The translations under genes and the position numbers were made by a program. Of a stretch of DNA of 64,000 nt, positions 1 through 64,000 are shown piece by piece (the stretch's first letter is position 1; each line of letters begins with the position of its first letter). The stretch is from Tetrahymena thermophila SB210 (lineage: Eukaryota > Ciliophora > Oligohymenophorea > Hymenostomatida > Tetrahymenidae), in contig NW_002475927.1 of the NCBI RefSeq assembly GCF_000189635.1, positions 124,001 through 188,000 of the forward strand, read 5' to 3'. Below the pieces are notes generated by a model that did no database searches, was not told where the DNA came from, and saw only the letters and a list, made by a program, of their open reading frames with translations.

Positions 1-1891
1 AGAGTTTCTTCAATTTTATTTCTTCCTGATTCATCACAATTAATGAGAAGTTCTGCCAAAAGGAGAACCTAATAGAGGGAAAATAAATTAGGCTAAGTGA
101 ATGAATAGTAGTCAATCACTTAAGAGAAATCAACACCGTTTGGGAAGCAATCTTCCACTACAGCTACTAATTCAGGACTGAGTTCCTTTCTATCATCTTG
201 ATTTTAAACCATTTAACAGAGGACTCTAATTAGGAATAGCTCTTCTCCTTCGATTGAAATTTAAGTGTGCTTTTTCTTCTTTTTAAGACTAAGTTGATTT
301 AAAAAGCAATCCTTTAAGTATGCTGAGAAGCTATCAGCATCTAATATTTATTTGATAGTTTCCTTTACTAATAATTCTAAACTCTCGTATAATTCAGGGT
401 AGTAAAGACTCTTTTCAATTTCAAAGGTTTTTAAAAAGTTTAAAATTTTAATTTTCAAATCTTTCATGGCAGTCTCTTTATTTGGTGTGAAAAATCTCTT
501 AATTGCAGATTTACTTTGCTTTTTTTTAGTTTTTTCTTCATCAATTTCATTATCTTCAGAGCTTTCTTCTTTTTCTCCATCTTTTTCTTTGTTCTCTTCT
601 AATTCCATTTCTTCTTCAATCTATATATTTAATGAAATTTTTTATTTAAAATATAAATTTTTTACTTTAATTTACTTAATTTTTTTAAGGATTTTCTTCA
701 TCTTCCTTAAACAAATTATAGTTGAGCTAAAGATATCTTATACATGCTTCACGGACAGATGATTCTCTAGATCCTAAACCATCATAAATAAGTTTATAAA
801 TATCAGATAAATTTAAGTTAGCAAGAGGTATTTATTCTTTAATAAGTTTCTTGAAGACTGTAGCTCTAATTTCAGGATTTTTATCTCTGATTCTCTTAAT
901 TAAATGGGGGAAGGTGCTTTCATTCATTTCCAAGTTGATTAATGCCAATTTTCTAATCTAGTCTTAGTCGTCCATGCACATACTCTTCATCATTTCGCTC
1001 TAAGTGAATAAAAAAAATATATTTTAAATTAATGAAAGTTAAAAAAACTTAAATAAATAATTAAATAAAAACTGTCTCTTAATTCTAAGACAATAAATTT
1101 TTATATCTTTTTTGATTTTGTTTGCGAAATTTTTAATTTTTTGCAAACTAACAAAAAATTGATCCAAAAATCAGCATCAAATTTTAAAAGACTAACTAAA
1201 TTTTAATATTATAGAAAATATCTAACTAAAATTCTGAATCTATATTTATAATATAAATGTTGTCTCATATCACATTTTGAATTTAAAAATCACAAATTAT
1301 TTAAATTACTCTAAGAATTTTTGCTTCTTATGTTTCTGTAAGATCATCTCTATCCATTAATTTTTGCAAATAAGACGTAATCTTAATACCTATGTGCTTT
1401 AAGTTACCCTTCTTCTCTTTCATCAAAGAAAGAGTACCTAATATTAATTACTTAGCAACTTTTACTTCAATAATATCTACAAGAGTGTCTGAAGGTAATA
1501 TCTTTAAGAGTTAGAAAATTATACGAGAAGAGAAGATTCTTATTTAGAGTTAAGTGGAGTCAAGAGCTCCAGCAAAAAATGCCAAGAAATGTTAAAAAAG
1601 TTAAAAGATATCCCTTTTTGTTAACTTTTATTTTTTTGATGACTAATCTTCTTTGAGAGCGTACTAACGATATCCTGTTTCAAATAATTTTTCAGTCAAT
1701 TTTTCATATTTCTCAATTAATTTTCTTGGTGCCTTAAGCAAGCTCTTGATAATTTTAAGATAGCATTGCTCTGTTGCTTTAAGAAATACTGCTTTATTTG
1801 TTTCATACTACTCAAGAAGTGCATATACTTGCTTTTAAGAGACTGAGGTAGACTCCTAAACTTCATTGAAAACTTCAGCTATTGTTTCCAT
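1..1891 (-). CDS. NCAPG: Condensin complex subunit 3 (CAP-G/NCAPG), 5' part; C-terminus runs off the window
   Basis: HEAT-repeat subunit of the condensin complex, which compacts chromosomes at division. Exons on the minus strand: 1891-1310, 999-676, 620-1, with introns 1309-1000 and 675-621. All junctions are GT..AG and phase 0. About 508 residues are present and the frame is still open at base 1, so the C-terminal part lies outside. Exon 2 carries a typical HEAT stretch (IRKLALINLEMNESTFPHLI, then IRDKNPEIRATVFKKL and SRESSVREACIRYL). Exon 3 has a charged acidic linker followed by a conserved block ending near GRNKIEET, which aligns from memory with the animal CAP-G HEAT region. The start at 1891 is the first ATG after AT-rich non-coding sequence. 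Assignment is by remembered family pattern, not a search. Another HEAT protein is possible but less likely. Confidence 0.75.
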
Positions 1892-3408
1892 CACTTATTT
1901 TTGTCTAAGTTAGTATAATCTAGATTTATTTATTAATATTCTTGTTAAATCTATTTTTACTTTGCTTCTTATCTTCTTTCTTCTGATTTAAAGATTTAAT
2001 TAATCTGAATAAAATAATCAGAAAGCGCTTTTTCACAATTCAACTAATTATTAAGATTCTGCTTGTAGCTATTATTTTATAATAAAAAATTTACTTCAAA
2101 TAATTTATCCGCTTTTAAATAATCAATGAAGGACTTGATTATATTAAAAATTTTTGAATTTATAATACCCCGCCTTGCTTACTAACTTTAAGAAATTTAA
2201 AATTCATAAGAATTTTGATAGAATTATAAAAGAGGGTTCAAATCTCTCTAAGTTATCAAATTTTACTCCATAATAAATAATACAAGTAAAAATGAAAAAA
2301 TTTTATATTAAATTAAAATAATAATAATTTATTTAATCAAAATATTATTTAGCTTACTATTTATTTTATATTTTTTCCTTCTAATAATATTTTCACTTAA
2401 ATAAGCAAAAATAAAAAAAATAAAACAGTCTTTTTGATAATGAAGTTTTATTTTTAATAAATAATTAACTATTAAAATGTATTTTATTTTTCCAAAATTG
2501 GTTAAAAAATATTTTTATTATTAAATTGTTTTGAATTGGCTAAAAAAGATTTTTATTTTTATTTTATTAAATATTCATCTTTAAACAATTATTTTATTTT
2601 AAAATAATATTTAAATTAATTTCAATTTAATCCAATTTTTATTTAGGAAAATAAACATTTTTAATTTATAATATTATTTTTTTAATGCTAAATCTAAAGA
2701 CTTTTTATGAATAAACTTCCTAAATATTAGTGTAAAAAAAAATATTTACAACTAATTTTTATTAAAAGATATAAGACTTTATAAAAATACCAATAAATCA
2801 AGTCTTTCAATATATTTAATATTAAATTTATAAAAAAATGTTTGCAGTTTCTAAATTGTTTCAAATAGGATGAAACTTACTCTTTTTATAAATAGAAACT
2901 TTAAAAAATAATTTTATTTTAAAATAAAATTTTAATCAATTTATTTTAATATTTTACAACTTGGATATTTGGTAAACACAGAATATATTAAATTTATAGT
3001 TTTAGTTTGCTTTGATAAATCTAAAGATATTTATTGATTTATTGATAATTAGTAAATTCATTTATATTAGTATAAAAATAATACTCTTCTACTAAATATA
3101 ATGAGAAGACATAAAACTTTAAAAAACAAATTCCATTTAATCTAAAGATCATTTAATATCCATGAATTGATAAATTATAAATTTTATTAGAAATGCTAAC
3201 CACTATTCATTCCTATAATTAAAAGCAGGTAAATTTTAACAACTAAAATACAAAAAATAAATATTTAAGTTTTGTTATTATTAAAGAGATAAATTGCAGA
3301 AAAATTTTAAGACTTTCATAAAAGCATAGATTATAATTTTTAAAACTCGTAATTCATTAAAATTTAGCAAATTGGAATATCAAAAAAATATAAATTTTAG
3401 AAGAAAGT
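1892..3408. other. Intergenic, AT-rich
   Basis: Lies between the divergent CAP-G and CFAP97-domain genes, so it should hold both promoters. No conserved ORF was found. The only structured patch is a tRNA-like stretch at 2183-2256, which I do not accept as a tRNA (see findings). A possible 5' leader intron may end in the TTTTAG just before 3401. Confidence 0.6.
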
Positions 3409-5175
3409 ATGTACAGAGCTTAGCCAATTTTTAATAAAATCTGTGTAGATAAAGAATTAGAAAGGAAAAAAGAAATTCATCGTTAAAAGATAAATAATAT
3501 TTAATCAACATTTCGTTAGAAGACTCCTTAAAACTATTCAGTAGATTATAAGTTAAACAGACTCAAAAAAGAATAATAGCATGAAAGTCGCTACACTGAG
3601 ATAGAAAGGGAAAATCGTATATTGTTAGAAAAGATAACTCACATTATGGCGAAAAACACAATATAATTGAATAATAGACCTGGATCTCCGAAATCATTAA
3701 ATATATAAAACAGAAAGCGATTTGTTCAAAAAGTTTAAGAAGACAATTTTTAGTTTCTGCGAAGACTTTAAGATCAAAAAAGTAACTATTCTGTAAGGTA
3801 GTGGGAATCAGATTTCTAGAAAAATTAAGAAATGGTTTCAAAGATATCTTCTTATCCTCTAAATTTATTTTAAACTCCTAAAGATGGATCTATTATGCAA
3901 CATAATCAATCTATTCAATAGCCATATAAAACTAGCAATTAAGGATTTATCAATATAAATGGAAATACCAATAACAACAATAGCAATAATTATTCTCCTG
4001 AAAGGATTTCATATTAAAACTAATAGCCTCAAAGGCCAAATACTTCTTAAATTAGGTCTAGCTCAAATAAATACCCAATAACATCTCAGAATTTTTATAG
4101 CTAAAATAATACAATCTAGCAATAAAGCAATTAGAAAAGTTAAAAAAATTCATCACCAAAACCAATAAATAGTAAAAATAATATAAGCTCTATTTAAGAA
4201 GATCATTTCTCTGAGTAGCAAAATTATAGTAATATGTTATAATTGAACAATTCTTCATTCGAGAGGAGCTAAGAATACTACAAAGATAGAATGCCAGTAA
4301 TACATTCAAATCCAAGTAGCACAAAACACTCTAGACTTCCGAATGGAAACAGCAAGAATCGAAACACTACTTTTTATAGTGGTAATATTAAATCTAATGG
4401 TAGTAGAGAGTAATTATCTCGTCGTAATGGTAGATCTAAAAGTAATTCATAAAATTGCACTTAAACTAAAAGGAAAAAATCAGCAATAGAGTCCAATCTA
4501 AATAAAAGTAGTAATAGTATTTCACCAGATAAATACCCTGCACAACATGCTAGCAGTAGTTATGCATCGTCATATCTATATCCACCAAACGAGTCTACAG
4601 TTATTCTATTCAGAAAGCCCAAAAAGATTAGTGGGGAATTTTTCTAATTGGAAATTCGCTTGTAAGATAATCACCTCATAATATTAGCTGAGCATGTGGA
4701 AAATTAAGAGTTAAAAATAATAGAAATACCATAAGAAGAAGCTTAAGAATTTATAAAAGAAGAATGTGATAATGATGTTAATAGTTTAGCCCTAAGACTG
4801 CGTCTCCATAATGGAAAATTGTATTTAATAGGAACAAAAGCTCTTTAAAATGCTAATAAAAAAACATCAACATCTCCAATCCAAACTTCTTCCGATAATT
4901 AAGATTTCTACAATAATTAAAACTAAATAATGGCCACCTAAGAAAATTAAATTGATATAAATGATGAACCACAGCAATCTAATATGAACAGATTTTCACT
5001 TTAACAATCGCATAATTCTTAAATATTATAGCAGATGTAAAATGAAAATAGTTAGGTAGGTTCTTAATTATCTAATTATAGAAAAGAAAATGAGTTTTAA
5101 CCGATAAATAATGTTCAACCGAACTCAATTCATGATAAACATGAAGAATAACCTCCAACCAAGCTTAAAATGTGA
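3409..5175 (+). CDS. CFAP97/hemingway (KIAA1430) domain cilia protein
   Basis: 588 residues in one exon, read with TAA/TAG as Gln and ending at TGA 5173-5175. The N-terminal ~165 residues match the CFAP97 pattern as I know it: a helical stretch beginning KELERKKEIHR, the signature block TEIERENRILLEKITHIMAK, then NRKRFVQKVQEDNFQFLRRL and a W-containing segment (VRQWESDFQKNQEM). Family members are axoneme-associated and needed for motile cilia and sperm. The middle (roughly 170-400) is low-complexity Q/N/S. A compact C-terminal block (from about TVILFRKPKKISGEFFQLEI) resembles a small beta-rich domain that I cannot name. The start is the ATG at 3409. An upstream leader exon ending at a GTAAAT near 3230 is possible but would not change the domain. 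Domain call confident; exact start less so. Confidence 0.8.
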
Positions 5176-6646
5176 AATTTAAAAGTCAAGATACATAAAT
5201 AAATAAATAAAATTTAAAATTATTATTAGGTAATTTTGTAAATTTTTAAAAAATATGATAACAAATGATACTAAATTTATTTGTAAATATTATATAGATT
5301 ATATGATTATTGTTAGATTTATTATCTAAAACTAATATATAATGTAGGTTTTAGCTACCCTTACTTGAAATATATCTTCAATTTTATTATTTTAATTTTA
5401 ACATTTTATATTTTATTAGATTATTATCTAAAAGTTTTTTTATTTAACAAATAAACCAAAATTAAGAATTCATCAATAAAAACAAATAAAATATCTTAAT
5501 TAATTTACTTATATTGAAAAAGAAATTAAACTGGCTTTTTTTTTCATCAATTTTTAAGTTAACAAATAAATTTTACTGTAACTCCTAATAATATTTATGG
5601 AAAAATATAAATTAATAAAAGCTTAAATTCTCTTTTGAATTGTGTTAATTTTATGAAAATCTAAAAATAGCAATCATAAGCAAATAGCCTATTTTGTAAT
5701 TTTTTATTATTTTAAATAATAAGACAATAGCTCAATCTAAAATATAATAGAAATTAATATATACTACTTTTGAATGCTCATCTAGCTATAAACTATTAAT
5801 ACAAAATGTATTTAAATTTGAAGTTCAAAAATTTGTTTAAGAAATAAACATATAGTTTTCTAAGTATAATTCACTTAAAAGTCATTTTATTTTTGACTAA
5901 TTTTAATTATTTAGTATCAAATTAGTAATCTGTTTAAATATCTTAAAAAATCTAAAAATATTATTTAGGTATCATTTTTGAATCTAATAATATTGAAAAA
6001 ATTATCCAAGTGATTTATCTAAAAGTTACAGTACTATCAAAAATAATATCAAGTTTAATTTATTAGTAAGAAAAGTAATGTTTGATGACACTTGATTAAT
6101 AATAAGTTGATTTGGAATATAATTAAAATAATTATTTATTTTTTCCTTTAAAGACTTATTTTATTCTTTTTTTAAAATAGTGTAAAAATATTAAATTAAT
6201 TTATTATATTATAATTTAAGTAATTTGGAAAATTAAATAAGTTTAAGGATTAGGAGAGATATTAAGAAATGTATGCGGACAGAGATATTTGAATTAAAAA
6301 CAACAAATAAGAATAAATAGTTGGAGTACCTATTACGGTAAAATATTAATTTTAAAAAATCAAATAAAAAATTAGTTTTAAATGTATATCTTGGATATGA
6401 AAATAAAGTTTTTGTTCAAGTAAATTGAGTTGAAAAATTTTATTTTAATTTGCTGGCTTGCTTGCTTGCGTATATGATTGTATATTAATTTGTTAAAATT
6501 AATTAACTTTTTGATATGCAGAAATGATCAAAATTAATTCATATAAATGGCTTTTTAATTTTAGGCAAAAAGTTAATGAACAAAAAATAATGTAACAAGT
6601 AAAAGAAAAAGGTTTTTTTTGATAAGTCATTATAAAATAAGTAAAA
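5176..6646. other. Intergenic, AT-rich
   Basis: Separates two genes on the same strand. Translation in all frames with the ciliate code gives only short, low-quality ORFs. A short TTGC tandem (GCTTGCTTGCTTGC) sits near 6460. Confidence 0.6.
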
Positions 6647-9600
6647 ATGAATGTAATTTAGAATTATTAATATTAAAATAAATAAGCTGCTATCAAATAT
6701 TAGAAGGTAATATTTTGTTAGTTAGCTAAAAAGAAATTTAACTATTTTGTTTAGTGATCAAAGTTATATATATATTAATAAATGCTTAAGACATGGACGC
6801 AAATAAACAAACAAAAATCAAGCAAAAAAACAAAAAAATAATTGAATTTTAATTTTTCTGTATAATAATTAACAAAAAATAAGTATTCTTAGTTAAATAA
6901 AGTAAAAGAAATTATACTACCACAAAGTCATTAATTAAACAAAAACTTTGCTAATTAATTAATTAATACAGAGGCCCAAATATATATTAATTTGTAATTC
7001 AAAAAGAGTTAAAAAATAAACTAGAACTTCATTCAGCTTATGAGAATTAGGAGTAAAGCATTTTACGCTCGTTCTTGTGAGGAGTATTACTTGGTAATAA
7101 TTATTAGAAAGATGTTATTAAAAGCTGTATGTATACTTACTCAAGCTTATGCCTTTCATACTTCCATTTTAGTTTGTTTATTAGGTTTTATTAAGAGCAA
7201 AATCAAATCAAATCAGCTTTGTTTTTGTTTGAAAATATATTGAGTTTAGTATTCTAAGATAATTTTTAAGCTATACTCTTTATATCTTAAAATAGTTGAT
7301 AGTTATGAAAATATATGGCAATTAAACATCTTTAAAGTAAACTTTTATTGTTTCTCATTACATTATTTACTAATAATAGAAAGCAGAAAAAGAGGCTCAA
7401 AAGGAAGAATCCAAAATTCCATACTCAGGTGGCTCTAAAAAAAATAATCATTATCATCATAAGCAACATAAAAGTGTTGGTAAACCTGTATCAGAATCAA
7501 AAAATAATAGCGATTTATATGAAGAAAATAAAAAATAAAATAATTTTAGTCCTTAGCTAAAGGAGTTAATGACAAATTACGTCATGGAAGCAGGCGCATT
7601 TGACCCCTTCTATTTAAATGATGCAGAATAGTTTAATAAAAAAAGTAAAAACTCAGATTAAAGTGTTGATATTTAAAAACCAAATGAGAGAGTTAAGACT
7701 CAAAAGCATAAAAAATAAGCTAATGAAAGAGAAGGTTAATAATTAAAAGCTTCATAAAATGAAGAAGTAGAATAGTAAGAAAATAATGAAGTTGATTTAT
7801 TAGAAGTCAGAAAACGTTCATTCAGTATAAATAATGGTACACTATTATTACCAAATGATATTGCTGTATCATCACGTACATTATCGTCTGAAAAACGCGA
7901 AGATAACAAAGATAAAGATAATAGTGATAAAAGTGATGAAGATGGTGATAATTTAAGCGATGAGGATAAAAGTGGATCTGGAAATAGCAGTGATAGTGAT
8001 AAAAATAGTAGTAGCAGTGGCGGTAATAGTGATGATAGTAGTGATGACGAAGATGATGATGAAGAAAGCATAAGAATAAAGGAGAGTTAACAAAGCGAAA
8101 AAAATGAAAATGGATTATATGAAAGTGAATTTTTTAACAGTTAAAATAACTGGGGGAGAAGAAAAAAACTAAACCTAAGCTAAACTAGCGAGTCTTTTGA
8201 TGAAAATCTTTACTGTAACTATGAAAATTTTAATGGAAGTTCTTCTGTGAATTTAAAATAAATAAAGACAAATGTTATGATTATAGGTGAATCTAAAATT
8301 GGAAAGACAGAACTATTATCCGAAATGTTTACAAATAATTAATTTCCTTCTAAATTAAATGCAAATTACTCTCTTGACCTGATGATACATAAACTTTCAA
8401 AAAGCGAATAGGAATATAAAATTTGTCTTTGGATTTAAAATTTATCTACCATGCAGTATTAATGGATAATAGAATGTAAGGATTAGTTGTATTTTAAAAA
8501 TCTTATCTTTTTTAGTTTTTAATACTCATCTAAAATCAATATTGCTTAGTAAGTTGATGATTGGCTTAGGGCTAATCAATGAACTTATGAATGGATTACT
8601 TCATAAAAATTCATATAATAAAATACAATTTTTAATTTGTAGTTTTGGTTTAATGATAAACAGAGACTAAATACTTCTAAAGTAGTTAATAGAATTTTAA
8701 TCACAAAATATCAAAATTATAATTTGGTAAATGATTAAAAAAGTACATTTAAATTAATATAAATCCAGTTCAAATCATCAAATAAAAAAATCTTCTTTCT
8801 TACTAGCATATTTTTTTTAATTCATTTTTTAATCAAATATTTTCGATATTTTGAAAACTCTAAGTATTTACTTTGAACATAATACAAATAAAATTTTTTC
8901 ATTGATTGTCTTGGGGAATTTATAAAAAGCATGCTTTAATTTATTAAATCAGACTCATAAATCTCCAAGAAAGAAATTATAAATAAATTACAAATATGAA
9001 CATTAACTCATTCATTACACTCACTCACTCTATTCTATTTATAAAAAAATTTTGATTTTCTTTTTTAATAATAGAGGAGTAAAGAAAGATAAGAGAATAC
9101 TTATTAAAAATCAATTATTTTTAACATATTTTTTTAATAAATATTAGAGGTCTATTATAAAATAGTGAGCACTTTTATATTTTTGTATAACGATTCTGAC
9201 CCTAAATCTCTTGAAGCTGTTAAAACCACATATTAAAAAACAAAAGCTTAAGCACCTAACGCAAAATATATTTTAATCGGAATTACAACTCATAGTACTA
9301 ATGAATAAAAGGTAAAAAATAATTTTTATAATGAATAAATTAAAAACTGAATATATTTATTTTTCTGTGGTAATTTAATTAGAGAAGCACAAAATTAAAT
9401 TTACTTAATGAACTTAAATAGTTAAGTAATTAAATTTGATTACTAATCAAATTTATTTATTTATTTATTCTTAGATAAGAAATGAATAGCTATTTTGAAA
9501 ATTTTTTATTTTGTTATAAGCTTGAATTTTAATTCAGAACCAAATTTAAATAAGCACAATAATCACAATTTAATTTAATGAAAATTTCTTTTAAATTTTA

Positions 9601-10661
9601 TTTTGGTGCAAACTCTAAATAAAAATTTTCGCTTCATTTGATCTTTTATGCGTATTTTTTTCTTTCAACAGTTCATTTAGTAATCAATTTATCTTTCTAA
9701 TAAAAATCATTTCTAAAGAGAAAAAAATAACAAAGTTTTTATTATTTTTGAGTTATTTAATTGTATTAAAATATCAATAGGAAATATAAGAAAAAGCAAA
9801 GGCATTTTCTGATGAGAATAATTTCACGTATTATTTTGAAAGAATTTAATCTTAACCAACTGAAGAAACACATCTGAATTCTTTAAAGCACTATGTAAAA
9901 AATTTTTAATTATGAAATTTGATGAATCGAATAATGAATTACTTTTTTAACAAATTTACTCATTAAATTTTATTATTCTATTATAGGTATGCCCTTTACT
10001 CTTCGATAAAGAAAGCAACGATTCATTTAAATGCAGTGATTTCTAAATTTGCTAAAACTCAACTCAAGATTCTCCAAAATCTATAGAATTTTCTTTGAAT
10101 AAAAATATATCTCAAGAGTTTTGTTTTGCAAAACATATTTAAAATTCGTAATCACCTGTTCGAACTAGAAACATTGATTTAAGTGATATAGACCAAATCA
10201 AATATTCATAAAATATAAATTTCAAAGATGGAAACGGGTATTGCTTATCTGAAACAAGAAGATAACAAAAAAATTTTACGGAGGAAGATGCAAATGGTAA
10301 AAGTGATAGATATTTTATAGACTAGGATGAAAATATGCAATATACTTAATCAAATAAAACACTATAAACGTTCCCACTAATAAATGAAAATAATTAAATA
10401 ATCTAAGAAACCTATTCTTGGCCTATCTAATCAAATTCACCTATCAACTTCGACTAAAATAAAAACTACTTAGATAAAAGTGCCTGTATAAATTTGATAC
10501 CCAGCGAAATTCAAAGTGTAGACAATTAGATATAAGATTAACAATTAGAATAGCAATTAAAAATAGGTGAATCCTCTAACTTAGAATCTACTTAACAAAA
10601 TTTGTAGCTATCTGATCATACATTATCTGAAATTCCTATAAAAATAAGTTAATAAGGGTGA
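6647..10661 (+). CDS. Rab-like P-loop protein with degenerate G motifs and long acidic N-terminus
   Basis: Six exons: 6647-6706, 7037-7093, 7380-8475, 9148-9311, 9781-9894, 9987-10661. Lengths and phases sum exactly to 721 residues. Residues ~40-330 are low-complexity, including a strongly acidic Ser/Asp/Glu tract. A Ras/Rab-type fold follows. Its P-loop is GESKIGKT (residues 342-349). Later come IIEQVYYKIVSTFIFLYNDS, where Rabs read YYRGA..fIlVYD, then PNAKYILIGITTHS, then the last helix region KAKAFSDENNFTYYFERI. The WDTAGQ motif is replaced (CLWIQNLS) and NKxD by ITTH, so GTP hydrolysis and guanine selectivity look lost. The last 225 codons are a Q/N/S-rich tail without a prenylation cysteine. 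Probably a pseudo-GTPase scaffold; partner unknown. The 672-nt intron before exon 4 is the least certain junction. Confidence 0.75.
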
Positions 10662-11687
10662 CACTGTATAAATAATTTTAAAACTCTTTGGCTTATACTA
10701 AAATAAAATAAAATAAATAAATAAAACACTAAATATCAAACGATGCCAATAACCTTCTTCTTATAATATTAATATATAAAATAACGAATTTCAGCAATCA
10801 AACAGCTAATATTAAAATAAATAAATTAGCATCCTCTCTTTTCTATTTCCTGATAAATTTAGTCTCAAATAAATAAAATAATATAAATAAAGACAAATAG
10901 TAGTACCATCTATGATTAATTTTGGAATATATTCTTAATAAAAACCACACACATGCTTACATGAATGCATGCATGAATGTATACAGACATACACAGTAGC
11001 AGCTAGTCAGATGATATATATATAAAACTACTATATAAATAAATTTTACAAAACTAATTAAAATAGCTATAAATCTAGACTATAAAATCAATCAATCATT
11101 CATTCATTAATAACTAACAAATATTAGAAAACTAACTAATAAAAAAGTTAACATTAAATAAATAGCTAGTTTATTTTTCCTAAACAAATTATTAAAAATC
11201 TACTCTACATCTTTATTTTTATTTTTGGTATTAACATTAACAAGATACTCACTAACTAGTTAAATAATTCTGAGTTTTAGATTGAACCTATAAATATAAA
11301 TATCTAAAACAATTATAATTAATTATTTAGTTATTAAGTTTCGATGTATTAATTATTTATCAATCAATATATTTTTTGCAAATCTTTATAAGAAAAGTAA
11401 AATTAATTAGAGATTATTTAAGAGTAAAAATCTAAATAATCTGTAAAAATTCCTATCTCATTTTCTTAGTATTTTAATTTCAGTTATTTACATATTTATT
11501 TTTGAGGAAATATAATTTTTAACTTTACTAGTTTAAATATAATTAACTTATTTTCTTACTTACTAATTAACTAACTACAGTATCATCTGAGAATTTTAAA
11601 TTAAATTTATTGTTATTAAATGCAATTAACTTAAGGGTTGTTTAAGATAAATAATATAATTTTATTAAATTTCTTTGAGTAAAAAAA
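10662..11687. other. Intergenic between convergent genes
   Basis: Lies between the 3' ends of two convergent genes. AT-rich with scattered ATAA and CATT simple-sequence runs and one TGCATGCATGAATG-type alternating patch near 10960. No coding sequence seen. Confidence 0.6.
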
Positions 11688-14658
11688 TCAACAGTTATCT
11701 AATTCTAATTGTAAAGACTCATCAAAATTATTTAATATCCAACTCAAGAAAAATTAATAACTATACTTGTGTTCATCATATTTTTATTAAATGTAATCTA
11801 ACCTTAATTCCACATATTCATTCATAAAATTATTCTTATTAAAATAGCTCCACATTTAGTGAGCATACCATTTAGCTTCTTCTCCACTTTCATTTACAAG
11901 CTTTTCAGAAGTTTGTAATATCTCTAAAAACTCTTACTTTGTAATGATACCAATTCTTTTAGGGTCAAATAGCCTTTACAAGAAATCTACAATGTGCTCT
12001 TTTTCGCCTTTTTACTCCATCAAAACTCTCAAATTCAAAAATTTATCCCATGATAGCTTTATATTATTTCTATCAGCCACCTTTATTTTGATTATTTAAT
12101 AAGCAAAAAGTGTTTTATTTATATGTAAAAATATTTTTTTTTCAATTATATTAAATGAGGATTAAGGACTAATTAAAAGATATTTATTCATTTTAATTGA
12201 TTAAAAGGTTAATAATATAGAAAAATAAATTGTAAATATTACTTCGACGTCAATTCCTATTGCTCTGAGGATACTATTAATTATAGGAGTATGTGTACCA
12301 CTTTTAAAACTTGTACAAAAAGTAAAAAAATTCATAGCATAAATTAGATCTGATCCTTTTGAAATTTTGTCTTAGTAATTTTGAGCATTTTCTAATCCTT
12401 CATTTAAATTTATTAATGACTAAAACTCAGAGTAATATCTAAAAATATCTTTGTTAGTTAGCTAAGGATAAATATTTCTAATTCTAACAAGTTCTTTTGT
12501 TTTCATTTTACTGTACTCAATATTTTATTTATTTTTCCTCTTTAAATAGTTTACTATTCCTGTGTTTATCTATTTATTTCCATAATAATCTACACTTCCT
12601 TCTTATAAAATTGAATTAAGTTTGTAGTTTGATGAATTTTTTCCTAAAATACTACTTTCTTTTTCATTAAAATGATTTCTTGATTCTCCCCTCTAAATTT
12701 TTATTTATTTTTAAAAAAGATTTTAAAATGAATTTAAAATTAAATTATTTATGATTTATTTACAAAATTAGTTGGGGAAGATGGATTTTAGCTAAACGAG
12801 TGTTGATTTATTGTGTTTTCTTGATAAAGAGATTAACTTTTTTAGCCATAAAATTTATGAATTTATTCATTAACATTGCTAGTTTAAGCCAACCCTCTAA
12901 TATTAGTTGAATTATTTCTATTTTTTTTAGGTGAATCGTATGGACTTTATGAAACTTAATGAACGGTATCAAAATTTATTTAAGCTTTATTTTTTAAAGT
13001 ATCTCTGAACTACTGATTTTACTGAACCTCAATAAAATTCTCTAAGTCACGTAAAAATTAGTTTTTTTTCATCGTTTCTTTTTCTCCACCTAGCAGAATC
13101 ATAGTTTAAAAGTGCAGCTAAAGTATATCAGTAACTTCCCTTCCATTAACATCAAAAATGCATTCAATATTTTCATAGTTTTTTAATGAATTATCTCCTA
13201 TATTATTTATTTAGCCAATTAAGTCAATTACTATTTGCTGTCTATACCTATTTTTGTTTTTGGTTAACATAATTAAATAGAGAATAATTATTGATAAATA
13301 TATTTTTTTTTACTTTGTGCTTGGGATAAAATAGTATATAACTCTCTCAAATAACTTTTTTTCACTAATGTATTCAGTTTCAAAGTCATTAAATATTTTT
13401 AAAATATCTTTTTTCTAAAAACCTAGTTTCATCTCCTCAAAATCACGTTTTTTTTCAGGATTTTTAGAAAGTATACTATAAAACTCGTCTACAAATTTCA
13501 GATTTAATATTTTCTAAATATAGGGATATGCTTTTTCTAAAACTTCTAAGTCTATTGAAGGTTGTATTTCTTTCTTAAAATTAGAAAATATAAAAGGAGA
13601 TAAGTCAAAATTTATGAAATTATTTTTTATTTCACTAAATTTGTTAATTCTGTTCAGGAAAAATATCTTAGTTAAAGGCAATAATTTTATCTTTTTTTGC
13701 TTTTATGGAGCAGTTAAAAAAAGTTTATTCTAATTAAATGTGCTCTCTTCTTTTTGAGTTTCTTTAGCAACTGCAGCATGGTTACCATTAAAAGATATAT
13801 TCAAGTTTACTGTTTAAAGTGGTTTTAATCTTACATGTTAACTTGTATATTAATTTCGATTTATGATTTTATTTGAGTTACTATAATATTCAACTGAATT
13901 TCTTTAATCTGTTGAGGGTCTTTATTTAACTGAAACAGTCCTTCTCCTTTCTATGGCTGTATTAAAAAATATTTAATCTTATGAAAATTATTATTTGATT
14001 AACAAACAGTAATTTTATAATGCAAAAAAACTTATTAATTACTCATAACATCCTTAGAAGAAGATTGTAATCTGCCATTTTCAATTTATTAAAAGTTTTT
14101 TTGCTGTTAAAAAAGCTAAGAATGGTGTTTATACGCTTCATAAACTTTTTCATTAGTCACTTAAAAATTTTCTTTTTTATTTTTTTTTTTATAATCTCTA
14201 ATTGTCCTTTTAGTTAGTCCTGGTGGTAGTTTAGTATCCGTTACTTCTAATAAAGTTTCAGCCAAGTTTTTTTATTTGTTCACTTACTTTTATATTTAAG
14301 GTGAATTAATGCTAGATTATTCTTGGTCATCTTAATATCTCAAAAACGCATCTTAATAACTAAAAGAGTTTTTCCTAAAATCATCTAGCTAACTATTATG
14401 ACTTGAATTTTGAATAGATCTAAGTTTTTGCTTATATTGATCAATAGTTTTTTAATTTGTTTCATCATCAATCAGTTTATTCTCTAATTAGTAAGGCCTA
14501 ACTCCTGTATTATTTACCCTATCAGAGTACAGTTTAGTATTATATATTGGTCCTTGTATATGCAAATTCATATAAAATTTGTTAGGCGTAAAAGATTTCT
14601 GAGGATTTTCTATATCCTCATACAGATTCAGGCTTGTATTTAATAAATGCTTAGACAT
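11688..14658 (-). CDS. EF-hand-like protein, 861 residues
   Basis: Five exons on the minus strand: 14658-14043, 13956-13314, 13247-12764, 12692-12243, 12080-11688. All junctions are GT..AG and phases agree, giving 861 residues and stop TGA at 11690-11688. The first ~400 residues are hydrophilic and basic with Q/N/S runs. The C-terminal ~220 residues are helical with EF-hand character. One half-loop lies around IGIDVEVADRNNIKLSWDKF. A second loop, FDPKRIGIITKQEFLEIL, has D at position 1, G at 6, I at 8 and E at 12, but K and I at positions 3 and 5, so calcium binding would be weak or absent. I do not recognise a specific orthologue. Ciliates have many such long EF-hand proteins of unknown role. 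The gene model is well supported; the function is only a family hint. Confidence 0.7.
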
Positions 14659-15721
14659 AAATTAGTATCTTATAGTAAATTTTCTATTTAATAATAATTG
14701 GTGTCAATCAAAATATTTATAATAAAAATTAACTAATTCGTTTATAATCAACCAAATTTTGCATTAGTTAAGTTAAAATTATAATTAATTATAAGTATTA
14801 AAAAAATATTTTTATTTAACATTATAAAAATGTTAAATATTTTTAGTAATTTTAAGCAAAAATGAATAAACACAAACTAGATAATAACATTTTAATTTAT
14901 TTTTAAATAAAATATATTTATGTATAAATTATAAGTACGATCAAATGATTATTTGTTTTCTTATAAATAATAAGAAATTAAGAAATATTGTTAAGCAAGA
15001 AAATTTGATTTCAAATATATTTTAATTAATATTAAAACAAAAGATAAAAAGGATATCTGTATGATTAAGAAAAAAAAGAAGATTGTAATATAAAATGAGC
15101 AAAAATGGTAAAGGACCAAACATTTAATGGTGTAACTCTTAAAAAATTAGTTTTTTAAGGATAATTTAAAGCACGGATTATAGAGCACCATTTTCCCCTA
15201 TAAGAGAGCATCATTAAGATTAGATTATCCCTGATGATTGAAGTAAGTACTGTTAGAAATCGATAATCTATTCTAACAAGAAACCTTTAATCTGCCATGA
15301 GTTCAGAGTGAGATACGGAATCAAATATTGTACTTAGCTATAATTTAATGTCCTGCCAATTTTTTAAGGAATAAGTTTTTTTACATTTAACCGGTCATTA
15401 TGATTTTATATCATTATTGCCTTTTGCAGGGTGTTATTTATGGTGTTAAAATGCATTAATATTTGATAATAGAGTAAAATCTTTCCCTCACTCTATTACA
15501 ATCATCTGACAGTATCCTTGATCCTCCACTCCTCAAAAAGAGTATCTATCTTGTTTCTAACTGCTATCAAAATGAAATATCCCACCTAAACATAGCACGT
15601 CTATATCTAAAACTCAGAAATTACTTTGATACCATACTAAATTAAATACCTTATTAATAAAGAAGAATAATCAAGAATGATGAATGAGACTCTGAACTAA
15701 AATTCCTAAATACTATCAAAA
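14659..15721. other. Promoter region, then start of a GC-richer island
   Basis: 14659 to about 15100 is ordinary AT-rich upstream sequence of the minus-strand EF-hand gene. From about 15100 the composition changes: many more G and C, few A/T runs. This continues to about 16150. Motif TTTTTTAAGGA occurs at 15151 and 15360 here, and again (once as TTTTTAAGGA) at 16011 and 16272. No RNA family was recognised. The frame of the possible CDS at 15722 stays open upstream to about 15470, so it may begin earlier. Confidence 0.4.
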
Positions 15722-16117
15722 ATGGCTAAGATTTATTTCTTTTCTTATTAGATCTTACAAAATTATTTAATTGCAAACTAATCTGTTATTAATATCTAAT
15801 AAATAGGATCTTAGAAGAAAGGCTGGAGTCACTTTGGTGCTTATCAATCTTAAACCCCTAAAATGAAAACGCGAACAAAAAAGTTTTTATTATCAATCGG
15901 CCCTGAAATATCGAGATCCCCACAATATTTTACGCAATGTTTTCAATTTTAGGAATTCACAAACAGAGAGCACAAAAAACCCTCTACAGCTAAACTTTAA
16001 GAATCACTAGTTTTTAAGGAAATAAATTTTAAATCCCGAAAGGCCCTTTCTACAATGCCAATCCCGGACCGATTCTTAAAAGTTTAACCTGTTTTAAAAG
16101 TTGAAGAGGCGTGCTGA
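15722..16117 (+). CDS. Possible small protein in GC-richer island, unrecognised
   Basis: 131-residue open frame starting at ATG 15722 (context CAAAAATGG) and ending at TGA 16115-16117. The frame is open further upstream to about 15470 (about 216 codons without TGA), so an earlier ATG such as the pair near 15679 could be used. The protein is basic and mixed (KKGWSHFGAYQSQ, then KALSTMPIPDRFLKVQP) and lacks the Q/N runs of its neighbours. Codon use is unlike the rest of the window, with many C-ending codons. An open frame of about 120 codons also exists on the opposite strand here, so coding status is uncertain. It may be a mobile-element remnant, a recently acquired segment, or non-coding. Confidence 0.3.
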
Positions 16118-18006
16118 ACAATAGTTCGCTGTTTCGTTGTCAAAATTTCACCTTCTCTCTTTCGTTAATAAATAAATATTAAAAGTTTTTTAATCCGTAA
16201 TTGATTTATTCTAAAAGAATATTCATCCTAAAATATTTAAAAACAAATGTAAAAAAAAAAAAAATCTTCTCTTTTTTAAGGAATAATATCGTTAAAGCCG
16301 CACTATAATATAAAAATATTTTATTAGAATTTAATCATTTTATTATATTAACTAACCTTAGCTACTTAGACACAAAAAATCTTAAAATATTATATTAAAA
16401 TAAAAAAACTCTGAATAAAATAAATCTGAAATAAATTTAAATAAATAAAAATTAAAAAAAAGAAAAAAAAATTACAAACTAACTAAAACTAAAATACTAA
16501 ATAAATAAATTAATTAAATAAAAATATAAACTAATAAATAAATAAAATAAATGTGATAAATACATATAAAATAAATCAAGAAAAATTAATATTAAAATTT
16601 CTAATTTCAAATATAAATAAATATTTTATCTATCTATTTAAGGCTGCTGAATATGCTACATTTTAATTTTTTTTTTTTTTGCTTATTTTAAGTATTTTTA
16701 GAAATATTTGCTGCAATCGTTATTTTTTATATTAAGGTTCAGTTTTATTTTATTGATAGCATTTTTGTTTAAGTATAGAAGAAAATTAAAAAAATTTACA
16801 ATTAAGAAAATTTTAAAATTATTTAAACAAAATAAATTTTTAATTTAAATTTTTCTTTTTATTTGAAGCAAATACAAAATTTTCCTTTTAAATAATAAAT
16901 AGTCTTGCAATTGTTAATAATAAAATAATTTTATATTTTCATAATATTAAGAAAATATTTTAATTTCATTTGCGTTTTATATTGAAACTATATTTTATTT
17001 TATTTTTCATACAAATAAAAATATTAATCAAAAACTTTTTAAAATATATTTAATTCATTAAAAAAATTTTATTGAATTACTAGACAAAAAAGTTTATCTT
17101 ACTTAGTTTATTAAATATCAATGTGAATTTCTTTATTTTCAATTTATCTACCTTTTTTATCTTTGTTATTCTCCTTAAAATATTTTTTATCGTATTTTAA
17201 AATTAATTTCTATGAATATTTTATTATTAAATTATAAAAATTAAATTGTATAAATTTTAAAGAAGACTATTTACTTAAGTTAAAGAGACAATCTTTCCCT
17301 GCTAAAAATATACATATATATTACAAAATAAAAATTAGAACTATAAACAATTTTCTAAATTATACTTTTAACTCATTATTTAGATCAGATATTTTTCGAT
17401 TGCTTACATACCGTGGTTTCTGGTTAATTAAGGACTAACTCAATTCAAATTTTCAGTCCAGTTTTAGTCCTTTTTTCATAAGTATCAAAAAAAGTCCTTA
17501 ATTAATGTAGTCCTTAATTAACCAGAAACCACGGTATTTCCTAAATAATTTTTATATTAATTTAAGATCAATGAATTTTAACTTATAGTTTTATGAGTTA
17601 TCCTTCAACGTTTATAAATCCATAAATAAATGCTTGTTTATATATTTTAAATAGAAGAATTAAAAGCTGGTAAACTATATTAGTATAAATCATCAAATAT
17701 CAAAGGGAAAAAGTCTATATTTAAATTTTTACCATAAGAGATTAAAGAATGATAAGTAATAAATTGAATGGTTTGAAAATTTATCTTCAAATTTATCAAA
17801 TATTACAAAACTAAAGATAAATAATAAAAAGATTTATTTTCACCATAAAAATAATGATTATTAATTTTTAACTATTAACTTACCAAATTATTATTTTTTG
17901 TTTGATTTATGAATCACATTTTATACAGTAATAAGGATTTTTGAATAAATAAATAAAGTAAAAGAAATAAAGTTCAAAAAGAATTATTTATTAGTATTTT
18001 TATAAA
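16118..18006. other. Intergenic, extremely AT-rich, with one inverted-repeat element
   Basis: The GC-richer island ends shortly after 16117. The rest is long A and T runs with no ORF of quality. The exception is the inverted-repeat element at 17409-17536, listed separately. Confidence 0.6.
17409..17536. mobile_element. MITE-like element with perfect 28-bp terminal inverted repeats and TA ends
   Basis: The left arm 17409-17436 (TACCGTGGTTTCTGG...) is the exact reverse complement of the right arm 17509-17536. The 72-bp interior repeats parts of the arms (AGTCC and TCCTTAATTAA motifs), so the whole can fold into a long hairpin. TA at both outer edges fits a TA target-site duplication, as for Tc1/mariner-type elements, with an element starting CCGTGG. 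It has no coding capacity. The arms are more GC-rich than the surroundings. Alternatives are a hairpin RNA gene or a regulatory palindrome. The repeats are seen directly; the transposon reading is inference. Confidence 0.6.
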
Positions 18007-21000
18007 ATGAGCAATAAGCAAAGTTGGTTTAAAAAACTGTTTCTTTAATTTGATTTAATGCAAATTAAGTCCAAAAACTTACTTTTAGGAAACTATAAAT
18101 CTTCTTATTTGGGTAGTTTATGTACTATATTTTTATTTGGAATGACAATCTTAGCAGTCTTAATATTCGTATTTTTAACACAAAAAACATCAACTCAGCT
18201 GAATCTTTTAGAGTTTAATAAGGAAAATGTTAGTGTTGAAGAGATTATTAACACACTACAGTTTGCAATTTTAATAAGTAAAGAACAGTAATATCTCAAT
18301 TTTTAGGAGCTTTCTGATGTGTTTGAGTTTGAGATTGCTTATAAACAGTTTATAACATAGCTAAATTACAATCAAAATGCTAAGGAATTAAATTCAATGA
18401 AGTTCTCAGTATCTTAGTGCAACTAACAGCAATTAAAATATTTATAAAATCTAAGTAAAGGTTAAATGGATATAGAAAGTATTTCTAACTATTTAATTTG
18501 CCCTTAAATAAGTAATATCCCAAATGAAATGGTCTAAAATTAAGAAAGCGATGTATAAAATATATTTAGAATTAATGTTAAGAAATGCAATAATTGTAGT
18601 AATCTCACAAATAATCAGCTTAAAGATTTTTAATTGAATATTATTTTTGTTTAATCATAATTTGCTTATGAAGAATCTATTTAAACAACTTCTTTGTATA
18701 AAAAATTATATTATTGGTAATTAATTATTCAATTTTAAATCATCCTTAATTAATAATTTAAAAAACTTTAGGAATTTAGACTTTTAAAGTAACTTTGTTC
18801 TTAAATAAGATATAGAAGCTGACTAAATTACTTTAAAAATGAGAGAGGAAAATATATTTGCAAATCACTCTCTAAAATTAATAGATAGAGGAACTAGATA
18901 TAGAACATCAATTAGGAGAACATATACTAATTAAGATATATCTGATGTTTATATATCATAAGATATCATAATTAAAGGGAAAGAAGTACAATATGAAAAA
19001 GTACTTGTTAGTCAAGTTGGTTAGTTTTTCATTTTTATTTCATCTTCAGCAGGATTTATGATAATGATATATTATCTTTGTTCACAATTTTATGAAAGCT
19101 ATATGTATCATTACAATATTTTAGATACAATAAATGCAAACTTTGAAATTCCTTCTAATTTGCTTAGAGAAGATGACAAAAGAAAAGGAGAGTATAAAAT
19201 AGAGAAAGATATTTCTGAAATACATATCAATATAAAAGAAAATAAAAGTAAAGCTTAGCATGAGCAACAACTTTATAAAATTGGATATTTCTAGTATTGC
19301 TTGAAGTATTTTTTTATAAGCATCATAGGCAAATATAAAAAAATTTAATTAAATGAAATGAGCAAATTTTAATATTTTAACCAGGCAAAGGCTAAAATTT
19401 TATAACAATTAACTTTCAGCTAAATGATCTTGCAAGCAAATTAGTAATATAAAATCAAATAATTAATTTTTAATAATGAGTAAAATTAAATATTTAACAC
19501 TTTGAATAAAATTAAATTAGAAGGAGATGAAAAAAGAAATTTCTAAATCAGTTATGGTAAATAAAATGTTTTTTTATCAAAAAATTTAATTAATTTTTAA
19601 AAATAATTTTAGTCAATCAAGCTGATTCGTAATTTGCAGATTATAAAAAACCAATTATGTAAAACTAAAATAAAACAATAAATAGCAGTATTGAAAACAA
19701 CAATTTCTGCTAAAAATCAAATTTTAGGCATTTGCAATTAAGTAAATTAAACGAGTGGAAGGACTTATTCGCTTTATTTATTGATTAAAAACTTTAAGAT
19801 GAAGTAAATAAACTTAGCAATTAATTCATGAATAAAAACCAAAAATTTTCAAAAGATGCTTCACTTATAAATTTTGTTCATTATGAAATTGACAAAAAGC
19901 AAATACCAACTAATGATAATAGTCCAGTTAAAATAAGGTAGCCATCCTATAATAAAAGAGATTTTAACTAACCTAGAAGAAGTTTGATAGAAAGTCCTTC
20001 AAATTTTATTAGTAATAATAGATTTTCTTCAACTATTTTCAATATGACTAGTAAATCTCCAACTAGCAAATAAGAATTATTTAAAGATTCATCTCCGAAA
20101 TCAATTATTAAGTAAAGGAGAAGAACTAATTAACTTTAGGGATTTTAAAAAGAATAGCAATTCATAAACTCTGTAAATATAAATTCTCCAAAAAATATAA
20201 ATATTGATTTTAATTAACATTTCCAGTAGTTCAAATAATAAAGTATTCAATCTCCTAATTAATTACATCTAAAGCTAAGTAAAGCAATTAACACTGAAGA
20301 AAACTAATAAGAATCTACTTAATCCAAAAATTAAAGCTAGAATTAATTTGATATAAACACCTGCTAAGAAATCTAATAAGATAAAACCAAAGCTAATTAA
20401 ACAAATGCTAGTTAATTAAATTTTTAAGTCCATGAGTTCAATTAAATGATTTAGAGCGAAAAGGAGTATATAAATGAAAATGAAAATTAAAACGACATAA
20501 TTAACTAAGATAAAAACCAATAAGATGCTAACAAATCCATAGATAGGAGAAGTAGTACAAGTAATGTCCTAGTTGATTTTACTACATATTAATAATTTAT
20601 AATAAACGATATGATCAAATAGTAGCAGATGTAGGAATAAATATATTCTAAAAAAAGATCGAATTCTTTAAATTTTCATGGTGTTTCCCCTATAACAAAA
20701 AAGTCAACATAAAGAAATTGTATATAAGATGATCAGCAAGTTGATTTGATCATTTCTTTAAATTGTATTTCACCTTAAGGTAAAAAAAATAAGCATAATA
20801 CAAGTCCAAATAGAAGTTCAGATGAGAATCTTCACTGTGATAAGCAAACAATAGATTCTCACAATAATTAGCTTCAAGTAAATAAATTATAATTACTTTG
20901 ATAAGGAAATTCTAAATTCTAAATTTAAATTTTATATTTATTTATTTTAAATTAATTTAAGCTAAAAATTTTTGAAATTTTCAATTAATATTTAACAAAA

Positions 21001-21417
21001 ATTAATAAAATTTAGTTAAGTGAAAGGATTGACTAAAAAAAAGATAATCTGATTTGTATTTTTGATGAGTCTAAAAGATCTAACTCACCCTCAAAAAATG
21101 ATTTTAAAAATCCTATAGAGTGTAAAAAGGAAATTAGTAATTTACTTCTAAGTAGTTAGAATTGCAGTGAGGCCGAAGTATTAGAAAAGAATAAGAGAAT
21201 AACATTTGAAAATACTCAACCTTAGTATTTTATCCATTCCTTAAATGACATTTAAGAAAATATAATCTTCAACAATTTGGATGAAACTAACTAAGATTAA
21301 GTAGTTAATAAAAATTAATTTCTCAAATCTTATGTTTTTTCGCCAAGCATTAAACTCTAAAGTTTATATTTGAAGAGCTAAGAAACTGAAAAAAACTCTG
21401 ATTTAGGCAAAATTTGA
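18007..21417 (+). CDS. Large membrane protein, two or more TM segments, long cytosolic Q/N/S-rich tail
   Basis: Four exons: 18007-18716, 18772-19556, 19613-20877, 21016-21417. Phases agree and the sum is 1053 residues, ending at TGA 21415-21417. A strong hydrophobic helix near residues 36-57 (SLCTIFLFGMTILAVLIFVF) follows a basic N-terminus. About 260 residues, partly Cys-containing (KKCNNCSN), follow before a second helix near 320-338 (QFFIFISSSAGFMIMIYYL). A weaker hydrophobic stretch (KYFFISIIGKY) lies near 418. The remaining ~600 residues are hydrophilic and rich in N, Q, S and K, with many SPK/SPN sites that suit phosphorylation. The layout suggests an extracytosolic loop between two TM helices and a big cytosolic tail, a pattern I associate with uncharacterised ciliate membrane proteins. 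No functional domain recognised. Confidence 0.75.
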
Positions 21418-22143
21418 ATTAAAATTTGTTAAATTTAATTATTATTTTAAATATTTATGTTTACTTTTTCCATTTAAATTTTATTTTTAGAAAATTTAAT
21501 AAAATTAAAATAATTTTTACATAATAAATAAATAAAATAAATTGATTTTGCTTTTCTAAATTTTTTTATAAAAAGTTTAAGAATATCTTTTTTTTGGTTT
21601 AATTATGTAAAGCTTCTAATTTTTATAAGTTGACTAAAATTAATGTCTCGTTTTAAATGTTAAATTTTTTAATTAAAATTAAAATAATATTTTGTAAAAT
21701 TAAATAATAATAATTTACAATTTTGCTATTTCAATTTATTCAAAAATTTTACAATATCATTTTTTTATTTTTTAACGTGATATTTTGTATAAATTTTGAG
21801 AATGTTGATTAAAATAAATATTTTGTTTTTAAGTGTTGATTCTAATTTTTAATGTGATATTTTGTATAAATTTTGAGAATGCAGATTAAAATAAATATTT
21901 TGTTTTAATTGCTGATTCAAATATATATATATATATGTAATGATATGAAAATAAAATAAATTTAATGGCAAAATTCAAAATTTTTATTTACTAAATTAAA
22001 TATTACAATTAAAGTTTTTAAGAAAATAAATTATAAAATAGTTTATTTATTTATATCACTTAATGAGTGAGTGAAGAGGGAGGGCTTTCTGAAAATTTTT
22101 TTATTTTATACAGTTTATTTTAAATTTATTAATTGATTAATAT
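21418..22143. other. Intergenic between convergent genes, with tandem repeat
   Basis: AT-rich 3' flanks of two convergent genes. Contains the 77-bp tandem duplication at 21774-21920 and an (AT)n run at about 21921-21937. Confidence 0.6.
21774..21920. repeat. Tandem duplication, period 77 bp, two copies
   Basis: Copy 1 starts AACGTGATATTTTGTATAAA at 21774 and copy 2 starts AATGTGATATTTTGTATAAA at 21851. The two match almost perfectly over about 57 bp and then diverge slightly (TGTTGATTC against TGCTGATTC). An (AT)n run follows. No function seen. Confidence 0.85.
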
Positions 22144-25100
22144 TCAATAATGTGTTCCAATAGGTCTATTTTGTTAATAGGGCTGCAATTTCTTTTAGCT
22201 TTATTAGGTATTTAATCTATTTTATGTACTATTTGGTACAGAAGAGGCTATTCCATTATAAACATTGTTAGAAGTTGAAATATTTTTCTTTAATTAATTA
22301 ATTTGTTTATAGCTAGAAGCCTTCTTAATAACTTAGTGGAGAGAGCTTGGTGATTAAACTTGAGATAAATATTATTGATGATAACCTAATTTCGATTAAG
22401 GAGAAAGATTTTATTAGAATAAATTAGGTTTTGTAAGTTTATTGCTCACAGTTGCTAGATTTGCTTAAGTAGCTCCTATTTGATATATGCTATTATTTTA
22501 GCTATACCCGTTATTAGTTATGTTTATTGTTGTGTTTGCTGTAGGGTTTTAATTTTAACCTTCTTTATTTATAAGAAGTCTTGAATTATCAGAATTATCT
22601 CTCACATTATTTTTTTTACTAGTTGAGTAAGAACTCACTGGCTTTGTGGTTTAAATTCTTGATTAGTTTGATTATTATTAGGTAAAGGTTTTCTTAGAAG
22701 CAATCAATGAAGGTTTAAATGTGCATTCGACTTTCTCTTTTTCATTCATTTCCTACTATAGCATTTATCTGTTTTGGTTCTTTAACTTAAGCCAGATATT
22801 ATTTCTTTCAAATGAAGAATAATCCAACCAATTAAAATCTTTTTTATTAACTTATGAGGAGCTTTAAGGAGTGTGTTCATCATTCGAAGTATAAGCTCTA
22901 TTATTATCTTTTCTATTGTTATTTACATTGGAGTTAGAAGCAGCGCTTATGTAGCTTTAATTTTATTGTGTTTGCATTTTATATGTGCTAGATGTGTTAA
23001 TATTTTAGTTTGCTAGCCTGTAATTTCCTTGTTTATTGTTATTTTGTATTAAGTTATTTCCAGTTTTATTTGATATTCTAGACATATTGCAAGTATCAGT
23101 GCTTGTGTTTAACTTTATATTATTAGAACCTAATCTGCCTCTCAATTAATTTTACTAGTTCTAAGATTATGGTGACAAATGTACTATTGAAGAGTAAACT
23201 GATGATACCCCTTATTGCATGCGATGATTGTCTGGTGATTAAATATTACTAACTTAATACGATTCTAAATTGATTGCTTAATTACCTTAAATTTAATTCA
23301 TTTTGAGAATTTAATTTACACTCACAACACTGGATTATACTTAATAAGGCTCTGTTTGTATGCTTTCTAGCTATGAAGGAATAATTTATTACTTTAGATT
23401 ATTAGATTAGTTAGGTCCAAAAGTCATATGATTGCTGTTCATAATACCACTTTGAAGTTATGACTATTCAATATTGTGTATTTCAGAGTTTGCTTCTTCA
23501 AAATCATGGATAATTGGGATTTAACTCAAATTTTTAGAGTTTTTATCAATTTAATTTGTTTTCATAAATCCTTATTCTGTGTATTCATATACTTATGGAG
23601 ATGGTTGATTTGGATTATATCCGAATTGCTGTTGATGTAATAAATCCTACTCCCTTAAATACTACTAGTGCTAAAGAGCTTCTTCATCTTCATATTAAAG
23701 AATTTATGATTATCTAACTTAGTCTTCATACACATGCTAGTTATAATAGTTTTATAAGTGTTAAGACTATTAATCTAATTGATTACCAACATATTAATTA
23801 TTTGGAGCTTAATTATTATGTAAACTTTATTCAGAGCTTCCATAAACGAAGTATAAATCTTCTTGGCTTGCTATGCCACTTCCTATTTTTTAATTTACTT
23901 AACTCTAATTCTAGATTTATGAATTTTTTAGATTGGCATTTTATTATTATTGTTGACTAGTGTCTTTGGTAAAGATGATGCATTTTTAATTATTTATTGC
24001 GAAAGTGTATTTTTTTCTTTCTTCAAAGCTCTTTTTCAAGCTTTCTTAGCTAGTTCTCATTTTTCCATTTCTAGAAGCATTACTTAATTTCATTGGGTTT
24101 GTTACAGACATACTTTAAATAGATACATCAGTCTTTTTATCATCTTGGAAGCTCTATTCGAGTCCTCCATTAGCAATGTGGCTTTGGTTTTCTTAAGATT
24201 TTTAATTTTCTTAGCTATTTGTGGCAGATGTCTCTGTTTTTTTTAAGTTATCTTTGGTTTTGTTTTATTCATCTTCATTTTAAAAAGTCTTCTTTTTATT
24301 TCTAATTTCAGGCGAATATTGATTTTCATAGCTTATCCTGTAGTCTTAATAGCCCTTTTCAGAGCTATCAAAATCTTTCGGCACTTCTAATTTTTTAAAG
24401 TCCTTCTACTCCATCATTCTCCTTATTAATGATAAAGAGCTTTAGTTTTAGTAAGATGAGCCCTTTTTCTATAAAAGTTAACTATTTATATCTTTTTATT
24501 ATTGTTGTTAATAGCCCATCTACTTGTATGTTTATTATTCATTAGCTTTTTTATCTGTGACAGTGGAGAAAGCTTATTATTTTTGCATATTTTTATTATT
24601 AAAATTTTATGCATTATTATGCACATTCTTTTCGGAAGATAATTGTTTTTATGAAGAGTTTCTTTAAGGCTATCTTTAATTACCTTCTGTATTTAGCTTT
24701 TAATTTGACTAACTAAAATTTATTTACCAAAATATAATTAGATTAAATTTAATATATAATTATTTTACGTATTTTCCTAAGTTTATTCATTTTCTTATTT
24801 ATACTTCTCTAGTTTCAAGTAAATATGTTTAGGACTAGCTCCATTTGAGGAATGTTCATCAATTGTTTTTGTTCTTGCAGGTGATAACTCATTATTTGCT
24901 TCTATTTTTTATATTTCTGCACTAGCTCTTTTTTCTCTGTTTTATAACCCATTATCTTCATTTTTATTTTGGCTGATTTTTTGTTGATTTTATAACTGCT
25001 GCTACTTTAACAACTCTTACTATTCTTTCAGAATTGCTTCTTCATATTTTTTTAAAATTATTTATTTTTGTTTTTCTATCAGTTATTATTTCAATTCGTA

Positions 25101-26686
25101 ATTTTAATCTTTTTATGGTTATACTTGAACATCCTATTAGTCTCTTGTATTGGATTATATTTATTAAATCTAGGATTAATTCTACTACAATTCTTTATTA
25201 TTAATATTAATTTAATTTTGAATTTGCTAGTATAAGGGAATATATTAATTCATTTAATTTTAACTCTACCCTTGATGGATTTATTATTATTATAATTAGT
25301 TTTTCTAATTTGAACTTAAAATTGTATTTTAACCTGCTATTCTGTTTTATAGGACTTGTTTATGGATATTCATGTAATCTTTTGGTTTATGTTATTGCTT
25401 ATCCTAAAATTAGTTTCTATCAGAATTATTTTTTTATTGATTTTTCTTTTCAATTATAGCGTGAGTTTCATTGTTTTCTAAATTCAGTTATTAATTCTAA
25501 TTAGAGATAGCTTAGTGATGTGGAATTAGATCTTTTTCAATTTAGTTTTAATCTAATTATAATTACTATAAAGATGCAATCATTTCTTAGTTAGAATATT
25601 AAGAAAACTGCTAATTTTAAGAAGGGTTTTGCATGTTAGATTTAATTTATTAGATATTTTAAAGCTGTTTTTAGATATTTTGTTAAAAGTAATTATCAAA
25701 CTGTACTGGATTAAATTCTTCTTTACTTGATGATTGATTCTACTTTTATTGCATTTAGTTTATCTACTACTACTATAATAGTTAATTCGCTCTTGGAGAT
25801 ACTTACTATTTTTGAATATTTTTTTACATAACAAAATTCAAATTTTGTTAAAGTGAGTCTAACATTTCTTACTTTCTTGGATCTTTTTAAGGGATGGATA
25901 TTTATTAATTTTGATGAGTTTGATTGCTATTTAAATCTTGATCTTAACTTTAGAAAAACTCATTTTTTTCACTAGTCAATAAACTTTATTTAGCACTAAC
26001 ATTTCCCTAAATAGCATAATCTTTGATCTCAAAAGGTATATCTGCTTGCTTGTATTTGAATTATAAAATTAATATGAAATACTATTCAAAGTAAATATTT
26101 AAATATATACCCTTTAGGGAAGTGATGAACCCTCTGAAAATCTTTCATCTATTGCAGTGACAAGCTATTCAGTTTAAACTATTCTTTAGGAGCTTTCTTT
26201 AATAAGCCTTTAAATTTCATCAGAGTTAGTTTGTAAAGTTTATTTCAAACCTGATTAGTTTGTTACATTTGATGCATTATTGCTCTTTTTATTATTTACG
26301 TGATCTACTTATTCTGTATAATACTAATTCCTAACTTGTTAGTTTTGTTAGACTGTCTTTAGCTTCTACTTTTAACTACCGTTGGTATTCTATTATAATA
26401 AATCCATATTTATTTAAGAATATATGCTGTTAAATGGTTATCCTTAACTTTAGAGAATCTACTATTTTTAATTCAATGATTATTCTAAAATTTAAGAATT
26501 GAGCCTCTAGGAATAAATTAAATCTTCATCAAAATTCAATGCACTTGATTCATCTTTTTCAGGAGCTTCTGAAATGCTTTGAATAACTTGCAATTGCTGC
26601 TTATTAACATTCGAAGCCATGTTTCCTAAACCCTATTGCTAAAACTATTAGGTGTTATTAGGATAATTCTGAGGTAAACCATACAT
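22144..26686 (-). CDS. Q/N-rich coiled-coil protein with ECTF-P motif, 1474 residues
   Basis: Three minus-strand exons: 26686-26111, 26048-24769, 24712-22144. Junction phases 0 and 2 agree and the total is 1475 codons with stop TGA at 22146-22144. Most of the protein is low-complexity Q/N/S, which gives a dense field of TAA/TAG codons. Structured parts are a short helical N-terminal segment (DEIQRLIKESSQRIVQTEQL) and a coiled coil near residues 510-580 (IILKKYEEAILKEQQELLKQ). Near 1265-1290 lies FERNNIWLKLKNQNRQMLQQ followed by EKEKVECTFKPSL. W..K..+ plus ECTF-P is a motif I associate with cilia and basal-body proteins of protists, so a cytoskeletal place is likely but unproven. A 348-codon TGA-free frame on the opposite strand (24985-26028) is a by-product of this gene. 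Confidence 0.75.
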
Positions 26687-28056
26687 CGCTTAGACTAAAA
26701 TATAATGAAATAATAGTAAATATGGTAAACTTTATAATTTAAAATTAAATTATTATTTGTTTTTAATATAAATCTTATAAAAAAGCTAAGCTTAGATAAA
26801 TTTTACTAGCATTTTTATTGCTACTTCAAAAGTTAATAATAGATTTCAAATAAATTTTATAAATTTTAATTACACTGCTAAAATGTACTCTAACTATCTT
26901 AAGCACTATTCATGATGTAATTTGCTAATTAAAATAACCTAAAATAAGCAGATTGAAGAACTTTCAGTGACTATTTATTATAGAAAATCTAATATTAAAA
27001 TGCGATACTACCTTTTCTTTTTGAATAATCTTAAAATTCAAGCAAAAAAATCAAATTTAATAAATGATTTATTAATTAATTGATTAACCTTATGTTTATA
27101 ATAATTAATGTTTGTTAATAGAAAATATATATGTATACTTCTTTCTTTAAGAGAATTTAAAATTCAATATTCATTAACTTTTTGAAATAAGTAAAGTATC
27201 TTTACTAACAGCTTAAAATCTCAATATTTTCTAAGCTTATTGATATTAACAAACAATATATACTCTACAAAAAAACATACTCACAAATAGCTCTTAAATA
27301 ACATAAATTTGAGAAGTAACTTCTGAATCAGAAATATTTATTAAGATAAAATAATAAATATATAAATTGTTTAAATGTAGTTAAATGGTAAACTAGATTA
27401 TATATCTTAATAGCTTTCGATACCAAATGAGGAAAATATTAAGCCATTTTATCTATTAAAAGGTAATATTATTGATAAAAAGATACAATTCTGAACACTG
27501 TATAAAATTACATAAGATTTTTTATTATAAATATAATAAAAATAATGTAATTTTTAATTAATTTACATTTATTCAATATTTATAATAAAATTAGTTTTAT
27601 TATGTAATTTATTCTTTATATTTTCTTGCTTAATTCAGCATTTTACACTCATCTTTTTTGGATTTCCTTATTAAAAAACTACATTTTTAATATTATTTAA
27701 TTTCTAAATAATTGAATAAATCAAATTAAAATTAGAAATAAATATTTTAATTAAAATATTGTTTGCAAACTCCTCACTTTAGTCATTAAAATTATATTAT
27801 GAAAATTATTAACTAAATTTATCAGTTTGTTTTAACAAATCTCTTAAACCATTTTTTATTGTAAATTTAATTTTAAAATTAAAAGAAAATTTTAAATAAT
27901 TCAAACGTAATATTTAATTTATTAGCTATAATTGAAAAAGCAATAAATATCTTTAGAAAGAGTTTGTGTAAAATAAATGGATTAGTAAATATTAGTAAGT
28001 CAACAATTAATTTAGCCAAAAAATATCCTAAAAAATTTAATAGGATTTTCAAATAA
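26687..28056. other. Intergenic between divergent genes
   Basis: Divergent promoters of the Q/N-rich gene (-) and the small membrane protein (+). AT-rich with long T and A runs. No ORF or RNA gene supported. Confidence 0.6.
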
Positions 28057-28468
28057 ATGGCTAAGTCTAATTTGGGGATGCCTACTACAGTACCTTATAT
28101 ATATTCATAGGGACTACGTAAACGAGATATGCTTAGATTTATACTTTTATACTAAAATGTAGAGTTATTTATACCTTTTGCAATACGTCTTGATGTTTGT
28201 TGAAACGGAGTCTTTGCTAAGCAAATTTAAAAAATAAATAACAAAGTTAAAATATACATTTTAAGTATTGAATTTCATTTTTTCCATTCATAATTTGTTA
28301 TTTGCTTTCTAAGCAAATTAAGATATTTGTAGATCCCTTTCATCTGTAAATAGGATGCATGGAATAGTAATGGGAATATATATAATCTTTGGACTTCTTT
28401 TTGCATTAATGGCGTTTATTTAAATTCAAGAAGTTAAGGAAAAGTACAAGCAAGCTAAAAAATTATGA
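28057..28468 (+). CDS. Small membrane protein, exon structure tentative
   Basis: The N-terminal coding piece starts at ATG 28057 (MAKSNLGMPTTVPYIYSQGL, then RKRDML). The C-terminal piece ends at TGA 28466-28468 with a clear TM helix (HGIVMGIYIIFGLLFALMAF) and a basic tail (KEKYKQAKKL). The pieces are in different frames, so an intron must lie between them. The best fit I found is 28195-28246 (GTTTGT..AAAG, 52 nt, phase 0), giving 119 residues. Other acceptors near 28300-28350 are possible. Size and shape suit a small subunit of a membrane complex, for example mitochondrial, but I cannot name it. It lies 272 bp upstream of another small membrane protein on the same strand. Confidence 0.5.
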
Positions 28469-28740
28469 AAAAATATTTAAAAAGTTATTTATTTTTTATA
28501 ATTTGCAGTAATCAATATTGCATTTTTTAAAATTTATATAGTCTTATGAATAATTATTTTTGAAATAATTTGTTAACATATTTCTCAAACATTACTTAAA
28601 TATTAAATTTATTTATTTGATGCTTTATTGGTTTTAGCTGATTAGTACTCAAACTATATATTATTTATAAATACTAAACACTATTTTTAATTTAATTAAG
28701 CAAATTATTATATAAAAGCAATTAATTATTATAAAAAAAA

Positions 28741-29220
28741 ATGATGAAAGAAAAAGTCTTAAATATTTTATAAGACAAGAAGTATAAGAATTCTAGTAGG
28801 TTAATATACACAATAGTTTTTGGATTAAGTAGTTTGCTAGTAGGCTATTAAGATTACAGAAGTAATAAATGCGCTAAATTTAGTGACTTCATTATTTTAA
28901 ATGGAATTTTTTTGGTATTATTTATCCCAATTATAAGTCTTAAATTTTATAATACTGCCTAACTTACTAAACCAATAAGAGGAAGTAATACCTCGCAGAG
29001 TTTAATTGAGTAGAAATAAGCATATTCTAACAAAATTGTTACATTAGTGAATAAATATTCTTTTATAGCCTAATCAATTTTATAGATTTCTATGGTATTT
29101 GCTCTTTTATTAACTCTTTCAAACGAATGCTAATCTGGATTTCGATTTTCAATTATTTATACAGTATCTTTTTTTATAATAGTACTCCTAAATGCATTAA
29201 TTTATTTTTTAAAAAGATGA
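28741..29220 (+). CDS. Small four-TM membrane protein, 159 residues
   Basis: A single exon from ATG 28741 (a second in-frame ATG follows directly) to TGA 29218-29220. It has four hydrophobic segments: near residues 20-37 (SRLIYTIVFGLSSLLVGY), 50-68 (FIILNGIFLVLFIPIISL), 110-126 (FIAQSILQISMVFALLL) and 138-156 (FSIIYTVSFFIIVLLNALIY). Both termini and the central loop are basic, so both ends are probably cytosolic. I do not recognise the family. A decayed copy lies about 260 bp downstream (29483-29785), showing a tandem gene duplication in which only this copy stayed intact. Confidence 0.65.
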
Positions 29221-30313
29221 ATTAATATTGTAGTTAACAATCAAAATAATATAAAAAATAATTTATTGTATATAATTGTATTTTACATTTAAATATTTAA
29301 TTCATATTTCTAACCTTTAAGCCAACATATAAAAAATACTTAAAATATAAATAGATTTAAATTGTCATAAGATAAAAGAAGTTAATTTAAATTAATATTT
29401 AAAAATTTGTAGAATAAAATATAAATTCTTACTAATTTTAGAAGTAATATCTTTAAAAAAATAATTTTTAAATCAATAATTTTGATGACTTGATTATTTT
29501 AAATGGAATTTTTTATTTATTCCTATCGTAGATCTTAAATTTTATAATGCTCCATAACTCACTCAACTAAATAGAGAAAGTAACACTTTAAAAAGTCTAA
29601 TTCAAATGAGTTTTTGCATTAAATGATTAGTATTTTTTTATTGATATATTAAAGATATTGATATTATTCGATCTTTTTATAACTCTTTAAAATAAATACA
29701 AATCTAGATTTCAATTTTAATTAATAAGACAGACAGTATCTTTTTATATAATAAAGGTTCTAAATGCATTCATTCATTAATGGGTTTTGAATATTTCACT
29801 GATATTAAATCAGATTGTTAATTTATATTTTATCAATTAATCAAAATAGTAGAAAAAATAATTTATAATGCTTCTATTTGTATTTATAATTTTATTAATA
29901 AGGTTAAAAATGATAAATATTAATAAAATTAGATGAATATTTAGAATTAAAAATTAATAAGGTAATAATTGCTTAACTGAATAATGATAAACGTGTAGTC
30001 TAGAATACCACAATTTTTAGAAATAAAAATATTCATTTTTTAATAAAATACTTAAATATAATTTTAACAAAATTGCTTAAGTTAATAAATTACACTTTTG
30101 AAATTAAATTTATATTATCTTATTTTTTTTCGTTAGTAGGCTATAAAAGAACGATTATTACTTTTTATTAAAATAAATTTTTAATTTAATTATTGAAAGT
30201 AGATATAGCTAAAAAATATGTTTAAATTAAGAAAATAAGCGCTTAAGAGTACTAATCTTTCTTCTAAATTTACCTAGCAATTAGTATTTACATACTTAAG
30301 GAGTAATTTTAGA
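29221..30313. other. Intergenic, containing the pseudogene
   Basis: Apart from the decayed copy at 29483-29785 this is AT-rich filler, with the promoter of the sulfurtransferase gene at its right end. No further ORFs seen. Confidence 0.6.
29483..29785 (+). pseudogene. Degenerate tandem copy of the four-TM gene at 28741
   Basis: Aligns by eye with 28888-29203 of the intact gene. Shared blocks include ATTATTTTAAATGGAATTTT, CTTAAATTTTATAAT and CAGTATCTTTTT, plus TAAATGCATT near the end. The copy has small deletions, including loss of the GGTA-region bases after the GGAATTTTTT block that shift the frame, an in-frame TGA soon after, and no start region. No continuous frame survives. A repeat of this age in a macronuclear chromosome shows decay after local duplication. 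Confidence 0.75.
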
Positions 30314-31159
30314 ATGATAGAATGCGAAGAACTCCACGACATCTTGGTCGAAGGAAATAAACCAGGTTTTAAAATTTTACATCCCTACTTGTCTGATAAT
30401 AGAGCAAACTATTTAAGAGAAGTAACAAATTTTTTAGTTCATGGGCACATTAAGGGTGCATTCTTTATTAACATGCATGATATATCTGATTTAACATCTT
30501 CTTATAAGATGATGGCTCCAACTAATGAGTAGTTTTCTATCTATATGTAGCACGCTGACATAGGAAAATTTGATAAATTAGTCATTTATGATGAAACTAT
30601 TATGGTTTCAACTCGTTTACATTGGTAGCTTAATTCATTTGGGCATACTAATTTATACTATTTAAACGGTGGATTGAGGAGATGGAAGTACTTAGGGCTA
30701 CCATTAGAAAAAGGTTTTACTTAGCATTCAACTAATATATCAGAGAGAGAAGCTAAAAATTTTGAATATATATTAGACAAGTCTAAAGTTATAGATTATA
30801 ATGAAATGTGCAAAGTTAATAATGAATATTTGTAATAAAATGAATTTTAAATTTATGATTCAAGACGTGTCGTTTAATATAGCGAAGGTACTGAGCCTAA
30901 TTGGATTCATATACCTGTGATGTAAGAGCTAATTTAAGAGGATGGTAGATTTAAAGATATAAATGATTTACAAAAAATCCACAAGTAATATAAAGTTGAT
31001 TATGATAAAACAATAATTCACACATGTAGAAGAGGTCTGTAAGCAACAGTTGCTAACTTCGCTTGTGAATTAGTGTGTGCTGCAAATAAAAAAAATTATA
31101 ATTCAAGAATTTATGATGGCTCTTGGGAGGAGTGGATGACTAAAAAGCAAGTACACTGA
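30314..31159 (+). CDS. Two-domain sulfurtransferase (thiosulfate/3-mercaptopyruvate sulfurtransferase family)
   Basis: 281 residues in one exon, ending at TGA 31157-31159. Two rhodanese modules are visible. The N-terminal non-catalytic one contains LVIYDE, then VSTRLHWQLNSFGHTNLYYL, then NGGLRRWKYLGLPLEKG, the usual A.R.W...FGH..V..L.GG...W pattern. The C-terminal one contains YDSRRVVQYSEG and the catalytic loop HTCRRGLQAT with Cys238, then a YDGSWEEW motif near the C-terminus. Length and layout fit the MPST/TUM1/TST family, which moves sulfur from mercaptopyruvate or thiosulfate to a thiol acceptor. Loop residues CRRGLQ differ from the more common CGSGVT and CRKGVT types, so the preferred donor cannot be read from sequence. 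No targeting peptide seen. Confidence 0.85.
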
Positions 31160-31812
31160 TTTTTTATTGATGAATAAAAGTGTTAATTCAATTAAATGTA
31201 AGAAGATAATTTTGTTAGATATATTTTTAAATTCAACAAATTAATTTTGAAGTCAATAGACAAAAATCAATATTTTTTTTGTAATGAATAAAGATACTGG
31301 TTAATTGAAATTTATTAATTATAAAACTATTCTTTTGTATAATAGTACTCTTTATATAACATTGAATTTATAATATATTAATTCTAAAAAGATCTTATTG
31401 ACTTTAAATAAAAAAAATATTTTTTATTCTATTTAAAAGTAGAAAATCTAAAAATAAATAAAAGTATCAAATAATAAATAAGCAAATAAATAAATAAAAA
31501 TTTAATAAATTAATAAAATTGAGATTAATTTCTAATTTTATATTTTCATTTCTAACTTTTTCAAAAATAAATTAAAAAATTATAATAAATATTTACAACA
31601 ACAACAAAAAAAAATATATAATTTTTATTATTTTGATAAACTCTTTCAAAATATTTTTTACTTTTTCAATTTATTTAAATTATGAAAGGCAAAAGAAAAT
31701 TTTGAAAAAAGTATGCAATATGCAATGAATGATATTACTAATTAATTAAAATAAAATCCAAAAATATTCTAAATAATTTAAAATTAGCAAACAAAAAGTA
31801 TTTTTTTTTTTC

Positions 31813-32082
31813 ATGATAATATTACCAAATGAATTTTTAGAAAGAAGATTTTATTATTACTAGGATATTTTAAGTTAGTCAGCATTTTAGAACTATAAGA
31901 TTAAAATTAAACTACAGGGTATTTATTATGTACTACTGCTAAATTTATTTTTGAATGAAGAGAATTTTTTTATTTTATCTTACATTTTCAAGAAAGAAGA
32001 CAAACAAATTTATATTAACTTTGAGAGATTTAAAGTTAATTGTGCTAAATTTAAAATTAAAATAACCTATTTTACTTTGTGA
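31813..32082 (+). CDS. Possible 89-residue ORF, unrecognised
   Basis: Open from ATG 31813 to TGA 32080-32082 with the ciliate code. Composition is mixed (MIILPNEFLERRFYY; KKEDKQIYINFERFKVN), better than most intergenic ORFs here, but it is short, isolated and unsupported by a domain. It may be chance. Confidence 0.25.
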
Positions 32083-35000
32083 AATGTTAAATTTTTTAAT
32101 TTAAATTGGTATTTTTCTTTAATAATTCATAATTGTAAATTATTAATTTACTATTTAGTATGATTTTTGAATACTGACAAAAATTCATCAAATTTGAAAT
32201 AAATTCCCTTAAAATAACAAAAGGTTCGTAGCAATTTGTTTGATTTTGTGTAGAATATTTTAATATTCTCTCTATAATTAAATCATTTTGATGTAAATAT
32301 TTTTCAAGGATTGGATGAATTTAGAAATAGTGTGATATTACTGCACACTATTAAAATAAAAAATCTGATTTTTAATGCTTTTCACTTATCTTTAATATTT
32401 TTTTGTTTTTGATTGCAATAGTCTCTCATTTAAAGAAAAAAGCTCTCACGAATAATTTTATAAATATTCAACAACACATATTTAATTTTGTATGTATTAT
32501 TCTTAACAACAAAAAAAGTAGCGATTCTGTTATTTATCTAAACTCTTATGCATATAATTATTAGTAAATGTACACTATACCACTAGGAAATACTTTTGAT
32601 AATTAATTGCGGTGATACGTCGTAATTTAATAATACTTACTCTCTTTAAAAGATATTTGTTAAAACAAGTAACAAATATACAAATTTAGTAATTTTGTGA
32701 ATGGATACAAATACTAATTTATTTACTACTAATATATAAAACAAAATAGAAAAATAAATAAGATTACAAATATTGATATACTAGAAGTGTTTTCTGACTT
32801 CTTGCGTTAGGAATGCGTTAAAATAGTAAAGCTATCTGGTAGAACTGTTCTAAATTATAGTTTTGATTAAATATGAATGAACGAGCGTATCCTATTATTT
32901 TTTATATTTGCTAATCTGAAAGACCCTTACCTTAATCAAATTTAAAGTACTACAAAGTGATTTATAAATTTGAATTAAAATTTTTATAAAGACACTAACT
33001 AACTAACACATTATCTCATATTTATTTTTGTAAGTCACTTAATCTTCATTTTTATGTTTACTTTTTAATTAATATTGCATAATTGAAAATTTTATTTATT
33101 CTTTCATTATTTTGTTTGTGTCATATGATTTTATTTAACTTTTTACTTTTAATATATTATATTTTATTCTTTGTTTGCTAAATATAAGCTAACATTTTAT
33201 TTTTTCTCACAAAGATATCTTTCAAATATTAATATAGGTATATATAATATTTCTATTTTAAATATCATCAATAGAATCAATGATTTTTATTTTTGTCTTT
33301 TTATCATATAAGAAATATTATTCAGTTTTTATTTACAAAAAAAAATCAATACTTTTAAATTTGGTTAGGTTTTAACCAAAAAACATTACTTTTTTATTAT
33401 TGTGCCATTAATAATTTTAGATATTATTTTATTGAAAAAACTATTAAAATAAAATTGTTTTGTAAAAAAGCTATTTATTATGTAGTGAGTAGTATTTGTC
33501 GTTTTGATTTAAGATTATCTTGATGTATCTTCCCAAAAAAGTGTAAGGACTATACTATATTAGGTTTGAAAGCGAAATTAGATGATAGTGCTTTGTTTTG
33601 TGTGTATAGGGTAAGCTTAGATTTTTTAAGATTATTTCAATTTACTTTAATATTTGTAAAGTTATTAATAAGGGAAAGTGAGCATTAAAAAAATTAAATA
33701 AAATTTGAAAGAAATTTGTTACATTTTTAAAGTAAATGTATTTTTCCTTATTCAATTTAGAAATTAAATTATTATTTTTACTTTTGTTATAAAGATATTT
33801 CTTTTATAAAATTTACTATAGGGCTGGCTTGAAAATATAATTATTCAATTTTTATGGTAATTTGATTATAATAGTGGTTTAAATTTGTACTTATTTTATG
33901 GCTAGAAAGATATTTCTATACATTATAGTGGAAAAATATTGAAAGAGTTACTTTAATCTTTATTTTGAAAAAAAGATATACTATTATTTTTATTTTGGTA
34001 TCCACCGATACTATTCATATTTCTTTATTTTCTCTCCATAAAATTTTTTAATCTCATATATAGACCTTCTCAATTTTATTTAAATAAATAATTATAATAC
34101 TTACTACTTTCTCAAAAAATTTAAGTCCTAAGAATATTATTCTAGTTAATTATTAATTATGTTACAAATGTGAATGTGAATTTCAAAAACACCTAAAAAA
34201 AATAAACTATTTACTCATCATTTATAAAAAATTTTAATTATCGAAATATTAAAGCAGATAATTTTTTATTGTTTTACGTTATCCACTACAATTATTATTC
34301 TTTGAACGAAAATTCTTAAATCTAGTGTACCAAAATTTTTTAAAATATAAAGATTTTTCTTAATAAAAACTTGTAATCCAAAAAAAAAAAATTTCATTTT
34401 TATTTTACTAATAATTTTTGTAAATTAATAGTTTTTTCAACATATTTACTTTTTATACTCTCTAAATTCACAATAAAGAGTATTAAACTGGGCTTATTTT
34501 TTGCATATAAAATGAAAATTTATTGGTTAATTTTTGTTCAATTCGCTTAATAAATGAATTATTTTCATAAATTGGACTTTTTTAACAAGATACTTAGTTA
34601 CAACTTTTAATTTTAGTATTTTCTGCATATTTTAGCTTAACAAATTATTTATTTTAATAGAAACCTCAATTTTTGTTTACCTGGTAGGGAGGTATGTGAA
34701 TGAGTGCTAGTTTGTGGGTTATCAAATATAAATATTTAGTGTAAAGATATCTCATATAGTTATGTTTATTTTCTGATATATTAAATAATATAAAAAAGCG
34801 AATTTGATAAGTAGTAATATGAAAAAATATTAATGGATATTATAAAATTTATATATCAGTTCATATTCGAGTGTATAATTTTTTAATGGTTTAAAAAATT
34901 AATAAAAATTGATTGGAGAAAAGGTAAATTTAATAAATATCAAATTTAATTGTAAATAAAGAGGATCAATAAAATTTTGATTATATCTATTTGAAAACAA

Positions 35001-36553
35001 AGTAATATTTATAGATAATTTATTTCTTAATTACAATTTAAGAATTATAATACTTTTTCTTATTATTTTGTATGTCTGTCTTATGTAGGATTTTTATTTA
35101 AAGCTAAATTGTTAAATATTAATAAATTAATTTGATTGGTTTTTTCATTTCTTTTATTTATTTAATTTCTAAACAAATTTTAAGTTACTCATCTTGAAGG
35201 CAACAAATGAATTATTTGCTTTTAGCTCAGTAAAGTTTTTCAAAGAATATTTTAAATTACATATATTTGATAAAATTCACTGATCAATTGAAAAAAATTT
35301 ATCTAGATATAGGCAATTAATTTTTCCTTATTAAAAAATAATAATAGCCATAAAAATTATCTTACCTTACTTTATTTTAAATTCTTATATTTTTTCTCTT
35401 TGTTTTGAGCAAGCTAATTGTTTGTTCAAAACTATCTTTTTGTAAAAATATACATATTCTATTAAAATTTTTAATTTTTTAAAGCCAATATTGTTTTTAT
35501 GTCAATAAAAAGCTGAACAGAGGAAATTTTGGAATTAAATATTGTTTTTTTATATTAATTTAAAATAGATTTTATATCATTTATTTTCTTAAAATATCAT
35601 AGATAATTTGATAAAATAATAGATAGATATATATATAAATAAATACTAATTAATTGGTTTTTCAAATTAGCTCTTCTAAAAATTAATTTATTTAGAAGCT
35701 AAATAAATGTAATTTAAAACTTTAGTATTGAGTATGATGATAATTATATTAGTAACATGCGTTTTTCAAAGTTTATAAAAGCTAAATACTCTTCTAGTGA
35801 TTTTAAATATTGTATCATATCAGCAAAAAATAAAATATCTTTTCTTAACAAACAAACAAGTGTAACTTTAATCAAAATTTAAGTTTTCAAAATCAAAAAT
35901 TTACAAATAACTACTTTTGTAAATAAATCATGGATAATAGTTCTAAATGGATATTTTTACATGCTTTACATCTGAATTAAATAAATTTTAGCTTAATGCG
36001 TGTTCTTCTAGATATAAATCTCTCGATTTTCGTAATATAAATTAGCTGTAATTAAATAAATAAATATAGTAATATTAATAGCAAGTTAGGTATCGATTTG
36101 CATGATTATTTACTAAATTTTTAACTCAGTAAAAATGTATTGAAAATAAGCTTTAAATTATCTCGACAATTAGGTAGGCAAATAAAAAAATATGGACAAA
36201 TGTTTAAATAAATAGTATTTGTATGACAGTAGATAAATTAACAATTGAGCAAGCATAAGTGTAAATAGGTATTTAAATCAAATTTCAATCTAAATAGTAT
36301 AATTATAATATTTTTAGAACAAGATATAAAAAGGATACAAATTATTCTATCTAATATGTAATAGAAACAAAAAAATTTGTGATTAATTTTGAAAATAGAA
36401 AATAAGCAATAATCTGATGTTCATTTTGCCAGGAATTTGCTTACCTAATAACAAATTCTATTAAATTGTATTAATAAACTAGTTTTACATTTTTAAATTT
36501 TATAGATTATTAATAGACATTATTTATGCATATATAATTATTTATATAGTTTA
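32083..36553. other. Gene desert, AT-rich
   Basis: About 4.5 kb with no ORF I would defend on either strand under the ciliate code. No tRNA B-box with matching arms was seen. A short hairpin (AGAAGT, 8-nt loop, ACTTCT) lies near 32783. Slightly more complex sequence at 32750-32900 and 33520-33620 may hide an RNA gene, but I cannot support one. Confidence 0.5.
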
Positions 36554-38731
36554 TCATTTATAAGAAAATCCATGATAAGATCCATCTGTATTTTAACGCT
36601 ATTCTTAATCTAATTCATTCGATTCTTATATTGATTACATTTTTTGAGCATAGCTATGAAGATATGACTACATTTAAATTTCAGCACTTGCTACAGCAAA
36701 TCCACACTTTGCTTCTTGCAATTTGTCTAATTCTTATTTTTGCTCAGCCAACTAAAGAGCACGTAAGAAACTTTATTTACCTTACTCGAAATTTCCTATC
36801 ATTGATGTAACTTATCCCATTTTTAATTAAGCCTTTAGTTCACCATTTTCATCTTTCATATCTTATGTGAGTTTTATATATTTGTCAATAAAAACAGTCA
36901 TTTTCTCCTTATTATCCAACAATCCTGGCATGCCTATTCTTCCAATATTACCAATAGCTATAGTTTAACTTGCTAAATTCGACATTTTAACACTGTGACG
37001 TAAAGCTTGCTAATAATATGAAAGAGCTTGTTTTCTAAGATTTATTGCATCATAACACAATCCCAAATTAATACAAGCTAAAAATTTCCCATTCACATCT
37101 GCTATATTTTCATGTTATTTATGATATTGTATAGCTTTTTCATAAAATTAGTTATCCTTTTCCTATTATCCAATCATTTGGTAGTCTACTCCTAAACAGT
37201 TGTAGGCTAGAGCTTCTCCATGCTGATCTCCAATATTTTGGCAGATTTATAAGAATTTTTCATAGCTTTTTATTGCAACTTTATATTTACCAATATTATC
37301 ATTTAATACGCCAATACTATAGTACGATCTTCCTTCATCTCTAGGTTTTCCAGCTCGTTTACAAGCAAAAGCTAGCATTTCATAGTCTTTTCTTCTCCTC
37401 AAGGATCTTAAGTAAATATGCTTTTCAGCGATTGTTTATTTTTACACTTCTTCAGACTGTAATAAAAAAATATCATTCAAGTTTAATTTGTTAGAAATGT
37501 TGATGAAGTCGTCATATATTGGATCAACGAATATTAGTTAGGGTTTTCAAGTAATTAAATACGACTCATCTTAGTTTTGTTTTTTCTGTAAGGAAAGAAA
37601 ATTAAAATTTTATAATCAAATTATGTATAAAATAAGCTTAAATTACTCTTATTTCAATTGAATTTAGTTGGTAAAAAAAAATTTGCAATTGATTAAAACC
37701 TTTGTAAAATAGTGAATGTTATTACAATCCATCCATAGATTTTTAATAAAAATTTATATGAATTAAATTCGTGGTTTTAGCACTACTAAGATAGTAAATT
37801 CAAAAACCCCTAATTTGCTTCAGATAAAATATCAATCAACCATTTCGTTAATAACACTAAACATATCAATTTAATTATGAAAATCTAAAACTCATATATT
37901 CATCTTATATGTATGAGCGGAATGTAACACTAGACTATTAAGCCGAAATCTCACAAAATAATTATTTACCATGTATTTAAAATCTTCTAAAAATATTAAT
38001 TTGTAAACTAAATTTTATCGCAACTTTTATGAAATGAAAACCTAACTAAAAAATATTTATAAAAAATTAATTACCTCAATAGGATTTTTAGCAAATGAGC
38101 TCTGATCCATATTAAACTGACTAAATTAATTAAAACTATAATTTAATTTTGTTATTCCCATTTATTAGCTTTCTGGTATATTTCCAATTGTGTTATAATT
38201 CTTTTAGATTAAAGATCTGCTTTTTATTTTCGTATTTAGTTGATTATCGTTGAAGCGTATAGGTGTATTAAAGAACAATGGTAACTCTATACGCTAAGGT
38301 TTGTTTGTTTGCAAATATTCTTCATTAATCCTATTTTTAGGGTTAAGCTTGTTGAAATTTTTAACAAGGTTTTCCTCTGCTAAAGATGAAGTTGGTTAAA
38401 AAGAAGTCTTAATTGGTTCTTTCTTCTTTCTTTAACCTCCTTGGCTTTAATCCATAAAAGAACCATTTTATCCTGATTTATTTGCATAATTAGTGCTGTT
38501 AAGTCTGCTATTATTATGGCTGTTTTCAAAGTTGTTCATATAATACTCATTATTCGAGGAGTAATTCTTTATGTTTTGATTCAAATTATTTCCAAAATTA
38601 TCTTTCTAATTGTAATTATTTAAAGAAATGTTGTTGGGATTATTCACATTAAATGAATCTCCATTTTTAAAATATGAATTTCTATCTTATGAAATAGCTC
38701 TTCTCTCTCTGAAAGAGTTGTTTCCTATCAT
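36554..38731 (-). CDS. Tetratricopeptide-repeat protein with problematic in-frame TGA
   Basis: Exon 1 is 38731-38075 (219 codons, N/S/Q-rich). The downstream exon ends at TGA 36556-36554. It holds several TPR-like helical pairs: RSYYSIGVLNDNIGKYKVAI; GEALAYNCLGVDYQMIG; GKFLACINLGLCYDAINLRK; TIAIGNIGRIG; AQLKMGQVTSMIGNFEQGKQ. Two acceptors fit in phase 0. Using 37585 adds K-K-Q-N-Q-D-E-S-Y-L-I-T, then a TGA (37549-37547), then 30 sensible codons (FVDPIYDDFINISNKLNLND). Using 37456 skips this segment and gives 519 residues with no internal stop. The skipped segment looks coding. TPR proteins are scaffolds, and many in ciliates are cilia proteins; the orthologue is not identified. Confidence 0.75.
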
Positions 38732-38983
38732 CTTAGCTTTATTTTATAAATTACTATCTTATGTTATAATCTTTAGAATAAGTGTATTGAATTGAGTTCT
38801 CTTTAATTAATTGAATGATTAATATATTTTTCAGATAATTGTATACTGCGCTATACGAAAAATAATAATTAAGTGGTTAGCAATCATTCATCATTCATTT
38901 AATATATATATTTTTTTAAACATATTTATCAAATTCTTCTAACACCAAATCCATCGTTCGTTAAAATTATATATTTATCATAA

Positions 38984-39007
38984 CATTCATTCATTCATTC
39001 ATTCATT
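38984..39007. repeat. (CATT)n simple repeat
   Basis: Six uninterrupted CATT units upstream of the TPR gene. Similar shorter CATT/ATGA runs occur elsewhere in the window. Microsatellite; no function inferred. Confidence 0.85.
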
Positions 39008-40487
39008 TTAACTTTATAATTTTATTTAATTATTTTTTCATTCAAAAATAAAACATAACAATTTAGTAAATAAACAAATCAATAATATTATTTTATTCAA
39101 TTATAAAATTTTGTCTGTTACTTAGAATTTTTGAGATTAAAAAATAAAAAAAAATATTTATTATCTTAACAAATTTAGTTAGTGAAATATCTTTTAAAAC
39201 TCATATATTAATAATTCGTTAATTTATTAGCTTTAACATATCATTTGTAAAATTATAAATTATCTTTATTTTGTTAATTATTAATTTATGTTAACATTTT
39301 TAAAAATAATATTCTCAAATCAATAATAAATATGAAATAAGGAAAAAAGAAATGATATGAATATTTTTATTAGTATTTTAATGAAAGTATAACTTCATAT
39401 TCATTCCAATAGTAGTTTTTATTAAGGATAAAGTAATAATAAATGACGATTACTAATTACTATGATTTAATTTGAAGAAGAGTAAAGGGAAGTAGAATGA
39501 ATTATTAAATATAATGTTTTTTGAGAATATATAACAAAGATAAATGTTCTATTATGAAAAATATAAAAATAATAAAATAAATTACTCTAATGAAATATAT
39601 TAAATTTTCATAACATATAATTCATTCTCAAATTTATTTTTATAAAGTATATTCTGAAATATTTATTTTTCACCAGTTTGTTTATAAAAAAATAATTTTA
39701 AAATCGAATATTTTTTTAATAAAAATAGGTTTTATTATAAAAATCCAAAAACAATATAAAACACTTAATTAATAGATATGAAAAATAGAAGGATATCTCC
39801 AAATTTATTTTCTATATTATATAATAATAAATTTTAAATTTTTTATTCATTTAAATTTGCATATCTTTTTTGCAAAAAAAAAAAAATTTAAATTAATTTT
39901 ATTTGTCTAATCTTAATACAAGATGATGAAAGATATCTTAGATCATATTTAAATATAAGCACAGTATGGCTTGTAGTTATATGATTCAAAATATTGAGTT
40001 GTTAATTATATTTAATTAAAAAAATTGTTCTATAAAATTTGGACGGTATTAAATGTAAAGGTTATATTAAAAATAATAAAATTCTTATTTTTTTTTGGTA
40101 ATACTTTAAAATCAAACTATGACCTAATGCTTGTTTTTATATTTTTAATGCATTTTTAAAAAATAATTCTTAGTTAAAATTTAGCAAACAAATTCAATTT
40201 ATTTTATAAAATTGATTTGCCATCTTGGATTAATAAAAGAAAAATTTTTATAACCAATAGTTTTTTGGATTTAGCTCTTTTTTTTAATGCTAAATAGCAG
40301 AATAGTAGCACATATATTTATTAAAATTTTATCTTATTCAATCTTTCTTTCAATTTAACTCTGTAACCTAATTTTCATTACGCAATATTGTAAAAATAAT
40401 ACATAAAAGTAGAATATTTTAATTTGAATAACGAAGTCAAGTAGAAGGTTAATCTTAGTAAAAGATAAATTTAATATTCTTCTTACT

Positions 40488-40829
40488 ATGACTTTTCTAA
40501 ATACGGACATTGCTATTAAGAATATTGAATATGCTAAAGTTTTCCTTAATCTTATATTGATTTATTCAGTCTATCAAATAAATCTGCATGCGTTATGCTC
40601 AAATTGTTTCCAATCAATAATATATTTTTCTAACTTTGAAGAGCTAATTCAAATGATGAGAATGAATAATTAATTTTATGCAAGTAACTCCTAATTATAT
40701 TTCAACTCATATTTTATTTGTTAATTAAAGAAAATATTTATAAACGGAAGTACTATAGAGTAGGTTAAAAGTATAATATCCACTATAATTAAAATTTAAG
40801 TATTTTTTACCTAATTGATAGAAAGATGA
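40488..40829 (+). CDS. Possible 113-residue ORF, unrecognised
   Basis: Open from ATG 40488 to TGA 40827-40829 if TAA/TAG are Gln. It starts MTFLNTDIAIKNIEYAKVFL with a hydrophobic stretch (FLNLILIYSVY) and two Cys (ALCSNCF). The amino-acid mix is more protein-like than chance ORFs nearby, but there is no domain, no homologue I recall and no neighbouring gene. It could be a short membrane protein or an exon of an unseen gene. Confidence 0.25.
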
Positions 40830-43800
40830 AAAAGTAAAAATAAAGGTTTTTGAAAAATATTCATTTAATGTAACTCTCTTTCAAATAATATTTGAAATTA
40901 TTTGCATAAACTGAAATTTTAATTTAATAAAAAAATATCTTTTCTATTAGAAATATTAAATAATTAGATTTTTTTATTATTTGTTACTCTAATTACTAGG
41001 TTTTTTTTAACAAATTTCCTTTAAATGATTTAGAATCTAATTTTTACCCCCTTTGTTATTTTCTTCTTTTTCCCCTTTTCTTATTTATTTCTTATGCTAA
41101 AAAGCAACAAATTCTATACTAGCACTGTATTCAAGTATTTTAATTTATCTTTTATTTTTAGCTTCTTTTAGATCGGCTTTTCTAAGAATATCTTAAATAT
41201 TTCAAAAATTTATGTGAGCTAGAAAAAAATAAATCAAGTATGAATCATATACAGATAATAATGAGTAAAATTTAAAGTAGACTTTGTAAAAATCCGAATC
41301 TATAAATGCCACTATTTGTAATCGAAATGTGAGAATAATTGGCTTTCAAAATTTACTTTCTAAAGTAATTAAAAAAGAGGGATCCTCAATCTAATTTTGC
41401 GGAGAATAGATAAAATAAAAAGGGAATAGGTTTTATTTCAATTTCTTTATGAATAGCAATGAAAATATAGTAACTCAATAGAATTTAAAAATTTTTTTTT
41501 AGTATTTTTGTGCAAGTAAAGCATGCCTAACAAATATATAATGTACAATCGAAATTGAAATTTTTGATATTTAAAAATGAAGTTTATAATATAAGTCTAT
41601 TTTAATGAAGTGGTTTTTTTCTTTTTAATTTTGGATTTTTTAAAGTTACAGTAAATGAAAAAGCTTGGTTTCTACTTATGCATGAACGAATAAGAATTAA
41701 TTAAAAAAAAGAAATGTAATGTAATAATATAATTGTTATTGTCATCCCCTATTCAATAGCATTTTAATAGCCAATCTTAATCTTATAACTATTAATGAAT
41801 GTTCAATTGTTTCTAATTATTTAAAAAATCTGATCAATCTTTTCTATTTTATTGAATAAGGTTATAGAAATAAATTATCTTTTATATCTTTTATGATAAA
41901 AATAATTTGAAATAACTGAAAAAGATATTTTTATGCAAAAATTTTTTACAGATAAATCCGTTCGTTCTAAATTATTTTCTAATTTTTAAAAACCTTCGCT
42001 TAAAATTTTTTTGAGAAATAGCCAAATCAAAATTTTAAAAATAATCTTTTATATATTATTGGATAGGAAAAATCTTTCTAATTTATTAGAATAATTAATA
42101 TAAAAAACTAACTATTGATTTTTTAAATAAAATCATTCACTTTGTTAGTAAAAACAAACTTAATTGTAAACAAAAATTTAGATATAAATTATAAATTTTT
42201 GATGAGCTTGTCTATAATAATTGCTATTTTGCCTTAAAAAATTACAATTATTAATATTACCTTCATCTATTTTAGGTGGATTAATTGTTTTTACAGACAA
42301 AAATAACAAGTGTTTGTAATAAAAAGATATCCTTGGTTTTCGTTGAAAATATGTTTAATAATAATAATTCTCATTTTGATGCAACAAATAAATAATATAA
42401 ATCAAATGTAAAAATCAAAAAAAATTATAAAAATTAATTCTTTTTTTAAAAATGCTACTAAATTTTTCATATTTTATTTAAATTTTGATTCGAAGTGTAT
42501 TGATTTTAAAAATTAAGGAATTTGTATGAGTATATTTGGTTAGTTAGTAGGTTATATACTCATTCAATCCTAAGCTTGCATGAATTATTTTTAAATTAAA
42601 TAATTTGTTTTTCATAATAATTTCTCCAGTTATTTAATTTTCTGCACAAATATAGACTATTACATTTAAAATTTTTAAAGTCCAGTAATTTAATGAGCTC
42701 CTTTTTTTACTTTTTTGTAACGCTTGAAACTCTATCCAAAACATAATTATAGATAAATTTTTATATATTTTTAATTATTGTGACATCTTAGTGTAAATCG
42801 CAGAGTATTGAGCATATCTTACTATTACAAAATAATGCTTACTAATATTAGATGACGATCTCATTCGCAAGCAATATTGAAAGAAAATTCAATTGTTTTT
42901 ATTTAATTAAGAATGCTTGTTTTTACACACTTTTTAATTTTCTATTTTGTTATTCTCTTTAAAAAAAATAAAATTTTCAAATCAGTTTTTTAAAAATGGA
43001 AAATTTTTCTCTTTTCTACCATTAAAAGAATCAGAGAAAAGCATAATAGGAACAACTTTAAATTCTATAAGTGTATTTAGTGTATTTTTAAACTAGAAGT
43101 GATAGATTTTACATAAAACAAGACTAATATGTTAATAGGATTATTGACTTTTTTTAAACCTGAATTAAATAAATTGTCAGGTTAAAAGAAACAAAAGAAT
43201 ATTAACAATTAGCTAGGTTGAGAAAATTTAATTTATTTAGGAAAAAAGTAGAAGAAGAAAAATTTCGAAATTTAACTAGGATAGAAAAAAAAAAAATCAA
43301 ACTAATAAGAAGAAAATTCAATTTTTATTTTATATTTTCTTAAATTTAAATATTTTCAGTAAAATTGAATAATCGTCACCTCATTGATGATAATTTGAAA
43401 ATTTTGTTCATTGCTAAATAAATAAATATTCTGATAAACAGTTGATTTCAAAGTTAAATAAAAATAATTTTTTTTGTATTCAATTATAGAACAATAAATT
43501 ATTAATTTATTTATTAATTATGAAAGTTAGAAGTTTAAAACAAATTAAAATATGAATAAATAGTTAATTTAGATTATAAAAACTCTTAAATGTATATATA
43601 ACTCTTAATTTATAATATATATATATATATAAATATATTTATTTTTTACTAATTTCTTGTTTATATCAAACAATTTGGTTACTACAGTTGAAAGTTAAAT
43701 TGTAATTCTAAGTAGAGTGAGCGGTATTGCACAACTTGTAAGCTAAATAGTTTCTTGGTTCGCTTGCTTTTTAAAATTTATTTGGTTAAGATTAAATTTT

Positions 43801-44362
43801 TGATAGTATTTTTAATTTTTAAGCAAGACTATTTTAATTTGGTGAAAAAGACAATTATTCTTATGACTCTAGTCTTTTTTCTTTTCTAAAAGCTTTAGCT
43901 AGTATTTTTGTTGCATATTTTTTCCTCTACTCAATTCCTTACGTATGTGATTAGTTATTAAAGGTGTTTAGTAAAATTTTAGTAAATCTTGTAGAATGAA
44001 AGCAAATTGAAAAAAGGAATAATTTAAGTTAGGATAGTGATTGTTATTTTTTTAGCGTTTATCATAAGCGCTGCCTATGCTAATGCTTACTTGATTTAGT
44101 TTATACACAGTTTAAATATATTATAATAATTGTTTGGGTTTTTATATTTGTTTGTTTATTTATTTATTCGTTTCATGAGTCCTAGAATCAAGAAAATAAG
44201 AAAAAATAATTAGAATAGATTGTTTTTATTGGTTATTATTAAATTGAGTCTTTATTTTAGTATTGAGAATGTGGGTATTTAGAAACTAATTATAAGTCTA
44301 GATGTTTTTTTCCTAATTACTTAGTTAGTTAAAAGTCAATTCTAAAACTTTATTAATTTATT

Positions 44363-45991
44363 TCAATTTTAAGTACTTGAAATTTTTGAATTTTCGCACA
44401 TAGAACTGTATTCTTCATCTTGATAATTCATAGAAGAAGAGCGATTATTAGCAGAAAATTTAATCATTTCTGTTTAGCCTCTTTTAATCAAGCAGAAAAC
44501 TTATTGTTTCTTTTAAATGCGCTTGACAATTTGCTACATAGTTTGAGTTGTGTGGATTTAACGATTCTTTAATAGCAACTATTCAATTTGATTCAAGATT
44601 TCATTTTTAGAGATGGCTGGGTTTAGATCGAGGTTTTAAAGTTTCATTTTGCTGTTCATAAAGTCGAGACGTAGGTTTTTCTTAGCATTGAATGCTTCTT
44701 AGTTATCTCCTATAAGTTCTTTGATTTTTTCAGTGTCTTTCTTAGAAATGAAACGTCCCTTAATACGGAGACGAGAATCAGCGACTTTCTTTCTGCAGTC
44801 GTAAGAAATCTTGCGCAACCAGTTTCTTCTTTTGTTCTTATATTTTTCAATTTTAATTAAACGCTCTTGACGTTTTCTTTAAATTTCGAATTATTCATCG
44901 TTATTTTATTAATTTATCAAGATATTGATGTCTAGGTTTTAATTATTTCCATCACTATTTTAAGACTATTTAATTTATTGCTAATTTGATGAAAATACAC
45001 CGTTATCGAAGTTTTATTGGTTTAAAGTTTTAGTGATAGAATTAGAATCCATTTGATTCATTTCACTTGATTGTTGATTTTTACTTTATACTGAGTTCAT
45101 AGCATCTTACTGCTCACTCTATTATTGAAAATTGTTTTTCAAATTTATTGGTTGTGTGTTTAACTAATTTAATTGGGGAGTACAAATACTGTCATCTTCT
45201 TTCTTTAATTAGGGAGATATTTATGCAATAAGTTGTGGAGAAGCACTTGCTATAGAAGGAATGAAGCTTAAAGTCCTGGATTCATAGTTGTTGTCATTGC
45301 CTTTGGGAGATTAGGATTAATTTAACAAAGCAGTCTTTTGCTTTGACTAAAGTTAATTTTACACTTCATTTAAATATGATGATTATGCAACTTGTGTTGT
45401 ACCATTTTTGTTTTACTAGAGGAGGAGTTCAAGGAGCAAGTTATTAGTGTTTGGTTACTATTATTAAACGAATTAGTTTTAGATGCTCAAATCATTCAAT
45501 CCAAATACTTAAGACAATGGATTTTGGGTTGATTGTTAAGATTGTTACTCTAGTTTGATTAGTTCAGTAATTAAAGCAAGCTTATATTACTCACGTTATT
45601 GATCTTATTGCTATTGTTGCTATTTTATCAACTATATTTATTGCAAATACTCGAGCTGCATTAAAGCAGATTGATTCATTTGGCTCATACCACCTTGAGT
45701 AGGATTTTGTTAGAGTGAAGAATTTTAATTGAGAGCAAAATTATTTGAATTCATACAATTGTTCATGTTACTACCAAAAGGTTCCATAGAAGTTGAAAAT
45801 TATGATGTTGCGACAGAGTTAGGGGTTTGTTGATTTTAAGATTGAGCTTGAAGGATATTAGGAAAGAGTGAAGCTGCGAGGCTGATGTCATACAAGGGAT
45901 TTAAAGTATTTGAAGCTGCAGAAGAAGTTAAAGAAGCAAGAAGTGGTGCTTGCTAGTTATTGAGGTATTATATATTTTCAAAAAGACTCAT
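44363..45991 (-). CDS. CCT-motif protein, probable transcription regulator
   Basis: 542 residues in one exon, from ATG 45991-45989 to TGA 44365-44363. The first ~370 residues are Q/N/S-rich with glutamine runs. At about 375-418 lies a clear CCT motif (the CONSTANS/CO-like/TOC1 type known from plants): RQERLIKIEKYKNKRRNWLR, then KISYDCRKKVADSRLRIKGR, then FISKKD. It shows the basic helix, the R.RK..AD.R.R.KGRF core and the spacing of the family. In plants this motif binds CCAAT-type DNA through NF-Y partners and imports the protein to the nucleus. No B-box or response-regulator domain is present. The tail (~120 residues) is charged. A nuclear regulatory role is inferred from the motif only. 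The base composition is less AT-rich than the flanks, as expected for a real exon. Confidence 0.85.
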
Positions 45992-48900
45992 TTTTTATTT
46001 ATTTATTTGTATTATGATTAGATACTTAGAGTTTTTGATTTTATTACTATGAGAAGAGTTTAATAATTCAGAAGGTATTTTAATGTTTCAGTGGCTTTAG
46101 ATGAATTATTTGTTTTACTAGTATTTTTGAAATTTGTAAGAATTGATTGTTAATAAATTAGATTGATTTATTAATTTATGGTTTAAGTATTTAATTAACT
46201 TTTTTTTGTTTGTTTGTTTGTTTTTTATTTGCTTGTTAGCTGGTTTTTCTTACCTTTTTTCGAGGTAATATTAATTTTTTCTTTTAATTAATTTTCTTTT
46301 TTTTATAATAATTATTATTATTTTCCAAAGGATTGATTTCTCTATTTAATAATAATTTTTGAGATTGGTCTATATTGCTATCAATTTAAATATAACATTA
46401 AAAAGAAGGAAAATTAGAGGCCAAGAGAATTAATTAGCTGTAAATCAAAATAATTTGCCTATAAAAGTCTGATTTGATCATAACCTTCTAAAAAAATATT
46501 ACTAAAATTTTGATTTGAAGATTGGTTTACCACCTTCTTTCTTAAAAATAAATAAATTTCTTATTTTAACCTATATTACATTTTTACCTTATTGAAACAT
46601 TAGAACTCTAAAATTTAAATAAATTTTTAAGTTTATTGCAACAGTGCTAATAAGAAAATTGAAATTTACCCTTATTTATCACTTTGGAAACTATAACTAA
46701 CTATGTTTTGCTGTTTTGGGGTTAAATTCAGTACAATTAAATTTTATTATAAATTTCTGAAATCATACTCATTACTATAATATCAATCAATTATATTCAG
46801 TTTCAGCTTATTCAAAATTTATTTTCGTAGTGCATGTGCTTCATGAAAAATGAAGGCAAGTTAAATCTAAATATTTTTTTATTAATTTTCCCTTTTTTTA
46901 TAAAAGAGTAAGTTGGTTTCTAAGATAAATGAAAGTCTTTAGTAATTTAAGTTTAGCTAAAACAAATACAGCCCAAATTTGAAAAGCGCTATTATTCCTT
47001 AAATGAAAATTTTATGAATAAGTTATACTTGCAGTCCGAATACAATAATTATACAAATAGAGTTATTTTGATCGGGTAAGTACTTTCTTAATTTTCTAAT
47101 TTATCAACTCAGTGGGGAAATAGATAAACTAGTAAATATCAGAAAAATTAAAGAAGAAAAAATTTTGATTATTTATATTTACTAGCAAAGGAAAAATGAT
47201 TGGTATTTTTCCCCTTTAATTTACTTTTGAAGCGAACCCCTTAAGATACTGAAACAAAAAAAATTCATTTAAAAATAATTGCTTACTTAAAATAGCTGGC
47301 TAGTAATTTGCTTTTGCATAACCTACCATTAATAAATATGATTGCGGATATCATTTATTTATTCTAATTGTAAGAATTTTGCTCGATAAAAATTTAATAA
47401 ACATTGCATAAACAATTCTATAGCTAGTTTAACTATTATTTTATTAAAATATTAATTTGTTGGCCCATTTTTTTGAATAGAAGTAAGATTTTATAGTTAC
47501 CCTCCAATACTTTCTAAAATTAATGCTAAATGAAGATATTCTGCTTATTTTAAATACAAATTAAATAGATTATTTGTGTGTCGCACACTTATTTGCTATT
47601 TATTTTTAAACTAAAGGTCCATAAAAGAATAATCATTACAGTAAATTGTTCAGGTTTTTACAAATTTTCTCTGAAGCAGTTATTTAATAATTATCTTTAT
47701 GTGAAAATTTACAAGCTGTTTTTTATTTCTGCTCTGATTGGAGTAAGATATTTATATCTATTTATTTATGAAATTAAGCTCTTTGATTTATAATAAGTTA
47801 TGAGCCAGTATAAACATTTAAATATAAGTTATACTGAAATAATAATATCACCTTAAAGCTGAGATAGCTAAAATTAAAAATTTCAGAAATTAATTATTCT
47901 TTATAAATTAATTCCGAAAAGGATTATTTCCAATAATAAAAGAAATATCTAAATAGGTTGTCTAAAACTTGCTTCCTATAGGATTTTTATTTAGATTTTT
48001 TGCTTTGCTCAGTATTATACTTAAGATTAATATATTCAGAAAGATAATTTATCTTAGTGAATGCTCCTCAATTCCTACCAAATTTTTTTGATTACTAAGT
48101 TGAATAAAATACTTATTAAAAGATTAAGATCAATATAATCTAATATACAAAAGCTACATGTCTTACTAATTTAATTTAATTTGACTTTCTATTCAAAAAA
48201 AGGTCAGTAAACAAGCACATCTTGCTTAATTATTTAATTATGATTTTTACAATATTATCATAAATAACCTTTAGATATAATACAAATTAAACCAATAAAA
48301 GCAAAAAAAAGGTTATAAAAATTTACTTTCTATCACTTTGATTTATAAAAATAATAATTTTTATTTTACATAATCTGAGAACATCTCATTTTTGATGAAA
48401 GATAACTATTTATAAATCAAATTATTTGAGATGAATAAAAAATAAACCTAAAAATTGTCTTGTATAAAATATTTTTTTTTATTTGAAAGGTTTTTGTTAT
48501 TTTTGTAAAAATATTAGAAACATTCTAATAAGTATAAAAATGGTTAATAATTTAATGATTAATTAATATAGAATTCTCATTAAGAATAGTGGGGAAATAA
48601 TTAAAAAATTCACTAAATTAGTAATAGAAATCGTCTATTCGAAACAAGTGAGTATATTTATTAGAGTTATTAGTTACGGAAAAGTAATTATATATGGTAA
48701 AAAAGACCAAATTATTTTAAGGAGGCTAAGCTTCTCAAAATATTAATTGGCTATTAATATTTTTAATAAAAAATTGTTTAGCTTTTTGGTTAACCTAAAT
48801 AATTGCTCAGAAAACTTTATTAAATTTTCAATTTTGATTTTATTTTTTCCTTGATCAAAAATTTGTTTTAATTTTCATTCGAGCACTATCTTACTTAGTC

Positions 48901-50244
48901 TATGGATTTATTTTTGTCCTATCTGTCATTAACCAATGCTTTTATAATTAATTTTTGTTTAAATTGACGTATTATCAAGTATTAAAGCTTATATACTTAC
49001 AATTACCAATTAGCTTAGGCCTAGTATTCATATAGATTCTGCATAGTAATAATGTAGATTTTTTTATTTTAGAATGCATTTTCTATATTTTTATTTTCGA
49101 GATAGATTACTAAATTAAACATTTAACAAAATCAAATGTATTTCTTTTTAAAATCAATTACAGGCTAAAATTCTAGTGTTTGTTTAAGGGTACTTTCATT
49201 AAAGTTGTATTCTAAAATTTTTATTGATGAATAATAAACAAATAATTAAGTGAATACTTTTTTCCCCATATCTTAATTTACAGATACATTGTACGTACTA
49301 TTGCAAAAATTGGATACGTTAATAATTCTCAAAAGATATAATGACCGCAACTTAAATGCTTATGTTACAAAGGTTTTGATATTTAATTTAGAGACCCTAA
49401 TTAAAATTTTTTTGGTGAGCAAATAAATAAATATTTACTTTATTTACTGGGAATACAATGATCAAATGTATATTGTAATTTCAGATTAGGTTTTATTATC
49501 TGATTTGTAATTACGAATAATATAAAGCAATAAAAGGTTTGCTTACAATCATTCTAATATAATTATTACTTTAATTTTTTACTTTTAAGATTCATTTTTA
49601 AGGATAAAAATAAAATTTAATTGATTTTCAGTAAGGCCTAATTTTTTCTTTTTACAATAATCCCAAAGAAAATATTCAAATTGTAAATTGTTGCAAATGC
49701 TCAAAATTTTATTTTTTAATATATTTAAGGCGTCTAAGTAAAATAAAATTATCTCATTATTATCAATATTTTAAAATTCTTATATCAATTTTTATATTAA
49801 TCTAATCCAAAATAGGATAGGAAAGTGTCTACATAAAAAAATATTATTAATTCTTCACATAACTTTGCCAAATAAAAAAATATGAGTAACACATAAAATA
49901 ACTTCACATGATAAATATAAAAGTTAAATTTTGTAAATTTTATTCATTTCTTATAAAAGAAAAATCCATTTCCAAAATAAACAAGTTTGAATTAATTTAG
50001 CATAATTTATTAAGATAAAAAATCATCCATTAGCAATTTAATAATTAATATATCTGATTTTTTTTCTCAATATAATTTTATTAATTATTCAAAAAATTTT
50101 CTAAGGAGATTATTATCTATTTCAAAAAGGATAAAATTAAAGTTACACTTCTTTATTGCAAACGTATTTTTTATTAATTAATTAATTGATATATTTTTGT
50201 TACATTTTATTGAATTTATTATTCTATCTTTAGAATTTAAACAT
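45992..50244. other. Gene desert, AT-rich
   Basis: About 4.2 kb between two minus-strand genes. Contains the promoter of the CCT gene (left) and the 3' flank of the histidine kinase (right). A perfect 5-bp hairpin GTGTG-TCG-CACAC lies at 47576-47588. A 71-codon ORF at 47578 looks like chance. No other structure seen. Confidence 0.5.
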
Positions 50245-53200
50245 TCAATTAAACTCTATATTTCTAAGGGAAGATGTGATTGCTAATAAAAATTTTATGT
50301 CGTTTGCCCATTTTATTAATACTTATTCTAATTACTTTTTTTTGACAGGTTTTTCTATTTAATAATCAATTTTATACTTTTTTAGGTTGCTTTCTTGATA
50401 TTCATCATTCGCAGATGATGCTATGATAACTGTCTTTGGATTATTAATTTTATCTGATAATATTTTGTGGATTTAGATTGATGTCTAAAAACCATCTAGC
50501 AAAGGCATCTCTATATCCATGAATATCAAATCATATTCTCTATTTAAAAAGTTAAAATAAATATTTAAAATAATAATGAAATTAAATAAATAAATAGCTT
50601 TATTTATAAATTATATTTGGGGATTAAATAAATAAATTTTATTTGAATATTTATTTAGCCTTTTAATTTATTTTTACCATAAATTTAATAAAAATTTTTG
50701 ATTTTTGTAATTATCTTGAGATAGTAGTAAAGAACGTTTCTTTTATTTTAGACAATAATAAGAAAGTATTTTTTACCTGCAGCCGCATTCTGAATTTAAA
50801 TTTAGATAATTTTATACTTTTTCTATAGCCTATTCACCATCAAAAGCTACATCTATTGAAGAATAAAAATAAGTGCTCAAAAATAATTTCAAAGCTTAAA
50901 CATTGAATTGATTATCATCTACTATTAAAATTCTAAAACAATCACAAGTATTTTGGATGTTCTCATAGAAATGTTTAATCATATTTATTGTATCTTTCTT
51001 GCCAATATGTGTTTTTTTACGGTAATCAGATAGCATATCCTTATTAGATCTTGACTTAATTTAACTTATTTCATTTGAGAAGCTTCTTTTATAGAAACTG
51101 CTTTTCCTTTCAAAATTTTATTGGCTTTATTAAGTTGCAAAATCTTTTTGATAAATATCTGAATTTATTGTGCTTTCTGATAATTTTTAATTTATTTCAA
51201 CTATAAATTCTTCATCATAATTTTCTAATTAAGATATTTCTTGAATGCTTGCATTTTGATTCTTTTCATCTTCAATGCAATTTTTCATCTAATCAAATGT
51301 TGAATTATTCGTTTAATTGATTTATTATTATTATTGATCTTGAAAATTAGTTAATTCTTAGACAATGATTTCATTCCTTTTTTAAAAATCAAATTGGTGT
51401 AGTTTTGAAATCATAATTTAAGTATTGAATCTATTTTAGACTCTATGTGTTTTCTTTATTTGTGGCTTTGCTTGCTGTAACTGTTACTATGATTAAACTA
51501 TAGCACTCAATTAACTAAATTTTCTATTATTTGATATGTTATTGTTACTGGTATCAGGCAATGATCCAAGTTTTTGTTGGCTATTTGTCTTGTGAGTTTT
51601 ATCTAAATTGCTTAATTGGTCAAAACGGATGCTATTGTAACTTAGATTAGTCATATAATCAAATATAGAGCACTTTTTTTCTCTTTACTCACTTTTTATT
51701 TAAGATTGTCTGCTTGATTTTCTACATATATCTTTATTTACACATTAAGATTTTTACGATTCAGGAGATGATTAAGAAGAAGAGTAAGAAGAGGATGATA
51801 AAGAACTGCTATCATTTTTTATATTTTGAGATGAGTTTTTCTTTTTCTGATTTTCTTCCTGTAAATATTTATTTGAAGTACTGATTTACTTTAATGAAGA
51901 GGATGAGCACATTTCTTCTTTTTTATATGATATGTTTGTCCTCGTATCTACCCCTAAATCAGATGAAATCTTTCTAATATTGCCACCACTTATATTTGGT
52001 ACTCCTTTACTTGGATTATTTGTAAATTTTTAACCTCTTTTTTATATGTTAGACTCAACAAAATTTCTTTCTTATTATATACAGAATTTCGATATGTTTT
52101 AATTTGGTAAAATTTAACCATTTTATTAACAAATCTATTTTTGGCTAATCATTGATCTCGATTTGCTTCTTTTTCTCTGTTTCTCGTCTTTTTTACTGTT
52201 TTATTTGCTTTACTTTGGGTTGCTTCTATCTTTTTTATAATATCCGATATAATTTTCAGTTTATTTTAATATTTATTTATCTTCTAAGTAAAAACTAAAA
52301 GTAGAGCCTTGTCCTACTTGACTCTAAACTCTGATTCCTTGGCCATTGATACTGATTCCTTTAGCTAATTAATTTGAAATATTAAGTCCTAAACCGCAGC
52401 CACTACTGTTTAGTTATTTATTCTGGTTATCTTAGATCTTATTAAATTAGTTAAAAATCTCTTCCTATTTTTCTTATGGAATCCCTATTCCTGTGTCAAT
52501 AACCTAAATGTCCATTCTGACAGGTTAAGTATTTATCAAAGTTGTTTTTAAAGTTATACTTCCTTTTCTTGTAAATTTTAAAGAGTTTCCAATCAAATTA
52601 ATCAAGATCTATCTTAACCTGTTAGGGTCAGATATAATATATCTAGGAATGCTTTTATCATAGTCTAAAATCATATCTATCCCCTTCAATTAAGCTTTTT
52701 ATTTTAGCAATTTTATAGTTTCTTTTAAAAGCTTTGACAAACGAAATTTCTAAAAAATAAATGTAAATTTTCCTGCATTTATCTGTGCAAGATCCAAAAT
52801 ATCATTTATTAGACTTAGTAGCAAATTACAGCTATTTATTGAAGGCCTTAAATATTTCTTATTCAGTTCTTAATTTATTTTTTGCTATAATTATTCAAGC
52901 ATCAGCATAATACAATTAAGAGGTGTTCTTAACTCATGAGATACCTAAGCTATCATTTGAGTTTAATATTTTTTAGAATTTTCATCTTTACTTCTAGAAC
53001 TTTAAATAGCAGCTTCTTTAATTAAAAATAATATGCTTGGCATATTTTCATTCTCATAGCTCAAGGAATGTTTTTTACTCAATTTAAATAATTTAATTTA
53101 GTAGATTTTGTCATCTATTTAAACAAATATGTTTGATGCATCTTCACTTTATAATAAGTTTTCTTTCTTTTAAAAGAATAGATTTTATTATCAATTATCA

Positions 53201-55559
53201 GAAAAATTTAATTAATATTTTTAAAATAAAAAATAATAAATTTAACTGATAAATCAATGAATGGATGGATGGATGAATAATTTATTTTTTGATAAAATAT
53301 AAATAATTCTAATTATTTTAACTTACTTTTTTAATCTGGTCTTTAATTTTTTCATTAGCATTTGTCTGATTTACTTTTATATTTGATAAAAGGGTTTGAA
53401 ATTTAATTTGATAGTCCAGGTCTTATTAAACATTCATTTTATTGTCAGTAATAGCTGATTAAGTTTGAAAGTTAAAAAATATGCTCTAAGATCTAAGTTT
53501 TTAATTTTTTTGAATCTGCTATGGTGATACCAGAATCTAATAATTTTAGTTATTTTAAATAGTATTTACATTTTATTATTGATTATCTATATTGGTTATT
53601 TTTGAAATATTTTTAGTATCAAAAGCTTTTATGAGAATATCATTTAAATTTTAACAATTTTTTAAATTGAATAAATTATTGATATCTTTTAAAATTTATT
53701 TATTATTTTAAGTGATACAGTTGTTTTATTATTTAGAATCTTATTAAAGTTTATCCTGATTATTTTCATTTTTAGCTGATTATTCATATTAAATTTAGTT
53801 TTCTATTTATAACTCTTTATTATTTACTGAGATGAAACAAATATTATCTTAAGTCACGCTAACTATTAAAATAATAAAAAGAAATTTGAAGATTTAATAT
53901 TAAATACAATCTAATTAAATATATATTAACTTATATACCTTCAAAATTGTTTTGCATTGTTTAATCCAATGATTGATCATTGGAATTCATATTAGTTTAA
54001 TTATTTGCTCTGTAGTTTATGGTTTACATATTTTCACTTTTATCTTAATTAACAGCCTTTTATTATTAAAAATAACTCTAAATTTTATTTTTATAAATGA
54101 AAAAAATATCTTATGTTTTTATAATTAATTTTCAAGTTTTTATTATTTTTGTTTTAGAAAATTTGAATTAAAAATAATTTACATCTTTGATGATTAGCTT
54201 TTAATTTTATTAATTTCTTAATACTGTTGTATCAATTTTATTTTAATTATTCAACTAATTTATATTCTAATTTTTCTTATTAAACTTGCTAATTTCATAT
54301 TGGTTACTTTCTATTGTAGCATTGTTTTCATATTACTAGTTCATATTAATTACAATTTCATTTGGTTAGTGAGATGTGTCGTTTTATCTAAATTAAATAT
54401 TTTGTTGATTTAATTTTCTTTCATATATTTCATGATTCTATTTGTTTGATGCATGATTTTTCTCTGAATTATTAAATGTTTGATTTTATATTTTGAGTGA
54501 AAGAAGCTAATCCTTCATACTTTTTTTATCTTAACTTAGTAATTATTTAGCCTTCTCATTAAAATATTAAACTTTTCCTTACTATCCTATTAAGAATAAT
54601 CCTTCAGACACTAAATTTAAGCTTGCTTCATAAAATTAAATTAGCTTTGATTCACTTTTTATATTTTTTTAAATGGAACTTTATGAGATTTTTATAGTCT
54701 CAAATAAAAAGAATTTTATATTAATCAATAAATAAAATATAATGCTAAACGTAAGACAAATTATTTTAGCTCTCATTATTTGGTCATTTATATTTATTTC
54801 TCTATAAACATATTCAAAATTGTTTTAGCTTTAAGCTGATACCACTTAATAATCACTATTTTCAGCTGTTAAAAAATAATAAATTGAATATTTATATTTA
54901 ATATCAGGTATCCCAATGTTTTAAAGGTATAACAATCTTATTGCTAAATAGAATATTTAGAAGCTAGTAGATAACAGCTTATATTAACAGTAATTTAAGC
55001 ACTTCAAATAGCAATGAAATAAGTAAAAGTATATTGCAAACATCCAAAAGTTATAAATAAAAAACAAGTTAAAGCACTGAATTATTATTATTTCTATTAG
55101 TAGAGTTAAAATAATTTACATTCTTACAATAGTTATAATCTCTATATTCTTCATTTAAAAATTTTAAATCCTTCCTTTTTAGTATATTATTATCTCTATA
55201 ATTTGAGCCATTATGAGACTAAAAGTAATGAATAGACTTTAATAGGTATCAGTAGATAAAGAGATATAAATAGCATTTACTAAAAATAGTAAAAAGATCA
55301 GAAACTCAAAAAATTAGAATACTTATTACTCTAAATTTTAAGTATAAATATTTTTCTCTTTCTCTTACTTGATGCGAAATCTTTAATTCTCATTTATTTT
55401 AAAGCTAAAACTATTTAAAGCTGTTTTAATTATACTTTTTAAAGTGGTTTAAGGCTAAATATTCATTAGCTCTACTTTTATAGTATTATTTATATTCTAA
55501 AAAAATTTAATTAAATGTAATTACAGCTCTTTCTTAAAGCATAGATTAATTAATTTCAT
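50245..55559 (-). CDS. Membrane-bound PAS hybrid histidine kinase with C-terminal receiver
   Basis: Five minus-strand exons: 55559-54183, 54056-53939, 53862-53327, 53166-50777, 50539-50245. They sum exactly to 1571 residues. In order: a short hydrophilic N-terminus; several TM helices over about residues 85-290 (for example FEFLIFLLFLVNAIYI); a PAS-like segment from about 300 (SLNLVSEGLFLIGQQGKVQY); linkers; a HisKA box SHELRTPLN with His754; an HATPase with N box NRLRQILINLIGNSLKF, G1 DTGIGI and G2 GCGLGL; a ~400-residue S/Q/N-rich linker; and a receiver with LIVDDN, FMDIEMP (Asp1482) and IEKPV. All phospho-relay residues are present. The intron 50776-50540 splits the receiver. The start is the upstream in-frame ATG; ATG 55466 is an alternative. 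Likely senses a signal at a membrane and relays phosphate from His to Asp, with the downstream HPt partner not in this window. Confidence 0.9.
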
Positions 55560-55791
55560 GATGTTTTATTTAACAATTACATTAGACAGTGATAATACAC
55601 AAAACTTATTATAAAATTTTTTAATTTAGAATAAAAAGTAGAGGTCGCTTACTAAATTTGATGACGAATAAATATATTTTAAACTTAAACATTAACTTTT
55701 TAATCAATTACAAATTTTTATTGTTTTAGTTGAACTTTATTGGTTAAATTAGTCAGCAAAACAGAACTTTATTTATTTTTAATATTATATA

Positions 55792-56205
55792 TTTTCCTTT
55801 TAAATGAATAAGATCGTTTTTATTTTTATAAAATAAATTCACTTAAAAACTGATTTAAAAAGTAATAAAAATTTTTATTTTGAATATTTCTGTCTCTAAA
55901 ACAAGTAAATATATTTATAAATTGTCAAATTTATATTTAAATGTGAAATTTATTATTAAAATTCAAAATTGTTTCTTTATTTTTAAATTTTCCTTTTAAA
56001 TGAATAAGGAAGTAGATGCATATTTATATATAATAAGATTGTTTTTATTTTAAAAAATAATTTCACTTTAAAACCGATTTAAAAATAATAAAAAATTTTT
56101 ATTTAAATAATTCAGTCTCTAAAACAAGTAAATATAAAAAGAATTTATCTAATCTATATTTAAATGCGAAACTTATTATTGATATTCAAAAATGTTCCTT
56201 ATTAA
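55792..56205. repeat. Diverged tandem duplication, unit about 195-220 bp
   Basis: Copy 1 begins ATTTTCCTTTTAAATGAATA near 55791 and copy 2 begins with the same block near 55987. Shared blocks appear in the same order: TCTCTAAAACAAGTAAATAT, ATATTTAAATG-GAAA and TTATTATT-A-ATTCAAAA. Copy 2 carries an insertion after the first block. Lies upstream of the histidine kinase gene, possibly in its promoter. Between 55560 and 56774 nothing else codes. Confidence 0.75.
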
Positions 56206-56231
56206 AAATTCCTATGACACTATGCATATCA

Positions 56232-56510
56232 TGTGCTGAAAACTAGAACGGCCAGCACATTTACATTGTTATCCCAATTATTTTAAAACTATAATTAACT
56301 AATCAATAAACTTAACCCTAACTAATAAAATTTTTAATAAATTACATTTTTAAATATTCATAAAGAAAATATTTATAGATTTTAATTTTTTAATACTATT
56401 TTTTAAAAAAAATAAGTTATTTTTTAATAGTTCAAAATTACTAAAATGGCTTGCAATGCCAAAACTCTAGCTCAATATGTTCTCTATTGAGCTGGGTATT
56501 GTTTATTTTT
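56232..56510 (+). other. Hairpin-rich segment, candidate non-coding RNA
   Basis: Three hairpins occur in otherwise featureless sequence. TGTGCTG (56232-56238) pairs with CAGCACA (56253-56259). TGGC/GCCA pairs around TTGCAAT near 56447-56461. A perfect 9-bp stem AGCTCAATA/TATTGAGCT (56469-56477 with 56485-56493) closes a 7-nt loop and extends by wobble pairs. A T-run follows at about 56505, where a Pol III transcript could end. No RNA family recognised; strand is a guess from the T-run. Confidence 0.25.
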
Positions 56511-56774
56511 TATGAGAATTTCTATTATTAATTTTTAATATTCTTAATATCTATAGAAAAATTAATAACAATATTATAATAATTTTTGTAAATTATTAAA
56601 AGTACTTTAGATATTTCTTATAGAAAATTAGTATTAATGATTAGAATAGTTAAATAGCTAGCATAAAGAAGAAATAAATTATACTTGCAAGAGTGTGAAA
56701 CATAACTATTTAATAAATAATATAACTGTTTCTTTTTCAAAAAATCCGATAGCGATTAACTCCATACTGTGTAA

Positions 56775-57404
56775 ATGCTAAAGAGTTTAGAGAATTCTAA
56801 ATCAAACATTCCCGAATTCAGATAATAAATGGAAACATGGATAAAAAATATTAACAATAGCGATTATCTACAACAATAACTAATATCTGATTACTACAAA
56901 TAGTTTTCAATAGTGCTTCAAAGAAGAATATAGTCATTTGAAAATAATGAGCTTCTTTCTTGGAAATCATTGAATCAGTCAGATTTGGATAACATTTAAC
57001 TCATTTGTTAGCAAAAAATAAAATTTTTAGAAGACAGCATAAAAATAAGGGAAGAATACCATATCAATGAGAATCTGTAAAAAGACAAATTTAAGGTGTT
57101 TTGGTGGAAAATATAAAAAAATAAATACAATAGTCCATTATATTATAAATTAATACATTATTACCCAATATACTTGTTGATTTCTTTCGTTATATTCTTT
57201 ATTGTAGATTTAATAGTACTTACTAATCATAAGCGTTTAGATTAGTTATAAGTAGCCTTAGATTCCTAAATAAGTCAGGTTAAAGAAATAGTTGGTGGGA
57301 TCATTTAAGATTCTTAGAAAAACATTAAACAAGTTCAACCTGAATCTAAACATATTTAAATAGCTCCTATTCATGATCTTTAGAAAACAAACATCAAAAA
57401 CTGA
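56775..57404 (+). CDS. Single-TM protein, 209 residues, unrecognised
   Basis: A single exon from ATG 56775 to TGA 57402-57404. The N-terminal ~130 residues are hydrophilic and helical (ENNELLSWKSLNQSDLDNI; IKFLEDSIKIREEYHINENL), then a basic stretch with a WW pair (FKVFWWKIQKNKYN). One strong TM helix follows near 138-157 (HYYPIYLLISFVIFFIVDLI), with a ~45-residue polar tail. The shape suits a type II or SNARE-like anchored protein, but no SNARE heptad with a central Q/R is evident to me. Function unknown. The 238-bp tandem repeat begins 26 bp after its stop. Confidence 0.6.
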
Positions 57405-57429
57405 CTGAAAATAAATAAGTAAATAAATC

Positions 57430-57899
57430 CAGTAATAAAATTTTTAATAAGCAATAAAAATTATTCGCTAAATAGAAATAAATAATATAGATAGATCAAT
57501 ATATATCTATAGTGTTTCGCTTAACAAACAAATAAATAAATAAAAAATTGTGATTTATTTTGGTTTATATGAAGTTTACAAATTCTTAAATTAAATATTT
57601 TAATTTTTAAATTCAATTTTAAAATAAAATATTTATTAAACTAAATTAAATACTTTTGCTTAAATATCAGTAATAAAATTTTTAATATGAAATTATTCGC
57701 TAAATAGAAATAAATAATATAGATAGATCAATATATATCTATAGTATTTCGCTTAACAAACAAATAAATAAATAAAAAATTGTGATTTATTTTGGTTTAT
57801 ATGAAATTTACAAATTCTTAAATTAAATATTTTAATTTTTAAATTCAATTTTAAAATAAAATATTTATTAAATTAAATAAAATACTTTTGCTTAAATAT
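57430..57899. repeat. Near-identical tandem duplication, about 235-bp unit, two copies
   Basis: Copy 1 is 57430-57667 and copy 2 is 57668-57899, both starting CAGTAATAAAATTTTTAATA. They differ by a 6-nt indel (AGCAATAAAAATT against TGAAATT) and a handful of substitutions, so the duplication is recent. Each unit holds a near-palindrome GATAGATCAATATATATCTAT and an AAAT-repeat. Lies in the 3' flank of the single-TM gene. Non-coding. Confidence 0.9.
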
Positions 57900-58999
57900 T
57901 TGGATAAAAATTTATTATTTTAATTTATTTGGTGACAAACTAAGATCAATTAATCAATCATTTATTCAATTCAAATTTTAATTAGCTTGGATTAAATAAT
58001 TAAAATTGTAAATTTTTTTTGATATATCTATTACTTGTAGATTCATAATAATTAAATAATTATTTGATGATTGGCAGTAAATAAATCTAACAGAGTTTCT
58101 GATATAAAAATTTTATATATTAAAAATGGGTAAATTTATTTTTTTAAAGTATATCATTTAAGATAACTTTTTAAAATGATATTTTGTTTAATTTACAGAC
58201 AGTAAGCTAACTAATGACTACTTTATACACTTACGTTTAACAGACATATTAAACATGCATGAGATTTAATCTATTCTTCTTAAGGTATCAAAAAAATAAC
58301 TATAAAGTAATTAATCATTTGTAATAATCTAGTTTTGGCATCTCGCGTACAGATATGATCCGAATAAAAGTGGATTAGCAAGCAAAATTACTTTTTCAAA
58401 TTGTTTCATATATGAAATGAATGTCGATGCATACAAATAGTTTTTAAATTGTATCAATGAATCCTTGAAATTTATTATTAATTATAAAAATTTTGGTCTG
58501 ATAGCTAATTATCTTAACGTAAATTATTATCATTAAATCTCTACCATAAAATAAAACGAACAAATTTTATTAGACAACAAATCCAAAGCAAGTATCTTAT
58601 GAAACATTCGGCCTACATATCCTATAACTCTTTGGGAGCCTCATAAAATCATTAAATGAAAGCTAGTAAATTTTATTTTTTAATAAAATGCCTCTCTATA
58701 TATCTTAATATAAAATTTTTTTACCAAAGAAAAATTCACAAAGGATTTATTTTATCACTTAAGTTTAAGCTTATATAAAAGATTAATTTTAGTGATTTAT
58801 CTAAATTTAAAAATAAATTTTAATTTTTTAAATTAAAATAATTTAAAGGTTGCTTACTATTTTGAGAAGAGTTTATTTTGCTATTTCGTCATTTGATACT
58901 CTTGGTAAAGCTTAAGTGTTAAATATACAAGATATAAGACCAATTTAGATTCATGATATTATCAATTTTTAGCTTCCTGTAAGAAGTAAGTAAAACCTA
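57900..58999. other. Intergenic, AT-rich
   Basis: Promoter-side flank of the gene at 59000. From about 58866 the frame of that gene is already open without an ATG, so an upstream leader or non-AUG-containing exon is possible. Nothing else seen. Confidence 0.5.
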
Positions 59000-59779
59000 A
59001 TGACTCCTACAAAGGCTCATGATGAAAACGAAGAGCATTTACCTTCATTACTTGACTCATCTCAAAGATCGAATACAAATGCAAATTTTTCAAGTTAAAA
59101 AAGATAATAATAATAGTACAAATAAAAAAGCTACAATTTAAGTTAAAATAAATACTTTGATAATATGGAAAATCAGATACAGAATATAAAAGATGTCTCT
59201 TAAGAAGATGTTAACACTTTAGATGATTTTAATATAAAAACAAATCAATAAGTTATTAAATAAGATAATGTTTACCAGCAACCCATAAATCATATTTAAT
59301 AAAAATCTAGAAATTAAATATAATCACCATCACAATATAATTAAATAACTCTCTCTAATTAAAGTAGCAACTTTTAAGAACTATTTTAGCCTTATCATAT
59401 GAGATTATAACCTTTAAAAAAAAATTAAATCTAAGTACAGTAAGAAGGAACAGCATAATAAAATAACCACTCCAGTATGAATGAATAAAAAGAGTATAAG
59501 CGAAGAAGCATAAGCTATAACAATACAAATAGTTGGGGAAACACTACGATGAAAGAAAGGTTTGATAAAAAACTCAAAGCAATTCAAGAAAATGATAAAA
59601 TTAGAAAAGAATTGAATAATAGCTTTTCTGCCTGCTATCCTTGTGAAGAAAAAATGAAAAACTAAAAAAAGGCTAATTTATCTTCGTTTGTATTAGGAGG
59701 TTATGACATTATTGATTACTCTGATACTATTAATAAGTTACATAGAAAGTTACTCAGAAAAATAATTTTAAATCGTTGA
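59000..59779 (+). CDS. Q/N-rich protein, 259 residues, unrecognised
   Basis: One exon from ATG 59000 (CCTAATGACTCC) to TGA 59777-59779. The frame is open about 130 nt upstream without an ATG, so the true 5' end is uncertain. The first ~150 residues are Q/N/S-rich and disordered. The C-terminal half is charged and helical (TMKERFDKKLKAIQENDKIR) with CYPCEE, and ends in a better-conserved-looking segment (LSSFVLGGYDIIDYSDTINK, then LHRKLLRKIILNR). No domain recognised. Confidence 0.6.
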
Positions 59780-60062
59780 TAAATTTATTTTTCATATCTT
59801 AAAAAGAACAAATAATATGAATAAAAACTTTTCTTTAATTTAAAAAAATTCTAAAGAATTTCTTTTTTCATTATTCTGTTAGAATTTAATTTCACATATT
59901 TTGCTAACAAGTAATATATATATTAATGACGCATATTAGAATTATTCTATTGTGTTCCTTTTCTATTTGATATATGTACCTCTATTTTAAATCCTTGATT
60001 GTAATCTTAATACTGTAAATTCAATAAATATTAAATCAAAAAATATTATAAGTTAATCTAAA

Positions 60063-60435
60063 ATGGGAGCAAATATTACTGTTCCTGAAGACGTAAAATA
60101 GATATAAACCAACAAGAATCTTAAGTTTTAAGTCTTGATAGAATATTGCGGGTCCTGAGGGTATCAAAATATGTTCGACTACGCTAAAAAGTGCATTGAA
60201 TAAATCTACCCTTCAGCAACAGTAGTCGGAAAATAAATAGCAGGATATACAGGATGTTTCGATATCTATGTAAATGGCAAAAATGGGACTCTGTAATACT
60301 TTTTTTATAATAAGCCTTATATTAATTTTTTTTATAAACTAAAGAGTTCATAGTAAAAATAATGGAGATGGTGGTCTTAGGGTTTAAAATGTTGGTTTAG
60401 TGATGCAAAAAATCAAATCAATTGTTGAAAAATGA
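60063..60435 (+). CDS. SELENOW: Selenoprotein W (Rdx family), TGA read as selenocysteine
   Basis: Small thioredoxin-like redox protein, 106 residues in two exons: 60063-60292 and 60345-60435 (intron 52 nt, phase 2). The N-terminal strand KFQVLIEYCGS is followed by an in-frame TGA at 60156-60158 and then GYQNMFDYAKKCIEQIYPSA. This is the family CxxU redox motif, Cys29-Gly-Ser-Sec32, placed after the first beta strand as in animal SelW (CGAU). Downstream signatures match: GYTGCFDIYVNGKNGTL, then HSKNNGDGG across the splice, then a C-terminal helix VGLVMQKIKSIVEK. The stop is TGA 60433-60435. A SECIS-like hairpin lies 69 nt further on. Every other confident gene here ends at TGA, except for the unresolved internal TGA of the TPR gene. 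A standard gene finder would stop at residue 31. The 5' flank from 59780 is short, AT-rich and empty. Confidence 0.93.
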
Positions 60436-60503
60436 GTGAATGAATGATGAAAATTGCATTTGACATAAAAGTATTTAAATACAATTTAATTGATATATTT
60501 TAA

Positions 60504-60576
60504 AAGTTTATCTTTTTACTATGAAGCACTAAGATGGAAATCCTTTGGATCATCTCGTGCTGAAAATTAAAAACTT
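60504..60576 (+). promoter_or_regulatory. SECIS element (selenocysteine insertion), type II-like
   Basis: In the 3' UTR of SelW. Helix I: AAGTTT (60504-60509) with AAACTT (60571-60576). Core: ATGA at 60521-60524 opposite TGA at 60561-60563, the expected non-Watson-Crick quartet. Helix II: AGCAC with GTGCT, and AGATG with CATCT. An unpaired AAA follows near 60538, then a mini-stem ATCC-TTT-GGAT that makes it form II. Distance from ATGA to the AA bulge is normal for SECIS. It should direct Sec insertion at codon 32. Confidence 0.85.
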
Positions 60577-61482
60577 ATGGTTTAATAGTATAAAATATTT
60601 GTTATACTCTTAAATTCATTAAGTTAAGAAAAGAATAAACATAAAATATACTTTTAAATTATAAACAACACAAATGTTTTTTTCATATTTTACTTTTTAT
60701 ATATCTGTAAAATATTTTATTATTATCTTTTATAAATTACTTGACTGATATACTTACTTTTTAAATAAAACTTAAGAACTAAACTAATGGAAATTGCAAA
60801 TAATTTTTAGATGGCTTCATTCATTTTTTAATGAAAAATATAAAAATTGTTAATAGTAGACAGATCTACTTATTAACAAATATATATTTTAATTATATAA
60901 GTAAAATGACTATTCAAAAATTAAAAAGAGCTAAAATTGATAAAATAACAAGTTTTAATTTTATTGGTTGTATCAAGTTAGCTATAAGATGGTTTGATAT
61001 TGCAAATTACAGATTTTAATCACTAATAAAAAACATTAAAATTATGGCCTTAAATGTACAGTAATAATTTTGACTTTTACAAAAGGTTTGCTTATATCAA
61101 TTTTTTGAAAAATCAATTAGACTAATTACAATTTTAGATTAAAAGCTAATCAAACTTTAATAAATAAAGAAATGTAGATGAGAAAAGGAAATATTTTGTA
61201 GTTTTGACTTACAAATATTCAATTAATAAAATTATATGATTAAAATATATTTAAAAGAAAGTAAACATTTGAAATAATAAAATAAATAGTTAGTTATTAA
61301 ATTTATTTACTAACTTATTTGTTTTTTGAAATAGGTATTTTTTAGAATTTATTGCTCATTGATTTATTGAATTCATTTTTTATTAATTAGTTTTAACTAA
61401 AATTTATAATTAGCTTTATTACTTAATTCATTAATCACTTTTTTTTCATTTTTTTATTTCTGGCTTTATTTTTATATCAATT
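60577..61482. other. Intergenic between convergent genes
   Basis: 3' flanks of SelW (+) and the coiled-coil gene (-). A 62-codon ORF at 60831 has no support. AT-rich, no structure seen. Confidence 0.55.
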
Positions 61483-63740
61483 TCATTTTATTTTCTTAAG
61501 CAATTTGATAAAATTATGTTCAAAGTAGTCTTTATTCATTGTCATTTCAGCTAGCTATACTTTAGTGTCTATAGCAGTTTATTCAGCATATACTTTATCT
61601 TCTTTTATTTTTTTGTAAATCTGTAAAAAAGCTTTTTTTATTTATTTTAAATTATTTAGAGAAAATATATATTTATGATCTTCTTCTACACAATTTATGT
61701 CAGTAAGAGAATCGCTTTCTGAGTTTACAGAATGTATACTGTTAGGATCATCACCTATATCTAACTTTTTATCTTCCAAAGAAAGAATAAATGAACTTCT
61801 ATTATCAGAATCTAAGCTTTCTCCCTTTCTTACTTCTTCAATTGTATCTAGTCTCTGTGCTAATTATTAGTCTTATATTTCTTAATTATATTTTTCTTCT
61901 TAGCAATTTTCCTATGTGTTGTTTCTGCTCCTTATAAGTTCTTTTAAATCCTTATTCTCCTTTTTAATATTTTAAATCTTGCTATTTAACATCTCTATTT
62001 TCTCTTGTAAGTCACTGTTTTCTCTTGATCTTGTTTGATGCAAAGAAGCTAACTCTTAAGTTAATTTTTAATTCAAAGATTTTAAATTTTCAACTTGAAT
62101 TTCATCAGATGTCTATTTTTCTCTAATCATCCTCTAATTTTCTTATTCTAGGATCATTATCTTCTCTTAAGCTTGAAGGTATTTATAATTCAATTAATCG
62201 TAATCGTTTCTTATTTTTTCAAGATTGTTGCTTAGTGAATTGGTTTTTTATATTTCTAATTTCATCTAGAAATTCTCTTCATCTAATTTCTCTATACTCT
62301 TTTTATGGATATCCATCTTTTTGACGTCTCTCTAAATAACCCTAATTTGATAGATGATGTTATCTTTTAATTCTTATATATCACTACTTTCATTTTTCTC
62401 TCCCCCTTCTAATAGCTATAATATTTCTTGAATATCATTTTTCTATTTATTATTTAATAAAAAAATAAATATGAATAACATTCATTAAAATGAATTTACA
62501 TAACACTAATTTATTTCACTAATTTTCTACGCTTCATACTACAACTTTTCACTCAAGTGGTTTCTTTCTTACTTGTACTCATTTAGCATTATTTCAGTTT
62601 GGGCTATTTTCTAAATCAACGCATCATGCTCACTTTCTCTTTAATTTAAAGATTTTTATTTTACTTGTAAATCTTTTTTTAGTAAATCTAATTCGCTTTC
62701 TATCTTGAAGTAATCATTTTTATTTTTGGTTAGAAGATTTTCCCATTCTTCAATCTAATTAGATAACTTATCAGATTCAAAGTCATCCATTTCTTCGCTT
62801 AACTCTACATTGAATTTTTCTTTTACAAATTCTTATATTTTGCAGTAATTTTACTTTAGTAATTTCTAATAAAAATAAAAGTACAAATAAGATTTATTAT
62901 ACAACTTTTCAATTAATTTTACATTTTATTCTTCGATTTCAAGTAATTTTATTGATAACTCCTCTTTTTATCCACTTTATAAATCTTCTTTATCTTACCT
63001 ACAATTTACTTACAAAAGCAACTAGTCATAGGTTTATTAAAGGTTATCTAGTTTATTTTAATACGATTATTTCGTTTTCTCAATCTCTTTCCCTGCATTT
63101 TCTAATTTCTTTTATAAAAAGAGATTGGCCTTTTTTTACTTATCTTGGACAAAATTGATATTCCCAGGAGTGCTTAGGTTTTTATCTCTTATTTAAACTT
63201 CTAAAAAATCTTTACTAGTATTAGTGCTACTTCCTTCTCGTATCTAAAACATGCAGTCAACGCTTTTAATTTCTTATCCTTTAAAGCAATTAAATGGGCA
63301 GGTATGTGCTTCTTTAATTGAATTAATTGCATATTCCTAGTAAATTTCATTTCTTTCATCCTCTTAAGCTAAATAATCCTATAATTCCTTTAGCTTTAAA
63401 GTAAGCTCATATATGATATGTTCATATTATTCTATGATACTATCATCTATCTGATTTGAAGTATTTTCTAGATGCTTTTAACTATGCAACTATTCATCTT
63501 CCTTTTGAAAAATAAATTAAGACTTCAAAACACTGAAAAAGAGCTTTAAAGACAATCATACTTTAAATATATCATCGTTCGAAATTTAATTTTAGCTAAT
63601 ACAAGTTCTTCTACTTCTTATATTTCCTAAATCTTCTCTTTCTAAGCTATTTTCTTAAATTCCATTCTAATAAGTTAAATAATAGGTTAAAATGCAAGAC
63701 TTAAAATGACTTTAATTCTTACAATCTCTGCACTACTCAT
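61483..63740 (-). CDS. Long coiled-coil protein, 694 residues
   Basis: Four minus-strand exons: 63740-63723 (only 6 codons), 63666-63562, 63501-62500, 62442-61483. All are phase 0, and the stop is TGA at 61485-61483. Nearly the whole protein from residue ~45 is predicted heptad-type coiled coil, rich in E, K, Q, L and I (for example YELTLKLKELQDYLAQEDER; SELDLLKKDLQVKQKSLNQR; LKSLNQKLTQELASLHQTRS). A short Cys patch THTCPFNCFKG near 95 and an acidic S/D segment near 590-640 interrupt it. No motor, actin-binding or membrane segment was seen. It most resembles structural cytoskeletal or centriolar proteins, but specific identity cannot be read from coiled coil alone. The tiny first exon is supported by good splice sites (GTAAGA; ATTAG) and the ATG context. 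The 260 bp to the window end look like promoter. Confidence 0.7.
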
Positions 63741-64000
63741 TCTGAATTGATCTTTAATGTAACTAAAAAAATTTTTATAAATAGAAACGCTACTTTATTC
63801 TTTATTACAAATTAATCAAATTATCTCTCTCTTTTAATTTTATGAGATCAATAAATCAATGATAAAGAAAAGCCACTAAAATTTTATCTAAGTCAATTAT
63901 AATCAATACTTTTATTTTGTATAAACAGAGATTATTGATATATTTTGTTACATCACAAATAAATAAAGAGCTTTTAAAATAAGTAAATACTTGATTTATA

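Follow-up and report, generated by a model that had tools for sequence, protein, structure and literature searches.

Tetrahymena selenoproteins and the double role of UGA

Six selenoproteins have been described in the freshwater ciliate Tetrahymena thermophila: two GPx, three TrxR, and SPS2. In the passages cited here, the paper that lists them states that others are quite possible (Coyne 2008, PMC2612030), and another repeats the six selenoproteins and the dual use of UGA, with a tRNA that was acylated and Se-labelled (PMC2636879). A later count, from 2020, gives only five T. thermophila selenoproteins and describes the Sec-GPx as being without a SECIS element; the cited parts of that paper also report eEFSec and an SBP2-like gene in this organism and use the count to argue that ciliates are an exception to the association of an aquatic habitat with a large selenoproteome (PMC7409322). 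As UGA is the sole stop codon, it must carry two meanings in every selenoprotein mRNA.

Published SECIS elements are present in the genome. The 93-nt element of the TrxR gene TTHERM_00047660 matches at 93 of 93 positions, and the 88-nt element of SPS2 matches at 98% over 86 genomic bases. Both of the Sec-type GPx genes (L035 and L036) have a TGA-bearing exon and a published SECIS, 63 and 117 nt past the stop codon. The SECIS elements of these two genes run against the statement on ciliate Sec-GPx in the cited part of PMC7409322.

Here we describe a gene in a 64,000-nt, A+T-rich stretch of T. thermophila DNA (the window). The best reading, with a probability of about 0.93, is a functional nuclear gene that encodes a SelW-type selenoprotein, a member of the Rdx (SelT/SelW/SelH) family, with Sec at the UGA of codon 32 and termination at the UGA of codon 107. 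The initial annotation had proposed a selenoprotein W gene here, and it is supported by the reading frame, similarity to Rdx on both sides of the UGA, a 3' hairpin, a tRNA-Sec gene, and sister genes that are arranged in the same way. Searches of an open-access library, in which most matches were listings, turned up no earlier description of SelW, SelT, or SelU from Tetrahymena. The initial annotation had also stressed that the sole stop codon doubles as a Sec codon; this is correct for Tetrahymena, but it is not novel, as the cited passages of PMC2612030 and PMC2636879 already report it.

Table 1. Coordinates of the SelW gene, its SECIS element, and published or candidate selenoprotein genes elsewhere in the genome. 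Positions without a locus name are in the window.
Feature	Position	Strand	Description
SelW exon 1	60063..60292	+	Codons 1-76 and two further nt; context of the start codon, AAAATGG; from translation; spliced protein matches Rdx/TIGR02174
SelW putative Sec UGA	60156..60158	+	Residue 32, U of C-G-S-U; in the family's redox Cys column; UGA also there in paralogue SelW2
SelW intron	60293..60344	+	Predicted; GT..AG, 52 nt; GC 0.135 (vs 0.33 in flanking coding sequence); joining restores the LVHSKxxGDG block of SelW
SelW exon 2	60345..60432	+	Ends at residue 106
SelW stop UGA	60433..60435	+	Rdx similarity (residues 24-100 of 106) finishes just upstream
Two extra in-frame UGA codons	60445..60450	+	+4 and +5 past the stop; possible back-up stops
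Possible SECIS helix I, 5' strand	60504..60509	+	AAGUUU; by eye; partner 60571-60576; uncertain
SECIS core, type-II-like	60521..60565	+	AUGA...AAA in apical loop, UCC/GGA mini-helix...UGAA; constrained scan -11.7 kcal/mol, null, and fold
Possible SECIS helix I, 3' strand	60571..60576	+	AAACUU; by eye
SelW2	L004/L007, G000:C334:225387-225632; CDS L004:1474-1749, stop 1750-1752, SECIS 1841		Scan -11.2 kcal/mol
SelT-like selenoprotein	L001:1153-1923, SECIS 2009 (G000:C4)		CIGU; hairpin -10.0 kcal/mol
SelU-type gene (SelU-a), PF13911	L040:1453 and 2248 (G000:C35)		RHFN-TGA-YVC; 3' hairpin -8.8 kcal/mol
SelU-type gene (SelU-b), PF13911	L039:1453 and 2068 (G000:C174)	reverse complement	RHFF-TGA-YVC; 3' hairpin -3.8 kcal/mol
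TrxR TTHERM_00047660 tail	L009:1317-1331 (G000:C122)		TGC TGA GGT TGA: a single codon between the Sec and stop UGAs; SECIS core 193 nt past stop

A SelW-type protein with an in-frame UGA at the redox site

With the frame taken from the ATG at 60063 and with UAA and UAG read as Gln, the product has 106 residues, with U at position 32 (Table 1). The motif C-G-S-TGA-G-Y does lie at 60147-60164, exactly where it had been annotated. The C-x-x-U redox motif of the Rdx family is thus present as C29-G-S-U32, toward the N terminus of the domain, and the protein may have a redox role through C29 and U32. The N-terminus of the protein, MGANIT (60063-60080), resembles an N-myristoylation signal.

With Cys substituted for Sec, the protein scores 46.7 bits against Pfam's Rdx model (PF10262; cut-off 22.6) and 48.9 bits against TIGR02174 (SelT/SelW/SelH; cut-off 34.2). 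Only two solved structures match it at E ≤ 1: selenoprotein W (2npb, E = 2e-6) and C17orf37/Rdx12 (2ljk, E = 4.9e-5). This comparison, which had been suggested as a check, places the protein in the Rdx family, above both curated cut-offs. SelW itself is the best solved relative, and a closer kinship to SelW than to SelH, SelT, or Rdx12 is tentative. The insertion of the SelT-like paralogue described below is absent from it.

The sequence after the UGA is also protein coding. By themselves, the 74 residues that follow the UGA score 24.2 bits against Rdx (E = 3.9e-5), which is above Pfam's cut-off of 22.6; their similarity to 2npb is weak (E = 0.018). The G+C content is 0.333 upstream of the Sec UGA and 0.329 downstream, as compared to 0.135 in the intron and 0.171 in the upstream flank. 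Because of the Rdx similarity of the downstream part, and because its G+C content is like that of the part before the UGA, we conclude that the frame past the UGA is coding. The spliced coding sequence (318 nt) contains one in-frame TGA, and the other two frames contain two and three. An in-frame UGA stands at the catalytic site and coding sequence continues after it, as expected of a eukaryotic selenoprotein gene. Alternatively, the gene might be of the Cys type, or a pseudogene, with a premature UGA that arose by chance and a coincidental hairpin. However, the lone in-frame UGA falls exactly at the U of CxxU, and the frame after it is open and resembles Rdx.

The frame had been annotated as crossing a 52-nt intron, and we agree: across the junction, phmmer aligned the continuation LVHSKNNGDGG to LVHSKKRGDGY of selenoprotein W (2npb). 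In vivo, this one intron would be spliced out of the transcript, ribosomes would reach the UGA at codon 32, Sec would be inserted under the direction of the SECIS element, and the second UGA, at codon 107, would terminate translation.

Extra in-frame UGAs follow the stop codon in SelW (+4 and +5) and also in a GPx gene (UGA UGA, the reverse complement of L035:2049-2054). These are as expected, because tandem stops are reported to be over-represented in UAR-reassigned ciliates (PMC6879139, in the part cited here).

A SECIS-like hairpin in the 3' region

A hairpin of the form ATGA...AA...TGA had been noted 3' of the stop, and it is indeed present, with its core 85 nt past the stop codon (Table 1). 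From 5' to 3', the core has AUGA (starting at 60521), the first strand of helix II (13 nt, interrupted by a small internal loop), an unpaired AAA, the UCC/GGA mini-helix, the second strand of the helix, and UGAA. Folding of the 45-nt core gives -12.8 kcal/mol (z = -3.14), which none of 200 shuffled sequences equalled. With flanking sequence included (81 nt), the advantage is modest: z = -1.92, and 13 of 200 shuffles were as good. A possible helix I can be drawn by eye, and it is absent from the minimum-energy fold of 60500-60580.

Whether the hairpin scores above background as a SECIS element depends on the method. At E ≤ 10, Rfam's SECIS model matched nothing in 59900-61000, nor did it match anywhere in the window at the gathering cut-offs. 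We also built a covariance model (R1) from the published T. thermophila SECIS elements other than that of SPS2, which was excluded for its 4-nt bulge; the five that remained were padded with N to equal length. R1 gave the SelW hairpin 12.3 bits (E = 6.3), which ranked 26th of 44 matches in the window, and it gave the elements of SelW2 and SelT 13.1 and 14.5 bits, which were not separated from noise in their own loci. Given its 44 matches in the window, the candidate's rank, and its weighting toward A/U, R1 was dropped as a discriminator. Two MAFFT alignments of the six published elements were also set aside, as helix columns were misplaced.

The hairpin does stand out in an energy scan, which required [AG]UGA, 30-42 nt, and [GU]GA, with a forced pair adjoining the core, an AA left unpaired at the appropriate depth, and a helix of 7 or more pairs, and which scored matches by constrained folding. 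Because the candidate and the published elements were already known when the rules were written, the figures are tilted toward the candidate. The SelU loci, which were retrieved once the rules had been fixed, provide the out-of-sample check. Of the six published T. thermophila SECIS elements, the scan finds five and misses that of SPS2, which has a bulge. On both strands of the window (128,000 strand-bases), it gave four matches: SelW at -11.7 kcal/mol, and then -3.1, -0.8, and -0.5. Simulated Markov sequence of first order (16 Mb) and of second order (16 Mb) yielded one and two matches, respectively, at -10 or below and none at -11 or below; at -4 or below, about 2-3 matches per Mb are expected by chance. 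Thus, a SECIS score above background, which the initial annotation had asked for, is given by the energy scan (no match as good in 32 Mb) but not by Rfam or R1, and it is the energy scan that places a SECIS element in the 3' UTR, where a eukaryotic selenoprotein gene should have one. For a pseudogene with a coincidental hairpin, it can be said that neither Rfam nor R1 calls the element; yet this architecture, at this stability, would arise by chance less than once per 16 Mb.

Further selenoprotein candidates in the same genome

We searched the genome (101.0 Mb in 445 contigs) by an Rdx family search and a protein search, followed by translation. Because the Rdx family search missed the window's own SelW, the results of genome family searches are lower bounds.

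First, the genome contains a second SelW-type gene, SelW2, which encodes 92 residues with the motif CGG-U-GYK. Like SelW, it has a UGA at the equivalent site (SelW's codon 32) in a C-G-x-U-GY motif, and it has its own SECIS element, 88 nt past the stop; its frame runs on past the UGA. Unlike SelW, it has no intron and no N-terminal extension, and the two proteins are only 29% identical. That such a diverged, intronless gene shares the UGA codon and has a SECIS element of its own is also hard to square with a pseudogene, and given this and the placement, open frame, and hairpin described above, we consider a pseudogene or a chance premature UGA at the SelW locus to be very improbable.

Second, a SelT-like protein of 256 residues, with an insertion and an N-terminal extension, matches Rdx at 58.8 bits. 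An unconstrained fold of 81 nt around its hairpin favours a different structure. Cys homologues of the Rdx family are present as well (CDSC in L003 and CQNC in L002).

Third, there are two SelU-type genes, whose first-exon proteins score 35.7 bits (SelU-a, L040) and 48.0 bits (SelU-b, L039) against PF13911 (cut-off 27). A neighbouring twin gene (in L038) has a Cys codon at the position of the UGA (RHFF-TGC-YVC) and lacks a hairpin of its own. The element in L039/L038, at -3.8 kcal/mol, is weak taken alone.

When the energy scan was run on the window and 43 loci (404,852 strand-bases, with overlapping loci counted more than once), it gave 20 distinct matches. The eight with the lowest energy lie 3' of TrxR, SelW, SelW2, SelT, SelU-a, the two published Sec-GPx genes, and SelU-b, all of which have an in-frame UGA at the active site. 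The ninth (-3.4, in L008) is unrelated. A match to the same locus in the protein search (contig C411, E = 0.04) was judged to be due to chance.

Other families yielded no further candidates. Genome family searches for SelK and deiodinase gave no match, and their controls were equally silent; the search for Sep15/SelM gave no match. None of the four stretches that matched MsrA or the three that matched MsrB contains an internal TGA. Among contigs from viruses and from prokaryote genomes, 11 and 7 pattern matches, respectively, were found, and none was confirmed as a relative.

How the UGA codons are read

The genome encodes a tRNA-Sec: a match to RF01852 at 68.6 bits (cut-off 47), with anticodon TCA by eye. 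ARAGORN reported no tRNA at this locus. The RF01852 match supplies the Sec machinery that is expected to accompany a eukaryotic selenoprotein gene. In other ciliates, UGA encodes Cys or Trp, which raises the question of whether the UGA at codon 32 might be read as another amino acid (by a near-cognate tRNA, or as Cys or Trp) instead of Sec. The tRNA-Sec gene argues against this, as does the use of UGA as the stop codon in SelW and its sister genes. Also, a SECIS-like hairpin accompanies each of the eight top-ranked UGA genes, while the Cys twin of SelU-b has TGC and no hairpin. We regard a reading of codon 32 as anything other than Sec as scarcely credible.

In low selenium, the UGA might mostly act as a stop, so that the functional output would be a 31-residue peptide or decay of the mRNA, with full-length SelW made only when selenium is available. 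In animals, selenoprotein mRNAs become liable to decay when an intron lies 3' of the Sec codon. SelW has this geometry, and its Sec codon is also the sole stop codon. We think such a regulated switch unlikely.

Distance to the SECIS element does not seem to separate the two kinds of UGA. Across the eight genes, the SECIS lies 85, 88, 85, 117, 193, 63, 104, and 76 nt past the stop codon; a common distance, which the values of 85, 88, and 85 nt had suggested, is ruled out by the other five. More directly, the Sec UGA and the stop UGA of TrxR TTHERM_00047660 are one codon apart under one SECIS, so distance from the SECIS cannot be a general discriminator. We lean toward the view that UGA encodes Sec in at least 11 T. 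thermophila genes (the published six along with SelW, SelW2, SelT, and two SelU types) and takes on opposite meanings even 6 nt apart under one SECIS.

If so, Tetrahymena would be a natural system in which to ask how ribosomes distinguish UGA as Sec from UGA as stop; as it is a genetically tractable model, what separates the two is directly testable. SelW and the four other candidates were overlooked because gene finders take UGA as a stop. Together they would about double the T. thermophila count, whether from the six given in the cited part of PMC2612030 or the five given in that of PMC7409322, and the argument of the latter that ciliates are an exception to the association of an aquatic habitat with a large selenoproteome would need another look.

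Comparison with known selenoproteins

SelW adds one more to a known type of gene, and the inventory of T. thermophila selenoproteins is incomplete. Compared to the six published ones (two GPx, three TrxR, and SPS2), SelW shares the genome, the genetic code, and the SECIS architecture (AUGA, an 11-13-nt helix strand, AA(A), and UGA[AG]), but it belongs to another family, which is absent from the list in PMC2612030 as cited here. Like eukaryotic selenoprotein W (SELENOW, PF10262/TIGR02174), it has the C-x-x-U motif, the Rdx domain, the LVHSKxxGDG block, and a Sec UGA together with a SECIS element in the 3' UTR. It differs from SELENOW in its N-terminal extension of about 20 residues, which starts with MGANIT, and in its one short intron. 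It also differs in its code: in Tetrahymena SelW, in-frame UAA and UAG encode Gln, and the UGA that encodes Sec is also the only stop codon.
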